From Pseudomonas pergaminensis (GTDB lineage Bacteria; Pseudomonadota; Gammaproteobacteria; Pseudomonadales; Pseudomonadaceae), in NCBI RefSeq assembly GCF_024112395.2, contig NZ_CP078013.2, forward strand, positions 5,394,001-5,458,000: DNA of 64,000 nucleotides, read 5' to 3'. Below are positions 1 through 64,000 of this stretch, piece after piece. The notes beneath the pieces are model-generated. The model was not told the DNA's origin and did no database searches. It worked only from the letters and a program-made list of their open reading frames with translations. The stretch's first letter is position 1; every line of letters starts with the position of its first letter. The translations under genes were made by a program, and so were the position numbers.

Positions 1-210
1 AGGGCCGAATACAACCTTGTCACCGACTTTAACGGCCAGAGCACGCACTTCACCGTTTTCCAGGGTTTTGCCTGGGCCAGCAGCGACGATCACACCGTGG
101 TTGGCTTTCTCGGCAGCCGAACCTGGCAGAACGATCCCGCCGGCGGTTTTCTTTTCTTCTTCGCTGCGACGGATTACGACGCGGTCGTGCAGAGGACGAA
201 GCTTGCTCAT
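1..210 (-). CDS. groES: Co-chaperonin GroES (partial, C-terminus outside window)
   Basis: The first 70 residues of the 10 kDa lid of the GroEL/GroES folding chamber, a cytoplasmic chaperonin. The sequence opens [15 protein letters not shown] and continues through [13 protein letters not shown], the start of the mobile loop that docks onto GroEL, to [10 protein letters not shown], where it runs off the window. Full-length GroES is about 97 residues, so roughly 27 are missing. groEL is expected further out on the same strand. A sigma-32-like promoter lies about 145 bp upstream, and a purine-rich AGGAGAG sits just before the ATG. Identification is firm. Confidence 0.96.
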
Positions 211-351
211 TGTCGATCTCTCCTAATTGTGTTTTTCATCGGCCGGTGTCTGTACCGGCGGGTTGTAGTCCGGCTGTGCCGGTCGCGCCTCGCCAAGCAA
301 GACGCGGAAGTCTGTCTGGTGTCGCCACCAGAAACCTTGCGGTGACCGTTA

Positions 352-378
352 CATAAGGGCGCATAAGCTTATTACAAG
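352..378 (-). promoter_or_regulatory. Heat-shock (sigma-32-like) promoter of groES
   Basis: Read on the minus strand, CTTGTAA (372-378) is followed after 12 bases by CCCTTATG (352-359). This resembles the sigma-32 consensus CTTGAAA - 11 to 17 bases - CCCCATnT. It lies about 145 bp before the groES start and is the only such match I found in the intergenic region. The assignment is inferred from motif and context. Confidence 0.6.
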
Positions 379-423
379 GGGCCGGGGATGAAATTTTTTG
401 CGTCTGCCGGCCCGTAAATGCAA

Positions 424-445
424 CACGGCACCCGAAGGTGCCGTG
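424..445 (-). terminator. Hairpin terminator downstream of fxsA
   Basis: A perfect 9-bp inverted repeat, CACGGCACC/GGTGCCGTG, closes a four-base loop that reads TTCG on the minus strand, a stable UUCG-type tetraloop. It starts 13 bases after the fxsA stop and is followed on the minus strand by TTGCATTT, a weak T tract. It separates fxsA from the groES promoter. Confidence 0.6.
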
Positions 446-457
446 CCAGTGAAGCGG

Positions 458-934
458 TTACTTGCTGTCGCGGTGTTCGAACTCGCCTTCGATCACATCA
501 CCTTCACGCCCCAGCGGCTGGCGCGGGGCGGGGCCGCCACGGGGTTGCAGGTCGTCGGCGAACGCACGCTGACGGATGGCAGCCTCTTCGGCACGCTGGC
601 GCATCTTGCCCGCCAACAGCTTGCGGGTGACGGGGAGCAACATGACCAGGCCAACCACGTCGCTGATAAAGCCAGGCAGGATCAATAAGCCACCGGCCAG
701 GGCCATCATCAGGCCTTCAAGCATGGTCTGGGCAGGCAGTTCGCCGCGGTTCAGGCTTTCACGGGCACGCAGCGCCGTGGCCAGGCCGGCGACGCGCAGC
801 ACCAAAACGCCGAGCATCGAGCCGAGAATGATCAGCAACAGGGCTGGGAAAAACCCGATCGCACCGCTGACTTGAACGAATACGAACAGCTCCAACACCG
901 GGAATAGCAGAAAGAGCAACAAAAAAGGGCGCAT
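458..934 (-). CDS. fxsA: FxsA family inner-membrane protein
   Basis: A 158-residue membrane protein of the FxsA family. In E. coli FxsA overexpression relieves exclusion of phage T7 by the F plasmid, but its normal role is unknown. The N-terminal half is hydrophobic with two or three membrane segments (residues about 4-45 and 70-100, with GGLLILPGFISDVVGL typical of the family); the C-terminal 50 residues are charged and probably cytoplasmic. The start chosen is MRPFLLLFLLFP, with AGGAA about 8 bases upstream; an upstream in-frame ATG would add 19 residues not typical of the family. It sits next to groES, as in other Pseudomonas. Confidence 0.88.
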   Translation of the reverse strand: MRPFLLLFLLFPVLELFVFVQVSGAIGFFPALLLIILGSMLGVLVLRVAGLATALRARESLNRGELPAQTMLEGLMMALAGGLLILPGFISDVVGLVMLLPVTRKLLAGKMRQRAEEAAIRQRAFADDLQPRGGPAPRQPLGREGDVIEGEFEHRDSK

Positions 935-1000
935 CAAATGGTTCCTCAACGCAAGAATGCCTTGCCAGTCCACCTTAGATGACGTCGCCATTTCGTGAAT

Positions 1001-1732
1001 TCAAGCGTCGGCGGCCTCTTTTTTCGGCCAGACCTCGGCGTGGGCCAATGAAACCAAGGCTTCGCGCACTTGTGTCGGCGTGTTGCAAGACGCTGCAAAC
1101 GGCAACCAATGCAGCGACTGGCCAATGCGCAGGTGCATGCCTTCACTGTCGATACCCGCCAACTGCGCAGGCTCGAAGGTTGGCAAGCCGGTCAGCGCGA
1201 CGTAATGGGCAATGGCCTTGGTGTGATCGCTGTTCATGTGTTCGATCATGCTGCGTTCCGTCTTGCCCGCGAACGGGTTGGCCAAGGTCAATTGGTCGAC
1301 CCAGTGAATCGCGCCAAAGCCGCCGATGTAACGGTGACGCACGGGCTTGAGCACCCAGAAGTCGAAGTCGTGGGCCTTGTGGTAGTTGGCAGAATCGGGG
1401 AAGTAGCGGTAATAACGCTCGGCGGCCGCCTCGATGGCAGCGCCCTCCTCCAGTTTTTCGGCTTCGGCCAGGTAGGTCAGGCGCCCGACGGCCTGCACGT
1501 CGTCGGCCTCGCGCTCACCCACCAGCAGCGAGCACTTGGGGTCTTTCTGCAGGTTATGGGTGTGCTGGGCGATACGGCTGATCAGGATCAACGGGCGACC
1601 CTGCTCGTCGAGGCAATACGGCACGACCGACCCGAACGGAAAGCCGGGCATGGCTTTGGACAGTGTGGAGAGAGCCCCACGGTATTCCTTGAGCAACAGC
1701 TCTCGGGCGTTCTTGGCAACCTGTGCGCTCAA
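1001..1732 (-). CDS. HugZ-family haem utilisation / PNPOx-fold protein
   Basis: A 243-residue cytoplasmic protein with an N-terminal split-barrel flavin-reductase-like (pyridoxamine-5-phosphate oxidase-like) domain (about 10-150) and a C-terminal DUF2470 domain (about 160-235, with MIEHMNSDHTKAIAHY). This arrangement is that of the HugZ family, some members of which degrade haem. Enzymatic activity cannot be judged from sequence, since many family members are uncharacterised. The start is TTG at 1732, supported by GAGGAG 7 bases upstream. It follows fxsA's gene order in Pseudomonas and stands as a single gene. Confidence 0.8.
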   Translation of the reverse strand: MSAQVAKNARELLLKEYRGALSTLSKAMPGFPFGSVVPYCLDEQGRPLILISRIAQHTHNLQKDPKCSLLVGEREADDVQAVGRLTYLAEAEKLEEGAAIEAAAERYYRYFPDSANYHKAHDFDFWVLKPVRHRYIGGFGAIHWVDQLTLANPFAGKTERSMIEHMNSDHTKAIAHYVALTGLPTFEPAQLAGIDSEGMHLRIGQSLHWLPFAASCNTPTQVREALVSLAHAEVWPKKEAADA

Positions 1733-1837
1733 CGTATGACTCCTCGGATAATCAGCCGCCCATGGCCTATGGGAATGGATCTCAACGCAAGGTAATCACA
1801 TCCGCAAAGGTTGCCAAGCAGGTTTTGTACGCCCGTG

Positions 1838-2845
1838 TTACCAGGCCACGCCGAAGCCTGCGGTGTAGCGGGTCTTGCTCAGGCTGCTGTCGGAGTCGCC
1901 GCTGATAACGTCGCGCTCGGCCTTGAGGTTGAGGGACGCCCACTCGGTGACTTTGTAGCGCAGGCCCATTTCGGCATCCAGGGAGTACTCCGCCGGACCG
2001 TCGATGGGCTTGCCCACTTCGCCGTTGGTGAAGAATTCGACGGTCTTGCCCACCAGGTAGCGGTTGTAGTTCCACTTCATGGCCAGAGAATAGAAGTTGT
2101 CCTTGCCGCCATCGGCGTATTCGTAGTCAGTGCGGTTGACCAGCGAGCCCAGGGAGAACGCGCCCAGCTCATCGTCCCAGAACTGATAGCCCGGGCCGGT
2201 ACCGACGGTGCGCTGCCGGGAGAGGTCTTCAACCTTGTCGCGCTTGTAGGTCAAGCGCCCCTGCCAGAACCAATGCTCGGTCAGGAAGCGGTCGAGGTCA
2301 TATTCCAACGCCCAGTTGTCGGTGGTGGTGACATCGTCCTGGAACTCGCGGTTGTACTCGCCCTGGCCGGTATGGCGCCATTGGCCATGACGCGCCGTGG
2401 TCTTGAAGTCGATGTCGTAGTCGTTGGTGTCCTTGTCGGCGCGCTTATAGTCCAGCGCCATGTCCACATTACCTTTCCACACCAGGTCTTCGATCACAGG
2501 CTTGGGCTTGATGATCTGCTGGATGCTGGCCAGGTCGACGGTCTTGGGCGCTTCGCCATTGGCCAGCACCACCTTGCCGTCATCTGCCGCTTTGAGGGAC
2601 TTGGCCTTCTCGCCGATGTAAGCGTCTTGCTTAACCAGCAGTTCCTGGTCGCTTTCCAGGGTTTTCACCTGTTTCCAGTCCACAGGGATGGCGCCGGCAT
2701 AATCGGTCTGGATCAGCAGCTTGCCACCGTCGAAGACCTTGATCTTGCCGGTCAGGCGATCACCGTTTTTCAACCAGACGGTATCGGCCAGCAAGGGCGT
2801 GGAGGCGCTGAAAACAGCGAGGCACAGCAGGGTTCTGGACAACAT
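1838..2845 (-). CDS. DUF481 outer-membrane beta-barrel protein (YdiY-like)
   Basis: A 335-residue secreted protein with a clear signal peptide (MLSRTLLCLAVFSASTPLLA, cleavage before DTVW). Residues about 21-110 form a small domain starting with WLKNGDRLTGKI, as in SLA1/DUF481 N-terminal regions, and about 115-335 alternate polar and aromatic residues as in a transmembrane beta barrel, ending in an aromatic residue (GFGVAW). This matches the DUF481 family of predicted outer-membrane proteins related to E. coli YdiY. Function is unknown. It stands alone between the HugZ-like gene and a divergent gene. Confidence 0.78.
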   Translation of the reverse strand: MLSRTLLCLAVFSASTPLLADTVWLKNGDRLTGKIKVFDGGKLLIQTDYAGAIPVDWKQVKTLESDQELLVKQDAYIGEKAKSLKAADDGKVVLANGEAPKTVDLASIQQIIKPKPVIEDLVWKGNVDMALDYKRADKDTNDYDIDFKTTARHGQWRHTGQGEYNREFQDDVTTTDNWALEYDLDRFLTEHWFWQGRLTYKRDKVEDLSRQRTVGTGPGYQFWDDELGAFSLGSLVNRTDYEYADGGKDNFYSLAMKWNYNRYLVGKTVEFFTNGEVGKPIDGPAEYSLDAEMGLRYKVTEWASLNLKAERDVISGDSDSSLSKTRYTAGFGVAW

Positions 2846-2999
2846 AAGCGGATTAGGAGCTCAAGGTTGGCGAAAAGGGGCGATTATCGTGTTAGATAGC
2901 TAGGACTGACTCAAGGATTAATGTTGAGTTCAATTCTCACTGGCATGTTTACAGACGTTTCTTACAGAAAGACCGACATTTTAAACGGATCGACCCACC

Positions 3000-3353
3000 G
3001 TGAACCCATCCGCCGAAACCCCGCAAACCCCTGCCGAAATGCGCCGTACTGCGCTGTACCTGACCTTGGCGCAAGTGCCCGAAGGCTGCGTGGTCAGCTA
3101 CGGCGAGCTGGCCCAACTGGCAGGCCTCGGGCGCGCCGCGCGCTGGGTGGGACGCACGTTGAGCCAGCTTCCCGAAGACACCCGGTTGCCCTGGCACCGT
3201 GTGTTGGGTGCCGGTGGTCGGATAAGTCTGCCGGTGGGCAGTGCCTCGGGTGACGAACAACGCGCGCGTTTGCGCGACGAAGGCGTCACTGTCCGCAACA
3301 ATCGCGTGGATATTCAGCGCCATGGCTGGCGCCCGGTAGAGCACAGCGGTTAG
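3000..3353 (+). CDS. Alkyltransferase-like protein (Atl, MGMT-fold)
   Basis: A 117-residue protein with the DNA-binding fold of O6-alkylguanine-DNA alkyltransferases. The motif that carries the reactive cysteine, PCHRV, reads PWHRV (about residues 62-66), so tryptophan replaces cysteine. This is the hallmark of Atl proteins such as E. coli YbaZ, which bind bulky O6-alkylguanine lesions without repairing them and hand them to nucleotide excision repair. The winged-helix part includes VSYGELAQLAG and the recognition region GRAARWVGRTL. The start taken is GTG at 3000; an ATG 39 bases further in would still keep the whole domain. It lies just upstream of ampG on the same strand (43-bp gap). Confidence 0.85.
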   Translation: MNPSAETPQTPAEMRRTALYLTLAQVPEGCVVSYGELAQLAGLGRAARWVGRTLSQLPEDTRLPWHRVLGAGGRISLPVGSASGDEQRARLRDEGVTVRNNRVDIQRHGWRPVEHSG

Positions 3354-3396
3354 AGTGCGCGCTTTGTTTCCGTGAATCTGAGGCAGACTCCAGCCC

Positions 3397-4929
3397 ATGC
3401 CCCGTAAAACCTGGCGCGCCGCGCTCGCCGCCTATGCCAGCCCCTCGACGTTAGTGCTGTTGTTGCTCGGCTTTGCCGCCGGCTTGCCTTACATGTTGGT
3501 GTTCTCGACGCTTTCAGTGTGGTTGCGTGAGGCCGGTGTGGCCCGCGAGACCATCGGCTATGCGAGCCTGATCGGCCTGGCGTATGCCTTTAAATGGGTG
3601 TGGTCGCCGCTGCTCGATCAATGGCGCCTGCCGCTGCTCGGTAAACTCGGACGTCGTCGCTCCTGGCTGGTACTGGCCCAATCGTTGGTGATCCTCGGAT
3701 TGATCGGCATGGGCTTTTGCGACCCGCAGAAACACCTGTCCTGGCTGATCGCTATCGCCGTGATCGTCGCCTTTGCCTCCGCCACCCAGGACATCGCCGT
3801 CGACGCCTACCGCCTGGAAATCGCCGACGACAGCCGACAGGCTGCTCTGGCCGCCAGCTACATGTCCGGCTATCGCATCGCCGCCCTGCTGGCCACGGCG
3901 GGCGCCCTGTTTTTTGCCGAAGGGTTTGGCTCAACCGGCTTCAACTATAAACACTCGGCCTGGACCGGCACCTATGTGTTGTTTGGCGTGCTGATGATCC
4001 CGGCCCTGCTGACCACCTTCTTTATGCGCGAGCCGAACGTGCCACTGCGCACCCAATTGCAGGCCGGGCGCTACAGCTTTGTGCATCAATTGGTCTCGGT
4101 GTTTGTACTGATCGTGCTGCTGGTGTCGGTGCCAGCGATGTTCACCCAACTGTACAACACCGATTTCGCCAGTGTGCTGTTCCACGGCGTGAGCCTGTGG
4201 GAGTTGCTGATGGAGGACCGCGCCTTCCTGCGGGCCATCCTCTATATCACCCTCACCGCCCTGTGCCTGTCGGCCATGGGTCGCCGTGGCCTGGCGCCCG
4301 TGCTGACGCCGGTCAACGACTTCATCCTGCGCTACCGCTGGCAGGCGTTGCTGCTGTTGGGGCTGATCGCCACCTATCGCATGTCGGACACCGTGATGGG
4401 CGTGATGGCCAACGTGTTCTACATCGACCAGGGGTTTACCAAGGACCAGATCGCCGGGGTCAGCAAGATCTTCGGCCTGATCATGACCCTGCTGGGCGCC
4501 GGCATGGGTGGCCTGCTGATCGTGCGCTTCGGCATCCTGCCGATCCTGTTCATCGGCGGCGTGGCCTCGGCCGGCACCAACCTGCTGTTCGTGATGCTCG
4601 CCGACATGGGCCCGGACCTGCAGATGCTGATCTTCACCATCTCCCTGGATAACTTCAGCTCCGGGCTGGCGACCTCGGCGTTTGTCGCCTACCTGTCGAG
4701 CCTGACCAACCTGAAGTTCTCCGCCACTCAATACGCCTTGCTCAGCTCGATCATGCTGTTGCTGCCGCGCTTGATCGGCGGGTACTCGGGCGTCATGGTC
4801 GAGAAGTTCGGGTACCACAATTTCTTCCTGATCACCTGCATGCTGGGTGTGCCGACCTTGCTGCTGATTGCCTTGCATTGGTATCAGGAAAATCGGCGGG
4901 CTCGGTTGAATCCACCGGTAGACGACTGA
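3397..4929 (+). CDS. ampG: Muropeptide permease AmpG (MFS)
   Basis: A 510-residue inner-membrane transporter of the major facilitator superfamily. AmpG imports GlcNAc-anhydromuropeptides released by lytic transglycosylases for cell-wall recycling, and through this controls AmpC beta-lactamase induction in Pseudomonas. The family signature region is visible: [22 protein letters not shown] near the N-terminus and [15 protein letters not shown] in the first half. About 14 hydrophobic segments can be counted, and the length agrees with AmpG rather than shorter 12-helix MFS proteins. The window also holds mltF, whose lytic activity would feed AmpG with substrate, and a GlcNAc pathway further on. 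Confidence 0.93.
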
Positions 4930-4942
4930 CACACCTCGGTCC

Positions 4943-5031
4943 ATGTGGGAGATGGCTTGCCTGCGATGGCATCCGCCTGATGCAACAGACACACCGCGCC
5001 GCTCCCATCGCAGGCAAGCCAGCTCCCACAC
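4943..5031. repeat. REPIN, type A (inverted pair of REP hairpins)
   Basis: Two REP sequences in opposite orientation: TGTGGGAGATGGCTTGCC at the left and its inverted partner ending GCCAGCTCCCACA at the right, about 40 bp apart. Such REPINs are short mobile hairpins scattered in fluorescent pseudomonads and moved in trans by RAYT transposases. This one fills the ampG-proS gap. Confidence 0.85.
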
Positions 5032-5140
5032 AAGCCCGGTTCCGATAGAAACACCCCGCAACCTGATGCCTGTACTCCGGCTGCAACCGCCCGTACAATC
5101 CCAAGTCATTTCAAGTCCAAGCAACCGACAACGGCCTACC

Positions 5141-6856
5141 ATGCGTACCAGTCAATATTTGCTCGCCACACAGAAAGAAACGCCTTCCGACGCGGTCGTG
5201 ATCAGCCACCAGCTGATGCTGCGTGCCGGCATGATCCGCAAACTGGCCTCCGGCCTGTACACCTGGCTGCCCATGGGCTTGAAGGTGATGCGCAAGGTCG
5301 AAGCCATCGTTCGTGAAGAAATGAACGCCGCCGGCTCTCTGGAAGTGTTGATGCCGAGCACCCAACCGGCTGAACTGTGGCAGGAATCCGGGCGCTGGGA
5401 AGAGTACGGCCCTGAGTTGCTGCGCTTCAAGGATCGTCATGGCCGCGACTTCTGCGCCGGCCCGACCCACGAAGAAGTGATCACCGACCTGATGCGCAAC
5501 GAGCTGAGCAGCTACAAGCAGCTGCCGCTGAACCTGTACCAGATCCAGACCAAATTCCGTGACGAAATCCGCCCACGCTTCGGTTTGATGCGCGGCCGTG
5601 AATTCATCATGAAGGACGCCTACTCGTTCCACGCCGACCAGGCTTCGCTGCAGGTCACCTACGACCGCATGCACCAGGCCTACTGCAACGTGTTCACGCG
5701 CCTGGGCCTGAAATTCCGCCCGGTTGAAGCGGACAACGGCTCCATCGGCGGCGCCGGCTCCCACGAATTCCACGTGCTGGCCGAGTCCGGCGAAGACGAT
5801 ATCGTGTTCAGCAACGGTTCCGACTACGCGGCGAACATCGAGAAAGCCGAAGCCGTGCCACGGGAAACCTCCCGTCCAGCACCGACGCAAGAGCTGCGCC
5901 TGGTGGACACGCCAGAGACCAAGACCATCGCGGCCCTGGTGGAAAAATTCAATCTGCCGATTGAAAAGACCATCAAGACCCTGATCGTGCGCGCCGAAGA
6001 AGAAGGCAAGCTGATCGCCCTGGTGATCCGTGGCGACCACGAACTCAACGAAATCAAGGCGGCCCAGCAACCTGGCGTGGCCAGCCCGCTGGTCATGGCC
6101 ACCGACGCCGAACTGCGTGACGCCATTGGCGCCGGCGCCGGCTCGCTTGGCCCGCTGAACCTGCCGCTGCCGATCATCATCGACCGCTCGGTCGAGCTGA
6201 TGAGCGACTTCGGTATCGGCGCCAACATCGACGACAAGCACTACTTCGGCGTGAACTGGGAGCGTGACCTGCCGGTTCCGACCGTGGCCGACCTGCGTAA
6301 TGTGGTCGCCGGTGACCCAAGCCCGGATGGCAAGGGCACCCTGGAAATCAAGCGCGGCATCGAAGTCGGGCACATCTTCCAGCTGGGCAACAAGTACAGC
6401 AAGGCAATGAAGTGCGAAGTGCTGGGCGAGAACGGCAAGCCGATCACCCTGGACATGGGCTGCTACGGCATTGGCGTATCCCGCGTGGTGGCCGCTGCCA
6501 TCGAGCAGAACAACGACGAGAAAGGCATCATCTGGAGTGACGCCCTTGCGCCGTTCCAGGTCGCCCTGGTGCCGCTGCGTTATGAAACCGAGCAAGTACG
6601 CGAAGCCACCGACAAGCTGTATGCCGAACTCACGGCTGCTGGTTTTGAAGTGCTGCTGGATGACCGGGACAAGAAAACCAGCCCGGGCATCAAGTTCGCC
6701 GACATGGAACTGATTGGCATCCCGCACCGGATCGTGGTCAGTGACCGCGGCCTGGCCGATGGCAATCTGGAATACAAGAGCCGGACCGAAGCCGAAGCCC
6801 AACCGTTGCCGGTGGCTGACGTGCTGTCTTTCCTTCAGGCGCGTATTCGTCGCTGA
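5141..6856 (+). CDS. proS: Prolyl-tRNA synthetase
   Basis: A 571-residue class II aminoacyl-tRNA synthetase that charges tRNA-Pro in the cytoplasm. The start [18 protein letters not shown] is typical of the bacterial-type enzyme; class II motif 2 is visible as [17 protein letters not shown] (about 150-165) and motif 3 as [14 protein letters not shown] (about 440-455). The middle (about 225-395) is the inserted INS editing domain that hydrolyses mischarged Ala-tRNA-Pro. The C-terminal anticodon-binding domain contains [20 protein letters not shown]. Length matches Pseudomonas ProS. The frame is open upstream to 4943, but that stretch is the REPIN and is not coding. Confidence 0.97.
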
Positions 6857-6876
6857 AAACCAGATCAAGAGAAGTC

Positions 6877-7830
6877 ATGTTCAAGCGAAACACCAGAGCC
6901 CTGGGGGGCGCCGCCTTGTGCGGCGCCCTGCTGGTCAGCGGCTGCGCCAACCAGATGTCGCAACGCAGTGAGCACGAGGAGCGGGTCGAGCGTAAGTTGC
7001 TCGACCACAGCCTGCAGATCGATGTAGGCGACCCCAAAGTGCTGGAGCTGCCGCAACGCCGGGTTCGCATTCACGAGCAGAAGACCTTCGAGGTCACCGA
7101 GTTCGAAGTCACCCGCCGTTACGATCGCTACACCCCCTACCAACCCTGGCGCAAACTCTATGAGATGCCATTGGGGGCGGTCGCCTTGGTGGCGGGCGCG
7201 GGCGCCAACGTGGCGAACATTTTCGCCCTCGGCAACCTGCCCACCAGCATGACCCACGACTGGCTGACCTACGGCGTGGACGGCCTCAACCCGTTCATGA
7301 ACGTGCAATCCCACGGCCGTGCGCAACAGAACCTGGCGGGTATCGATGAAGTCCAGCGCGACAAGCGTGTGGAGTATTCGAGCCTACCCTGGAGTGAGCG
7401 CCCAGTGCAGGTTACCGCCGGCAAGCAAGTGCATGAGCTGACCACCGACCGCAACGGCGTCCTGCGCCTGAACCTGTTGGACAGCCCGTTTGCCGAGCAA
7501 GACCTGAACCGCGTCACGACCCTGAAGATCAGCGTGGAAGATGGCCAGGACGACGTGCATTCGGACTCGACCCTGGCGATCAGCAACACCCTGCGCGGCA
7601 AGTTGCTGGAAGCCCACGGCCTGATCTACGACGACCTGGAAGACGACGAAGTCAGCCAGTGGGTGCACCGGGTCAAACGCCTGTCGGAGCTGGGCCTGGA
7701 AGAAGAAGCCAGCGAACTGGAACAAAGCCTGATCGAACTGACCCGCAATGATCCCGAGTTGCAGCAGGAATTCCTGCAGGCGTTGACCAAGGATGCGGGG
7801 CGGTTGGTGGCGGACCCTGGGGCGCGCTAA
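6877..7830 (+). CDS. Conserved Pseudomonas lipoprotein downstream of proS
   Basis: A 317-residue predicted lipoprotein. Its signal peptide ends in a lipobox LVSGC (cysteine at about residue 24), followed by Asn-Gln, which does not suggest inner-membrane retention, so it probably goes to the outer membrane. A short glycine/alanine-rich hydrophobic stretch (about 92-115, with VALVAGAGANVANIFALG) may touch the membrane. The C-terminal 60 residues are acidic and helical. A similar gene follows proS in other Pseudomonas. I do not recognise a functional domain. It begins 20 bases after proS and is probably cotranscribed. Confidence 0.75.
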   Translation: MFKRNTRALGGAALCGALLVSGCANQMSQRSEHEERVERKLLDHSLQIDVGDPKVLELPQRRVRIHEQKTFEVTEFEVTRRYDRYTPYQPWRKLYEMPLGAVALVAGAGANVANIFALGNLPTSMTHDWLTYGVDGLNPFMNVQSHGRAQQNLAGIDEVQRDKRVEYSSLPWSERPVQVTAGKQVHELTTDRNGVLRLNLLDSPFAEQDLNRVTTLKISVEDGQDDVHSDSTLAISNTLRGKLLEAHGLIYDDLEDDEVSQWVHRVKRLSELGLEEEASELEQSLIELTRNDPELQQEFLQALTKDAGRLVADPGAR

Positions 7831-7854
7831 GACTTCAAAAATGTTGTAGATCTA

Positions 7855-7946
7855 ATGTGGGAGCGGGCTTGCTCGCGAATGCGGTAGATCAGTCAATGCA
7901 TCTGGTGACTGACACTCCGTATTCGCGAGCAGGCCCGCTCCCACAT
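7855..7946. repeat. REPIN, type B
   Basis: An inverted pair of REPs with the core TGTGGGAGCGGGCTTGCTCG at the left and CGAGCAGGCCCGCTCCCACA at the right, about 45 bp apart. This type has GGGCTTGCTCGCGAA where type A has TGGCTTGCCTGCGAT. It lies between the convergent lipoprotein and dinB genes and could fold into a long hairpin that helps termination. Confidence 0.85.
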
Positions 7947-7960
7947 GTGGTTCTCGGTTT

Positions 7961-9019
7961 CTACCAGCAGAACTCGAGCTGTTCGTTGCCATTGCTTAAA
8001 TCCAGCAAACGCACCCCAATCCCCAGCAACCGCACCGGTTTCCCGCCGCGATTGAACGCCTGCGTCAGCAGCTGTTGATAACTCTCCAGGTCCCGCCCTG
8101 CCCCCGCCTGCTCCAAGGTGGTCTGGGTAAAATCATGAAACTTCACCTTAACGAACGGCTTACCCGCCCGGTAACTGCTGTCGATGCGCGCCATGCGTCC
8201 GGCCAGGGTGTCCATCAGCTCAGGGAGTTTGGCCAGGCAGCTTGAGAGATCCGGCAGGTCCACGTCGTAGGTGTTTTCCACACTGATCGATTGTCGGCGA
8301 CTGTCGTTTTGCACCGCGCGATCATCGATCCCACGCGCCAGGCTCCACAGGCGCTCGCCAAAACTGCCGAATTCACGCACCAACGCCAGCTTGTTCCATT
8401 CGCGCAACTGCAGGCAGTCTTCGATTCCTAGGCGCGCGAGCTTGTCCGCCGTGACCTTGCCCACGCCGTGCAACTTGCTTACCCGCAGCTGCGAGACAAA
8501 GTCTTCGACCTGGTCCGGGGTGATCACGAACAATCCGTTGGGTTTCTTCCAGTCGCTGGCGATCTTGGCCAGGAACTTGTTCGGCGCCACACCGGCAGAC
8601 ACGGTGATGTGCAATTGGTTGGAGACGCGGCGGCGTATGTCCTGGGCGATGCGCGTGGCGCTGCCGCCGAAATGCGGGCTGTCAGAAACGTCCAGATAGG
8701 CTTCATCCAGCGACAGAGGTTCGATCAGGTCGGTATAGTCGCGAAAGATCGTCTGGATTTCCTTCGACGCTTCTTTATAAGCATCCATGCGCGGCTTGAC
8801 GATGGTCAGGTCCGGGCACAGCTTTAACGCATGACGTGATGACATCGCCGAGCGTACGCCGTAGGCACGCGCCTCGTAGTTGCAGGTCGCAATCACCCCG
8901 CGCCGATCCGCCGAGCCGCCGACTGCCAACGGCTTTTGTGCCAGGCTCGGGTCATCGCGCATCTCGATGGCGGCGTAGAAGCAATCACAGTCGACGTGGA
9001 TGATTTTGCGCTGCGTCAT
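7961..9019 (-). CDS. dinB: DNA polymerase IV (Y family)
   Basis: A 352-residue translesion DNA polymerase, error-prone and lesion-tolerant. The catalytic carboxylates are in VDCDCFYAAIE near the N-terminus and SLDEAYLDV (about 100-108). The thumb and little-finger regions follow, and the C-terminus is a short tail (LLDLSNGNEQLEF) that resembles a beta-clamp-binding QLxLF-type tail. The start chosen is MTQRKIIHVDCD, as in other DinB proteins; the frame is open 13 codons further. The ribosome binding site is weak. I saw no clear LexA box in the upstream 100 bases. Confidence 0.95.
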   Translation of the reverse strand: MTQRKIIHVDCDCFYAAIEMRDDPSLAQKPLAVGGSADRRGVIATCNYEARAYGVRSAMSSRHALKLCPDLTIVKPRMDAYKEASKEIQTIFRDYTDLIEPLSLDEAYLDVSDSPHFGGSATRIAQDIRRRVSNQLHITVSAGVAPNKFLAKIASDWKKPNGLFVITPDQVEDFVSQLRVSKLHGVGKVTADKLARLGIEDCLQLREWNKLALVREFGSFGERLWSLARGIDDRAVQNDSRRQSISVENTYDVDLPDLSSCLAKLPELMDTLAGRMARIDSSYRAGKPFVKVKFHDFTQTTLEQAGAGRDLESYQQLLTQAFNRGGKPVRLLGIGVRLLDLSNGNEQLEFCW

Positions 9020-9256
9020 ATAAAGGGGGTGGAAACCTACGGGTGGCCAGTATCGCATTCACACCTGTATATAGCACCAGTAGTTTGATTCTTCCGCTTG
9101 AGCGGTAGGAAAATTCCAAGATGAATTTATTTTATCAATCGAATTTGGCCTTCCGATAGAGCTGAAAGCCTTAGCCAGACTGGGCCCGAGCGCTATCAAG
9201 GGACCTTATGGAGAGCTAAGCGATTGAAGCACAAGCGCTTTTCTTCAATTCACAGG

Positions 9257-9284
9257 TTGACACACTGGCGTTCCTCTGTAGAAT
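9257..9284 (+). promoter_or_regulatory. Sigma-70 promoter of first tRNA-fMet
   Basis: TTGACA (9257-9262), a 16-base spacer and TAGAAT (9279-9284), ending 13 bases before the mature tRNA. The same arrangement occurs before the second copy. Confidence 0.8.
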
Positions 9285-9297
9285 GCCGACACACAGA

Positions 9298-9374
<77 letters not shown>

Positions 9375-9380
9375 AACATC

Positions 9381-9412
9381 AAAAAAGGCTACTCGAAAGA
9401 GTGGCCTTTTTT
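9381..9412 (+). terminator. Intrinsic terminator after tRNA-fMet copy 1
   Basis: A hairpin with arms AAAAAAGGCTACTC and GAGTGGCCTTTTTT around a GAAA loop, with a T run, six bases after the tRNA CCA end. It is repeated exactly after copy 2. Confidence 0.9.
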
Positions 9413-9543
9413 GCGCCTGCTCGTTTTTCCTTCCTGTACGAAAATTGTAAGACAAAAAAATCTTTACTAGTCGCGCACTTACCGTCCTTGGTCAACGTGT
9501 AACGACAAATTCACACTTATTTGACCCATCAGCCCATTAACGG

Positions 9544-9571
9544 TTGACACCCCGCCGTTGGGCTGTAGAAT
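9544..9571 (+). promoter_or_regulatory. Sigma-70 promoter of second tRNA-fMet
   Basis: TTGACA (9544-9549), 16 bases, TAGAAT (9566-9571), ending 12 bases before the tRNA. The spacer sequence differs from that of copy 1, so the duplication has diverged outside the boxes. Confidence 0.8.
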
Positions 9572-9583
9572 GCCGCCCACAGA

Positions 9584-9660
<77 letters not shown>

Positions 9661-9666
9661 AACATC

Positions 9667-9698
9667 AAAAAAGGCTACTCGAAAGAGTGGCCTTTTTT
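9667..9698 (+). terminator. Intrinsic terminator after tRNA-fMet copy 2
   Basis: The same GAAA-loop hairpin with flanking A and T runs as after copy 1; tRNA, spacer and terminator together are identical over 115 bases in the two copies. Confidence 0.9.
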
Positions 9699-9939
9699 GT
9701 ATCCGGTGAAAAAGTTCTTCTGAAACAATGGCATGGCATCTTTCATGAAACCCTACACGGTTTGTTGAGTCCATCTCTGTGCAAGCTATGCTCAATGCTC
9801 AATCGCTACCCTCTACGACCAATGGCCGCTGTCGCCGCACCCGGTGATACGCGTTAATATTTGTAATTATTTTGTCCATAGGGATTGGTAACTTGGCTGG
9901 ATACCTCCATCCTGTCGCGCACAATCCACGAGGTGATTG

Positions 9940-12582
9940 ATGCGCGCCAACTCGTCTGAACCACAAGACACTGTCACAGCAGAACAACCGATCACACCCA
10001 CTCGTTTACGTTGGCTGGATCTGGTGAGCAAGTATCGGCAACCCATCGGGCTGGCCGTCACGTTGCTGCTGTTTGCCATCGCCCTGATCGCCTGCCGCCA
10101 CCTGCTGCTGGAACTGGACCTCTACGCCCTCCACGATTCGATCCTGGAAGTGCCCAAACCCGCGCTGCTCGGCGCCTTTGCCGCCGCCGTCGCCGGTTTT
10201 GTCATTCTATTGGGCTATGAGTTTTCCGGCGCACGCTACGCGGGGGTCAATCTGCCCGCCAAGACCCTGGCCCTGGGTGGCTTTACGGCGTTCGCCATCG
10301 GCAATGCGATTGGCTTGTCGATGCTCTCGGGCGGTTCGGTTCGCTACCGTTTATATGCACGCCATGGCATCGGGGCTTCGGAAGTCGCCCACATGACCGT
10401 GTTTGCCAGCCTGGCCCTCGGCACTGCCCTGCCACCGCTGGCGGCACTGGCCACATTGAGTAACTTGCCGGCGGCGTCTACCTACCTGCATCTGTCGCAA
10501 GGCCTGCTGGGCGGCATTGCCGGCGCCGTGCTGCTGTTGTCGGCGGTGCTGTGCATCGGCATTTATCGCCGACGCCTGCCGGAACAACCCTACCCGGATA
10601 ACCTGCTGGTAAAAGCCGGTCGTCGCACTCTGCGCCTGCCGGGTCGCCGCCTGACCTTCCTGCAACTGATCATTACCGCGCTGGACGTGGCCGCTGCCGC
10701 CACTGTCCTCTATATGCTGCTGCCGGAAGCGCCGCCGTTCGGTCCCTTCCTGCTGGTGTACCTGCTGGCCCTGGCCGCTGGTGTGCTCAGCCATGTGCCG
10801 GGCGGTGTGGGCGTATTCGAAGCGATTCTGCTGGCGGCCTTCGCCGATAAACTCGGTGCCGCGCCGTTGGCCGCGGCCCTGCTGCTGTACCGCATGATCT
10901 ATGTGGTGCTGCCGCTGCTGATCGCCTGTGTGTTCCTGCTGGTCAACGAAGCCCAGCGCCTGTTCCAGACCCAGCAAAGCTTGCGGGTCGCCTCGGGGCT
11001 GGCAGCGCCAGTACTGGCCGTCCTGGTTTTTTTGTCTGGCGTGGTCCTGCTGTTTTCTGGCGCCACGCCCGAAATCGACTCACGCCTGGAAAACATCGGC
11101 TTCCTGATTCCCCACCGCCTGATTGACGCCTCGCACTTTGGCGCGAGCCTGATCGGTGTGCTCTGCCTGTTGCTGGCCCAGGGCCTGCGCCGACGCCTGT
11201 CGGCCGCCTGGATGCTGACCATGGTGCTGCTGCTGGTGGGCGCCCTGCTCTCGCTGCTCAAAGGCTTCGACTGGGAAGAAGCCAGCCTGATGACCATGAC
11301 CGCCATCCTGCTGGCGATCTTCCGACGCTCGTTCTACCGCGCCAGCCGCCTCACCGAACTGCCCTTCTCGCCGCTGTACCTGGTGGCCAGTGTCTGCGTG
11401 CTCGGGGCTTCGATCTGGCTGCTGCTGTTCGCTTATCAAGACGTGCCCTACAGCCACCAACTGTGGTGGCAGTTCACCTTGGATGCCAACGCTCCGCGCG
11501 GCCTGCGCTCGCTGCTGGGCGCCGCCGTGCTGCTGGTGATCGTGTCCCTGACCTGGCTGCTGCGCACCGCGCGCCCGGTGATCCACCTGCCGACCCCGGA
11601 CGAACTGGAGCGCGCCAGCAAGATCCTGATGGCCTCGTCCCAGCCCGACGGTGGCCTGGCGCTCACCGGCGATAAAGCGCTGCTGTTCCACCCCAACGAT
11701 GAAGCCTTCCTCATGTACGCCCGTCGCGGGCGTAGCCTGGTGGCCTTGTACGACCCGATCGGCCCGACCCAACCACGGGCGGAGATGATCTGGCAGTTCC
11801 GCGACCTGTGCGACATCCATCATGCGCGCCCGGTGTTCTACCAGGTCCGCGCGGAGAACCTGCCGTACTACATGGACATCGGCCTCACCGCGATCAAGCT
11901 GGGCGAAGAAGCCCGCGTCGACCTCAAACGCTTTGACCTGGAAGCCAAGGGCAAAGAGATGAAGGACCTGCGCTACACCTGGAACCGCGGCTCGCGGGAC
12001 GGCCTGTCCCTGGAGATCTTTGAACCGGGCACGGCGCCGATGGACGAACTCAAGGTGATCTCCGATGCCTGGCTGACCGGCAAGAACGTACGGGAAAAAG
12101 GCTTTTCCCTGGGACGCTTCAGCGACGACTACCTCAAGCACTTTCGTATTGCGATCATTCGCTTCGAAGGGCGCCCGGTGGCCTTCGCCAACCTGCTCGA
12201 GACCTACAACCACGACCTGGCCAGTCTCGACCTGATGCGCGCCCACCCGGACGCGCCCAAGCTGACCATGGAATTCATGATGGTCGGCCTGATTCAACAC
12301 TATAAGAGTCACGGCTACGCCCGCTTCAGCCTCGGCATGGTGCCGTTGTCGGGCCTGCAACCACGACGCGGTGCCCCGCTGACCCAACGCCTGGGCTCGA
12401 TGGTGTTCCGACGTGGCGAGCAACTGTATAACTTCCAAGGTTTGCGCCGCTTCAAAGACAAGTTCCAGCCTGACTGGGAACCCCGTTACATGGCCGTGCC
12501 CGCAGGACTTGATCCGCTGGTGGCACTGGCCGATACCGCCGCCCTGATCGCGGGCGGCTTGACTGGATTGGTGAAACGCTGA
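9940..12582 (+). CDS. mprF: Aminoacyl-phosphatidylglycerol synthase/flippase MprF
   Basis: An 880-residue inner-membrane protein. MprF proteins transfer an amino acid from aminoacyl-tRNA to phosphatidylglycerol and flip the product, lowering the negative surface charge and raising resistance to cationic peptides. Residues about 1-540 hold some 13-14 membrane segments (flippase domain); about 560-880 form the soluble DUF2156 synthase domain, which includes EFMMVGLIQHYKSHGYARFS and the end motif FKDKFQPDWEPRYMA. The P. aeruginosa orthologue makes alanyl-PG; the amino acid cannot be read from the sequence. ATG at 9940 is preferred over TTG three bases earlier, with GAGGTG upstream. The stop codon overlaps the next start by one base. 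Confidence 0.94.
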   Translation: MRANSSEPQDTVTAEQPITPTRLRWLDLVSKYRQPIGLAVTLLLFAIALIACRHLLLELDLYALHDSILEVPKPALLGAFAAAVAGFVILLGYEFSGARYAGVNLPAKTLALGGFTAFAIGNAIGLSMLSGGSVRYRLYARHGIGASEVAHMTVFASLALGTALPPLAALATLSNLPAASTYLHLSQGLLGGIAGAVLLLSAVLCIGIYRRRLPEQPYPDNLLVKAGRRTLRLPGRRLTFLQLIITALDVAAAATVLYMLLPEAPPFGPFLLVYLLALAAGVLSHVPGGVGVFEAILLAAFADKLGAAPLAAALLLYRMIYVVLPLLIACVFLLVNEAQRLFQTQQSLRVASGLAAPVLAVLVFLSGVVLLFSGATPEIDSRLENIGFLIPHRLIDASHFGASLIGVLCLLLAQGLRRRLSAAWMLTMVLLLVGALLSLLKGFDWEEASLMTMTAILLAIFRRSFYRASRLTELPFSPLYLVASVCVLGASIWLLLFAYQDVPYSHQLWWQFTLDANAPRGLRSLLGAAVLLVIVSLTWLLRTARPVIHLPTPDELERASKILMASSQPDGGLALTGDKALLFHPNDEAFLMYARRGRSLVALYDPIGPTQPRAEMIWQFRDLCDIHHARPVFYQVRAENLPYYMDIGLTAIKLGEEARVDLKRFDLEAKGKEMKDLRYTWNRGSRDGLSLEIFEPGTAPMDELKVISDAWLTGKNVREKGFSLGRFSDDYLKHFRIAIIRFEGRPVAFANLLETYNHDLASLDLMRAHPDAPKLTMEFMMVGLIQHYKSHGYARFSLGMVPLSGLQPRRGAPLTQRLGSMVFRRGEQLYNFQGLRRFKDKFQPDWEPRYMAVPAGLDPLVALADTAALIAGGLTGLVKR

Positions 12583-13868
12583 TGATTCGACGCTCCTGGC
12601 GGTATGTGTTGGCCTTTGTAGTGCTGCTCGCCCTGATCCTGGGTGGCGGCTATTGGTACTGGAACCGCCCTGCCCCGCAGCCGACCCTGGAGCAATTGCC
12701 CCAGGCCGACGGCTCGGTCATGACCCGTGTGACGCCCTACGGCACGCCTAAAGCCCGTGTCGCCGTCGCCGTGCTGGCCGATGCAACCTTGACCGATAGC
12801 CAACTGATTGCCTTGAGCCAGGGCGGCAAGGCGCAGCTTGTCCAGGTGATCCTGCCCAAGGACGACTGCAAGCTGCAGGAACAGGCGCTGCAAAACGCCC
12901 TGGGCCAGCTCAAGGGCCCGGCCACCCTGGTCAGCGGCATCGGCCCTGGCGCAAGCCTGGCCTGGCGCTGGCTGGCGGCACAGACCGACGACAAGGCCAA
13001 CGCCATCTCCGTCGGTTTCGCCATGACCCAGGAAGGTTGCAAGGACCCGCTGCCGAAAACGGCGGCCCACGGCAACTGGCTGGTGGCCTGGAACGACAAC
13101 CCTGACGACGATGCCGCCAGTTTCGTACGCGACACACCGCGTGCCACCACCAGCATCAGCGACTACGACATTCACTACCCGCAAGTGCTGAACAACGAGT
13201 TGCGCAAGCAACTGGTGGGCTCGGACAACGGCGGCCTGGCCATTCCGGTGGTTGAAGTACCCGCGGGCCAAGCCAAGGACACCGTCACCCTATTCCTCTC
13301 CGGTGACGGCGGCTGGCGTGACCTGGACCGCGACGTGGCGGGTGAAATGGCCAAGATCGGCTACCCAGTGGTCGGTATCGACACCCTGCGCTACTACTGG
13401 CAGCACAAGACCCCGGAACAAAGCGCCAAGGACCTCACCGAACTGATGCAGCACTACCGTCAGAAGTGGGGCACCAAGCGCTTCGTGCTGACCGGTTACT
13501 CGTTCGGCGCCGATGTATTGCCGGCCATTTACAACCGCCTGCCGGAAAACGAGCAGCAGCGTGTGGATGCAATCATCCTGCTGGCCTTCGCCCGTACGGG
13601 CAGCTTCGAGATTGAAGTGGAAGGTTGGCTGGGCAACGCCGGCAAAGAAGCCGCCACCGGCCCGGAAATGGCCAAGCTGCCCCCTGAAAAAGTGGTGTGC
13701 ATCTACGGCGCGGAAGAAGTCGACGAGAGCGGCTGCACCGACAAGACAGCCGTGGGTGAGGCGTTGAAGCTGCCAGGTGGGCATCACTTCGACGAGAACT
13801 ACCCGGCGCTGGCCAAGCGGTTGGTGGATATCATCGTGAAGCACCAGGCCAAGGATAAAGCCGAGTAA
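12582..13868 (+). CDS. AcvB/VirJ-family hydrolase, likely periplasmic aminoacyl-PG hydrolase
   Basis: A 428-residue protein with an N-terminal membrane anchor or signal (hydrophobic from about 8 to 27) and a periplasmic alpha/beta-hydrolase domain of the AcvB/VirJ family. The nucleophile elbow is GYSFGADVLP (about 306-315) and a late GGHHFDENY (about 395) offers the catalytic histidine. In P. aeruginosa the gene in this position (PA0919) encodes a periplasmic hydrolase that removes alanine from alanyl-PG, so the pair would set the level of modified lipid. The ATGA overlap with mprF implies translational coupling. Assignment of substrate is by family and context. Confidence 0.85.
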   Translation: MIRRSWRYVLAFVVLLALILGGGYWYWNRPAPQPTLEQLPQADGSVMTRVTPYGTPKARVAVAVLADATLTDSQLIALSQGGKAQLVQVILPKDDCKLQEQALQNALGQLKGPATLVSGIGPGASLAWRWLAAQTDDKANAISVGFAMTQEGCKDPLPKTAAHGNWLVAWNDNPDDDAASFVRDTPRATTSISDYDIHYPQVLNNELRKQLVGSDNGGLAIPVVEVPAGQAKDTVTLFLSGDGGWRDLDRDVAGEMAKIGYPVVGIDTLRYYWQHKTPEQSAKDLTELMQHYRQKWGTKRFVLTGYSFGADVLPAIYNRLPENEQQRVDAIILLAFARTGSFEIEVEGWLGNAGKEAATGPEMAKLPPEKVVCIYGAEEVDESGCTDKTAVGEALKLPGGHHFDENYPALAKRLVDIIVKHQAKDKAE

Positions 13869-13889
13869 CTCCAGGTATTACATGGCTTA

Positions 13890-13922
13890 AAATGTGGGAG
13901 GGGCTTACCCCCTCCCACATTT
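13890..13922. terminator. Bidirectional hairpin between the mprF operon and recJ
   Basis: A perfect 14-bp inverted repeat AAATGTGGGAGGGG / CCCCTCCCACATTT with a five-base loop, between convergent genes, with A runs and T runs at both ends. It has the GTGGGAG core of the REPs in this genome, so it is probably a single REP used as a terminator. Confidence 0.8.
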
Positions 13923-13944
13923 ATATTTGCAGTGTTGTTTAGAT

Positions 13945-15654
13945 TCAGCGCGGTTCGATGTGGGCAATCATCAGTTGCACCGTCTCATTCCCACGAAACT
14001 CGTTCACATCCAGCTTGTACGCCAACTCCACCCAACGCACGGTCGGGTTCGGCCAGACCTCACGGTCCACGCCAAAGGCAATGCCATCGAGTTTCACTGA
14101 CCCGCATTCAGTCTTGAGCACCACCTTCAGGTGCCGCTCACCCACCACGCGCTGCTCTACCAACTGGAATACGCCGTGAAAGACCGGCTCGGGAAAGTGC
14201 TGACCCCACGGCCCGGCATGTCGCAACGCGCGGGCCAGTTCCAAGTGAAACTCTTCCACCGCCAGAGTGCCGTCCGACAACAAGCGTCCGGTCAGGTCTT
14301 CCTCACGCAGTTGCCGGCGCACTTCAGCGTCAAACGCTTCGGCAAACAGTGGGAAGTTTTCCTCGCGCAGTGTCAGGCCAGCCGCCATGGCGTGGCCGCC
14401 GTATTTGGCGATCAGGTTGGGATGCTGGCTCGCGACCACCGCCAGGGCGTCACGGATATGAAAACCCTGCACAGAGCGCCCTGAGCCCTTCAACAGGCCA
14501 TCACCGGCGTCGGCAAAGGCGATGGTCGGTCGGAAATACCGCTCCTTCATCCGCGACGCCAGAATGCCGATCACACCTTGGTGCCATTCCGGGTCGAACA
14601 GGCACAAGCCATAGGGCATCGACTCCACCGGCAGGTCCTTGAGCTGGGCCAAGGCCTCGCGCTGCATCCCTTGTTCGATGGATTTACGGTCCTGATTCAT
14701 GCCATCCAGTTGCGCGGCCATTTCACGGGCAGCGGCAACGTCGGTGGTCAGCAGGCATTCGATCCCCAGGCTCATGTCATCCAGGCGCCCGGCGGCATTC
14801 AGGCGCGGGCCGAGGATAAAGCCCAGGTCAGTGGAAGTGATGCGTGCCGCGTCGCGCTTGGCCACTTCCAGGATCGCCTTGATCCCCGACCGCGCACGGC
14901 CAGCGCGGATACGCTCCAGGCCTTGATGCACGAGGATGCGGTTGTTGGCGTCCAGGGGCACCACGTCGGCGACGCTGCCCAGGGCAACCAGGTCGAGCAA
15001 CTCGCCGATGTTGGGTTGTGGCTTGCTTTCGTACCAGCCCAGGCTGCGCAGGCGCGCGCGCAGGGCCATCAGCACGTAGAAGATCACGCCCACACCCGCC
15101 AGGGCCTTGCTCGGGAATTCACAGCCCGGCTGGTTCGGGTTGACGATGGCGTCCGCTGCCGGCAACTCATCGCCGGGCAAGTGGTGGTCGGTCACCAGCA
15201 CTTGCAGCCCCGCCGCTTTCGCCGCCGCCACGCCTTCGACGCTGGAGATACCGTTGTCCACGGTAATCAGCAGTTGGGGATTGCGCTGCAGCGCAACGGC
15301 GACGATCTCCGGGGTCAGGCCATAGCCGTATTCGAAGCGGTTGGGCACCAGGTAGTCGACATGCGCCGCACCGAGCAGGCGCAAGCCCAAGGTGCCCACG
15401 GTGCTGGCAGTGGCGCCGTCGGCGTCGAAGTCGCCGACGATGAGGATGCGCTGGCGCTGCTCCAACGCGGTCACCAGCAAGTCCACCGCCGCGTCGATGC
15501 CCTTGAGCTGCTGATAGGGAATCAACCGCGCCAGGCTTTTATCCAGCTCGGCCTCGGACTGCACCCCGCGCGCGGCGTAGAGACGGGTCAACAGCGGTGG
15601 CAATTCACCGAGAAACGGCAGGACAGCGGGCAACGGGCGAGGATCGATACGCAT
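13945..15654 (-). CDS. recJ: Single-strand-specific 5'-3' exonuclease RecJ
   Basis: A 569-residue DHH-family nuclease acting in RecF-pathway recombination and mismatch repair. The metal-binding motifs are GDFDADGATA (about 75-84, DHH motif I), VTDHHLPG (about 155, the DHH itself) and, after the central linker, the DHHA1 region with KYGGHAMAAGLTL. The C-terminal OB-fold ends with IAHIEPR. Length agrees with the E. coli protein. No good ribosome binding site is visible; it is transcribed towards the shared terminator with mprF. Confidence 0.95.
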   Translation of the reverse strand: MRIDPRPLPAVLPFLGELPPLLTRLYAARGVQSEAELDKSLARLIPYQQLKGIDAAVDLLVTALEQRQRILIVGDFDADGATASTVGTLGLRLLGAAHVDYLVPNRFEYGYGLTPEIVAVALQRNPQLLITVDNGISSVEGVAAAKAAGLQVLVTDHHLPGDELPAADAIVNPNQPGCEFPSKALAGVGVIFYVLMALRARLRSLGWYESKPQPNIGELLDLVALGSVADVVPLDANNRILVHQGLERIRAGRARSGIKAILEVAKRDAARITSTDLGFILGPRLNAAGRLDDMSLGIECLLTTDVAAAREMAAQLDGMNQDRKSIEQGMQREALAQLKDLPVESMPYGLCLFDPEWHQGVIGILASRMKERYFRPTIAFADAGDGLLKGSGRSVQGFHIRDALAVVASQHPNLIAKYGGHAMAAGLTLREENFPLFAEAFDAEVRRQLREEDLTGRLLSDGTLAVEEFHLELARALRHAGPWGQHFPEPVFHGVFQLVEQRVVGERHLKVVLKTECGSVKLDGIAFGVDREVWPNPTVRWVELAYKLDVNEFRGNETVQLMIAHIEPR

Positions 15655-15719
15655 GGGGTGACGGGAGCTTCTCTTCTATTCGACAGTTAGTTGGCAACGC
15701 TAAAGGCAACGCAGATCAA

Positions 15720-15848
15720 ATGTGGGAGCTGGCTTGTTGTGGCGAGGGCGCTTGCTCCCGTGGGCTACGTAGCAGCCTCTCGCTTTTTGGGGGCGCTTCG
15801 CACCCCAGCGCAAGCAAGCTTGCTCACCACAACAAGCCGGCCCCTACA
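15720..15848. repeat. REP pair, type C (long, imperfect)
   Basis: TGTGGGAGCTGGCTTGTTGT at the left is mirrored by ACAACAAGCCGGCCCCTACA at the right, with inner inverted segments (GCGAGGGCGCTTGCTCCCG and GGGGGCGCTTCGCACCCC). It is longer and more irregular than the other REPINs here and lies in the recJ-yaeQ gap. Confidence 0.7.
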
Positions 15849-15851
15849 GGT

Positions 15852-16394
15852 TTAGCCGCGTTCGCCGACCAGCCATTGCAGTTGGACTTCATGCTGGCCG
15901 CGATCATCGGTGACGAAGATCGTGCCTTCGCTGATCATCACGTCCCACTTGATAACACGGGGCATGTCCTTGGCCAGGGTCTCGAGGACTTCCTGGGGCA
16001 CGGCGGCGATGTGCACGTTTTTCAGGTTATTCGCCACCGGCACTACCTTGCCTTCCCACACGCGCAGGCTGCCATAGGCCAGCAGGCTGGTGCGTTCGGT
16101 GCGGCGCGAGCACCAGGTGAGGCGGTCGGCATCGGGCTGGCCGACTTCGATCCAGTGCAAAACCCGGTCATCCAGGCTTTTTTCCCACAGGGCTGGCTCG
16201 TCTACATCTGACAGGCCACGGCCGAACGCCAACTGCTCGTTGTACCAGAGGGCGTAGGCCAACAGACGCACGGTCATGCGCTCTTCGGTTTCCGAAGGGT
16301 GGCGGGCGATGGTCTGTTTGACGCTCTCGTACACCGAGCGATCGAGGTCGGTGAGGTTGAGTTCGAATTTGTAGGTCGTGGACGGCTGGGCCAT
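15852..16394 (-). CDS. YaeQ family protein
   Basis: A 180-residue cytoplasmic protein matching the YaeQ family over its full length: it opens STTYKFELNLTDLDRSVYE and carries the typical RHPSETEERMTVRLLAY and IEVGQPDADRL blocks. The fold belongs to the PD-(D/E)XK nuclease superfamily, and the conserved Glu/Asp/Gln residues of that core are here, but no activity has been established. In E. coli yaeQ was once linked to RfaH, a claim since withdrawn. It is a single gene, divergent from the CoA-transferase gene. Confidence 0.88.
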   Translation of the reverse strand: MAQPSTTYKFELNLTDLDRSVYESVKQTIARHPSETEERMTVRLLAYALWYNEQLAFGRGLSDVDEPALWEKSLDDRVLHWIEVGQPDADRLTWCSRRTERTSLLAYGSLRVWEGKVVPVANNLKNVHIAAVPQEVLETLAKDMPRVIKWDVMISEGTIFVTDDRGQHEVQLQWLVGERG

Positions 16395-16542
16395 GAACGG
16401 ACTTCTAGAGACAGGGAAAGGCGGCCAGTCTAACCGATGGCGAGGTCATTCAACGAATCCTGCGCTGCATCATCCTTATCCTTGGGTCGCTCGCCTATGT
16501 TAAAAGGCATCACACTACCGCTGCGCGCAGACAAGGATCCCC

Positions 16543-17742
16543 ATGTCGTTTAATGCCAAACCGCTTGCCGGCCTGAAAGTCATCGAACTCGGCACCCTGA
16601 TCGCCGGACCATTCGCCTCCCGCATCTGCGCGGAATTCGGCGCCGAGGTGATCAAGGTCGAATCACCCGACGGCGGCGACCCGCTGCGCAAATGGCGCAA
16701 GCTGTACGAGGGCACGTCGCTGTGGTGGTTTGTGCAGGCGCGCAACAAGCAGTCGCTGACATTGAACCTCAAGCACCCGGACGGCCTGGCCATCCTCAAA
16801 CAACTGCTGGCGGACGCCGACATCCTGATCGAGAACTTCCGCCCCGGCGTGCTGGAAAAGCTCGGCCTGAGCTGGGAAACCCTGCACGCCCTCAACCCCA
16901 AGCTGGTGATGGTGCGCCTCTCTGGCTTTGGCCAGACCGGACCGATGAAAGACCAGCCAGGGTTCGGTGCGGTGGGTGAGTCCATGGGCGGCCTGCGCTA
17001 CATCACCGGTTTCGAAGACCGCCCGCCGGTGCGTACCGGCATTTCCATCGGCGATTCGATTGCCGCTTTGTGGGCGGTGATCGGCGCACTGATGGCGCTG
17101 CGTCATCGAGAGGTTAACGGCGGCCTGGGCCAGGTGGTGGATGTGGCGCTGTACGAAGCCATCTTCGCCATGATGGAAAGCATGATTCCGGAGTTCGATG
17201 TGTTTGGCTTCATTCGCGAGCGCACCGGCAACATCATGCCCGGCATTACGCCGTCCTCGATCCACACCAGCGCCGACGGCAAGCATGTACAGATTGGCGC
17301 CAACGGCGATGCGATCTTCAAGCGCTTCATGTGCGCCATTGGTCGTGAAGACCTGGCCAATGACCCTGTGCTTGCCAGCAATGACGGCCGCGATAGCCGC
17401 CGTGATGAGCTGTATGGGGTGATTGATCGCTGGGTGAACTCGCTGCCGCTGGACCAGGTGGTCGACCTGCTGAATAAGGCCGAGGTGCCTGCCAGTCGGA
17501 TCTACAGTGCCGAGGACATGCTCGGCGACCCGCAATTCCTCGCCAGGGAAATGTTCCTCAAGGCCAAGCTCCCCGGTGGCAAGGACTTCAAGATGCCCGG
17601 CATCGTGCCCAAGCTGTCGGACACGCCGGGCAGCTGCGAATGGGTGGGGCCGCAGTTGGGCGAACATAACAGCGTGGTGCTCGGCGGGCTGGGCTACGAC
17701 GCGGCCGCCATTGTGCGTTTGCGCGAGGAAGGCGCGATCTGA
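16543..17742 (+). CDS. Class III (CaiB/BaiF) CoA-transferase
   Basis: A 399-residue enzyme that moves CoA between carboxylic acids by the family III mechanism, with a covalent aspartyl-CoA intermediate. Family landmarks are LIAGPFASRICAEFGAEVIKV near the N-terminus, NLKHPDGLAILKQLL, IENFRPGVLEKLGL and ALYEAIFAMMES in the middle. The likely catalytic Asp lies in the region of FGAVGESMGGLRYITG, where I cannot place it with certainty. The substrate cannot be inferred. AAGGAT sits 5 bases before the ATG. The next gene starts at the stop codon. Confidence 0.85.
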   Translation: MSFNAKPLAGLKVIELGTLIAGPFASRICAEFGAEVIKVESPDGGDPLRKWRKLYEGTSLWWFVQARNKQSLTLNLKHPDGLAILKQLLADADILIENFRPGVLEKLGLSWETLHALNPKLVMVRLSGFGQTGPMKDQPGFGAVGESMGGLRYITGFEDRPPVRTGISIGDSIAALWAVIGALMALRHREVNGGLGQVVDVALYEAIFAMMESMIPEFDVFGFIRERTGNIMPGITPSSIHTSADGKHVQIGANGDAIFKRFMCAIGREDLANDPVLASNDGRDSRRDELYGVIDRWVNSLPLDQVVDLLNKAEVPASRIYSAEDMLGDPQFLAREMFLKAKLPGGKDFKMPGIVPKLSDTPGSCEWVGPQLGEHNSVVLGGLGYDAAAIVRLREEGAI

Positions 17743-18614
17743 TGGTACGTCGGCTCGTTCAGCTAGGCCTCGGCGCCCTGCTCGCCTGCGGCTGGCCCCT
17801 GGCCGCGAGCGCCGCAGACACGCTGATCTGGCTGTTGCGTGACCTGCCACCCCTGACTATTTTCGAAGGCCCACGCAAAGGCCAGGGGGCGTTGGACGAA
17901 CTATTGCCGAGGCTGATCGAACGCCTGCCGGAATATCGGCACCAGGTGCTTCACGTCAATCGCGCACGGGGCACACAAATGCTGCGTGAATCCTCGTTCA
18001 CTTGCGATCCCTCGCTGCTGTGGACGCCGGAACGGGCCACGTACGTGGTGTTTTCTCGCCAGGCGTTTGCCGTTCCCAGTAATGGCGTCACGATCCGGCG
18101 CAGCCAGCAGGAAGCCATAGCGCCCTTTATCGTGGATGGCCAATTCGACCTGCAGGCGTTTCTCGACACCCCTGGAGCGCGGGTAGGCGCCACCGCAGAA
18201 CGCAGCTACGGCCCGGTTATCGATGAGCGACTTAAACACGCCGACGCGCACAAGCTGGCGCTCCATTACGGCAATGATGCGCTGGGCAGCTTGTTGCAAA
18301 TGCAGCGCCTGGGACGGCTGGAAGCGGTGCTGGGTTACTCGCCGGAAATTCGCTACCACTCGCTGCAACAAGGAATCGCTGCCGACGACCTGCATTTTTA
18401 CCCGATCAAAGGCACAGCGCCCTACCAACGTACGCATATCGCCTGCTCGGCTACGCCCCAGGGGCGCCGTGCCATCGAACGAATCGACCAAGTGCTGCGT
18501 GACATCCCTTTGCAAGACGTGCAGCAGTCCTATGCCACGTGGCTGGACCCGGTCATGCGCGAACAGTACCTGCGCGACAACTCGCAGTTTTTCCAGGACT
18601 CACCAGCGCCGTGA
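17742..18614 (+). CDS. Periplasmic solute-binding-like protein (TIGR02285 type)
   Basis: A 290-residue exported protein with a signal peptide ending in PLAASAA (about residue 25). The rest has the two-lobed layout of family 3 extracellular solute-binding proteins, with WLLRDLPPLTIFEGPRKGQG at the mature start, as in the TIGR02285 group that is common in Pseudomonas and Vibrio and has no known ligand. No permease gene is beside it, so transport is doubtful and a sensing role is possible. The ATG overlaps the preceding TGA by one base, so translation is probably coupled with the CoA-transferase. A hairpin terminator follows. Confidence 0.75.
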   Translation: MVRRLVQLGLGALLACGWPLAASAADTLIWLLRDLPPLTIFEGPRKGQGALDELLPRLIERLPEYRHQVLHVNRARGTQMLRESSFTCDPSLLWTPERATYVVFSRQAFAVPSNGVTIRRSQQEAIAPFIVDGQFDLQAFLDTPGARVGATAERSYGPVIDERLKHADAHKLALHYGNDALGSLLQMQRLGRLEAVLGYSPEIRYHSLQQGIAADDLHFYPIKGTAPYQRTHIACSATPQGRRAIERIDQVLRDIPLQDVQQSYATWLDPVMREQYLRDNSQFFQDSPAP

Positions 18615-18633
18615 CAAATCGCAGGCAAAAAGA

Positions 18634-18665
18634 AACCCCGAGGCGTGGGGAGACACTTCGGGGTT
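18634..18665 (+). terminator. Hairpin after the solute-binding gene
   Basis: Arms AACCCCGA and TCGGGGTT enclose 16 bases, preceded by an A run and 20 bases after the stop codon. The T tract on the plus strand is short, so strength is uncertain. Confidence 0.5.
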
Positions 18666-18784
18666 AAACGTGGCCAACAAAGACCAGTACAGCAAGCCAC
18701 AAACACCGGAGCACAATGTTTGCTCTTGCTGTTACGAAATCTGACCGGCCACCTTGTAGGAAGTTTCCACACTTAAACAATTCT

Positions 18785-19069
18785 TCATGCAGCAGCGGGG
18801 CTGCGCGTCTGGGCCGCGTTACGCAAGGCCGCGATGACCGAGGGTTCCAAGCGCCCTTCGGCAATCTTGATATCGCGCAACAAGCAATCCACCACGTCTA
18901 CCAGTACGCGCTTGTCCATCAATTGCGCACGATCGACTTCACGTTCGACCACCATAGCACCGGCAGGATTCTTCACCGTCACCAGGCACTCGTCCTGCAC
19001 ACCGGAGGTGGTCAGCGTAACCTGATAAGGGCTCAGTGCTTCTTCGAGCAATAGGCTGATACTTTCCAT
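18785..19069 (-). CDS. DUF3509 family small protein
   Basis: A 94-residue acidic cytoplasmic protein opening MESISLLLEEALSPYQVTL and ending with an alanine-rich tail. It matches the DUF3509 group of small proteins, known mainly from Pseudomonas, without assigned function. The start ATG at 19069 is chosen over an in-frame GTG four codons earlier because family members begin MES; GGTGA lies about six bases upstream. It is monocistronic, with about 340 non-coding bases upstream. Confidence 0.7.
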   Translation of the reverse strand: MESISLLLEEALSPYQVTLTTSGVQDECLVTVKNPAGAMVVEREVDRAQLMDKRVLVDVVDCLLRDIKIAEGRLEPSVIAALRNAAQTRSPAAA

Positions 19070-19406
19070 CTCGATCACCACTCAATAGTTCGGGAACAAT
19101 CGTTTCAACGGGAGCTGCATCTATCCTAAGTGACTGGTTGTTACGTAGGAAAGTTCGCTTTTTCGTCTTTATGGGGCCGTCAGGGAGTGACGTGGACCAG
19201 CATGCGCTTGCAACATGACAACGAAAAAACGAATCCTATACACGGTGGGCGCTGATCACTTTGTCTTGCAGGCAGGAGCGCAGGTCAAAAGGCCCTTATT
19301 TCGGCAGAACTACTCGCGTAGCCGCTGACACAAAGCGGGCCTGCCAGAACAAAAAACGCCGCTGACCCGGGAAGGGAAAGCGGCGTTTTTGTCTACGCGG
19401 TGTGCC
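19070..19406. other. Non-coding gap between the DUF3509 gene and thrC
   Basis: About 340 bases without a credible gene. It holds the thrC terminator (19351-19390) and the upstream region of the DUF3509 gene. On the minus strand, GAACTT (about 19150-19155) followed 17 bases later by TCACT resembles the -35/-10 boxes of AlgU-type extracytoplasmic sigma factors, but the -10 match is weak. Confidence 0.4.
19351..19390 (-). terminator. Intrinsic terminator of hom-thrC
   Basis: Arms AAAAACGCCGCT and AGCGGCGTTTTT form a 12-bp stem, starting 17 bases downstream of the thrC stop, with a T run on the minus strand. Confidence 0.85.
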
Positions 19407-20816
19407 TTACAGCGGTTTACCCCGGTTGCCATGCTGGCTCACAAACGCCTGCACAGCCTTCAGGTCATTGGCCAATACGGTGCAACGCTCTTCACGCTCA
19501 AACAGGTCTGCCAGGTGCACCGGCAATTCCAGCGCCTTGCCAACGCCGGCCTTCTCCACCGCTTCGGGGAATTTAACCGGGTGCGCGGTACCGAGGATCA
19601 CCATCGGGATGTCCAGGCTACGACGGCATTCACGGGCAGCCTTCACACCGATGGCGGTGTGCGGGTCGAGCAGCTCGCCGGTCTGGGCGTAGACTTCAGC
19701 GATGGTTTCGCAGGTCTGTGCATCGTCCACGGCCAGGGAATCGAACAGCTTGCGGGTTTCGGTCCAGCGCTCTTCATCAACACTGAAACCGCCGCCGCTC
19801 TTGAAGGTGTCCATCAAGCCGGCAATCGCTGCACCGTTACGACCGTGCATGTCGAACAGCAGGCGCTCGAAGTTCGACGAGACCATGATGTCCATGGACG
19901 GCGACAGGGTCGCGTGCAGGGTTTCCTTGACGTACTGGTTGCCGCTCATGAAGCGGTGCAGGATGTCGTTGCGGTTGGTGGCGACGATCAATTGGTTGAT
20001 CGGCAGGCCCATGTTGCGCGCCAGGTAACCGGCGAAGATATCGCCAAAGTTGCCGGTCGGCACCGAGAACGACACCGAACGCGCCGGGCCGCCCAGCTGC
20101 AGCGAGGCGTGGAAGTAGTAGACGATCTGGGCCATGATCCGCGCCCAGTTGATCGAGTTCACCGCCACCAGGCGTGTGCCCTTCAGGAAGCTCTGGTCGG
20201 CGAAGCTGTTCTTGACCATTTCCTGGCAGTCATCGAAGTTGCCTTCGATGGCGATGTTGTGGATGTTCTCGCCGAAAATGGTGGTCATCTGCCGGCGTTG
20301 CACTTCCGACACGCGCTTGTGCGGGTGCAGGATGAAGATGTCGACGTTTTCGCAGTGCTTGCAGCCTTCGATGGCCGCCGAGCCGGTATCACCGGAGGTG
20401 GCGCCGATGATCACCACGCGCTCGCCGCGTTTCTCCAGCACATAATCCAGCAGGCGACCCAGCAGTTGCAGGGCGAAGTCCTTGAACGCCAGGGTCGGGC
20501 CGTGGAACAGCTCCAGGACCCATTCGTTGCCGTTCAACTGGCGCAGAGGTGCGATGGCGTTGTGGGAAAACACGCCGTAGGTCTCTTCCAGAATCTTTTT
20601 GAAGTCCGCATCCGGAATGCTGCCGGTGACGAACGGGCGCATCACCCGGAACGCCAGCTCGTGGTACGGCAGGCCGGCCCACGAAGCGATTTCTTCCTGG
20701 GTGAAACGTGGCAGGTTTTCCGGCACGTACAGGCCACCGTCAGTGGCAAGGCCTGCCAGCAGGACGTCTTCGAAATTCAGGGCCGGTGCCTGGCCGCGGG
20801 TGCTGATATAACGCAT
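19407..20816 (-). CDS. thrC: Threonine synthase
   Basis: A 469-residue PLP enzyme converting O-phosphohomoserine to threonine, the last step of threonine synthesis. The N-terminus MRYISTRG and GLATDGGLYVPE are typical of the longer, class 2 bacterial type, and the PLP-binding lysine is in LAFKDFALQLLGR (about 105-117). The phosphate-binding loop is GATSGDTGSAA (about 150-160). It follows hom with a 103-bp gap holding a long hairpin, in the order common to Pseudomonas. Confidence 0.96.
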   Translation of the reverse strand: MRYISTRGQAPALNFEDVLLAGLATDGGLYVPENLPRFTQEEIASWAGLPYHELAFRVMRPFVTGSIPDADFKKILEETYGVFSHNAIAPLRQLNGNEWVLELFHGPTLAFKDFALQLLGRLLDYVLEKRGERVVIIGATSGDTGSAAIEGCKHCENVDIFILHPHKRVSEVQRRQMTTIFGENIHNIAIEGNFDDCQEMVKNSFADQSFLKGTRLVAVNSINWARIMAQIVYYFHASLQLGGPARSVSFSVPTGNFGDIFAGYLARNMGLPINQLIVATNRNDILHRFMSGNQYVKETLHATLSPSMDIMVSSNFERLLFDMHGRNGAAIAGLMDTFKSGGGFSVDEERWTETRKLFDSLAVDDAQTCETIAEVYAQTGELLDPHTAIGVKAARECRRSLDIPMVILGTAHPVKFPEAVEKAGVGKALELPVHLADLFEREERCTVLANDLKAVQAFVSQHGNRGKPL

Positions 20817-20837
20817 AGGGGCAAACCTTCGGTTTGG

Positions 20838-20917
20838 GCTTCAAGCTTCAAGCTTCAAGCTGCAAGTCGAAGCGGTTCTGCTTTTACTTGCAGCTTGCAG
20901 CTTGGCGCTTGCAGCTG
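20838..20917. repeat. Tandem CTTCAAG repeats forming a long hairpin between hom and thrC
   Basis: The left arm has three CTTCAAG units and CTGCAAG; the right arm mirrors it with CTTGCAGCTTGCAGCTTGG. The two arms pair over about 28 bases with four or five mismatches around a loop of about 20 bases. It is unlike the REPs elsewhere in the window and may attenuate thrC relative to hom or protect the upstream mRNA. Confidence 0.7.
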
Positions 20918-20919
20918 AA

Positions 20920-22224
20920 TTAATTCAAATGTTCGACGCGAATCCGGACTACCGGCCCAACCACACCTTGGAGAGCTTCCAGCGCCTGGATGGCATCATT
21001 GATGTGCTGTTCGAGCACGCGATGGGTCAGCAGGATCATCGGCACCTGGCCGTTTTGCTCCTCGACTTCCTTCTGCATGATCGACTCGATATTGATACCG
21101 CGCTCCGACAGGATGCTGGCGACCTGGGCCAATACGCCCGGGTGATCCTGGGCCTGGATGCGCAGGTAGTAGGCGCTTTCGCAGGCTTCGATCGGCAGGA
21201 TCGGATGGGCTGACAACGAATCCGGCTGGAAGGCCAGGTGCGGTACGCGGTTTTCCGGGTCGCTGGTCATGGCGCGGACCACGTCCACCAGGTCGGCGAT
21301 CACCGACGAAGCGGTGGGCTCCATGCCGGCGCCGGCGCCGTAGAACAGGGTCGAACCCGCCGCATCACCGTTGACCATCACGGCATTCATCACGCCATTG
21401 ACGTTGGCGATCAGGCGGTCGGCCGGGATCAGCGTCGGGTGTACACGCAACTCGATACCGGCCGGTGTGCTGCGCGCCACGCCCAGGTGCTTGATGCGGT
21501 AGCCCAGGGCTTCGGCGTAGTTCACGTCGGCGGTGGTCAGCTTGGTGATGCCTTCGGTGTAGGCCTTGTCGAACTGCAACGGGATACCAAAGGCGATGGA
21601 CGCCAGGATGGTCAGCTTGTGGGCAGCGTCGATACCTTCCACGTCGAAGGTCGGGTCGGCTTCGGCGTAACCCAGGGCCTGGGCTTCGGCCAGCACGTCT
21701 TCGAAGGTGCGGCCCTTCTCGCGCATTTCGGTGAGGATGAAGTTGCCGGTGCCGTTGATGATGCCAGCTACCCAGTTGATGCGGTTGGCGGACAGGCCTT
21801 CGCGGATCGCCTTGATCACTGGAATGCCACCGGCTACCGCAGCTTCGAACGCGACAATCACGCCCTTCTCGCGCGCCTTGGCGAAGATCTCGTTGCCGTG
21901 CACGGCGATCAGTGCCTTGTTGGCAGTGACCACGTGCTTGCCGTTCTCGATGGCTTTGAGCACCAGCTCGCGGGCCACGGTGTAGCCGCCGACCAGTTCG
22001 ATGACGATATCGATTTCAGGGTTGGTGGCAACGGCGAACACATCGTTGGTAATCGCAATACCGGTCGTTTCGAACTGAGGCTTTGGCGAACGCGTGGCAA
22101 TTTGCGCCACTTCAATCCCGCGACCTGCACGGCGGGAAATTTCCTCAGCGTTACGCTGAAGTACGTTAAAGGTGCCGCCACCGACGGTCCCTAACCCACA
22201 GATGCCTACTTTGACCGGTTTCAC
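20920..22224 (-). CDS. hom: Homoserine dehydrogenase
   Basis: A 434-residue NAD(P)-dependent enzyme reducing aspartate semialdehyde to homoserine, the branch point to threonine and methionine. The Rossmann motif GICGLGTVGGGTFNVL opens the protein, the catalytic region follows in the middle, and an ACT domain (about 350-430, with DHPGVLAQVASILSERGINI) suggests feedback control by threonine. GTG at 22224 is taken as start: GGGGAG lies eight bases before it and the resulting length equals the Pseudomonas enzyme, whereas the ATG five codons earlier has no binding site. Confidence 0.95.
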   Translation of the reverse strand: MKPVKVGICGLGTVGGGTFNVLQRNAEEISRRAGRGIEVAQIATRSPKPQFETTGIAITNDVFAVATNPEIDIVIELVGGYTVARELVLKAIENGKHVVTANKALIAVHGNEIFAKAREKGVIVAFEAAVAGGIPVIKAIREGLSANRINWVAGIINGTGNFILTEMREKGRTFEDVLAEAQALGYAEADPTFDVEGIDAAHKLTILASIAFGIPLQFDKAYTEGITKLTTADVNYAEALGYRIKHLGVARSTPAGIELRVHPTLIPADRLIANVNGVMNAVMVNGDAAGSTLFYGAGAGMEPTASSVIADLVDVVRAMTSDPENRVPHLAFQPDSLSAHPILPIEACESAYYLRIQAQDHPGVLAQVASILSERGINIESIMQKEVEEQNGQVPMILLTHRVLEQHINDAIQALEALQGVVGPVVRIRVEHLN

Positions 22225-22242
22225 TGAAGAACTCCCCATGAA

Positions 22243-22290
22243 ACGGCCGACGCGAGGTCGGCCGTGGAAAACAGCCGCACAACTGCGGCT
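22243..22290 (-). terminator. Two hairpins downstream of dsbC
   Basis: Downstream of dsbC, AGCCGCA/TGCGGCT (22273-22290, loop CAAC) is followed on the minus strand by TTTT, and ACGGCCGAC/GTCGGCCGT (22243-22265) comes next. A third inverted repeat, ATGGCCCGT/ACGGGCCAT (22299-22325), lies closer to dsbC. They may end dsbC transcription or reduce read-through into hom. Confidence 0.5.
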
Positions 22291-22353
22291 TTCAATTGAT
22301 GGCCCGTCGACTTATCCACGGGCCATGATCGTCAAAGGTTCGACGATGCTGGT

Positions 22354-23085
22354 TTATTTGGCACTCAGCGCCAGTTTGGCAACTTGTGGCGCTGGCTGGT
22401 AGCCCGGAATCACTTGGCCGTCAGCCAAAACGATGGCCGGTGTACCGTTCACGCCAATGGACTGGCCCAGGGCGAACTGCTTGGAAACCGGGTTGGCGCA
22501 TTTGGCGGCCTTGATTTCCTTGCCGTCGACCATCTTGTCCATGGCTGCTTTCTTGTCGGCCGAGCACCACACCGCTTGCAACTGCTCGTCACCCGGCGAA
22601 CCCAGGCCCTGGCGCGGGAACGCAACGTAGCGCACTTCCACTCCCAGCTTGTTCAGCGCAGGCACTTCGGCGTGCAGCTTGTGGCAATACGGGCAGGTGG
22701 TGTCGGTGAACACGGTGATGTGGGTCTTGGTCTCGCCAATGGCCGGGTAAACCACAGTCTCGGCCACCGGGATGCCATTGATCAGCTTGGAGACGCCCAG
22801 GCGTTCGGCTTTCTCGGTCAGGTTGACCGGCTTGCCGTCCTTCAACTGGAACAGGTAGCCCTGGACGATGTACTGGCCGTCGGCACTGGCGTACAGCACG
22901 CGGCTGCCCTTGAGCTTGACTTCATACAGGCCGGCCATCGGGCTGGCGCTGATGCTTTCGATCGGGGTGTCGAGTTGCAGGTTGGCCAGGCTCTTGCGGA
23001 TGGTCTGCTCGGCAGCATCATCGGCAAACGCAAAGGTGGAAACCAACGCAATGGCTGCGGCGGCAATAATCTGGGTCAAGCGCAT
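22354..23085 (-). CDS. dsbC: Thiol:disulfide interchange protein DsbC
   Basis: A 243-residue periplasmic disulfide isomerase. The signal peptide (MRLTQIIAAAAIALVSTFAF) is cleaved near residue 21. An N-terminal dimerisation domain (about 22-85) is followed by a thioredoxin fold with the active-site CPYC at 131-134 and a second, structural cysteine pair (VWCSADKK and AAKCANP). DsbC corrects wrong disulfides in secreted proteins and is kept reduced by DsbD. ATG at 23085 is chosen because AGGAG precedes it and it begins the signal peptide; the frame is open 18 codons upstream. It lies between hom and xerD, as in P. aeruginosa. Confidence 0.95.
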   Translation of the reverse strand: MRLTQIIAAAAIALVSTFAFADDAAEQTIRKSLANLQLDTPIESISASPMAGLYEVKLKGSRVLYASADGQYIVQGYLFQLKDGKPVNLTEKAERLGVSKLINGIPVAETVVYPAIGETKTHITVFTDTTCPYCHKLHAEVPALNKLGVEVRYVAFPRQGLGSPGDEQLQAVWCSADKKAAMDKMVDGKEIKAAKCANPVSKQFALGQSIGVNGTPAIVLADGQVIPGYQPAPQVAKLALSAK

Positions 23086-23237
23086 GGGAACTCCTGAAGG
23101 CAGATGCAGGGACGGGAAGGAATACTGCTTGGAAAACACAGCGCTGGGCCGTCCCCTTTGCTAACCGGCAAAGCCTACCACAGTTGGGCCGCAGGGCAGC
23201 CCGTGGCGGGATAAATTGGCCTTCTACAGCATGTTTT

Positions 23238-24134
23238 TCAGCCTCGCGGGTGATGCTTGGCGTGCATATCCTGCAAGCGTGCACGCGCCACGTGGGTGTA
23301 GATCTGGGTAGTGGATAAGTCGCTGTGCCCAAGCAGCATTTGCACCACACGCAAATCCGCCCCGTGGTTGAGCAAGTGCGTGGCGAACGCATGGCGCAAC
23401 GTGTGGGGCGACAGAGCCTTGCCGATCCCGGCGACCTTGGCCTGATGCTTGATGCGGTGCCAGAAGGTCTGCCGGGTCATCTGCTCGCCACGCAGGCTAG
23501 GGAACAGCACATCACTGGGGCGCCCGCCGAGCAGCTCGCTGCGGGCGTCTCGCATATAACGCTCGACCCACACAATCGCCTCCTCGCCCATCGGTACCAG
23601 CCGCTCCTTGCTGCCCTTGCCCATCACCCGCAGCACGCCCTGACGCAGGTTGACTTGCTCCAGGGTCAGGCTGATCAGCTCCGTCACTCGCAGGCCACAG
23701 GCATACAGGACCTCCAGCATGGCGCGATCACGTTGGCCGATGGCCTCACTCAAATCCGGCGCGGCGAGCAAGGCCTCCACGTCGGCCTCCGACAGGGACT
23801 TGGGCAATGGCCTGCCAAGTTGCGGCATGTCGATTTGCAGGGTTGGATCGAGAGCAATCAGTTTTTCCCGCAGCAGATAGCGATAAAAGCCACGCACGCC
23901 CGAGAGGAATCGCGCCGTGGAGCGCGGTTTGTAGTTCTGCTCCAGGCGCCAGGCCAGATGGTCGAGGATCAGCTCACGACCCGCATTTATCAGTTCGAGT
24001 TTTTTCTCCTGCAGCCAGCCATTGAATAGGGCCAAGTCGCTGCGGTAGGCCTGGCGAGTGTTGTCCGACAGGCCTTTTTCCAGCCAGAGGGCGTCAAGGA
24101 AACGGTCTATCAGGGGGTGGTCGATGGCGGGCAT
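23238..24134 (-). CDS. xerD: Site-specific tyrosine recombinase XerD
   Basis: A 298-residue tyrosine recombinase that with XerC resolves chromosome dimers at dif during division, activated by FtsK. The N-terminal SAM-like domain spans about 1-90. The catalytic residues are visible: Arg in YACGLRVTELISL (about 148), the HxxR of HTLRHAFATHLLNHG (about 244-247), His in LLGHSDLSTTQIYTHV and its tyrosine nucleophile (about 279). Length and sequence distinguish it from integrases. The ribosome binding site is poor. Confidence 0.95.
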   Translation of the reverse strand: MPAIDHPLIDRFLDALWLEKGLSDNTRQAYRSDLALFNGWLQEKKLELINAGRELILDHLAWRLEQNYKPRSTARFLSGVRGFYRYLLREKLIALDPTLQIDMPQLGRPLPKSLSEADVEALLAAPDLSEAIGQRDRAMLEVLYACGLRVTELISLTLEQVNLRQGVLRVMGKGSKERLVPMGEEAIVWVERYMRDARSELLGGRPSDVLFPSLRGEQMTRQTFWHRIKHQAKVAGIGKALSPHTLRHAFATHLLNHGADLRVVQMLLGHSDLSTTQIYTHVARARLQDMHAKHHPRG

Positions 24135-24172
24135 GGGGGCTCAGGCGGATTTCTGTAATGTCTGTTAGATCC

Positions 24173-24269
24173 TATCGCAGGCAAGCCAGCTCCCACAGGG
24201 TTTTTGTGTCGGGCGCTGAGATGTGCACGACACCGATCAAATGTGGGAGCTGGCTTGCCTGCGAAGGCC
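24173..24269. repeat. REPIN, type A
   Basis: CGCAGGCAAGCCAGCTCCCACA at the left and TGTGGGAGCTGGCTTGCCTGCG at the right, with about 50 bases between; here the order of the two REPs is reversed relative to the pair at 4943. It lies between xerD and the thioesterase gene. Confidence 0.85.
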
Positions 24270-24285
24270 GCAACTCGGTCCCTGC

Positions 24286-24699
24286 TCAGTCGGCAAAGCC
24301 AGGTAACACCGGCACTGGGCGTTTGTCCGCATCAATGGCGACAAAGCTGAACACGCCCTGGATTGCTTTTTCGCGGCCATCGGCGCTCATGCTCTCAACG
24401 AACACTTCCACCTCGACCTTGAGGCTGGTGTTACCAACTTTGATCACACGGCCGATCAACTCGACGATGGAGCCCGCCGGGATCGCGTGGTTGAAGTCGA
24501 TACGGTCGGTAGACACCGTCACCAGCGGCAGGCGGCAAAAGCGCGTGGCGGTAATGAACGACACTTCATCCATCCACGCCAGGGCGGTGCCACCGAACAG
24601 GGTGTTGTGGTGGTTGGTGGTCGGCGGGAACACGGCCTTGGTTACGTGGGTGACGGACAGGTCAGTGCGGCGCTGGATTTCTTCGAGGCGGGTGGTCAT
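24286..24699 (-). CDS. Acyl-CoA thioesterase (YciA-like hotdog fold)
   Basis: A 137-residue hotdog-fold thioesterase that hydrolyses acyl-CoA. Landmarks are FPPTTNHHNTLFGGTALAWMD (about 23-43), whose Asn/His/Gly stretch precedes the catalytic Asp, and DRIDFNHAIPAGSIVEL. It resembles the YciA / BACH-type family, of broad substrate range. The start MTTRLEEIQRRTDL is chosen for family length; the upstream eight in-frame codons lack support. It lies between two REP/terminator regions and is probably monocistronic. Confidence 0.85.
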   Translation of the reverse strand: MTTRLEEIQRRTDLSVTHVTKAVFPPTTNHHNTLFGGTALAWMDEVSFITATRFCRLPLVTVSTDRIDFNHAIPAGSIVELIGRVIKVGNTSLKVEVEVFVESMSADGREKAIQGVFSFVAIDADKRPVPVLPGFAD

Positions 24700-24734
24700 G
24701 GACAAATACCGGCAAATAGACAAATTTCAGGCAC

Positions 24735-24762
24735 AAAAAAGCAGCCCGTAGGCTGCTTTTTT
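24735..24762 (-). terminator. Intrinsic terminator of the rpsP-rimM-trmD-rplS operon
   Basis: A perfect 12-bp stem AAAAAAGCAGCC / GGCTGCTTTTTT with a four-base loop, 20 bases downstream of the rplS stop. The run of T on both strands makes it usable in both directions. Confidence 0.92.
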
Positions 24763-24781
24763 CTGCATCGGGAAGCTGGAC

Positions 24782-25132
24782 TTAAGCCAGTTTTTCCTTG
24801 ATGCGAGCTGCTTTACCGGACAGGTCACGCAGGTAGTACAGCTTGGCTTTACGTACGTCACCGCGACGCTTGACGGCCATGCTGTCGATTTGCGGGCTGT
24901 AGGTCTGGAAAGTACGCTCTACGCCAACACCGTTGGAGATTTTACGAACAGTGAAAGCACTGTTCACACCACGGTTACGCTTGGCGATTACCACGCCTTC
25001 GAACGCTTGCAGACGCGAACGGTCGCCTTCCTTCACTTTCACCTGAACGACAATGGTGTCGCCCGGGGCAAAGGTAGGGATCTCTTTGGTCATCTGCTCT
25101 GCTTCGAGTGCAAGGATGATTTTGTTAGTCAT
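24782..25132 (-). CDS. rplS: 50S ribosomal protein L19
   Basis: A 116-residue ribosomal protein at the 30S-50S interface. The sequence opens [19 protein letters not shown] and includes [16 protein letters not shown] and [25 protein letters not shown], typical of L19. AGGAG lies seven bases before the ATG. It is the last gene of the rpsP-rimM-trmD-rplS operon, 45 bases after trmD. Confidence 0.98.
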
Positions 25133-25177
25133 GCTGTGCTCCTAAGGTAAGTCAATGGACCTACCATCGATACGTTG

Positions 25178-25930
25178 TTAACTATCGTCCCGCGCGAGGA
25201 TGTATTCCTCGAGCAGCTTCTTCTCTTCTCCAGAAAGCGAGCGGCTTTCCAGAAGATCGGCGCGTCGTTCATAGGTCCGACCAAGGGACTGCTGTAAACG
25301 CCAACGCCGGATGTGTGCGTGATTGCCACTTAGCAATACGTCGGGAACACGCTGATCCGCATACACCTCCGGTCGGGTGTAGTGCGGGCAATCCAGCAAA
25401 CCATCCGTGAAGGAATCTTCCTCCGCGGAGTCCACATGCCCTAAAGCTCCAGGCAGCAGTCGTGTAACCGCATCTATCAGGACCATCGCCGGCAGCTCGC
25501 CGCCAGACAGGACATAGTCCCCAATCGACCACTCTTCATCGACATGAGCTTCAATAAAACGCTCGTCAATGCCTTCATAGCGACCGGCAATCAGGATCAG
25601 TGCTTCCTCATTCGCCAGTTCGCGTACCGCCGCTTGTTTCAGCTGACGGCCTTGAGGGGACAGGTAAATTACCTTCGCCTTCTCCCCGGCGGCAGCCTTG
25701 GCCTGAACCAACGCGTCTTCCAGGGGCTTGATCTTCATCACCATGCCCGGACCACCGCCAAATGGGCGATCGTCCACAGTGTGATGTCGATCCGTCGTGT
25801 AGTCTCGCGGGTTCCAACAGGTGAGCTGCAACAGCCCCTGTTTCACCGCCCGACTGGTGATGCCGTACTCGCTGATGGCGGAAAACATCTCGGGAAACAA
25901 ACTGATCACTTCAATGCGCAAATTAGCCAC
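25178..25930 (-). CDS. trmD: tRNA (guanine-37-N1)-methyltransferase TrmD
   Basis: A 250-residue SPOUT-class methyltransferase that makes m1G37 next to the anticodon and so prevents frameshifting. It opens [15 protein letters not shown], and the trefoil-knot SAM site is visible in [14 protein letters not shown] and [21 protein letters not shown] at 25930 is the start, two bases after the rimM stop; this gives the usual length. An upstream open frame of 22 codons overlapping rimM is not used. Confidence 0.96.
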
Positions 25931-25932
25931 GC

Positions 25933-26469
25933 TTAGAAGTCCGCGTCCCATTCCACCTTCATCTCGCCCGCTGCCAGGTCGACGGCTAACACGCATTGCT
26001 CGGTATAGGGCAACAGGCGTTCGCGATCATCCAGGCTGCCAGCGCAAGGCTTGACCACCATTACATCATTGGCGCCGGTTTCCAGAAGATGATCGATTTT
26101 CCCGAACAGTTGCCCGAGTTGATCAATAACCTTCAGACCTTCCAGCTGGTACCAGTAGTACTCGCCGTCGGTCAATTCAGGGAACAGGTTGCGCGGCACG
26201 CAGATCTCATAACCGGCCAGAAGACGAGCTTCTTCACGATCATCAAGACCCTTGAGCTTTGCGACCAGGAACTTATCGCTCCCGCGTCCACTGACCAGCT
26301 CGACCTGTTTCACACTACCCTCGCGCTTGAGCGTCCAGGTTTTGTACTGCAACAGGTTTTCAGTCGGATCAGTAAAGGAATACACCTTCACTTCGCCGCG
26401 AACGCCATGAACAGAGTAAATCTTGCCGATAACGATCAAATCATCAGCAACAGCTGGCGTCGCGTTCAT
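25933..26469 (-). CDS. rimM: Ribosome maturation factor RimM
   Basis: A 178-residue two-domain protein that assists assembly of the 30S head around S19. The N-terminal RimM barrel includes [20 protein letters not shown] (about 12-31) and the C-terminal PRC-barrel contains [14 protein letters not shown] and [19 protein letters not shown]. It starts five bases after rpsP and ends two bases before trmD, in the conserved rpsP-rimM-trmD-rplS order. Confidence 0.96.
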
Positions 26470-26474
26470 ATTGC

Positions 26475-26726
26475 TCAGGCTGCGGCCTTAGCCGAGTCCT
26501 TCAACAGTTTTGCTACGCGCTCGGATGGCTGTGCACCCACGCTCAGCCAGTAGGCTACGCGCTCTTGGTTCACGGACAGACGAACTTCTTGACCACGAGC
26601 AACAGGGTTGAAGAAACCAACCTGTTCCTTGTGCGAACCGTCACGCGGGTTGCGGCTGTCGGTTACGGTCAAGTGGTAAAACGGGCGCTTTTTGGAGCCG
26701 CCAAGGGCAAGACGGATTGTTAGCAT
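26475..26726 (-). CDS. rpsP: 30S ribosomal protein S16
   Basis: An 83-residue protein of the 30S body, opening [20 protein letters not shown] and containing [21 protein letters not shown], the S16 signature. First gene of the operon, with a promoter 73 bases upstream. Confidence 0.98.
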
Positions 26727-26798
26727 GTGAACATCGTTCCTGTAGTCGGTGCTGCAAATCTAAATGCACAGCGGGCATAGGTGCCCGAAAGGCCGCAT

Positions 26799-26826
26799 AT
26801 TCTAAGGAATATCCGGACTTTTGCAA
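26799..26826 (-). promoter_or_regulatory. Sigma-70 promoter of the rpsP operon
   Basis: On the minus strand TTGCAA (26821-26826), 16 bases and TAGAAT (26799-26804), about 73 bases before the rpsP start. The leader that follows contains a small GCCTTTCGGGC hairpin. Confidence 0.65.
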
Positions 26827-26977
26827 ATGTCTTTTTCTGGCGCCTATCAGCGTGCCATCCAGATCTGCTATAGAGCCGTCGGTTAAAACGGCGAGTCAGC
26901 GCCCGCCAATCGCGGGTTTGCTGGAGATCCCACATCCCTGTGGGTCGGAGCAGGAGCTGGGCTCCCGCTCGAATACT

Positions 26978-28354
26978 TTACATTTTCGGCATGCCGCCGC
27001 CGGGCAACATACCGCCCATGCCGCGCATCATCTTGGCCATTCCGCCCTTGGCGGAGAATTTCTTCATCATCTTCTGCATCTGCTTGTGCTGCTTGATCAA
27101 GCGACCGATGTCCTGCACCTGTGTGCCGGAACCCATGGCGATCCGACGCTTGCGCGAACCGCTGATCAGCTCAGGGTCGCGGCGCTCGGCCGGGGTCATG
27201 GAATTGATGATGGCTTCCATCTGCTTGAACTGCTTCTCTGCCGCGCCCTGGGCATTGCCCATTTGCGCCAGGTTCACACCGCCGATGTTCGGCAGCTTGT
27301 CCATCAGGCCGCCGAGTCCGCCCATGTTCTTCATTTGTTGCAGCTGGTCGCGGAAGTCTTCGAGGTCGAAGCCCTTGCCCTTCTTCAGCTTCTTGGCCAG
27401 CTTGTCGGCCTTGTCCTTGTCGAGCGTGGCTTCAGCCTGCTCGATCAGGCTGAGCACGTCGCCCATCCCGAGGATGCGCGAGGCGATACGCTCAGGGTGG
27501 AACGGCTCGAGCGCTTCGCTCTTCTCGCCCATACCGATGAACTTGATCGGCTTGCCGGTGATGGCACGTACCGACAGCGCGGCACCGCCACGAGCGTCGC
27601 CGTCGACCTTGGTGAGGATCACACCGGTCAGCGGCAGTGCGTCACCAAAGGCCTTGGCGGTATTGGCCGCATCCTGGCCGGTCATGGCGTCGACCACGAA
27701 CAGCGTCTCGACCGGGTTGATCGCGGCATGCAGCGCCTTGATTTCGCCCATCATCTCTTCGTCGATGTGCAGGCGACCGGCGGTATCGACGATGACCACG
27801 TCGATGAACTTCAGCTTGGCTTCTTTAATAGCCGCGTTGGCGATGTCGACCGGCTTCTGGCTCAGGTCGGACGGGAAGAAGGTCACGCCTACTTCGCCGG
27901 CAAGCATTTCCAACTGCTTGATGGCCGCCGGACGGTACACGTCGGCCGACACCACCATCACGGACTTCTTCTTGCGCTCTTTAAGGAAGCGCGCCAGCTT
28001 GCCGGCAGTGGTGGTCTTACCCGCACCCTGCAGACCGGCCATCAGCACGACGGCCGGTGGCACGGCGCTGAGGTTCAGGTCTTCGTTGGCCGCGCCCATC
28101 AGGCTTTCGAGCTCGGCCTGGACGATCTTCACAAAGGCCTGGCCCGGCGTGAGGCTGCGGGACACTTCGGTGCCGACCGCGCGCTCTTTGACCGAGTTGA
28201 CGAAGTCCTTCACCACCGGCAAGGCCACGTCGGCTTCCAGCAACGCCATGCGCACTTCACGCAGGGTGTCTTTAATATTGTCCTCGGTCAGCTTGGCCTT
28301 GCCGGTGACATGGCGCAGCGTCTGCGAGAGACGGTCAGTCAGATTTTCAAACAT
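26978..28354 (-). CDS. ffh: Signal recognition particle protein Ffh
   Basis: A 458-residue GTPase that with 4.5S RNA targets nascent membrane proteins to the Sec translocon. The N domain is about 1-90, and the G domain has the P-loop GLQGAGKTTTAGKLA (about 106-120) and DTAGRLHIDEEM. The M domain ends in a methionine-rich tail (MMRGMGGMLPGGGMPKM) that binds signal peptides and RNA. AAGGA precedes the ATG by seven bases. It is divergent from the CcsA-like gene. Confidence 0.97.
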   Translation of the reverse strand: MFENLTDRLSQTLRHVTGKAKLTEDNIKDTLREVRMALLEADVALPVVKDFVNSVKERAVGTEVSRSLTPGQAFVKIVQAELESLMGAANEDLNLSAVPPAVVLMAGLQGAGKTTTAGKLARFLKERKKKSVMVVSADVYRPAAIKQLEMLAGEVGVTFFPSDLSQKPVDIANAAIKEAKLKFIDVVIVDTAGRLHIDEEMMGEIKALHAAINPVETLFVVDAMTGQDAANTAKAFGDALPLTGVILTKVDGDARGGAALSVRAITGKPIKFIGMGEKSEALEPFHPERIASRILGMGDVLSLIEQAEATLDKDKADKLAKKLKKGKGFDLEDFRDQLQQMKNMGGLGGLMDKLPNIGGVNLAQMGNAQGAAEKQFKQMEAIINSMTPAERRDPELISGSRKRRIAMGSGTQVQDIGRLIKQHKQMQKMMKKFSAKGGMAKMMRGMGGMLPGGGMPKM

Positions 28355-28574
28355 GCGCGATCCTTTCAGGCCCTATTCATAGACCGAGGTAATGGCGGCC
28401 CAGGCTGTGGTAAATCGCTATTAAAAACAGCGCTCGGTGAGCCTGCGGCGTGGGCAGGTCGCGGATTATAGCGAAGACTGCCGCCATGCACACCCGCTGT
28501 CTGGCTTGAGAGTCTTTCGTGTTACGCGGGGGTATGCCAAACTCAGCGCCTTTCGGGCTTGCCTAACAGGATTT

Positions 28575-29387
28575 ATGCTCCCTTTGTCACCCAGTTTGCT
28601 ACCCAGCCTCGCCGCCGCCATTTTGTATGCCGCTGCGACTCTCTACCAGGGCACTCGTCTGGCCCAAGGCGCCAAGGCGGACAAACGCCTGCTCGTCGGC
28701 CTTGGCGTCCTTGCCCTGCTGGCCCATGCTGCCAGCCTGTTTACCCATTTGATGACGCCCGTCGGCCTGGGCCTGGATTTTTTCAGCGCCGCCAGCCTGA
28801 TCGCGGCTGCCGTCATCGCATTGACCCTGCTGGCGTGCTACCGGATTCCCGTCGAGAACCTGCTGGTGCTGCTATTCCCCTTGGGCGTGCTGACGGTGCT
28901 ACTGGCGCAATTCGCCCCCACCGGCACGGTGCAGGTGATTGATGAAGAGCCGGGCATCCTCGCGCACATCCTGCTGTCGATCCTCGCTTACGGCATGTTC
29001 ACCATCGCGGTGTTCCAGGCCCTGCTCCTGCTGCTGCAGGACCACCAGCTAAAGCACAAGCATCCGTCCGGGCTGATCAAGAACTTCCCGCCGCTGCAAA
29101 CCATGGAAAGCCTGCTGTTCGGCTTCCTGTGGGCCGGCTGGACGCTGCTGTCGCTGTCGCTGATCTCCGGCTGGCTGTTCGTCGAAAACCTGTTCGCCCA
29201 GCACCTGGTGCACAAAACCCTGCTAGCGTGCCTGGCCTGGGTGGTGTTCAGCGTGTTGCTGTGGGGCCGCAACCGCCTCGGCTGGCGCGGGCACAAGGCG
29301 ATCCGCTGGACCCTGGCCGGTTTCTGCCTGCTGATGCTGGCCTATTTCGGCAGCAAGCTGGTCCGCGAATACATCCTGCATATCTGA
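28575..29387 (+). CDS. Inner-membrane protein of the cytochrome c assembly family (YpjD/CcsA-like)
   Basis: A 270-residue membrane protein with about eight hydrophobic segments. It resembles the CcsA/CcmC cytochrome c assembly domain, as in E. coli YpjD, which lies next to ffh there too. Histidines that could bind haem occur in AHAASLFTHL and EEPGILAHILLSI, and the family WAGWTLLSLSLISGW region is present. Function is unproven; a role in magnesium or haem handling has been suggested only by context with CorC-like genes. ATG at 28575 is chosen with AGGA upstream. Confidence 0.8.
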   Translation: MLPLSPSLLPSLAAAILYAAATLYQGTRLAQGAKADKRLLVGLGVLALLAHAASLFTHLMTPVGLGLDFFSAASLIAAAVIALTLLACYRIPVENLLVLLFPLGVLTVLLAQFAPTGTVQVIDEEPGILAHILLSILAYGMFTIAVFQALLLLLQDHQLKHKHPSGLIKNFPPLQTMESLLFGFLWAGWTLLSLSLISGWLFVENLFAQHLVHKTLLACLAWVVFSVLLWGRNRLGWRGHKAIRWTLAGFCLLMLAYFGSKLVREYILHI

Positions 29388-29399
29388 CGGGCAGCGATC

Positions 29400-30638
29400 A
29401 TGGACAACCTGCCACTGGAGCCGATGCTCGCGGTAATCGCCCTGCTGGTCCTATGGGCCGCACTATTCACCGCCATCGAAGCCGCGCAACAACACCTGCT
29501 GGCCCTGCGCCCCGGCACACGCCAGGGCGACAAGGCCGCCACCCGCCTGAGCTTCCCGCGTAACAGCCTGATCCTGTGCAACAGCCTGTGTCGCGCAGCC
29601 GTGGTGATCCTCTGCACGCTGCTGGCCATCTATGCCTGGGCGCAGAACGGGCCCTGGCTGGGTTGGATGATCTCCTGCGCGATCCTGCTGGTTCTGGCCG
29701 ACTACCTGCCCCGCGCCCTCGCCGTACGTTATCCACAGGGCGTGCTGGGCTTTGGCAATACGCTGCTGGGCGTACCGCTGAAAATCCTCTACCCGTTGGC
29801 CTGGCTGCTCAATGGCATCAGCCTGTTGCTGTTGCGCCCTTTTGTGCGCAAGGCCGGCGTAGTGAAAAAGAGCGACGAGCCGCTGCCCGGCCACGACGAC
29901 GAGCCGGAACCCGAGACAGACGAAGACCGCACCCCAGGCATGCCCGGCATCCACGCATTGGACAACATCACCGTCAATGACATCCTGGTGCCACGCAGCG
30001 AAGTGGACGGCATCAACCTGGATGACTCGGTCGAGGACATCATCGAGCAACTGCGCACCTCCCAGCGTACGCGCCTGCCGGTGTTCCACAGTGATATCAA
30101 CCAAGTGCAGGCCGTGCTCAACACCCGGCAGATCCAGCACCTGCTGCCCGACGCCAGCCTGACCAAGGAAGCGTTGCTCGCCGCCTGCCACGAACCCTAC
30201 TTCGTCCCGGAAAGCACGCCCCTGCAACTGCAACTGCTGAACTTCCACAAGCAACAGCGGCGCCTGGGCATGGTGGTGGACGAGTATGGCGAAGTGCTCG
30301 GCATTGTGACGCTGGAAGATATTCTCGAAGAAATCGTCGGTGAATTCGAAAGCGAACAGAGTGCCGACAACCCGCATATCGAGGCCCAGCCCGATGGCCG
30401 CTACATCATTGATGGCGCCGCCTCGATCCGCGAACTGAACAAGAGCTTGAGCTGGCACTTGCCCAGCGATGGCCCCAAGACCCTCAACGGCCTGGTCACC
30501 GAAGCGCTGGAGACCATTCCCGATTGCGCGGTGTGCCTGAAAATCGGGCGCTACCGCCTGGAAATCCTCGAGACCGAGGACAACCGCGTGAGCAAGGTGC
30601 TGATCTGGCACACCAGCCGGATGCCGGTCGCCGTATAA
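29400..30638 (+). CDS. HlyC/CorC (CNNM-CBS) family protein, YfjD-like
   Basis: A 412-residue membrane protein. Residues about 1-150 form a CNNM/DUF21 transmembrane domain, about 190-310 two CBS domains (NDILVPRSEVDGINLDD; MVVDEYGEVLGIVTLEDILEE), and about 325-410 the CorC/HlyC C-terminal domain. Such proteins are linked to magnesium or cobalt export; no haemolysin role is implied. It starts 12 bases after the CcsA-like gene; the ffh-ypjD-yfjD order is also that of E. coli. Confidence 0.88.
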   Translation: MDNLPLEPMLAVIALLVLWAALFTAIEAAQQHLLALRPGTRQGDKAATRLSFPRNSLILCNSLCRAAVVILCTLLAIYAWAQNGPWLGWMISCAILLVLADYLPRALAVRYPQGVLGFGNTLLGVPLKILYPLAWLLNGISLLLLRPFVRKAGVVKKSDEPLPGHDDEPEPETDEDRTPGMPGIHALDNITVNDILVPRSEVDGINLDDSVEDIIEQLRTSQRTRLPVFHSDINQVQAVLNTRQIQHLLPDASLTKEALLAACHEPYFVPESTPLQLQLLNFHKQQRRLGMVVDEYGEVLGIVTLEDILEEIVGEFESEQSADNPHIEAQPDGRYIIDGAASIRELNKSLSWHLPSDGPKTLNGLVTEALETIPDCAVCLKIGRYRLEILETEDNRVSKVLIWHTSRMPVAV

Positions 30639-30662
30639 GCTGCTGGCGAAACACATTCTCCC

Positions 30663-30751
30663 TGTGGGAGCGGGCTTGCTCGCGAATGCGGTAGACCAGC
30701 TGAAGATGAGCTGACTGACCCACTGCTTTCGCGAGCAAGCCCGCTCCCACA
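30663..30751. repeat. REPIN, type B
   Basis: TGTGGGAGCGGGCTTGCTCG at the left and CGAGCAAGCCCGCTCCCACA at the right, about 45 bases between. It starts about 25 bases after the CorC-like gene and could act as its mRNA 3-prime end. Confidence 0.85.
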
Positions 30752-30777
30752 TTTTGATTTGCGGCGTGTCAGCCCCC

Positions 30778-30807
30778 TTGTTGTATGTTCAAACCCCTTC
30801 CTATAAT
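30778..30807 (+). promoter_or_regulatory. Possible sigma-70 promoter of the MHS permease
   Basis: A perfect TATAAT (30802-30807) with TTGTTG 18 bases upstream. It would give an untranslated leader of about 180 bases. No operator is recognisable. Confidence 0.5.
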
Positions 30808-30993
30808 CGGTGCGGCCTACCAGAGCCGCGCCCGACCGCGTGCTACCCGCACCCAGCGTGTCCAGGCACCGCCTTATCGTGTCCGACCGGTGTTCGCTCC
30901 CATCCCGAGCCTGCCCGCGCACAACCCTGATCCATGGGTGTTCGACCAATAATAATCCGCGTCCAACGCGCAATGACCGTCAGGGATACCGCC

Positions 30994-32304
30994 ATGAGCA
31001 CCACCTACAACGAGGCCGCGACCGCCGCCCCGACCAACTCGACGGCACGGGTCGCCACGGCGAGCATCGTCGGCACCGCCATCGAGTTCTACGACTTCTA
31101 TATCTACGCCACGGCCGCTGCGCTGGTGATCGGCCCGGTGTTCTTCCCGCAGACCTCCGGCACCGCGCAGATGCTGGCGTCGTTCCTGACCTTCGGTATC
31201 GCTTTCATCGCCCGCCCACTGGGCTCAGCGCTGTTCGGCCACTTCGGTGACCGCATCGGGCGCAAATCGACGCTGGTGGCCTCGCTGTTGCTGATGGGCG
31301 TGTGCACCACGCTGATTGGCTTGCTGCCCGGCTATGACAGCATCGGGGCCTGGGCACCGATTTTGTTGTGTGTGCTGCGTTTCGGCCAGGGCCTGGGCCT
31401 TGGCGGCGAATGGGGCGGCGCGGCACTGCTGGCGACCGAGAATGCGCCCAAAGGCAAACGCGCCTGGTTTGGCATGTTCCCGCAGCTCGGCCCGTCGATC
31501 GGCTTCCTGGCGGCCAACGGTTTGTTCCTGATCCTGGCCATGAGCCTGAGCGACGAGCAATTCCGCAGTTGGGGCTGGCGAATTCCATTCATCCTCAGCG
31601 CTGCGTTGGTGATGGTTGGCCTGTACGCACGGCTGAAGCTGCATGAGACACCGGTATTCGCCAACGCCGTCGCCAAGGAAGCCCCGGTCAAAGTGCCGTT
31701 GGTGGAATTGTTCAGCCAGCACTGGCTACCGGTATTGCTCGGCGCCGCGTCGATGGTGGTGTGCTATGCCCTGTTCTATATCACCACCGCGTTTTCCTTG
31801 AGCTACGGTGTTTCTACCCTGGGCTACAGCCGCGAAACCTTCCTCGGCCTGCTGTGCTTTGCGGTGCTGTTCATGGGGCTGGCGACACCACTGGCGGCCT
31901 TGGCCAGTGATCGCTACGGGCGCAAGCCGGTGCTGATCGTCGGCGCGATCCTGGCGATTCTGTCGGGCTTTACCATGGAGCCATTGCTCACCCACGGTTC
32001 GACCTGGGCCGTGGCGCTGTTCCTGGCGCTGGAGCTGTTCCTGATGGGCGTGACCTTCGCACCGATGGGCGCGCTGTTGCCGGAACTGTTCCCGACCCGC
32101 GTGCGTTATACCGGCGCTTCGGCAGCGTATAATCTGGGTGGGATTGTCGGCGCATCGGCAGCACCGTTCTTCGCGACCAAGCTGGTGGCGATGGGTGGCT
32201 TGAGTTATGTCGGTGGGTATGTGTCGGCGGCAGCGTTGCTCAGCTTGATTGCTGTGCTGTGCCTGAAAGAGACGCGTAACAACGATTTGAACAAGGTCGC
32301 CTGA
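30994..32304 (+). CDS. MHS-family MFS transporter (metabolite:H+ symporter)
   Basis: A 436-residue inner-membrane permease with 12 predicted helices. The first segment reads VGTAIEFYDFYIYATAAAL, typical of the MHS group (ProP, ShiA, KgtP), and the loop 2-3 signature is GHFGDRIGRKSTLV. Another family motif is GLGLGGEWGGAALLATENAP. Of this group it looks most like ShiA/YhjE-type proteins; the substrate cannot be told. ATG at 30994 is chosen with AGGGA eight bases upstream, over an ATG seven codons earlier without a site. Confidence 0.82.
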   Translation: MSTTYNEAATAAPTNSTARVATASIVGTAIEFYDFYIYATAAALVIGPVFFPQTSGTAQMLASFLTFGIAFIARPLGSALFGHFGDRIGRKSTLVASLLLMGVCTTLIGLLPGYDSIGAWAPILLCVLRFGQGLGLGGEWGGAALLATENAPKGKRAWFGMFPQLGPSIGFLAANGLFLILAMSLSDEQFRSWGWRIPFILSAALVMVGLYARLKLHETPVFANAVAKEAPVKVPLVELFSQHWLPVLLGAASMVVCYALFYITTAFSLSYGVSTLGYSRETFLGLLCFAVLFMGLATPLAALASDRYGRKPVLIVGAILAILSGFTMEPLLTHGSTWAVALFLALELFLMGVTFAPMGALLPELFPTRVRYTGASAAYNLGGIVGASAAPFFATKLVAMGGLSYVGGYVSAAALLSLIAVLCLKETRNNDLNKVA

Positions 32305-32309
32305 CAGAC

Positions 32310-32400
32310 CGCCTTCGCGAGCAAGCCCGCTCCCACAGTTGACCGCATTTATCCAATAGGAACGCGGTCGAATGTGAGAGCGGGCTTGCTCGCGAAAGGC
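32310..32400. repeat. REPIN, type B
   Basis: CGAGCAAGCCCGCTCCCACA then, 35-40 bases on, TGTGAGAGCGGGCTTGCTCG (one change in the core, TGTGAG for TGTGGG). It lies between the convergent permease and purT genes. Confidence 0.85.
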
Positions 32401-32409
32401 ACGCCTCGA

Positions 32410-33591
32410 TTACAGCTCGACTACAACGGCTTTGGAAGCACGAGTAGCCTTCGCCCGGGCCGCTTCAATCGACTCATCCCGCGCCAACGCCACACCCATG
32501 CGGCGCTGGCCATTCACTTCCGGCTTGCCAAACAGACGCAACGCCGTGTCCGGTTCACTCAACGCGGCGCCCAGGTTGGCGAACGCAGTCTGGGTCGACT
32601 GGCCTTCCACCAGAATCACCGCCGAAGCCGAAGGCCCGAACTGACGGATCAACGGGATCGGCAGGCCCAGAATGGCGCGAGCGTGCAAGGCGAACTGCGA
32701 CAGGTCCTGGGAAATCAGGGTCACCAGGCCGGTGTCATGCGGGCGCGGCGAGACTTCGCTGAACCACACCTGATCCCCCTTGATGAACAGCTCCACGCCA
32801 AACAGGCCACGGCCACCCAGGGCCTCGGTCACCGCTTTGGCAACGCGCTCGGACTCGGCCAGGGCAATCGGGCTCATGGCCTGCGGCTGCCAGGATTCCT
32901 GGTAGTCGCCCTTCTCCTGACGGTGACCGACAGGCGCGCAGAAGGTGGTACCGCCGACGTGACGCACGGTCAGCAGGGTGATTTCGTAGTCGAAGTCGAT
33001 AAAGCCTTCGATGATCACGCGACCTTTACCCGCACGCCCGCCTTCCTGGGCGTAGTCCCAGGCTTTCTGCACGTCGTCGACGCTGCGCAGCAGGCTCTGG
33101 CCCTTGCCCGACGAACTCATCACCGGCTTGACCACGCACGGGAAGCCCAGGTCCTGCACGGCCTTGCTGTAGTCTTCGAAGGTATCGGCAAAGTGGTACG
33201 GCGAGGTCGGCAGGTCCAGCTCTTCGGCGGCCAGGCGGCGGATGCCTTCACGGTTCATGGTCAGCGAGGTGGCACGCGCAGTCGGGATCACGGTGAAGCC
33301 TTCAGCTTCCAGTTCCACCAGGGTGGCCGTGGCGATGGCCTCGATTTCCGGCACGATGAAGTGCGGTTTTTCGGCTTCGATCACCGCACGCAGGGCAGCA
33401 CCGTCGAGCATGTTGATCACGTGGCTACGGTGCGCCACCTGCATGGCCGGCGCGTTGGCGTAGCGATCCACGGCAATCACTTCAACGCCCAGGCGTTGCA
33501 GTTCGATTACCACTTCCTTGCCCAGCTCACCGCAGCCACACAGCAAAACGCGGGTCGCGGTTGGCGACAATGGAGTTCCGATTCGGGTCAT
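32410..33591 (-). CDS. purT: Formate-dependent phosphoribosylglycinamide formyltransferase
   Basis: A 393-residue ATP-grasp enzyme that formylates GAR with formate and ATP, the folate-independent version of the third step of purine synthesis. The N-terminal preATP-grasp domain has [20 protein letters not shown], the ATP-grasp loop is [14 protein letters not shown] and metal-binding residues lie in [19 protein letters not shown] and [12 protein letters not shown]. Length and motifs match PurT. A good AGG-rich site precedes the ATG. purL and guaA, also purine genes, are in this window but not linked. Confidence 0.96.
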
Positions 33592-33660
33592 CTCAGGTCC
33601 TCAGGGGAGCGGATCATTGGGAGAAAGGCCGGCATTTTACATGAACTGCAGCAATTGGCC

Positions 33661-34128
33661 TCAGTTGGCGACGGCCCGCTTGCGGATGCGCCAGGCCATG
33701 ATCAACCACACCACCGTGACCCCGGCGAACTTCGACACCAACGCAGTGCCCGCCACCGCTGGGGTGAGCGCGCCGATCAAGCCGAAGAAGATGAAGGTAT
33801 CGAGAGGAATACTCAGGGCCGAACTTATCCACAGGCGGTCGTGCAGCGGGCGCTTAGTGATACTGAACACCAGCCAGTCAATGCACTCGGACACCGCAAA
33901 CGCCGTGGCGCTGGCCAGGGCAATGGCCGGGTCGGACGTGACATACGACAACACCAGTGCCGCCAGCATGGCGATGATTGCACCGTGGCCAAAGCGGGTT
34001 TGCACCATGTCGCGCAGGATGAATACCAGGCCACCCCAGGCGGACCAGATAACGTCCAGGTGCGGGGCGGTGGAGAAGGCGAAATTGATCAGCACGACGC
34101 TGCTGATGTAGGCGATCAGGAAGAGCAT
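33661..34128 (-). CDS. VUT-family inner-membrane transporter (YhhQ-like)
   Basis: A 155-residue membrane protein with about six segments, of the VUT family (vitamin uptake transporter). E. coli YhhQ of this family takes up the queuosine precursors preQ0/preQ1. Charged family residues occur in SECIDWLVFSITKRPLHDR, the region conserved in this family. It is shorter than YhhQ and lacks an obvious linked queuosine gene, so the substrate is uncertain. The ATG is at 34128; a TTG seven codons earlier is possible. It follows purT by 70 bases on the same strand but is upstream in transcription. Confidence 0.72.
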   Translation of the reverse strand: MLFLIAYISSVVLINFAFSTAPHLDVIWSAWGGLVFILRDMVQTRFGHGAIIAMLAALVLSYVTSDPAIALASATAFAVSECIDWLVFSITKRPLHDRLWISSALSIPLDTFIFFGLIGALTPAVAGTALVSKFAGVTVVWLIMAWRIRKRAVAN

Positions 34129-34194
34129 GGGGGATGGACCTGTGAACAAGGGGCACAGGGTACTTCACATTTGGAAATATGTCGTCTGGGCGGG

Positions 34195-34285
34195 CCTCAT
34201 CGCAGGCAAGCCAGCTCCCACATTCAACCGCGTTTAACCTGTTGGAACCCGGTCAAAATGTGGGAGCTGGCTTGCCTGCGATGGC
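34195..34285. repeat. REPIN, type A
   Basis: CGCAGGCAAGCCAGCTCCCACA and TGTGGGAGCTGGCTTGCCTGCG, about 38 bases apart, in the order seen at 24173. It fills the gap before the DUF1289 gene end. Confidence 0.85.
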
Positions 34286-34291
34286 GGTCTA

Positions 34292-34507
34292 TCAGCCGCC
34301 GGATTTCCCGGAAACCATAAACACCATCCCACTCGCCACCGCCCGCTCATGGCACAACCCCAACACCACCCGGCGCTCGGCATTATCCATACGGCTCCAA
34401 CGCGTAATCTCATCCACCGTGCGCTGGCAGCCAGTACAAATATCGTCGTCATCCAATGCGCAAATGCTCACGCACGGCGACGCAACGGGGCGCTCAATCG
34501 GGTTCAT
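34292..34507 (-). CDS. DUF1289 family small Fe-S/zinc-type protein
   Basis: A 71-residue protein whose core [20 protein letters not shown] carries four cysteines in the CxxxC...CxxC pattern of the DUF1289 family, suggesting a metal or Fe-S site. The family has no assigned function and is often found next to metabolic enzyme genes. Its ATG overlaps the stop of the gamma-carbonic anhydrase gene by four bases (ATGA), so the two are coupled. Confidence 0.8.
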
Positions 34508-35028
34508 TCTTCCTGCTCAACCAAGTCACGCGCATAACGCTGCGAGTTATGCACATAGTGCGCGGCGCTGGCTTCAAGCATGCGTTTCTGTGCGTCGGTC
34601 AACTCCCGCACCACCTTGCCCGGCGAACCCATCACCAGCGAACCATCAGGAATTTCCTTGCCTTCGCCAATCAGCGAGTTGGCGCCAATGATGCAGTGCT
34701 TGCCGATCTTGGCGCCGTTGAGGATCACCGCGTTGATACCGATCAGGCTGTAATCATCCACCGTGCAGCCATGCAACATGGCGTTGTGGCCAATGGTCAC
34801 GCCGGTGCCCAGGGTCAGCGGGTAGCCCATGTCGGTGTGCATCACGCTACCGTCCTGCACGTTGCTGTTTTTGCCGATCAGGATCAGTTCATTGTCGCCA
34901 CGCAACACCGCGTTGAACCAGACATTGGCGCCCTCCTCCAGCTTGACCTTGCCCACCAGCGTGGCATTCGGTGCCACCCAGCTCTGCGGATGAGTCTCGA
35001 CGCGAGCGTCGCCCAGGCGGTATTTCAT
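34504..35028 (-). CDS. Gamma-carbonic anhydrase family protein
   Basis: A 174-residue left-handed beta-helix protein (trimeric hexapeptide-repeat fold) of the gamma-carbonic anhydrase/YrdA type. The three candidate zinc histidines are in [17 protein letters not shown] (about 70-100), and [10 protein letters not shown] precedes them. Many members lack detectable carbonic anhydrase activity, so the reaction is open. AGGA lies before the ATG. It overlaps the next gene (DUF1289). Confidence 0.85.
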
Positions 35029-35064
35029 GGTTGTTCCTCACGGCATTGCCATTCAAGTGATGGC

Positions 35065-35667
35065 TTAGGTATTGATGAAGCTCTTGGGTGGCTGGTGCAG
35101 GCTGATCTTGGCATCGTCATAGAGCAGATTGATCAACTCGACGATCATGATCGCCGTCAGCCCCCAGATCTTGTATTCGCCGAACCGATAGCTGGGCACG
35201 TACCAACTGCGGCCTTGGTAATCGATCCGGTGGGTATGTTCCCGTGGGTCTTGTCGGAAGAAGTCCAAGGGCACGCTGAAAACAGCGGCGATTTCGGCAT
35301 CGTTGGCCAGATATTCGACGTAATCGGGGATGACGCCGACATACGGCGTAACCCGAATGCCATGCAGGGAGATCAACGGGCTCAGCGGGCCGATCACTTC
35401 GACCAGCCCGGGCGGCAGGCCGATTTCTTCTTCGGCCTCGCGCAGCGCGGTAAAGATCAAGTCCGGGTCTTCGGGGTCGCGGCGCCCGCCAGGAAAGGCC
35501 ACTTCGCCACCATGGGTCGACAGGCCACTGGCGCGCAGGGTCAGGATCAGCTCAGGTTCGTCACTGCGGGTAATCGGCACCAGCACCGCGGCCTCGGGGA
35601 AACGCCCGTCGGTTTCCAGCGTGTGGGGGGTGTGATTGCTTACCCGGCGAAGTAGCTCGTCCAGCAT
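35065..35667 (-). CDS. CoA pyrophosphatase (NUDIX, NudL-like)
   Basis: A 200-residue NUDIX hydrolase that splits CoA or its derivatives into 4-phosphopantetheine and ADP. The NUDIX box reads GGRRDPEDPDLIFTALREAE then EEIGL, and the CoA-specific region upstream is LTLRASGLSTHGGEVAFPGG, as in the UPF0035/PF00293 NudL group. The C-terminal stretch YKIWGLTAIMIVELINLL is also typical. It is 37 bases from the gamma-carbonic anhydrase gene and probably cotranscribed. Confidence 0.88.
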   Translation of the reverse strand: MLDELLRRVSNHTPHTLETDGRFPEAAVLVPITRSDEPELILTLRASGLSTHGGEVAFPGGRRDPEDPDLIFTALREAEEEIGLPPGLVEVIGPLSPLISLHGIRVTPYVGVIPDYVEYLANDAEIAAVFSVPLDFFRQDPREHTHRIDYQGRSWYVPSYRFGEYKIWGLTAIMIVELINLLYDDAKISLHQPPKSFINT

Positions 35668-35816
35668 GAGTCATCTCGGTCTGTTGGCTACCTTGCATCA
35701 TGCACCAAAGCGTGCGGGTGCCCAACCCCAAAACCCGCGCCGTGTCGCTAAACGACAACTTGTTGCAGCGCCCTGCCCGTCACGCCAAGATAGGCGCACT
35801 TTCCAGGAACCCCAGC

Positions 35817-36365
35817 ATGAATTTCTGCAGCCAGTGCGGTAAACCGGTCACCCAGCGCATCCCCGAAGGCGACGGCCGCCTGCGCTTTGTGTGTGATCAC
35901 TGCTCGACCATCCACTACCAGAACCCCAACATCGTCGCCGGCACCGTACCCGTGTGGGGCGATAAAGTGCTGCTGTGCCGCCGCGCCATTGAGCCACGCC
36001 TGGGTTACTGGACCCTGCCTGCGGGCTTCATGGAAAACGGTGAGACCGTGGAACAGGCCGCCATGCGCGAAACCCTGGAAGAAGCCTGCGCCCGCGTGCA
36101 CAACCTGAGCATCTACACGCTGATCGACGTACCGCACATCAACCAGGTGCATATTTTCTACCGCGCCGACCTGCTCGACCTGGACTTCGCCGCCGGCCCC
36201 GAAAGCCTGGAAGTGCAGCTGTTCGACGAAGCCGACATCCCGTGGTCCGAACTGGCTTTCCGCACGGTCGGGCGCACCCTGGAATACTTTTTCGCTGACC
36301 GCAGGCAACAGTCGTTCCCGGTGCGCAGCGAAGCCGTGCCGCCGATGGGAAAGCCCGCGCCATGA
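35817..36365 (+). CDS. NUDIX hydrolase with N-terminal zinc ribbon
   Basis: A 182-residue protein with a short zinc ribbon (CSQCGKPV...CDHCS, residues 4-28) followed by a NUDIX domain with the box GFMENGETVEQAAMRETLEE (about 65-84, with AC following). This layout is common in Pseudomonas; related enzymes act on ADP-ribose or FAD/NADH-type dinucleotides, but the substrate is not known here. ATG at 35817 is taken with AGGAAC upstream; the frame is open 39 codons earlier without support. It overlaps the next gene by four bases. Confidence 0.82.
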   Translation: MNFCSQCGKPVTQRIPEGDGRLRFVCDHCSTIHYQNPNIVAGTVPVWGDKVLLCRRAIEPRLGYWTLPAGFMENGETVEQAAMRETLEEACARVHNLSIYTLIDVPHINQVHIFYRADLLDLDFAAGPESLEVQLFDEADIPWSELAFRTVGRTLEYFFADRRQQSFPVRSEAVPPMGKPAP

Positions 36366-36889
36366 CACTGGGGATACCGTCTTTGATGCGTTGGGTGCTT
36401 GCGCTGCTCTGCCTATCGTTCGCCACACTGGCGCCAGCCGCCACGGTGCAGACCCTGGGCGGTAAAACGGTCGAGAAAGTGCTGGTGCTCAAGTCCGCCC
36501 ACCAGTTGCAGTTGATCAACGACGGCAAGCCGTTCAAGACCTACCGCATTTCCCTGGGCAAGAACCCCAAGGGCCACAAGCTGATCGAGGGCGACCGCCG
36601 CACGCCAGAGGGCCTGTACTGGATCGACTGGCGCAAGACCAGCGACCGCTTCAACCTGGCCATGCACATCTCCTACCCAAACATCAGCGACGCCGCCCGC
36701 GCCCGCCGCGAAGGCGTGAAGCCCGGCAGCATGATCATGATCCACGGCACCCCCGACACCGAGGATTACCCGGAACAGTGGTTCCACACCCTGGACTGGA
36801 CCGACGGCTGCATCGGCATGCGCAACGTGGACATGCGCGAAGTGTGGAACCTGGTCAAAGACGGCACCCTCATCGAGATTCGTCCGTAA
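36362..36889 (+). CDS. L,D-transpeptidase family protein (YkuD domain)
   Basis: A 175-residue periplasmic protein with an N-terminal signal (MRWVLALLCLSFATLAPAA at about 9-27) and a YkuD domain. Family members cross-link peptidoglycan or attach proteins to it. The active-site region shows IHGTPDTEDYPEQWFHTLDW followed by TDGCIGMRN, with the catalytic Cys in DGC and the partner His in IHGTP. The usual motif is HGT...SxGCIR/HGC, and the TDGCI form is a known variant. It is shorter than ErfK-type enzymes and has no LysM domain. It overlaps the NUDIX gene by four bases. Confidence 0.85.
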   Translation: MTLGIPSLMRWVLALLCLSFATLAPAATVQTLGGKTVEKVLVLKSAHQLQLINDGKPFKTYRISLGKNPKGHKLIEGDRRTPEGLYWIDWRKTSDRFNLAMHISYPNISDAARARREGVKPGSMIMIHGTPDTEDYPEQWFHTLDWTDGCIGMRNVDMREVWNLVKDGTLIEIRP

Positions 36890-37004
36890 TCTCGTACCGT
36901 TCGTAAAATAATTCGAAAAAAATTCCTGCCCTGCCCCGCGCCCGCCGGTGAATACCAGTTCACCCCCGCGGGCTGCGCACTTCTGCACGCGATAAAGACC
37001 TCTC

Positions 37005-37022
37005 TAATACCACTTGATACCA
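37005..37022 (-). promoter_or_regulatory. Proposed nag operator 1 (TGGTAT tandem)
   Basis: On the minus strand it reads TGGTATCAAGTGGTATTA, with two TGGTAT half-sites 11 bases apart (start to start). It mirrors operator 2 at 37078-37096. Between them lies a GGCCCC/GGGGCC hairpin (37023-37039). Motif-based inference. Confidence 0.6.
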
Positions 37023-37071
37023 GGCCCCATTGCGGGGCCCTACAACCAATGCCTGCACCATTTTGACTGCA

Positions 37072-37100
37072 TTGACATGGTATTTAAGTGGTATTAATTT
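37072..37100 (+). promoter_or_regulatory. nag promoter with overlapping operator 2
   Basis: TTGACA (37072-37077), a 17-base spacer and TAATTT (37095-37100), 53 bases before the nagQ start. The spacer is the operator TGGTATTTAAGTGGTATTA (37078-37096), again two TGGTAT units. A repressor bound here would block RNA polymerase directly, so autoregulation is likely. Confidence 0.7.
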
Positions 37101-37152
37101 CCGGCCCATACCGGGCGACAACACTCCAATAACCGCATCGGAAACCTTAACG

Positions 37153-37911
37153 ATGAATCCCATCCTGGCCCTGCGCCCCGACGACAAACAATCCACGCCG
37201 CTGTACCTGCAATTGGCGCGCAAACTGGAAGCGGCGATCCATGCCGGCCAGTGGACGTCCGAGCAGGCACTGCCGTCAGAACGCGTACTCAGCGAGCAAT
37301 TGAGCATTTCACGCGTCACCGCACGCAAGGCGTTGGAAGTGTTGTTTGCCCAAGGGCTGATCCGCCGAAACCAAGGTTCCGGCACCTATATTTCGCCACG
37401 CTTGGAACAGCCGCTGTCGCGCCTGTCGGGGTTCAGCGAAATGCTGCGACTCAAGGGTTTCGTGCCCAGCTCCCAATGGCTGGAGCGTGAACTGACCCAG
37501 CCGACCCACGAAGAGATGATCCGCCTGGGCCTGTCGCCCGCCGACAAAGTGGCTCGCCTCAAGCGCTTGCGTAAGGCGGATGACACGGTGATGGCAATTG
37601 AAATGACCACCATGCCCGCCTCCGTGCTGCCACAGCCACAAGCCATCGGCCACTCGCTGTACGAATACCTGGAAGGCATCGGCAAACCAGTGGTGCGCGC
37701 CCTGCAGCATATCCAGGCGATCAACGCCTCGGACGAGTTCGCCAAGCTGGTCGGCATCGCCCCCGGTACCGCCATGCTGCTGATGACCCGGGTCGGCTAC
37801 ACCGCCGATAACACGCCGATCGAAATCACCGACACCTACTGCCGCAACGACTACTACGACTTCGTCGCAGAACTGCGTCGCCACGACTATTCCGCTGAAC
37901 TGCGAATTTAG
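37153..37911 (+). CDS. nagQ: GntR-family transcriptional regulator of the nag operon
   Basis: A 252-residue repressor of the GntR/HutC group: an N-terminal winged helix (about 12-80, with SERVLSEQLSISRVTARKAL) and a UTRA ligand domain (about 95-245). It heads the GlcNAc genes and would sense GlcNAc-6-phosphate or glucosamine-6-phosphate. Two operator-like repeats lie upstream, one across the promoter. The start MNPILALRPDD is chosen by family length; the ribosome binding site is poor. nagA follows after 10 bases. The name NagQ follows usage for Pseudomonas-type operons. Confidence 0.88.
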   Translation: MNPILALRPDDKQSTPLYLQLARKLEAAIHAGQWTSEQALPSERVLSEQLSISRVTARKALEVLFAQGLIRRNQGSGTYISPRLEQPLSRLSGFSEMLRLKGFVPSSQWLERELTQPTHEEMIRLGLSPADKVARLKRLRKADDTVMAIEMTTMPASVLPQPQAIGHSLYEYLEGIGKPVVRALQHIQAINASDEFAKLVGIAPGTAMLLMTRVGYTADNTPIEITDTYCRNDYYDFVAELRRHDYSAELRI

Positions 37912-37921
37912 AGAACTGCCC

Positions 37922-39028
37922 ATGTCCGAAGACAACATCCTCACGCCCAGCGGCTGGATTCGCGGCCGCCTGGTGCACGCGCACGGCAAGGTCGTCGCCA
38001 TCGAAGGCACGCCCTGCGACCCGGCTGAAAACGAGTTGCCCTACCTGCTGCCGGGCTTTATCGACCTGCATGTGCACGGCGGTGGCGGCGCGGACATCAT
38101 GGAAGGCCGCGATGCCTTCGAGACGATCACCCGCACCCATGTGCGCTTTGGTACTACCTCGTTGCTGGCCACCACCATGACCGCTCCGGTGGAGGAAATC
38201 TCAAGCGTGCTTGGCCAGCTCGGCACCTTCTGCGAGCAACGTCCTACCGGCAGCGCCCGTGTACTCGGCGTGCACCTGGAAGGGCCCTACATCAATCCCG
38301 GAAAACTCGGCGCCCAACCCAACTTCGCCCACACCGCGTTGATGGCCGAAGTGGAAGCCTACCTGCGCCTGGCGCCAATCCGCGTGATCACCATCGCGCC
38401 GGAAATCGCCGGGCATGACGGCCTGATCCGTGCCCTCAGCGAGCGCGGCGTGCGCATGCAGATCGGCCACACCCTGGGCAGCTACGAAGAAGGCGTCGCC
38501 GCCCTCGCCGCCGGGGCCACCAGCTTTACCCATTTGTACAACGCGATGAGCCCGTTGCATCACCGCGAGCCGGGCATCGTCGGCGCCGCGTTGGCCCACG
38601 CCAAATACGCCGAATTGATCCCGGATCTGCTCCACGTTCACCCCGGCGCCATGCGCGTGGCGTTGCGCTCGATCCCATGCCTGTATTGCGTCACCGATTC
38701 CACCGCCGCCGCCGGCATGCCCGACGGTGAATACAAGCTGGGCAGCCACACCGTGACCAAATGCCTGGGCGGCGTGCGCCTGGCCGACGGCACGCTGGCC
38801 GGCAGCACGCTGACCATGGACCAGGCGCTGCGCAACCTGGTGAAGATCGGCTTGCCCATCAGCGAAGCCTCACAACGCCTGTCGCAATTTCCTGCGGACT
38901 ACCTGGGCCTGGAAGAACGCGGTCGCCTGCAACCCGGCAGCTTTGCCGACTGCGTGCGCCTGGACCGCTCCCTGACACTCACCGACGTAATGGTCGAAGG
39001 AGAAACCATTGACTTCAAAAATGCTTGA
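37922..39028 (+). CDS. nagA: N-acetylglucosamine-6-phosphate deacetylase
   Basis: A 368-residue amidohydrolase that removes acetate from GlcNAc-6-P to give glucosamine-6-P. Visible family landmarks are GFIDLHVHGGGGADIME (about 40-56), HLEGPYINPGKLGAQP (metal-binding Glu), IGHTLGSYEEGVAAL and THLYNAMSPLHHREPG. The C-terminal GLEERGRLQPGSFADCV is typical of the fold. The last 20 bases overlap the deaminase gene that starts at TTG 39009, so the two are coupled. Confidence 0.95.
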   Translation: MSEDNILTPSGWIRGRLVHAHGKVVAIEGTPCDPAENELPYLLPGFIDLHVHGGGGADIMEGRDAFETITRTHVRFGTTSLLATTMTAPVEEISSVLGQLGTFCEQRPTGSARVLGVHLEGPYINPGKLGAQPNFAHTALMAEVEAYLRLAPIRVITIAPEIAGHDGLIRALSERGVRMQIGHTLGSYEEGVAALAAGATSFTHLYNAMSPLHHREPGIVGAALAHAKYAELIPDLLHVHPGAMRVALRSIPCLYCVTDSTAAAGMPDGEYKLGSHTVTKCLGGVRLADGTLAGSTLTMDQALRNLVKIGLPISEASQRLSQFPADYLGLEERGRLQPGSFADCVRLDRSLTLTDVMVEGETIDFKNA

Positions 39029-40031
39029 AGAGGCCCTGGCCTCCTGCGACGCCGTGGCCGCCCAACTGCAACGCCTGGACCCGGCGCTGGAGGAAATCGC
39101 CGGCCGCCTGCGTCGTCAGCCGCCGCAGGTGGCGATGACCATCGCCCGTGGCAGCTCGGACCATGCCGCCAGCTATTTCGCCTACCTGACCATGCAGCAC
39201 GTCGGCATTCCGGTGGCGTCGTTGCCGATGTCGGTAGTGACCCTGTTGCAGGCGCCAATGAAAGTCAGCGGCCAGGTGGCATTTGGTTTCTCCCAGTCGG
39301 GGCAAAGTCCGGACTTGGTGAACAGCCTGCGCCTGCTACGCAAACGCGGTGCCCTGAGCATTTCGCTGGTCAACGCCGAAGACTCGCCGCTGGAAGCTGC
39401 CTGCGAATTCCATGTACCGCTGTGCGCCGGGCCGGAACACAGCGTGGCCGCGACCAAAAGCTTCATCGCCACCCTCAGCGCCAGCGCGCAGCTGATCGGC
39501 CACTGGAACCAGGAAACCGAGTTGCTGCAAGCCTGCCGCGCCCTGCCCGATGACCTGCGTGCCGCCGCCCAGCAAGATTGGACGGTTGCCATCGACGCCC
39601 TGCGCGACTGCCAGCAATTAATGGTCATCGGTCGCGGCGCCGGTTTCGCCATCGCCCAGGAAGCTGCACTCAAGCTCAAGGAAACCTCGGCGATCCAGGC
39701 CGAAGCCTTCAGCAGCGCCGAAGTGCGCCACGGGCCGATGGCCTTGATCGACAAGAATTACCCCTTGCTGGTGTTCGCCCCACGCGGCGCCGAGCAGGCT
39801 GGCCTGTTGAGCCTGGCCGCCGATATGCGCCAACGCGGCGCCCGTGTGTTGCTGGCTGCGCCAGACGATATCGCCGAACGCGACCTGACCCTGAGCCGCG
39901 CCGAACACCCGACCCTGGACCCGATCCTGGCGATCCAGAGTTTCTACGTGATGGCGGCAGGTTTGGCGCAAGCCCGGGGCATGGACCCGGACCAGCCGCG
40001 TCACCTGAGCAAAGTTACCCGCACTCACTGA
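39009..40031 (+). CDS. SIS-domain glucosamine-6-phosphate deaminase (NagB-II type)
   Basis: A 340-residue protein with two SIS domains (about 30-170 and 195-330), with ARGSSDHAASYFAYLTM and ETSAIQAEAFSSAEVRHGP. It is the GlmS-isomerase-like kind of deaminase that replaces the classical NagB in many proteobacteria and makes fructose-6-P and ammonia from glucosamine-6-P. The TTG start at 39009 is preferred because AAGGAG lies six bases before it; the ATG four codons later has none. It is translationally linked to nagA. Confidence 0.88.
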   Translation: MTSKMLEEALASCDAVAAQLQRLDPALEEIAGRLRRQPPQVAMTIARGSSDHAASYFAYLTMQHVGIPVASLPMSVVTLLQAPMKVSGQVAFGFSQSGQSPDLVNSLRLLRKRGALSISLVNAEDSPLEAACEFHVPLCAGPEHSVAATKSFIATLSASAQLIGHWNQETELLQACRALPDDLRAAAQQDWTVAIDALRDCQQLMVIGRGAGFAIAQEAALKLKETSAIQAEAFSSAEVRHGPMALIDKNYPLLVFAPRGAEQAGLLSLAADMRQRGARVLLAAPDDIAERDLTLSRAEHPTLDPILAIQSFYVMAAGLAQARGMDPDQPRHLSKVTRTH

Positions 40032-40045
40032 GTGGCGTTTTCCTG

Positions 40046-42571
40046 ATGAGTACCGTGCCCATGCCCTACAACAATAATGAATTGACCCTCAGCGCCCCGT
40101 TAAGCGGGCCCGTGCTGACCCTGGGCGACGTTCCTGATGAAGTGTTCGCAAGCCACGCCATGGGCGACGGTATTGCCATCGACCCCCTGAACGATTGCCT
40201 GCATGCGCCCTGTGACGGCGTAATCATCCATGTCGCGCGCACCGGGCACGCCCTGACGATTCGCGCCCAGAACGGTGCCGAGGTGTTGATGCATGTGGGC
40301 ATCGATACGGTGGAGCTGAACGGCGAAGGCTTTGCCTTGCTGGTGAAGGAAGGCGCGAAGGTGAGCAAGGGGCAAGCATTGGTGCAGTTTGACCTCGACC
40401 GCATTGCGCGCCAGTGCAAGAGCTTGATCAGCCTGATCATCCTGACCAATGGCGAACGTTTCGAATTGCGTTCGGTAGCCGGGCAATCGATCAAGGTCGG
40501 CGAGCCGTTGTTGCGGGTCGTGGCGCGTTCGGCGGCAGCGGTTCAAACCGCTGTGGATAACTCGGACGCTGAAGTCAGCGCCAGCGTGCGCATCACGCAT
40601 CGCGGTGGTTTGCATGCGCGTCCGGCGGCGTTGATCCGCAAGACGGCCCAGGGTTTCAGCAGCCAGGCACAGCTGCATTTCGGTGACAAATCAGCTTCGT
40701 GTGACAGCTTGATTGGCTTGATGGGACTGGGTATTGGCGAAGGGGATGAAGTGCGTGTGAGCTGTCGCGGCAAGGATGCGGAGGTGGCGTTGCAGGCACT
40801 GGTCGCGGCCTTGTCCGCCGCCATTAAGGAAGAACACCACGCCCCCGTCGTTGCCACCCCACGCCGAGCCAACACCGAAGCCGGCGTGTTGCAAGGTGTG
40901 TGTGCTGCTCCGGGTCTCGTATGTGGGCCGCTGTTCCGCCTGACGGGTATCGAACTGCCGGCAGACACCGGCCACCATGCTGCCGATGAGCAACTGCAAC
41001 GCCTGGACGCCGCCCTGGAGCAAGTGCGCAGCGAAATTCGCATGACTCTGGATCAAGCGCGCCAGCGCAAGAACGTCGAGGAAGAAGACATCTTCGCCGC
41101 CCACCTCGCGCTGATGGAAGATCCTAACCTGCTGGAAGCCGCGACCGGCTCCATCGAAAAAGGCAGCGCAGCGACTCACGCCTGGCGCGATGCAATCCAG
41201 GCGCAATGCGCGGTATTGCTGGCCCTGGGCAAACCACTGTTTGCCGAACGCGCCAACGATCTGCGTGATTTGCAACAACGGGTACTGCGTGCGTTGCTGG
41301 GTGAGGCCTGGCATTTCGAATTGCCCGCGGGGTCGATTGTCAGCGCCCATGAACTGACCCCCTCAGACCTGCTGCAACTCAGCGCGCAACAGGCCGTCGG
41401 CATTTGCATGGCCGAAGGCGGCGCCACCTCTCACGTGGCGATCCTGGCGCGCGGCAAAGGCTTGCCCTGCGTGGTGGCGTTGGGTGCCGAAGTCCTCGAT
41501 GTGCCCCAAGGCCAACGTGTGGTGCTGGACGCCGCCAACGGCCGCCTGGAACTGGCACCCAGCGACGCGCGCCACGCCGAAGTGCACCAGATTCGTGACG
41601 CGCAGAAACGGCGTCGCCAGCAGCAACAGGCCCAGGCTCAACAGCCGGCGCGCACCAGCGACGGCGTGACCATCGAAGTGGCCGCCAATGTCGCTTCCAG
41701 TGCCGAAGCCCAAGTGGCGTTTGAAAACGGTGCCGATGGCGTCGGCCTGCTGCGCACCGAATTCCTCTTCGTCGACCGCCGCACCGCGCCGGATGAGCAG
41801 GAACAACGCCACGCCTACCAAGCCGTACTGGATGCCATGGGCGACAAGTCAGTGATCATCCGCACCATCGACGTGGGCGGCGACAAGCAACTCGATTACC
41901 TGCCACTGCCCGTCGAAGCCAACCCGGTGCTGGGCCTGCGCGGTATCCGCATGGCCCAAGTGCGCCCGGAACTGCTCGACCAGCAACTGCGCGCGCTGCT
42001 GCAGGTCTCCCCACTGGAGCGCTGCCGCATCCTGCTGCCGATGGTCAGTGAGGTGGATGAGCTGCTGCAGATCCGCCAGCGTTTGGATGAGTTGTGCGTG
42101 GAGCTGGAACTGACCCAGCGCCCCGAACTGGGCGTGATGATCGAAGTGCCCGCAGCCGCACTGATGGCCGAGCAGTTGGCCAAGCACGCGGACTTCCTGT
42201 CCATCGGCACCAATGACTTGTCCCAGTACACCCTGGCCATGGACCGCGACCACGCCGGCCTTGCCGCGCGCGTCGATGCGCTGCACCCGGCGCTGCTGCG
42301 GCTGATCGCCCAGACCTGCGCGGGCGCTGCAAAACACGGGCGTTGGGTCGGCGTGTGTGGCGCCCTCGCCTCCGACCCGTTGGCCACGCCGGTCCTGGTG
42401 GGCCTGGGGGTCAGCGAGCTCTCGGTAAGCCCGCCGCAGATCGGAGAAATCAAGGACCGTGTCCGCCACCTGGACGCGGCGCAATGCCGGCAACTGAGCC
42501 AAGGGCTGCTCGACCTGAGCAGCGCCAAAGCCGTTCGCCAAGCCTGTCAACACCACTGGCCGCTGAGCTGA
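40046..42571 (+). CDS. nagF: Fused PTS EIIA(Glc-type)-HPr-EI for N-acetylglucosamine
   Basis: An 841-residue cytoplasmic phosphotransferase containing three PTS steps in one chain. Residues about 15-145 are the EIIA domain with the phosphohistidine H83 (LMHVGIDT), about 175-260 HPr with H190 (GLHARPAAL), and about 285-841 enzyme I with H463 (GGATSHVAILARG) and the PEP-binding barrel (FLSIGTNDLSQYTLAMDRD). It takes phosphate from PEP and passes it to NagE. This fused arrangement serves the GlcNAc PTS in Pseudomonas. The start MSTVPMPYNNN has a weak ribosome binding site; ATG five codons later is possible. nagE follows after 27 bases. Confidence 0.93.
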   Translation: MSTVPMPYNNNELTLSAPLSGPVLTLGDVPDEVFASHAMGDGIAIDPLNDCLHAPCDGVIIHVARTGHALTIRAQNGAEVLMHVGIDTVELNGEGFALLVKEGAKVSKGQALVQFDLDRIARQCKSLISLIILTNGERFELRSVAGQSIKVGEPLLRVVARSAAAVQTAVDNSDAEVSASVRITHRGGLHARPAALIRKTAQGFSSQAQLHFGDKSASCDSLIGLMGLGIGEGDEVRVSCRGKDAEVALQALVAALSAAIKEEHHAPVVATPRRANTEAGVLQGVCAAPGLVCGPLFRLTGIELPADTGHHAADEQLQRLDAALEQVRSEIRMTLDQARQRKNVEEEDIFAAHLALMEDPNLLEAATGSIEKGSAATHAWRDAIQAQCAVLLALGKPLFAERANDLRDLQQRVLRALLGEAWHFELPAGSIVSAHELTPSDLLQLSAQQAVGICMAEGGATSHVAILARGKGLPCVVALGAEVLDVPQGQRVVLDAANGRLELAPSDARHAEVHQIRDAQKRRRQQQQAQAQQPARTSDGVTIEVAANVASSAEAQVAFENGADGVGLLRTEFLFVDRRTAPDEQEQRHAYQAVLDAMGDKSVIIRTIDVGGDKQLDYLPLPVEANPVLGLRGIRMAQVRPELLDQQLRALLQVSPLERCRILLPMVSEVDELLQIRQRLDELCVELELTQRPELGVMIEVPAAALMAEQLAKHADFLSIGTNDLSQYTLAMDRDHAGLAARVDALHPALLRLIAQTCAGAAKHGRWVGVCGALASDPLATPVLVGLGVSELSVSPPQIGEIKDRVRHLDAAQCRQLSQGLLDLSSAKAVRQACQHHWPLS

Positions 42572-42598
42572 CAACAACAAGAAAAAAGGAGACTCGCC

Positions 42599-44305
42599 AT
42601 GTACCAACATTTCATCGAAGGCCTGCAACGCCTGGGCCGTGCACTGATGCTGCCGATTGCGATCCTGCCGATCGCCGGCCTCTTGCTGCGCCTGGGCGAC
42701 ACCGATCTTTTGAACATCGCGGTGATGCACGACGCCGGGCAGGCGATCTTCGCTAACCTGGCGCTGATCTTCGCTATCGGCATCGCCGTGGGGTTTGCCC
42801 GCGACAACAACGGCACGGCCGGTTTGGCGGGTGCGATTGGCTACTTGGTGATGGTCTCCACGCTCAAGGTGATGGACACGTCCATCAACATGGGCATGCT
42901 TGCCGGTATCGCCAGCGGCCTGATGGCGGGCGGGCTGTACAACCGCTTCAAGGACATCAAGCTACCGGAGTACCTGGCGTTCTTTGGTGGGCGACGGTTC
43001 GTGCCGATCGTCACCGGGTTCAGTGCGGTCGGATTGGGCGTGATCTTTGGTTTGATCTGGCCGCCGATCCAGCACGGTATCAACAGCTTCGGCGTGTTGT
43101 TGATGGAAAGCGGCAGCCTGGGTGCGTTTGTGTTTGGCGTGTTCAACCGCCTGCTGATCGTCACCGGGCTGCACCACATCCTCAACAACATGGCGTGGTT
43201 TGTGTTCGGCACCTTTACCGATCCGGCCACCGGCGCGGTGGTGACGGGCGACCTGACCCGCTATTTCGCTGGCGACCCCAAAGGCGGCCAGTTCATGACC
43301 GGCATGTTCCCGGTGATGCTGTTCGGTCTGCCTGCCGCGTGCCTGGCGATGTACCGCAACGCTTTGCCCGAGCGCCGCAAAGTGATGGGCGGGATTTTCC
43401 TATCGATGGCGCTGACCTCGTTCCTGACGGGGGTGACCGAGCCGATTGAGTTCGCGTTCATGTTCCTCGCGCCGTTCCTGTACCTGATCCATGCGGTGCT
43501 GACCGGCCTGTCGATGGCGGTCACCAATATGCTGAATATCCACCTGGGCTTTACCTTCTCCGGTGGGTTTATCGACATGGTGCTGGGTTGGGGCAAGTCC
43601 ACCAACGGCTGGCTGGTATTCCCGGTTGGTTTGGCCTATGCGCTGATCTATTACAGCGTGTTCAACTACTGCATTCGCCGCTTCAACCTGAAAACGCCGG
43701 GGCGGGAAGATATCCAGGTGGTGCAGGCTGAGGTGATGACGGATAACCAGCGCGCTACGGCCTACATCCAGGCCTTGGGCGGTGCGCAGAATTTGCTGAG
43801 CGTTGGCGCCTGCACCACGCGCCTGCGGTTGGACATGGTGGATCGCAACAAGGCGGTGGATGCGGAGCTGAAAGCCCTGGGTGCCATGGCGGTCGTCCGG
43901 CCAGGTAACGGCGGCAGTTTGCAGGTGGTGGTCGGGCCGATGGCAGACAGCATTGCCGATGAGATTCGGTTGGCCATGCCTTCGTTTGTTGCCAGTGCGC
44001 CGGTGGCGGTTGCGTCTGTGGATAAACCGGTGGCGGTGAATGTGCAGGAAGCCGAGAAGTGGCTGAATGCCTTGGGTGGCCGAGGGAATGTTCGCCAGTT
44101 GGAAGCGGTGGCGATGACGCGGTTGCGGGTGGAGTTAGGGGATGACTCGGTGTTGTCTGAAGCTGACCTGACGGCTCTGGGTTGCCAGGGTGTGAGCCAG
44201 CTGGAAAGCGGTGTTTGGCACTTGTTGATTGGTGACAAAGCGTCGGGCTTGGGTGACGCGTTGGAGCGGTTGGTCAGCGGTCGCCAGATTGGGGCTGGGG
44301 CCTAA
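42599..44305 (+). CDS. nagE: PTS N-acetylglucosamine permease EIICB with second, cysteine-less EIIB domain
   Basis: A 568-residue inner-membrane permease. EIIC occupies about 1-365 with some ten hydrophobic segments and the family region GVTEPIEFAFMFLAP. A first EIIB domain (about 385-455) has the phosphorylated Cys405 in GACTTRLRL. A second EIIB-like domain (about 485-560) has AVAMTRLRV at the same place, exactly 100 residues later, with Ala505 where the cysteine should be. It imports GlcNAc as GlcNAc-6-P. AAGGAG precedes the ATG. The linker between the two EIIB units is alanine/valine-rich. Confidence 0.94.
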   Translation: MYQHFIEGLQRLGRALMLPIAILPIAGLLLRLGDTDLLNIAVMHDAGQAIFANLALIFAIGIAVGFARDNNGTAGLAGAIGYLVMVSTLKVMDTSINMGMLAGIASGLMAGGLYNRFKDIKLPEYLAFFGGRRFVPIVTGFSAVGLGVIFGLIWPPIQHGINSFGVLLMESGSLGAFVFGVFNRLLIVTGLHHILNNMAWFVFGTFTDPATGAVVTGDLTRYFAGDPKGGQFMTGMFPVMLFGLPAACLAMYRNALPERRKVMGGIFLSMALTSFLTGVTEPIEFAFMFLAPFLYLIHAVLTGLSMAVTNMLNIHLGFTFSGGFIDMVLGWGKSTNGWLVFPVGLAYALIYYSVFNYCIRRFNLKTPGREDIQVVQAEVMTDNQRATAYIQALGGAQNLLSVGACTTRLRLDMVDRNKAVDAELKALGAMAVVRPGNGGSLQVVVGPMADSIADEIRLAMPSFVASAPVAVASVDKPVAVNVQEAEKWLNALGGRGNVRQLEAVAMTRLRVELGDDSVLSEADLTALGCQGVSQLESGVWHLLIGDKASGLGDALERLVSGRQIGAGA

Positions 44306-44323
44306 CAAACCTTTGCCTGAACA

Positions 44324-44409
44324 GGCCCCATCGCGGGCAAGCCCGCCTCCCACATTTTTTATCTGTGAATACATTCAAAATGTGGGAGCTGGCTTGCCTG
44401 CGATTGGCC
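44324..44409. repeat. REPIN, type A (mixed)
   Basis: The left REP reads CGCGGGCAAGCCCGCCTCCCACA and the right TGTGGGAGCTGGCTTGCCTGCG, so the two arms come from slightly different variants. It begins 18 bases after the nagE stop. Confidence 0.8.
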
Positions 44410-44583
44410 TTAACTGGCGACTGGAGTGTTGAGACCAGGAATCCCATTCATGTCCAACACATGGTTACGGCGGGCTTGCAGTCCCGGTCGCTGAATTGGC
44501 AGCGGCTGGCGAAGATTAGTGAGAGGAGTTCCGAGGGACAACCTGAAAGACCTGTGGGAGAGATCTGAGGCGCCTGTCCCGAC

Positions 44584-44671
44584 GCCATCGCAGGCAAGCC
44601 AGCTCCCACAGGTGATGTACGACATGACAACGCGGTCGAATGTGGGAGCCGGGCTTGCCCGCGATGAGGCC
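44584..44671. repeat. REPIN, type A (mixed)
   Basis: CGCAGGCAAGCCAGCTCCCACA at the left and TGTGGGAGCCGGGCTTGCCCGCG at the right. The arms are again unequal, here with the variant on the right side. Confidence 0.8.
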
Positions 44672-44686
44672 CTAACAGCCGACAAA

Positions 44687-44718
44687 AAACCCGCTGGCCA
44701 AACTGGCCCAGCGGGTTT
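44687..44718 (-). terminator. Intrinsic terminator of purL-yqfO
   Basis: AAACCCGCTGG / CCAGCGGGTTT, an 11-bp stem with a run of T on the minus strand, 21 bases after the yqfO-type gene. Confidence 0.85.
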
Positions 44719-44739
44719 CGTGTTTATGCAGCCAACGAA

Positions 44740-45051
44740 TCAAAAATCCGCCAACTGCCACACCTCATACGCCGGTGTCTCATACGGGTGACTGAGTTTG
44801 AGCGCCGCCACAACAGCCACGATCAACTCCTCCGCCACCACCAGCTCCACCTTCCACTCTTCAACCACTTCAACCTGGCCCACCTGCCCGATGAACGGCT
44901 GGCTGCCGTCCAACGCGCGGAATTGGCCCTGGCCCAGCACTTGCCAGGCGCAGCTGTCGTAATTGCCGATGCGCCCGCCGCCAGCGGCGAAGACGGCGGT
45001 CTTCACCGTCTCCACGTGGCTGTCGGGCACGAAAAAGCTGAGCTTGTACAC
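44740..45051 (-). CDS. YqfO/NIF3 C-terminal-like protein
   Basis: A 103-residue protein opening MYKLSFFVPDSHVETVK and ending SHPYETPAYEVWQLADF. It matches the CutA-like inserted domain of the NIF3/YqfO family, which in other bacteria sits inside a larger protein but here stands alone. Function unknown. The start is GTG at 45051, four bases after the purL stop, so it is probably translated from the purL mRNA. Confidence 0.78.
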   Translation of the reverse strand: MYKLSFFVPDSHVETVKTAVFAAGGGRIGNYDSCAWQVLGQGQFRALDGSQPFIGQVGQVEVVEEWKVELVVAEELIVAVVAALKLSHPYETPAYEVWQLADF

Positions 45052-45055
45052 CGCC

Positions 45056-48000
45056 TTAGTTCACCCACACACGGGCGTTGCGGAACATGCGCATCCAGGC
45101 GCCGTCTTCGTTCCACTCTTCCGGACGCCAAGAGTTCTGCACGGCGCGGAATACACGCTCCGGGTGCGGCATCATGATGGTCACGCGACCGTCGCGGCTG
45201 GTGAGGCCGGTGATCCCGCGCGGCGAACCGTTCGGGTTGGCCGGGTAGGTCTCGGTAACCTTGCCGTGGTTGTCGACAAAACGCAGGGCGACGGTGCCGG
45301 ACAGGTCGGCTTCCAGCAACGCTTCTTCGCTTTCGAACTCGGCATGGCCTTCACCGTGAGCGATGGCGATTGGCATGCGCGAACCGGCCATGCCTTGCAG
45401 GAAGATCGAGTTGGACTCCTGCACCTGCACCATGGCGACACGGGCTTCGAACTGCTCGGAACGGTTACGCACGAAGTGCGGCCAGAACTCGCTGCCCGGG
45501 ATCAGCTCGCTGAGGTTGGACATCATCTGGCAACCGTTGCACACACCCAGGGTGAAGCTGTCGTTGCGCTCGAAGAAGCCCTGGAAGGCGTCGCGGGCAC
45601 GGCTGTTGAACAAGGCCGACTTGGCCCAGCCTTCACCGGCACCCAGCACGTCGCCGTAAGAGAAACCACCGCAGGCCACCAGGCCTTTGAACTCATTGAG
45701 GTCAACGCGACCGGCGAGGATGTCGCTCATGTGCACGTCGATCGCATTGAAGCCTGCGCGGTCGAACGCGGCTGCCATTTCCACCTGGCCGTTGACGCCC
45801 TGCTCACGCAGTACGGCAACCTGTGGGCGAATGCCTTTCTTGATGTAAGGCGCGGCGATGTCCTGGTTGACGTCGAAGCTGAGCTTGGTGCTCAGGCCCG
45901 GGTTGTCTTCTTCCAGGATCACGTCGAACTCCTGCTCGGCGCAGTCGGCGTTATCACGCAGGCGTTGGATCTGGTAGCTGGTCTCGGCCCACTGGCGTTG
46001 CAGCAAGCGGCGCTGACCGGCAAATACAGTGTCGCCGTTGAACGAGATGTTGATCTCGCCGTTGTTGATCGGCTGGCCGATCACGGCCACGCAGTCGTCC
46101 AGGCCAGCGGCGCTGAATTGAGCGAGTACGTCCGGGGTAGCGTCCTGGCGAACCTGGATCACCGCACCCAACTCTTCGTTGAACAGGATGCCGTTGATCT
46201 CGGCAGCATCCTCGGCAACGCTGTCGAGCACGATGTTCAGGCCGCAGTGACCGGCGAAGGCCATCTCGACAACGCTGGTCAGCAAGCCGCCATCGGAACG
46301 GTCGTGGTAAGCCAGCAGGTGGCCGTCGGCGTTCAAGCCCTGGATCACGGCGAAGAAGGCTTTGAGGTCTTCGGCGTCATCGACGTCCGGTGCCTGCTTG
46401 CCGAGCTTGCCATGGGTCTGCGCCAGGATCGAGGCGCCCATGCGGTTCTGGCCACGGCCCAGGTCGATCAGGATCAGGTCGGTGGTGCCCTTGTCCATGC
46501 GCAGTTGCGGGGTCAGGGTCTGGCGAATGTCGGTGACCGGTGCGAAACCGGTGACGATCAGCGACAGCGGCGAGGTGACGCTCTTGTCGGTGCCGTCTTC
46601 GTTCCAACGGGTGGCCATGGACATGGAGTCCTTGCCCACCGGAATGGTGATACCCAGTTCCGGGCACAGCTCCATGCCGACCGCTTTGACGGTGTCGTAC
46701 AGGCGCGCGTCTTCACCTGGGTGGCCGGCAGCGGACATCCAGTTGGCCGACAGTTTGATGTCGGACAATTTACCGATGCGCGAAGCGGCGATGTTGGTGA
46801 GGGTTTCACCAATGGCCATGCGGCCCGACGCGGGAGCGTCCAGCAGGGCCAGCGGCGTACGCTCGCCCATGGCCATGGCTTCACCGGTGTAGACGTCGAA
46901 GCTGGTGGCGGTGACGGCAACGTCAGCCACCGGGACCTGCCACGGGCCGACCATTTGGTCACGGGCCACCAGGCCGGTGATGGTGCGGTCGCCGATGGTG
47001 ATCAGGAAGCTTTTGCTCGCCACGGCCGGGTGGTGCAGCACGCGTTCGATGCTGTCGGCCAGTTCCAGTTGGCTTGGGTCGAAATCATCGCCCAGCTCGG
47101 CTTCACGGACCGCCGAACGGTGCATGCGCGGGGCTTTGCCCAGCAGCACTTCCAGCGGCATGTCCACCGGGCTGTTGCCGAAGTGGCTGTCGGTAACCGT
47201 CAGCTGCGGTTCGGCAGTGGCTTCGCCGACCACGGCAAACGGGCAACGCTCGCGTTCGCAGATGGCCTGGAAGCGCGCGAAGTCTTCAGCGCCGACCGCC
47301 AATACGTAGCGCTCCTGGGATTCGTTGCTCCAGATTTCGTGCGGGGCCATGCCCGGCTCGTCGTTTGGAATGTTGCGCAGTTCGAAACGGCCACCCCGGT
47401 CGCCATCGTTGACCAGTTCCGGGAAGGCGTTGGACAAACCACCGGCGCCGACGTCGTGGATGAAGCTGATCGGGTTCTTGTCACCCAACTGCCAGCAACG
47501 GTCGATGACTTCCTGGCAGCGACGCTCCATCTCTGGGTTTTCGCGCTGTACGGAAGCGAAGTCCAGGTCTGCCGAACTGGTGCCGGTGGCCATGGAGGAA
47601 GCCGCACCGCCGCCCAGTCCGATCAGCATCGCCGGGCCGCCGAGGACGATCAGCTTGGAGCCGACCAGGATCTCGCCTTTCTTTACGTGTTCTTCACGGA
47701 TGTTGCCCATGCCGCCGGCCAACATGATTGGCTTGTGGTAGCCGCGCACTTCATCCCCACGCGGAGTGGTGATGGATTGTTCGAAGGTACGGAAGTAACC
47801 GGTCAGCGCCGGACGCCCGAATTCGTTGTTGAACGCGGCGCCGCCCAGTGGGCCTTCGATCATGATGTCGAGCGCGGTCACGATGCGCTCAGGCTTGCCG
47901 TACGGCACTTCCCACGGTTGTTCGAAGCCTGGGATCTGCAGGTTGGACACGGTGAAACCGGTGAGGCCCGCCTTCGGCTTGGCGCCACGGCCGGTGGCGC

Positions 48001-48952
48001 CTTCGTCGCGGATTTCGCCGCCGGAACCGGTGGCTGCGCCCGGGAACGGGGCAATCGCGGTCGGGTGGTTGTGGGTTTCAACCTTCATCAGGATGTGCAC
48101 CGGCTCCTGCACCGCGCCGTACTGGCGGGTCTCTGGGTCCGGGAAGAAACGGCCGGCGACGGAGCCGACGATCACCGAGGCGTTGTCTTTATAAGCAGAA
48201 AGAACACCTTCGCTGTGCATCACGTAGGTGTTCTTGATCATGCCGAACAGGCTTTTTTCCTGGCTTTCGCCGTCGATGTCCCAACTGGCGTTGAAAATCT
48301 TGTGACGGCAGTGCTCGGAGTTGGCCTGGGCAAACATCATCAGTTCGATGTCGTGCGGGTTGCGCTTCAAGCCGTTGAAGGCGTTGACCAGGTAGTCGAT
48401 CTCGTCTTCGGCCAGGGCCAGGCCCAGTTCGGTGTTGGCCTTCTCGAGGGCGGCGCGGCCACCGCCGAGCACGTCAATCGCGGTCAGCGGCTTGGGCTCT
48501 GCGTGGCTGAACAGGCCGGCAGCCTGTTCCAGTTGGCTGACGATGATCTGGGTCATGCGGTCGTGCAGGCTGCTGGCGATCAGCTCGGCTTCGGCATCGC
48601 TGAACTGGCCGGCGACGTAGAAAGCGATACCACGCTCCAGGCGCTGGATTTTGTCCAGGCCACAGTTGCGGGCGATATCGCTGGCCTTGCTCGACCAGGG
48701 CGAGATGGTGCCGAACCGCGGCAGAACCAGGAACAAGCGGCCGTTAGGCTCTTGAACCGGAACGCTTGGGCCGTACTTCAGAAGGCGTGCCAGCACTTGC
48801 TGTTCGTCGGCGGTCAACACGCCGGTAACGTCGGCGAAGTGAGCAAATTCAGCGTACAAGCCTGTAACAGCTGGAACCTTCTGGCTCAGTTGCTCAAGGA
48901 GTTTGCTGTGGCGAAAGGCAGAAAGGGCAGGAGCGCCGCGCAGGATCAACAT
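45056..48952 (-). CDS. purL: Phosphoribosylformylglycinamidine synthase
   Basis: A 1298-residue enzyme (large, single-chain PurL) that converts FGAR to FGAM using glutamine and ATP. The N-terminal PurS-like region, two halves of the FGAM-synthase core and a C-terminal class I glutamine amidotransferase can be seen; the last has its nucleophile in [18 protein letters not shown]. An ATP-binding stretch is [19 protein letters not shown]. The start [13 protein letters not shown] gives the length of other Pseudomonas PurL proteins; 24 codons of upstream open frame are rejected. It is divergent from mltF. Confidence 0.97.
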
Positions 48953-49002
48953 CTTCGGGACAGCCTCGGGAAGGGGGTGTGCTTTGAGGCCGTGCATTCT
49001 AG

Positions 49003-50700
<1,698 letters not shown>

Positions 50701-50727
50701 GACACACTCCCAAACACCCTAAGACTA

Positions 50728-50820
50728 ATGTGGGAGCGGGCTTGCTCGCGAATGCGGTGAGTCAGTCGCTACACAGTCTGACTGATACACCGCATTCGCG
50801 AGCAAACCCGCTCCCACATT
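50728..50820. repeat. REPIN, type B
   Basis: TGTGGGAGCGGGCTTGCTCG at the left and CGAGCAAACCCGCTCCCACA at the right, about 48 bases between. It lies between convergent mltF and the EIIB-like gene and may act as terminator for both. Confidence 0.85.
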
Positions 50821-50836
50821 TGGATCTTCACTAGGC

Positions 50837-51115
50837 TTAAAGGCCGGTGAGTAGATGCACCACTCCGCCCGTCAGCACCATCACACCTGGCACCCCCGCT
50901 GCCTTTAACGCCGTAGCATCCACCTTCGCCACATCCTGCAACTGCACCCTCACCCGCGTCAGCGCCACACGCTGCTGCGACTTGAGGTTATCCGCCCCAC
51001 CCAACGCGTTCAGCACCTCGGCCGACAACAGGCTTTGCGTCGGCGCGGTGACCGTCTCGGCGATCAAATCCGGCGTCAGGGCTTTCCAGAACGCCCGCTG
51101 CAATTTCTCGAACAT
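50837..51115 (-). CDS. Stand-alone EIIB-like PTS protein lacking the active cysteine
   Basis: A 92-residue protein whose C-terminal 60 residues match the glucose/GlcNAc-type EIIB fold (LNALGGADNLKSQQ, then RVALTRVRVQLQD and GVMVLTGGVVHLLTG). At the cysteine position the motif reads VALTRVRV with Ala51, so it should not accept phosphate there. An N-terminal helix-like extension of about 30 residues has no counterpart in the domain. ATG at 51115 is chosen, with GGAG eight bases upstream; it lies two bases after the stop of the EIIA-HPr-EI gene. Presumably regulatory or structural; function inferred only. Confidence 0.78.
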   Translation of the reverse strand: MFEKLQRAFWKALTPDLIAETVTAPTQSLLSAEVLNALGGADNLKSQQRVALTRVRVQLQDVAKVDATALKAAGVPGVMVLTGGVVHLLTGL

Positions 51116-51117
51116 GC

Positions 51118-53634
51118 TCAAAGCTCCACGACAGGTGAGGTTTCAACAGTGGCCGCGTGATATTGGCGCAGGGCCTCACGCACTTGGGCGGCTTCTTCCA
51201 GGCCCAGTACCTGGCGGGCGATGATCTGGCAGTCGGCCAGGTCCAGCTCGCGCACGGTGGCCTTGATGGTGGGGATCAACGGCACGCTGACCGACAACTC
51301 ATCCACCCCCAAGCCGATCAACACCGGCACGGCCAGCGCTTCGGAGGCCAACGCGCCGCACACGCCCACCCACTTGCCATGGGCATGGGCGGCCTTGACC
51401 GTGGTGGCGATCAGGCGCAGCACCGCCGGGTGGAAGCTGTCGGCCTGGCTGGCCAGGCGCGGGTGGTCGCGGTCCATGGCCAGGGTGTATTGGGTCAGGT
51501 CATTGGTGCCGATGGAGAAGAAGTCCACATGGGGCGCGAACACGTCCGCCATCAGCGCCGCCGAGGGCACCTCAATCATGATGCCCAGCTTCGGCAACTC
51601 GGTGAGCCCCAGCGCCAGCGCTTCCTCTTCAAGAATCTTGCGCGCCAGGTGCAGCTCCGATAGCAGGCTGACCATCGGCAACATGATGTGCAGCCGCGCA
51701 AAACCGGCACTGGCGAGGATCGCGCGGAACTGTTCGCGCAGCAGTTGCGGGCGTTCAAGGCACAGGCGGATGCCGCGCAAGCCGAGGAACGGGTTGGTTT
51801 CGGCGTCCATGGGCACATAGGCCAGCGGCTTGTCGCCACCGACGTCAAGGGTGCGCACCACCAGGTTGCGCCCCAGGCCCAGGGCACGGGCGATCGCGGT
51901 GTAGGTGCCGGCTTGTTCCTCGGGGCTTGGTGCGCGGTTGCGGTCCAGGTAGAGAAACTCCGAACGCAACAGGCCAACCCCTTCGCCGCCGAGGGTCAGG
52001 GCGTGCTCGACTTCCTGCAACGAGGCTACGTTGGCGGTCACTTCGACGTGATGGCCGTCGCGGGTGGTGGCCGGTAGAGACGCCTGCGCCACATCGCGCT
52101 GATGGCGCAGCACCTGGTGTTTGCGGGCGGCCTCCAACTGTTCGATCTCGGCCAGGTTCGGCTCCAGGTGCAACTCGCCTTTGTCGGCGTCGAGCAGCAC
52201 CTGTTTGCCGTTGGCCAGCGCCAGCACCTGGGCGGGCACGCCGCAGATAGCCGGCAGGCCAAGGGCTCGGGCCAGAATCGCGACATGGCTGGTCGCACCG
52301 CCGCCGACCGTGACAAACCCCAGGACTTTGCGGGTATCCAGGCTGGCGGTCTGCGAAGGGGTCAGTTGCTCGGCGATCAGGATCGCGCGCTCCGGCAAAT
52401 CCCAGGCGCTGTCCTGGACCCCCAGTATCAGTTTCAGCACACGCTGGCCGACGTCCGCCAGGTCGGCCGCACGTTCGGCCAGCAGGGCATTGCCTGAACC
52501 CCGGAACAGGTTGGCCGTCGCAACCGTGGCACTGTTCCAGGCAAAGGCGGCGCTCTTGCCCTCATCCAACAGGCTGTGGGCTTGTTCGAGCAAGGTCGGG
52601 TCTTCGAGCAACTCCTGATGCGCGCGGAAAATCTCCGCCTGGGCGCTGCCGGCAGCCGTGTCTTGCAGGGTTTGCAGCGCTGCGGTGGCAGCCACCAGGC
52701 CACGCGCCAGGGCGGCACGTTCAGACGCTTCATCCGTGCCGTGTTCAGGGATGACCCACTCGGGCTCGATCACTTGCACGACCTGGCCAAACGCCGAACC
52801 CGGTGAGGCGCAGACGCCTTTAAGCAACGTCGCCGACAGCACCATCGCGACCGGCTCGGCAACGTTCGTCACTGCCTCGCCACAGCCTTCGGCCAACAAG
52901 GCAACCAACGCCTGGATCGCTGCCTCGGCATCGGCGCCCGCCGCACTCACTTGCAGGGTGTCGCCCTGCACGGTCTGCAACGCCATGATCGCCACCAGCG
53001 ACTTGGCATTGGCGCTCTGGGTTTGCTTGTGCAGGTAGATGCTGGCCTTGAAACCCTTCGCCGCCTGGGCGAATACCGCCGCCGGGCGGGCATGCAGGCC
53101 GTTGGCATTGGGCAAGGTCAGTGGCTTGGAGAACAGTGCCTCGCCCTCCTCCTCATCCATCGCCTCGGCGGTTTCACGGGGGACTAACTGCAACAGCGGC
53201 TGGCCAGCGTCCACAAGACCGCTCGCCAATACGGTAAAGGGTTCGCCGCTGACCACCAGCATCAAGGTCAGCAAACTGCGCGCATGGATAGCCACGTAGT
53301 CGGCATCGAACTCGATCAGCGCCTGTCCGGCCTCCACCCGCTGGCCTTCCTGCACCAACCGGGTGAAGCCCTGGCCCGCCAGGTTCACGGTGTCCAGGCC
53401 GATATGCAGCAGCACCTGGACGCCGTTGTCATCGGTCACGCTGACCGCATGCCCGCTGTCCTGGATATTGCTGATCACCCCGGCCAGCGGCGCGCACAAG
53501 GTCTGCGAGGTCGGGTCGATGCACAGGCCGTCGCCGATCACGCGGCTGGAGAATACCGGGTCGGGGACCTTGTCCAGTGCCAGCAGCACACCGGATAGGG
53601 GCGCCAGCAATTCCAGGGGTTTAGATGGGGTCAT
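51118..53634 (-). CDS. Fused PTS EIIA-HPr-EI for trehalose
   Basis: An 838-residue multiphosphoryl transfer protein parallel to NagF. EIIA (about 8-140) has H77 (VLLHIGLDT), HPr (about 170-260) has H181 (NGLHARPAAVF), and EI (about 270-838) has H450 (GGGATSHVAILARALG) with FFSIGTNDLTQYTLAMDRD in the C-terminal barrel. It would deliver PEP phosphate to TreP. AGGTG precedes the ATG. The acidic linker EAMDEEEGEALF joins EIIA to HPr. Placement between the EIIB-like gene and lamB, in the order of the trehalose genes, gives the likely substrate. Confidence 0.9.
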   Translation of the reverse strand: MTPSKPLELLAPLSGVLLALDKVPDPVFSSRVIGDGLCIDPTSQTLCAPLAGVISNIQDSGHAVSVTDDNGVQVLLHIGLDTVNLAGQGFTRLVQEGQRVEAGQALIEFDADYVAIHARSLLTLMLVVSGEPFTVLASGLVDAGQPLLQLVPRETAEAMDEEEGEALFSKPLTLPNANGLHARPAAVFAQAAKGFKASIYLHKQTQSANAKSLVAIMALQTVQGDTLQVSAAGADAEAAIQALVALLAEGCGEAVTNVAEPVAMVLSATLLKGVCASPGSAFGQVVQVIEPEWVIPEHGTDEASERAALARGLVAATAALQTLQDTAAGSAQAEIFRAHQELLEDPTLLEQAHSLLDEGKSAAFAWNSATVATANLFRGSGNALLAERAADLADVGQRVLKLILGVQDSAWDLPERAILIAEQLTPSQTASLDTRKVLGFVTVGGGATSHVAILARALGLPAICGVPAQVLALANGKQVLLDADKGELHLEPNLAEIEQLEAARKHQVLRHQRDVAQASLPATTRDGHHVEVTANVASLQEVEHALTLGGEGVGLLRSEFLYLDRNRAPSPEEQAGTYTAIARALGLGRNLVVRTLDVGGDKPLAYVPMDAETNPFLGLRGIRLCLERPQLLREQFRAILASAGFARLHIMLPMVSLLSELHLARKILEEEALALGLTELPKLGIMIEVPSAALMADVFAPHVDFFSIGTNDLTQYTLAMDRDHPRLASQADSFHPAVLRLIATTVKAAHAHGKWVGVCGALASEALAVPVLIGLGVDELSVSVPLIPTIKATVRELDLADCQIIARQVLGLEEAAQVREALRQYHAATVETSPVVEL

Positions 53635-53700
53635 GACTTCACCTGCTGTTTTGTTCTGTAAAAATCATTGGGTGATGCAACCCCAAGATGACGACGATCG

Positions 53701-53789
53701 AATGTGGAAGCTGGCTTGCCTGCAATAGCATCGCCTCGGTGTTACTGAAAGACCGAGTCACCCGCATCGCAGGCAAGCCAGCTCCCACG
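53701..53789. repeat. REPIN, type A
   Basis: TGTGGAAGCTGGCTTGCCTGC at the left and GCAGGCAAGCCAGCTCCCAC at the right, 40-45 bases apart; the left core has one change (GGAAG for GGGAG). It separates the porin gene from the PTS gene within the trehalose cluster. Confidence 0.82.
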
Positions 53790-53814
53790 CAAAACGCATT
53801 CACATGAGTTCGCG

Positions 53815-55047
<1,233 letters not shown>

Positions 55048-55090
55048 TTATTTTTATTGTTTTCTTACTTTTTTGCTCGACACGATCCGT

Positions 55091-55174
55091 TGTAGGCGCC
55101 GGTTTGCTGGCGATAGCAGTCCGCAGGGCGATAGCGGTCTTGAGGGCGCTATCGCCGGCAAGCCGGCTCCTACA
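55091..55174. repeat. REP pair, type D
   Basis: TGTAGGCGCCGGTTTGCTGG at the left and CCGGCAAGCCGGCTCCTACA at the right, about 38 bases apart. The outer core is TGTAGG rather than TGTGGG, which sets it apart from the other families in the window. Confidence 0.75.
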
Positions 55175-55187
55175 GGGGCGCGTTGTT

Positions 55188-56834
55188 TCAGTCTTTCAGG
55201 TGCAGGACGAAGGACTCATAGGGGCGCAGTGCGACGGTGGCGGTGCGTTGCGGGCAGTCGGGGTAGTTGCTGATCAGCAGGCGCTGCTCGCTGGCCGAGT
55301 TGATGACGTCGTCCGGCAGCTGGATTTCGCACGGCGTGCCATAGAAGTTGTTCAGCACCAGCAGGCGCTCGCCGTGGCCTTCACGCAGGTACGCCCAGAC
55401 CTGCAAATGGTCTTGCAACAGCTGGCGATAAACGCCTTCCTGGATCAGCGGCTCATGGCGGCGCAACGCGATCAGCGCACGGTAGTGATGCAGCACGGAA
55501 TCCGGGTCGTCCAACTGGCTCTCGACATTGATCTGTGCCGCATTGGCCGGGATCCCGATCCACGGCTCACCCCTGCTGAAACCCGCATTCGCCCCGGCAG
55601 TCCACTGCATCGGCGTGCGGCCGTTGTCGCGGGATTTCTGCATGATCGCGGCCATGCTCGACGCCTCGGACTCACCCGCATCGCGCTTGAGCCGGAAGAT
55701 GTTCAGGGTCTCTACATCGCGGTACTGCTCGATCCTGTCGAAGCCAGGATTGGTCATGCCCAGCTCTTCGCCCTGGTACACAAACGGCGTGCCCTGGAGG
55801 AAGTGCAGCGCGGTCGCCAGCATCTTGGCCGAGACCACCCGATGCTCACCGTCATTGCCGAAGCGCGAGACCACCCGTGGCTGGTCGTGGTTACACCAGA
55901 ACAGCGCGTTCCAGCCGCCACCGGCCTGCATGCCCAGTTGCCAGTCGGAGAAAATCTGCTTGAGCTGCAAGAAGTCGAAGTCGGCCTTCACCCACTTCTG
56001 CAGGTTCGGGTAATCGACCTTCAGGTGATGAAAGTTGAAGGTCATCGACAGCTCTTTCGACTCTGGCCGTGAGTAGCGGATGCAGTGTTCGAGGCTGGTG
56101 GACGACATCTCGCCGACGTTGATCAGGTCATGCCCTTCGAACACTTCGCGGTGCATTTCCTGCAGGTATTCGTGCACGTTCGGGCCATCGGTGTAGAAGC
56201 GCCGACCGTCGCTGGTGTCTTCGGGGAAATCGGCAGGCTTGGAGATCAGGTTGATCACGTCCAGGCGGAAACCGCCCACGCCTTTGTCGCGCCAGAAGCG
56301 CATCAGCTTGAACACCTCGGCACGCACCTTGGGGTTGTCCCAATTCAGGTCGGCCTGGGTGTGGTCGAACAGGTGCAGGAAGTACTGCCCGGTTTGCGCC
56401 TCGTATTCCCAGGCCGAGCCGCCGAACTTGGATTCCCAGTTATTCGGCTGGTCGCGCCAGATGTAGAAGTCGCGGTACGGGTTATCGAGGCTGCTGCGCG
56501 CCTGCTGGAACCACTCGTGTTCGATGGAGGTGTGGTTGACCACGATATCCAGCATCAGCTTGATGCCACGCTTGGCCGCTTCGCTGATCAGCAAGTCGCA
56601 GTCGGCCATGGTCCCGTAGCTGGGGTCGATGGCGTAGTAGTCGCTGATGTCGTAGCCGTTGTCGCGCTGCGGCGAGCGCAGGAACGGCGTAATCCACAGG
56701 CAGTCGACGCCCAGCCATTTGAGGTAGTCGAGTTTGTCCACGATGCCCAGCAGGTCACCGGTGGCGTTACCCGCGTGGCTGTGGAAGCTTTTGGGGTAGA
56801 TCTGGTAGATCACCGAGTGTTGCCAGTCTTGCAT
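55188..56834 (-). CDS. treC: Alpha,alpha-phosphotrehalase (trehalose-6-phosphate hydrolase)
   Basis: A 548-residue glycoside hydrolase family 13 enzyme that cleaves trehalose-6-phosphate into glucose and glucose-6-phosphate. Catalytic landmarks are DIVVNHTSIEHEW, GGFRLDVINLISKP (Asp nucleophile), INVGEMSSTS (Glu acid/base) and FWCNHDQPRVVSRFG (second Asp). The start MQDWQHSVIYQIYPKSF is typical, with AAGGAA upstream. It acts on the product of TreP, the gene immediately upstream in transcription order. Confidence 0.95.
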   Translation of the reverse strand: MQDWQHSVIYQIYPKSFHSHAGNATGDLLGIVDKLDYLKWLGVDCLWITPFLRSPQRDNGYDISDYYAIDPSYGTMADCDLLISEAAKRGIKLMLDIVVNHTSIEHEWFQQARSSLDNPYRDFYIWRDQPNNWESKFGGSAWEYEAQTGQYFLHLFDHTQADLNWDNPKVRAEVFKLMRFWRDKGVGGFRLDVINLISKPADFPEDTSDGRRFYTDGPNVHEYLQEMHREVFEGHDLINVGEMSSTSLEHCIRYSRPESKELSMTFNFHHLKVDYPNLQKWVKADFDFLQLKQIFSDWQLGMQAGGGWNALFWCNHDQPRVVSRFGNDGEHRVVSAKMLATALHFLQGTPFVYQGEELGMTNPGFDRIEQYRDVETLNIFRLKRDAGESEASSMAAIMQKSRDNGRTPMQWTAGANAGFSRGEPWIGIPANAAQINVESQLDDPDSVLHHYRALIALRRHEPLIQEGVYRQLLQDHLQVWAYLREGHGERLLVLNNFYGTPCEIQLPDDVINSASEQRLLISNYPDCPQRTATVALRPYESFVLHLKD

Positions 56835-56872
56835 GGTGGGTTCCTTCAGTTGATTTGTGTACAGGCCTCTCG

Positions 56873-56948
56873 GGCCTCATCGCGGGCAAGCCCGGCTCCC
56901 ACAGGGGAACGCGTTTCAAATGTGGGAGCTGGCTTGCCTGCGATGGCG
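56873..56948. repeat. REPIN, type A (mixed)
   Basis: CGCGGGCAAGCCCGGCTCCCACA at the left and TGTGGGAGCTGGCTTGCCTGCG at the right, only about 18 bases apart, so it is the tightest pair in the window. It lies between treP and treC inside the operon. Confidence 0.8.
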
Positions 56949-56953
56949 TCGGG

Positions 56954-58396
56954 TCAGGCGACCCTGTACCCAGGCCGAACAATCTTGATGCTCAACGCAC
57001 AGGTCAAAACAAACGGCACCACCATCGCGATGACCATGCCAATCACAAACACCGCGATGGATTGCGGCACAATCGAGATAAACCCAGGCAAGCCTCCCAC
57101 GCCGATGGCCGAGGCCTGCACCTTGTTCAGCGCGAGGAAAATGCTGCCCAATCCCGAGCCCACCAAGGCCGCATAGAACGGAAACTTGAAGCGCAAATTC
57201 ACCCCGAACATCGCCGGCTCAGTAATGCCGAAGTAAGCCGAAATCGCCGAGGTCGACGCCATGCTCTTATCCCGCGCGTTGCGGGTCATGTAGAACACCG
57301 CAAGCGCAGCGCTGCCCTGGGCCAGGTTGGACATGACGATCATTGGCCAGATAAAGGTGCCGCCCTGAGTAGAAATAAGCTGCAGGTCCACGGCGAGGAA
57401 CATGTGGTGCATGCCGGTGATCACCAGCGGTGCATACAGCAGGCCGAAAATCGCCCCGCCGACCATGGGAGCCAGGTCAAACAGCGTGACCACGCCTTCG
57501 GTGATCAGGATGCCGAGATGACGGGTCACCGGGCCAATGATCGCCAGGGCCAACACACCCGTGACGACGATGGTGGTGATGGGTACGACGAGCAGTTGAA
57601 TCGCGTTGGGCACCCGCGCCCGCAGCCATTTTTCGATCACGCTCATCACGTAGGCGGCCATCAGGATCGGCAGGATCTGCCCCTGGTAGCCCACCTTCTC
57701 AATCTGGAACCAACCGAAAATATCGAAGTACGGCAGGCTCTGGCCGTCGAGACCGGCGACTGCCTTGCCGTAGTTCCAGGCGTTGAGCAGGTCCGGGTGC
57801 ACCAGCATCAGGCCGAGCACGATGCCGAGGATTTCGCTGCCGCCAAAACGCTTGGCCGCCGACCAGCCCACCAATGCCGGCAGGAACACAAACGAGGTGT
57901 TGGCCATCAGGTTGATCAGGCTCCACAGGCCATCCAGGTTCGGGTAGGCCTCCAGCAGCGTCTTGCCCTCGATGAACATGCCCTTGGCGCCCATCAGGTT
58001 GTTCACGCCCATCAACAGGCCGGCGATGATCAACGCGGGCAGGATCGGCATGAACACATCGGAGAACACCCGCACCAGGCGCTGCATGGCGTTGGTCTTG
58101 TCGGCGCCCTTCTTCTTCACGTCGGCGATGGTGGCAGCGGCGAGGCCGGTCTGCTCGCGCAGGGCGGCATAGACCTTTTCCACTTCGCCGGGGCCGATCA
58201 CCACCTGGAACAGGCCACCGGTGAAGAACGAACCTTTGACCAGATCGACCTGGTTCAGCGCGCTGCCGTTGACCCGGCTCGGGTCCTTGAGCGCCAGGCG
58301 CAGGCGGGTGACGCAATGGGCAGCTTGCTCAAGGTTGTCGCTGCCCCCGAGGTTCTCGAGAATCTCGCGGGCAATCGTCGAATAGTCGTGGCTCAT
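56954..58396 (-). CDS. treP: PTS trehalose permease EIIBC
   Basis: A 480-residue inner-membrane permease. The N-terminal EIIB domain (about 1-85) carries the phosphorylated Cys28 in AAHCVTRLRL. EIIC (about 105-470) has about ten hydrophobic segments and the family motif GITEPAMFGVNLRFKFPF. It imports trehalose as trehalose-6-phosphate. There is no EIIA domain, which is supplied by the fused protein. Twin operators lie just upstream, shared with divergent treR. Confidence 0.94.
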   Translation of the reverse strand: MSHDYSTIAREILENLGGSDNLEQAAHCVTRLRLALKDPSRVNGSALNQVDLVKGSFFTGGLFQVVIGPGEVEKVYAALREQTGLAAATIADVKKKGADKTNAMQRLVRVFSDVFMPILPALIIAGLLMGVNNLMGAKGMFIEGKTLLEAYPNLDGLWSLINLMANTSFVFLPALVGWSAAKRFGGSEILGIVLGLMLVHPDLLNAWNYGKAVAGLDGQSLPYFDIFGWFQIEKVGYQGQILPILMAAYVMSVIEKWLRARVPNAIQLLVVPITTIVVTGVLALAIIGPVTRHLGILITEGVVTLFDLAPMVGGAIFGLLYAPLVITGMHHMFLAVDLQLISTQGGTFIWPMIVMSNLAQGSAALAVFYMTRNARDKSMASTSAISAYFGITEPAMFGVNLRFKFPFYAALVGSGLGSIFLALNKVQASAIGVGGLPGFISIVPQSIAVFVIGMVIAMVVPFVLTCALSIKIVRPGYRVA

Positions 58397-58460
58397 GCTT
58401 GGTTTCCACTTTGATTTTTTTATTTGGGGGCAGTCATTGGCAGCACGCCGAAGTCAAAAG

Positions 58461-58505
58461 TACTCGTCTGTACGAGTTAAAGCAACAACTCGTCTGTACG
58501 AGTTA
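58461..58505. promoter_or_regulatory. Two TreR operators between treP and treR
   Basis: The 16-base core ACTCGTCTGTACGAGT occurs twice (58462-58477 and 58488-58503), with perfect ACTCGT/ACGAGT arms and centres 26 bases apart, so on nearly the same face or half a turn off depending on pitch. It lies between the divergent genes. On the minus strand TTGCTT - 17 - TACTTT could be the treP promoter, with one operator inside it. Binding by TreR is inferred. Confidence 0.78.
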
Positions 58506-58634
58506 CATTTTGTTTATTTTTTGTAGGACAGCGCATCGCTACAAGCCGCATAAATCCAAGGGTCTAATGGACAAACCCCCGCTCTGCCACTAAGGTTCCT
58601 GCCTTGACCGCAACCCCGGCAAAGAGCCATCCCC

Positions 58635-59339
58635 ATGAGCAAATACAACCAGATCTATACGGATCTGCTTGCCAGCATCACGACTGAACGCCTGCAGCGC
58701 GGCACACGCCTTCCCTCCGAAACCGAATTGATGGACAGCTACCAGGCCAGCCGAGGCACCGTACGTCGGGCCATCGAGCAGTTGCAGGAGCGCGGGTTTG
58801 CGCAAAAGATCCACGGCAAAGGCACCTTCGTGCTTTCCCCCAACCCGATCGAGTTCCAACTGGGCGGCATCGTCAGCTTCCACGAAACCCACGCCGACCT
58901 GGGCGATGACGTACGCACCGAAGTCGTCGAATTCACCCAGTTCCCACTGGAAGGCTCACTGCTGCAACACATCGAAGCCGACCCCGGCACCCTGATCACT
59001 CGCATCAAACGGGTACGGCGCATCGGCGGCAAACGCGTGATCCTCGACATCAACCACTTCGTCGCCGAGGTGATTCCGGGGTTGGACCGTGAGATTGCCG
59101 AACAGTCGATCTACGCGTTTATCGAACAGACGTTGCAACTGCAGATTGCCTACGCCCAACGCACCATCGAAGCCCTGCCGCGCGGTAAGGACGACCAGAC
59201 ACACCTCGACCTCGAAGGGCAGAGCCATGTGATCGTGGTGAGCAACCAGACATTTTTGCAGGATGGACGGCAGTTCGAGTACACCGAGTCGCGGCATACG
59301 TTGGATAAGTTTTACTTTTCGGATATTGCGCGGCGGTAA
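58635..59339 (+). CDS. treR: Trehalose operon repressor TreR (GntR/HutC type)
   Basis: A 234-residue regulator with an N-terminal winged helix (about 4-70, SETELMDSYQASRGTVRRAI) and a UTRA domain (about 90-230). It differs from the LacI-type TreR of E. coli and is like the Bacillus and Pseudomonas proteins that sense trehalose-6-phosphate. It is divergent from treP with two operators between them, so it probably controls both. Sequence relation to the GlcNAc regulator is only at family level. Confidence 0.92.
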   Translation: MSKYNQIYTDLLASITTERLQRGTRLPSETELMDSYQASRGTVRRAIEQLQERGFAQKIHGKGTFVLSPNPIEFQLGGIVSFHETHADLGDDVRTEVVEFTQFPLEGSLLQHIEADPGTLITRIKRVRRIGGKRVILDINHFVAEVIPGLDREIAEQSIYAFIEQTLQLQIAYAQRTIEALPRGKDDQTHLDLEGQSHVIVVSNQTFLQDGRQFEYTESRHTLDKFYFSDIARR

Positions 59340-59430
59340 ACATAAGCCGGGAAGATCATTGCACCGCGATACTCTTGGCCAGTCCTGCCGCCAATGCCAA
59401 CGGTTCCCTTGCCAAGGTGTGTTGTGAAAT

Positions 59431-60297
59431 ATGATGAGTAGACACGTTCGCTATCAACGAACATTGGCCGGTTTCTACAAAGCCTGTGTGCTGATGATCA
59501 CCGCGCTCCTCATCGCCTGCCAATCGCCGCGCGAGGCACTGCAACAACTGGCTCAAGAGCACGGCCGACAAGTGGACGTCCTGCCGGGGGACGCCTTCCC
59601 CCTCCTCATACTTACGCCGCAAACTGCAGAAAAGATAACGCGCCTGCGGGTCTACCTGGAGGGCGATGGCCATGCCTGGTCGACGGCCACCCAACCCAGC
59701 CTGGATCCGAGCCCGCACACTCTATTAGTGCCACGGCTGGCGGTCGATGATCCGACTCCGAATGCGTACCTGGCACGCCCTTGCCAGTTCGTCATGGCCG
59801 CAGCCTGCCAATCGGCACTCTGGACCAACCGCCGATTTTCTCAGGAAGTGGTCACTCGCCTCAGCCAGGCGCTGGACCAATTAAAACAGCGGTACGGTAA
59901 TAGAGAGTTCGAACTCGTGGGGTATTCAGGTGGTGCCGCTCTTGCCTTATTGTTAGCGGCGCAGCGCAATGATGTTACCCAGGTGCAAACCCTGGCTGGC
60001 AATCTCAGTCCACGCTTGTGGGCGACGATGAAAGGACTGTCGCCACTCGACGGTTCACTGGACCCACTGGACTACCGTAAGCGACTCGCCTTATTACCCC
60101 AGCGTCACCTCATCGGCGAAGCCGACCTGATTATTCCAAGTGGTTTGGCTGACAGGTACCAACAGGCGCTTGACTCGCACCTCTCCGAATACGTCCCTAT
60201 ACAAGGAGTAACCCATGATAGGGGGTGGGAAGCGCCATGGAGCCAATGGGTCAAAACGCCATTGGTACGTGAAAATGCTGAGGTCAAGGCCAGGTAG
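59431..60297 (+). CDS. Predicted alpha/beta-hydrolase lipoprotein
   Basis: A 288-residue protein of unknown function. A hydrophobic N-terminus ending LLIACQ (cysteine at about 30) looks like a lipobox, so it is probably a lipoprotein. An alpha/beta-hydrolase core follows: VYLEGDGHAW early (oxyanion region), VGYSGGAALALLLA (about 165, Ser nucleophile), DLIIPS for the acid and THDRGWE near the end for the His. The start is ATG at 59431 or 59434. It follows treR by 91 bases but has no functional link. No close family name can be given. Confidence 0.7.
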   Translation: MMSRHVRYQRTLAGFYKACVLMITALLIACQSPREALQQLAQEHGRQVDVLPGDAFPLLILTPQTAEKITRLRVYLEGDGHAWSTATQPSLDPSPHTLLVPRLAVDDPTPNAYLARPCQFVMAAACQSALWTNRRFSQEVVTRLSQALDQLKQRYGNREFELVGYSGGAALALLLAAQRNDVTQVQTLAGNLSPRLWATMKGLSPLDGSLDPLDYRKRLALLPQRHLIGEADLIIPSGLADRYQQALDSHLSEYVPIQGVTHDRGWEAPWSQWVKTPLVRENAEVKAR

Positions 60298-60603
60298 GTC
60301 CGCCTAAAACATCCGAATCCCATGACCGCTAGCCCCCGACCTGGGGTCGGCGACCACAACATCGACCTTAAAGTTTCAATTATTGCTTAACCGCCCAGAA
60401 AAACTGCAAAAAGATAACGGGCACTTCGCATTTTTTAGTTTTTTTCATCATTAATTCTTTTTATGGTGAATTTTCCTACACCCATCGTGTAAGTTTGCAC
60501 GCGCTTGAATCAGCCATTCACTGACAAGCTGGCAGGGATGCCTAAAACAGACGCTGACGCGTGGGTTGTTCCCTGTCGGTTTCTGCCCTGTAAGGATACT
60601 GCC
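60298..60603. other. Non-coding gap upstream of the autotransporter gene
   Basis: About 300 bases, markedly richer in A and T than its surroundings in 60360-60490, with several T-rich tracts. A GACCTGGGGTC-type inverted repeat at about 60337-60353 could end the hydrolase gene's transcription. No confident promoter boxes were found, though the AT-rich tract is where a promoter or H-NS/MvaT-type silencer would lie. Confidence 0.4.
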
Positions 60604-62907
60604 TTGAACACTTCCCACCTGCGCCGCTCGTTGTTGGCGCTGTCCGTCGCGGCTACCATTGCGACAGCCCACGCCGCACCCGCCCCCGACCTGAACTACG
60701 ACCTGAGCACAGGGGCCTACAATAGCTTCGGTGATGTTTTCAATAACGCCACCTTCACCGGGACGTCGCAAAACGCAGGTGTAGAGCTGACCAACGTGAC
60801 CTTGGCGGGCAACCTGGTCAACCAGGGCCAAATCAACCGAACGGCTGCGAACCCCACCGAGTTCCCGTCGGGTATCGCCATGACCCTCAACTCCAACGTC
60901 GGTGGCGACTTGGTGAATAATGGCGACATTACGGTGAGCGGCAACGCCGTCGTCGGGCTGGACCTGTACCTGGCGAAGATCGCTGGTGAAGTGAACAACA
61001 ACGGCAACATCACTGTGACTGGCGCCAATGCCGAAGGCATGCTGATCACCTCGACCCAGGCGCGCATCAATAACTCGGGCAGTATCATCGCGCGGGGTAT
61101 CGATTCTGAGGGGATCGACATCGAGAAAGCACGTTTTACGGGGCAGATGGCAGGCGCGCCCTCCCAGAGTGATATCAACAACAGCGGGACTATCTCCGCT
61201 GATGGGATCGGTATCCGCTTTCGCAGTCTCGACACCTCCGACGGCTTCAAGATCTTTTCTATCAGGCAGACAGCTGGCCTGATCGAAGGCGGCACCGCAG
61301 CCATTCTGGCGGACGACAATACCTCCCCTTCGTACTTCTACTGGCAGGGTGGCCAGGTCAAGGGTGACCTGCTGGGCCTCAGTGGTGTGCTGGTGCAAGG
61401 GGACGCGATGTTCGATGGCTCGACCATCCGCGCCGGCTTCGTCGACATCGACGGTGGCCGCCTGACCCTGCTTCGCCCGCAGACGACGATTGTGGGCGAC
61501 CTCGACATGGACAGCGACACGGCGCGCCTGCGCCTGCTGCTGGATAACAACACATTGCCCGATACGCCAATCCTGAAAGTCACTGGCAACACCTTCTTCT
61601 CTCCAGGCAGCCAGATCGAACTGCAGGCGCGCTCCGACGATTTCCGCACGTCGGCCCAGGGCACCCGCTACACCCTCATCAACTCTGGTACTTGGGAGGA
61701 TCCGCAGAACCTGTCCGTGGTGTCCTCCTCGGCACTGCTTGAGGTGAGGAACTTCGGCATTGAAGGCCAGGACGTGAAAGCCCTGGTTGCCACCCGCAGT
61801 GATGAGGTGATCACGGGAGACCTGCTGAATGCCCGCGGTTCGCGCAACGCGGTGGACGCCATCAAGCCGTTCAAGAACATGCTCATGGGCCAGATGGACG
61901 AAAGCGACCCGGTATTCCAGCAGTTCGCCAACGCCGCCACCAGTGAAGAACTGGCCAAACTGGCCGAAGCCCTGACCCCGGACGTCAGCCGTGGGGCAAT
62001 CAACGCAGCGACCAACAGCCAGAATCTGGTCGCAGGTGCCATCAACCGCCGCGCCAGCAAAGCGCGTAGCGGTCTTTCCTCGGGTGACGTCCTGGCCGAA
62101 CAAGGCGTATGGCTGCAAGCGCTGTCCAGCGACGCCAACCAGGACAGCCGTCACGGTATCGACGGCTACGACGCCAACACCAACGGCATTGCCGTGGGTG
62201 CCGACGGCAAGCTCAATGCCCAGACAACCGTGGGCCTGGCTTACAGCTACCTGACCAGCGACGTCAAATCCGACCGGGGCAACAAAACCGACGTCAGCGG
62301 CCATGCATTGACCTTGTACGGCAACTGGGCCCGTGACAACTTCTTTGTCGACACCTCGCTGATGTACGGCTGGAACGACAACGAGTCCAAACGCTACATC
62401 GCCGGTACCCGCGCCAAGGCCGATTACGACAGTGAGATTTTCGGCGTCAACGCACTGGCAGGCTACACGTTCCAGCTCGACAAGCAGTGGCTGCTGGAAC
62501 CACAGGTCGGTGCGCGCTATGCCAACATCTCGATGGATTCGTACCGTGAAAAAGGCAGCTCTGCCGCCCTCAACGTCGGCAGCCAGCGCTATGAAATCGG
62601 CGAAATGGGCCTGGGCGCTCGTCTGGCCGCCGCTTTTGACGTAGGTGTGGGCAGCTTCGAACCGGAAGCCAAGCTGATGGCCTGGCACGACTTCATCGGC
62701 GACAAGGCCAACACCACCTCCACCTTTGTGCTCGGCGGCACCCCATTCACCACCACCGGCGCAACGCCGGCGCGCGACAGCTACGAGCTGGGACTGGGCG
62801 CGAACTACCGCGTGGGCGCCTGGAGCGTGGGCGGGACGTACAACTACCTGACCAGCAGTGGCTTCGACGCCGACACCTTCACGGCGAACGTGCGCTACGA
62901 TTTCTGA
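60604..62907 (+). CDS. Autotransporter (type Va secretion) with beta-barrel domain
   Basis: A 767-residue autotransporter. The signal peptide follows a TTG start at 60604 (TSHLRRSLLALSVAATIATA) with AAGGAT eight bases upstream. The passenger (about 25-430) is Asn/Gly-rich with repeated beta-helix turns such as NNGNITVTG and NNSGSIIARG, like pertactin-type autotransporters. A linker follows, and about 500-767 is the outer-membrane barrel, ending in TANVRYDF with the terminal aromatic needed for assembly. Its role, such as adhesion, is unknown. Starts further upstream lack ribosome binding sites. Confidence 0.86.
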   Translation: MNTSHLRRSLLALSVAATIATAHAAPAPDLNYDLSTGAYNSFGDVFNNATFTGTSQNAGVELTNVTLAGNLVNQGQINRTAANPTEFPSGIAMTLNSNVGGDLVNNGDITVSGNAVVGLDLYLAKIAGEVNNNGNITVTGANAEGMLITSTQARINNSGSIIARGIDSEGIDIEKARFTGQMAGAPSQSDINNSGTISADGIGIRFRSLDTSDGFKIFSIRQTAGLIEGGTAAILADDNTSPSYFYWQGGQVKGDLLGLSGVLVQGDAMFDGSTIRAGFVDIDGGRLTLLRPQTTIVGDLDMDSDTARLRLLLDNNTLPDTPILKVTGNTFFSPGSQIELQARSDDFRTSAQGTRYTLINSGTWEDPQNLSVVSSSALLEVRNFGIEGQDVKALVATRSDEVITGDLLNARGSRNAVDAIKPFKNMLMGQMDESDPVFQQFANAATSEELAKLAEALTPDVSRGAINAATNSQNLVAGAINRRASKARSGLSSGDVLAEQGVWLQALSSDANQDSRHGIDGYDANTNGIAVGADGKLNAQTTVGLAYSYLTSDVKSDRGNKTDVSGHALTLYGNWARDNFFVDTSLMYGWNDNESKRYIAGTRAKADYDSEIFGVNALAGYTFQLDKQWLLEPQVGARYANISMDSYREKGSSAALNVGSQRYEIGEMGLGARLAAAFDVGVGSFEPEAKLMAWHDFIGDKANTTSTFVLGGTPFTTTGATPARDSYELGLGANYRVGAWSVGGTYNYLTSSGFDADTFTANVRYDF

Positions 62908-62921
62908 TCAACGTCTTCGCC

Positions 62922-62961
62922 TGAAACAACAAAACCCGCACTGGCGGGTTTTGTTGTTTCA
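62922..62961. terminator. Bidirectional terminator after the autotransporter
   Basis: A perfect 18-bp inverted repeat (TGAAACAACAAAACCCGC / GCGGGTTTTGTTGTTTCA) with a four-base loop, 15 bases past the stop codon. Confidence 0.88.
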
Positions 62962-62995
62962 GGCTCGTGGTATCCAGCATTAGCGTGGGCATGAA

Positions 62996-63017
62996 AAAAC
63001 CGGCCTAAGCCGGTTTT
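62996..63017 (-). terminator. Intrinsic terminator of guaA
   Basis: AAAACCGGC / GCCGGTTTT with a four-base loop, followed by a T run on the minus strand, 19 bases after the guaA stop. Confidence 0.85.
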
Positions 63018-63036
63018 GTCATGGAGCGCTGCGGGA

Positions 63037-64000
63037 TCACTCCCACTCAATCGTCGCCGGCGGCTTGCTCGACACGTCATACGTCACGCGCGAAATACCT
63101 TCGATCTCATTGATGATACGGCCGCTGACAGTTTCCAGCAGTTCGTATGGCAGGTGTGCCCAGCGGGCGGTCATGAAGTCGATGGTTTCGACGGCACGCA
63201 GGGCCACGACCCAGGCGTAACGGCGGCCATCGCCTACTACACCAACAGATTTCACCGGCTGGAACACCACGAATGCCTGGCTGACTTTGTGGTACCAGTC
63301 GGCCTTGCGCAGTTCTTCGATGAAGATGTGGTCGGCGCGACGCAGCAGGTCGGCGTATTCCTTTTTCACTTCACCGAGGATCCGCACGCCCAGGCCCGGG
63401 CCTGGGAATGGGTGGCGGTAGACCATGTCGTACGGCAGGCCGAGTTCCAGGCCCAGACGGCGGACTTCGTCCTTGAACAGTTCGCGCAGCGGCTCTACCA
63501 GCTTGAGGTTCATTTCCTCAGGCAGGCCACCCACGTTGTGGTGGGACTTGATCACGTGGGCCTTGCCGCTCTTGGCGCCGGCCGACTCGATCACGTCAGG
63601 GTAGATGGTGCCCTGGGCGAGGAACTTGATGTTGTCCAGTTTGTTGGACTGGGCATCGAAGACGTCGATGAAGGTGCGACCGATGATCTTGCGCTTCTTC
63701 TCTGGGTCGGACTCGCCGGCCAGGTTGTTGAGGAACTGGTCCTCGGCGTTGGCGCGGATCACCTTGACACCCATGTTCTCGGCGAACATGGCCATCACTT
63801 GCTCGCCTTCGTGCAGGCGCAGCAGGCCATTGTCGACGAAGACGCAGGTCAGTTGGTCGCCAATGGCTTTGTGCAGCAGCGCGGCAACCACGGAGGAGTC
63901 AACGCCGCCGGACAGGCCGAGCAGGACGTTGTCGGTGCCGACCTGGGCGCGCACCTGGGCGATGGCGTCTTCAGCAATCTTCGACGGGGTCCACAGGGCT
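63037..64000 (-). CDS. guaA: GMP synthase (glutamine-hydrolysing), partial
   Basis: The C-terminal 320 residues of GuaA, cut at the window edge; the N-terminal glutamine amidotransferase domain is outside. The ATP pyrophosphatase P-loop is [16 protein letters not shown] near the start of the visible part, and the dimerisation domain ends [11 protein letters not shown], the family's conserved tail. It converts XMP to GMP. guaB is expected further upstream. Confidence 0.97.

Follow-up and report, generated by a model that had tools for sequence, protein, structure and literature searches.

A Cys-Less Second EIIB Domain Accompanies the Fused EIIA-HPr-EI Donor in Glucose-Type Phosphotransferase Loci and May Serve as Its Docking Site

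Introduction

The N-acetylglucosamine (GlcNAc) permease NagE encoded in the window (the whole 64,000-nucleotide stretch of Pseudomonas pergaminensis DNA that was analyzed) contains an EIIB domain with a phosphorylatable Cys and, behind it, a second EIIB domain with Ala in its place. A free EIIB-like protein of the same type is encoded in the trehalose operon. These arrangements raise the question of what an EIIB that lacks the phosphate-carrying residue contributes to two sugar systems and which partner it accompanies.

The phosphotransferase system (PTS) genes of P. aeruginosa were reportedly described by Reizer et al. in 1999, possibly with mention of the NagE duplication. The literature on duplicated or double IIB (EIIB) domains, in its accessible parts, concerns fructose permeases or regulators (PMC2405797, PMC6872149, PMC3105977, and PMC4706839; others by title); it consists mostly of papers outside subscription journals, so an earlier mention elsewhere is possible. 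Extra IIB domains are described as a peculiarity of fructose permeases, and the role given to the FruA IIB' is one in protein-protein interaction and not in phosphoryl transfer (PMC6872149). Full activity of the E. coli fructose permease needs both IIB domains (PMC2405797, section 12). The P. aeruginosa nag PTS pair PA3760/PA3761, encoding a fused EI/HPr/EIIA protein and an EIIBC, is reported to be needed in both members for growth on GlcNAc (PMC2542419), and a paper on R. eutropha labels NagE as EIIBC.

Results

EIIB domains of the nag and trehalose operons

Features of the window are given below, with B' denoting Ala-type (second or free) EIIB domains and MTP denoting the fused donor EIIA-HPr-EI.

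37030..40031, plus strand: rest of the nag cluster, namely a GntR/UTRA regulator, an amidohydrolase (nagA-like), and a SIS-domain protein (nagB-like) (Pfam)
40046..42571, plus strand: nag-operon MTP, the fused EIIA-HPr-EI phosphoryl donor, immediately 5' of nagE (Pfam; likely start at 40046)
42599..44305, plus strand: nagE, GlcNAc PTS permease EIIC-EIIB-EIIB' (568-aa ORF; Pfam; TIGR01998, 612 bits, cutoff of 553)
43751..43969, plus strand: active EIIB (B1), NagE residues 385 to 457 (Cys405, Arg408, Arg410, and Gln442)
44045..44278, plus strand: second EIIB (B'), NagE residues 483 to 560 (Ala505 at 44111, Arg508, Arg510, and His541 at 44219)
50837..51115, minus strand: free 92-aa EIIB' encoded in the trehalose operon (Pfam, 31.4 bits; Ala51 at 50965 to 50963, Arg54, Arg56, and His87 at 50857 to 50855; predicted amphipathic helix at residues 2 to 12)
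51118..53634, minus strand: trehalose-operon MTP, the fused EIIA-HPr-EI phosphoryl donor, separated by two bases from the free EIIB' gene that follows it (Pfam)
56954..58396, minus strand: trehalose permease of the treB type (EIIBC), with one EIIB only, which is Cys-type (TIGR01992, 719 bits, cutoff of 592)

The last gene of the nag cluster, nagE, was preceded by an AAGGAG ribosome site, and Pfam placed PTS_EIIC plus PTS_EIIB in two stretches on its product. Cys405 is encoded by TGC at 43811 and Ala505 by GCG at 44111, and the separation of 100 residues given in the original prediction was reproduced exactly from these codon positions. The second, Ala-bearing EIIB that had been read at the NagE C terminus was recovered by Pfam, by a profile search of the own genome, and by an AlphaFold2 model. 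The profile search matched NagE at window positions 43760 to 43855 and 44057 to 44149, the second match scoring 32.1 bits (cutoff, 27), so this is a genuine second domain and not a chance motif. The model of residues 482 to 560 followed the EIIB order a-b-b-a-b-b-a (pLDDT of 89 to 95 per block of ten). Cys405 and Ala505 occupy equivalent positions when residues are counted backward from the conserved Arg; compared with the active EIIB, the NagE B' has one additional residue ahead of this Arg, so the match of the Cys column to the Ala column is uncertain by one residue. Short repeated motifs with GTGGGAG and GCAAGCC at 44310 to 44660 resembled, by eye, Pseudomonas REP elements.

The free Ala-type EIIB-like protein that had been noticed in the trehalose operon is indeed present, with a likely start at the ATG at 51115, two bases past the stop of the upstream gene and common to the aligned relatives. 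Genes similar to those for trehalose-phosphate hydrolase and a porin, both named by eye, were also found in this operon. Four Glc-type EIIB domains were detected genome-wide by profile search (two in NagE, one in TreB, and the free trehalose EIIB'). The NagE B' and the free protein both matched PF00367 and had the EIIB fold, and two traits of active EIIBs were absent from both, namely, the phosphorylatable Cys in the CxTRLR loop (Ala505 and Ala51) and the conserved Gln in the last strand (His541 and His87). Neither matched the fructose-family EIIB model PF02302 up to an E value of 1; the two PF02302 matches of the genome were both in FruA, encoded elsewhere.

Among PDB structures, the model of the free B' was closest to the EIIB of the EIIA-EIIB complex 1o2f (root mean square deviation [rmsd], 1.3 Å), with further matches to 3bp3 and, as third best, the Mlc/EIIB complex 3bp8. 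The likeness to E. coli PtsG EIIB (1iba, 1o2f, and 3bp3) included the fold (rmsd of 1.3 to 1.4 Å for this model) and the ALGG...TRxR pattern with both Arg residues in the two B' of the window; B' differed from it in lacking Cys at the phosphorylation site, in having His for Gln, and in the additional residue before Arg, present in 86 of 100 second domains. The predicted N-terminal helix of the free B' (MFEKLQRAFWKAL) had a hydrophobic moment of 0.70, reached by 59 of 10,000 shuffles, and was modeled with low confidence (pLDDT of 57, residues 1 to 10). It is presumably like the N-terminal sequence of E. coli EIIA-Glc, an amphipathic sequence reportedly assigned a membrane-anchor role by Wang et al. 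in 2000; unlike in EIIA-Glc, the helix here is on an EIIB-like protein, and its attachment to the membrane is putative.

Co-occurrence of the second EIIB with the fused donor

PF00367 matches were found in 66 of 119 Pseudomonas genomes, mostly four or two per genome. All 20 Pseudomonas nag loci that were fetched encoded an Ala-type second domain, all 19 complete trehalose loci encoded the free Ala-type protein (a 20th, cut by a contig end, was left uncounted), and an MTP gene adjoined in 39 of these 39 loci. In one Pseudomonas trehalose locus (L026), an additional EIIB-like frame of 62 aa (117 to 302, minus strand) lay past the gene for the free EIIB'.

A wider set comprised 40 loci around matches to the NagE and B' profiles; frame length was one basis of the choice, and six of the loci were further ones from Pseudomonadaceae. 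Two EIIBs were encoded in 27 of these and one in 13, and MTP was present in the fetched stretch of 27/27 versus 0/13. TIGR01998 matches occurred in 57 non-Pseudomonadaceae genomes. A full-length MTP (a match beginning at residue 6 or before) was found in 17 of them, all with a double-EIIB NagE; no full-length MTP was found in the other 40, of which the 34 that were read (all but G739, G785, G789, G825, G901, and G955) had one EIIB in the locus read. Across 397 Pseudomonadota genomes, there were 32 full-length MTP loci in 25 genomes, a count that leaves out G586 and G930, which match MTP only from about residue 170, and a second EIIB accompanied 32 of 32. It was within the permease in 26 (19 read, the window's own, and six from two matches in one frame) and was a free gene beside a trehalose MTP in six (the window's own and five by position). 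Matches from a separate search with a B' profile, found in at least 7 of 370 genomes of the class, were kept out of these counts.

A sample blind to EIIB was drawn by scanning named genomes with an MTP alignment and listing the best 80 loci, ranked by likeness to the query. EIIA-HPr-EI was encoded in 32 of these best 80, loci that are related to one another and so are no count of independent events, and exactly two Glc-type EIIBs were nearby in every one; a Glc-type EIIB was found in 0 of the 48 loci without EIIA-HPr-EI. Both EIIBs were in one permease in 26 of the 32, and six had TreB plus a free gene. The taxa with MTP loci were Pseudomonas, Chromobacterium, Paraburkholderia, Caballeronia, Burkholderia, Trinickia, Endozoicomonas, Billgrantia, Cysteiniphilum, Pseudovibrio, Pleomorphomonas, Sphingomonas, and a Humidesulfovibrio metagenome-assembled genome (MAG). 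Three kinds of permease, NagE, PtsG-type, and TreB, were associated with MTP and a second EIIB, the permeases of L126, L141, L142, and L150 being PtsG-type and those of L148 and L152 NagE-type by curated models. Given the kinship of the loci and the adjacency of the genes within operons, co-inheritance alone would yield much of the co-occurrence within a lineage; the counts are uncorrected for phylogeny.

In one of the 26 loci with both EIIBs in the permease (L162), the nagE frame was interrupted within EIIC, by mutation or sequencing error. Candidate fusions were rejected. In a 792-aa frame with EI and EIIB (P0038), EI breaks off within its domain and continues directly as NagE, which suggests a deletion or an assembly chimera. 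The long frames in L118 (1,424 aa) and L119 (885 aa) are not fusions, since each overlaps the donor gene in a different reading frame.

Active-site residues of the second domains

Residues were counted in 114 active and 100 second domains. Cys was at the site in 114/114 active versus 2/100 second domains. The first Arg was present in all domains of both kinds, the second Arg in all active and 92 second domains (lost in 8), and Gln in 114 active versus 5 second domains, the others having His (93) or Asp (2). The additional residue before Arg was confined to second domains (86/100 versus 0/114). A Cys one residue before the site was found in four second domains (L126, L127, L139, and L166), and a Cys two residues before it was found in 22, all Pseudomonas NagE; neither displacement was seen in the B' of the window or in any aligned trehalose B'. 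Among the 20 fetched Pseudomonas nag loci (L005 to L024), 16 NagE B' had a Cys five residues before Arg, and the NagE B' of the window had none.

The two Cys-bearing second domains were from L148 (Endozoicomonas) and L152 (Pseudovibrio), each in a locus with MTP. The first and second domains of these proteins were 67 and 70% identical; in 46 others, the median identity was 36% and none exceeded 52%. In the tree, the two Cys-type EIIBs were sisters within their own protein (100/96 and 99/95). Placement of both second domains with B' was rejected (P = 0.017), and placement of each singly was not (P = 0.38 for L148 and P = 0.55 for L152). They look like the products of separate duplications or of gene conversion. 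Since two Cys-type EIIBs occur with MTP in these loci, a second EIIB seems to be wanted even if it is not Cys-less. In L148, nagE precedes the MTP gene; in the other permease loci of the best 80, it follows.

Phylogeny of the EIIB domains

The original prediction was of one family of Cys-less EIIB modules used by two sugar systems, with the second NagE unit closer to the free trehalose protein than to the active EIIB beside it; it drew no link to the fused donor. In the tree from all columns, a single branch (84/80) divided the 64 active domains from every second and free domain, which supports a dedicated, conserved module serving several sugar systems. The window's two Ala domains both grouped apart from the active EIIB of their own permease; the opposite outcome thus did not occur, the domains being too short to exclude it. 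The split was not recovered once the active-site columns and six long rows were removed (second domains of L101, L102, L111, L112, L115, and L127; both domains of near-duplicates L105, L114, L123, L130, and L139 and part of the Pseudomonas loci were also left out). In this reduced tree, independent decay was not rejected (P = 0.56, 0.097, and 0.165), the first value being for trehalose B' joined with TreB, with a likelihood slightly above that of the free tree, and the second for B1 joined with B2 of Pseudomonadaceae NagE; a single clade of all B' had a P value of 0.46.

A tree of B' only was built without eight near-duplicate loci, L148, L152, and twelve long or odd rows. The trehalose copies grouped with PtsG-type B' and the nag rows L113 and L169 (87/88; 54/63 without these rows), and joining trehalose B' only with Pseudomonadaceae NagE B' was rejected (AU test, P = 0.033). 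Nearest kinship between the window's two Ala domains was not supported. In the MTP tree, trehalose and PtsG rows were joined, with the nag rows L127, L148, and L166 (100); these three are missing from the B' tree, so the two trees are shown to agree for the trehalose and PtsG rows and no further. The EIIB tree has about 80 columns and long branches, and its split dissolves without the diagnostic columns; it is not decisive, and weight was therefore placed on co-occurrence and on the comparison of divergences.

Divergence and selection

Rank correlations of divergence were calculated over 58 loci (without eight near-duplicate loci, L148, L152, and L162; kinship uncorrected). With EIIC controlled for, B' divergence was correlated with that of MTP (0.495; permutation P = 0.001); with MTP controlled for, it was not correlated with that of EIIC (-0.118). 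The active EIIB showed the reverse (0.013 with MTP given EIIC and 0.870 with EIIC given MTP). Across systems, B' divergence tracks MTP, not the permease. The contrast arises because the trehalose and PtsG systems are closer in MTP (mean identity of 50% versus 41%) and in B' (41% versus 32 to 33%), whereas PtsG and NagE are closer in EIIC (48% versus 20 to 22%). Within the 41 nag loci alone, the contrast was weak (given EIIC and given MTP, 0.399 and 0.173 for B' and 0.343 and 0.240 for B1), and the B'-MTP result therefore rests on the comparison between systems. By donor domain, the B' correlation was 0.433 for EIIA, 0.423 for HPr, and 0.490 for EI, with EIIA not singled out.

B' is under purifying selection. 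Median dN/dS ratios were 0.087 for EIIC, 0.085 for B1, 0.492 for the linker, and 0.217 for B', and 0.237 for the core and 0.077 for the N-terminal helix of the free B', in pairs that share sequences and with synonymous change in B' near saturation (median dS of 1.26).

Discussion

B' is probably a non-phosphorylatable docking domain for the fused phosphoryl donor, a reading drawn from sequence comparisons and from analogy with fructose permeases. B' retains the fold of an EIIB together with some of its active-site surface (the first Arg always and the second mostly) and, lacking the phosphate-carrying Cys, could bind the EIIA of the donor without accepting phosphate. In NagE, B' would keep the bulky EIIA-HPr-EI chain close to the membrane, where its EIIA would serve the neighboring active EIIB (Cys405) repeatedly, with a putative gain in transfer. 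The separate EIIB' of the trehalose system would do the same job, as TreB has only its own active EIIB, and the N-terminal amphipathic helix may attach it to the membrane.

Other roles can be considered for B'. A working phosphoryl relay, in which His541 or a displaced nearby Cys takes phosphate from EIIA and hands it on, would suit the His found in 93 of 100 second domains where active domains invariably have Gln, as well as the Cys one residue (4/100) or two residues (22/100, including 16 of the 20 fetched Pseudomonas NagE) before the site. It nevertheless seems unlikely, given that five second domains have Gln and two have Asp at the place of the His and that the displaced Cys is absent from the window and from all aligned trehalose B'. 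E. coli EIIB-Glc holds Mlc at the membrane, and B' might mimic a permanently unphosphorylated EIIB that retains a transcription factor in the same way. The third-best structure match, to the Mlc/EIIB complex 3bp8, is in line with such a trap, but the partner that B' follows is MTP, and the neighboring regulators are of the GntR/UTRA type (by Pfam in nag and by eye only in tre), making this role very unlikely.

B' could also be a functionless, decaying relic of independent domain duplications; it evolves faster than B1, and independent decay was not rejected when active-site columns were left out. This explanation, already disfavored, is highly improbable in light of the conserved first Arg (100/100) and His (93/100), the median dN/dS ratios of 0.217 and 0.237 (from pairs that are not independent, with synonymous sites near saturation), and the presence of a second EIIB in 32/32 MTP loci of the best 80, spanning Pseudomonas, Sphingomonas, and the Humidesulfovibrio MAG. 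A role as brake or decoy, in which B' would limit flux by drawing the donor away from the active EIIB, is improbable too. Phosphate-free binding, which the docking reading also assumes, would equally make a competitor; however, B' is seen only with fused donors, both copies keep Cys in two lineages, and the fructose precedent is activating, both IIB domains being needed for full activity in E. coli (PMC2405797).

The docking role is modeled on FruA (IIB'BC), in which, as with the NagE B', an extra EIIB is found in a permease served by a fused donor; the Glc-type B' shares with FruA-type IIB' docking domains this combination of extra EIIB and fused donor. The systems differ in EIIB family (PF02302 in FruA and PF00367 here) and in the position of the extra EIIB, which is N-terminal in FruA and C-terminal or a free gene here. 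FruA was encoded in 28 of the best 80 loci, with two EIIBs beside HPr-EI fusions in 26/26 and one beside unfused HPr and EI in 2/2, donors in this comparison being classed as HPr-EI fusions only, with the EIIA part not included.

More tentatively, these patterns could reflect a design rule, whereby a donor with EIIA, HPr, and EI in one chain needs a second EIIB site, a need that the fructose and glucose superfamilies would each have answered on their own; in Pseudomonas trehalose operons, the free EIIB', which may be membrane bound, might then be an adaptor that lets a single-EIIB permease use a fused donor. The extra-IIB solution of fructose permeases recurs among glucose-superfamily permeases of three kinds and at every EIIA-HPr-EI locus examined, which turns an unexplained EIIB duplication into a testable rule on how fused donors reach the permease.

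Many of the source records that name relatives of the free EIIB' call them "PTS glucose transporter subunit IIB" or "PTS transporter subunit EIIB"; such relatives, some of them named as glucose IIB in Pseudomonas records, are unlikely to be active EIIBs. Among the FruA proteins of the best 80 loci, some had two Cys-type EIIBs and some lacked Cys in the first. The N-terminal EIIB' of the own-genome FruA (L221, 946645 to 947253) keeps its Cys (TACPNGM), unlike the EIIB' of E. coli FruA, which is Cys-less.
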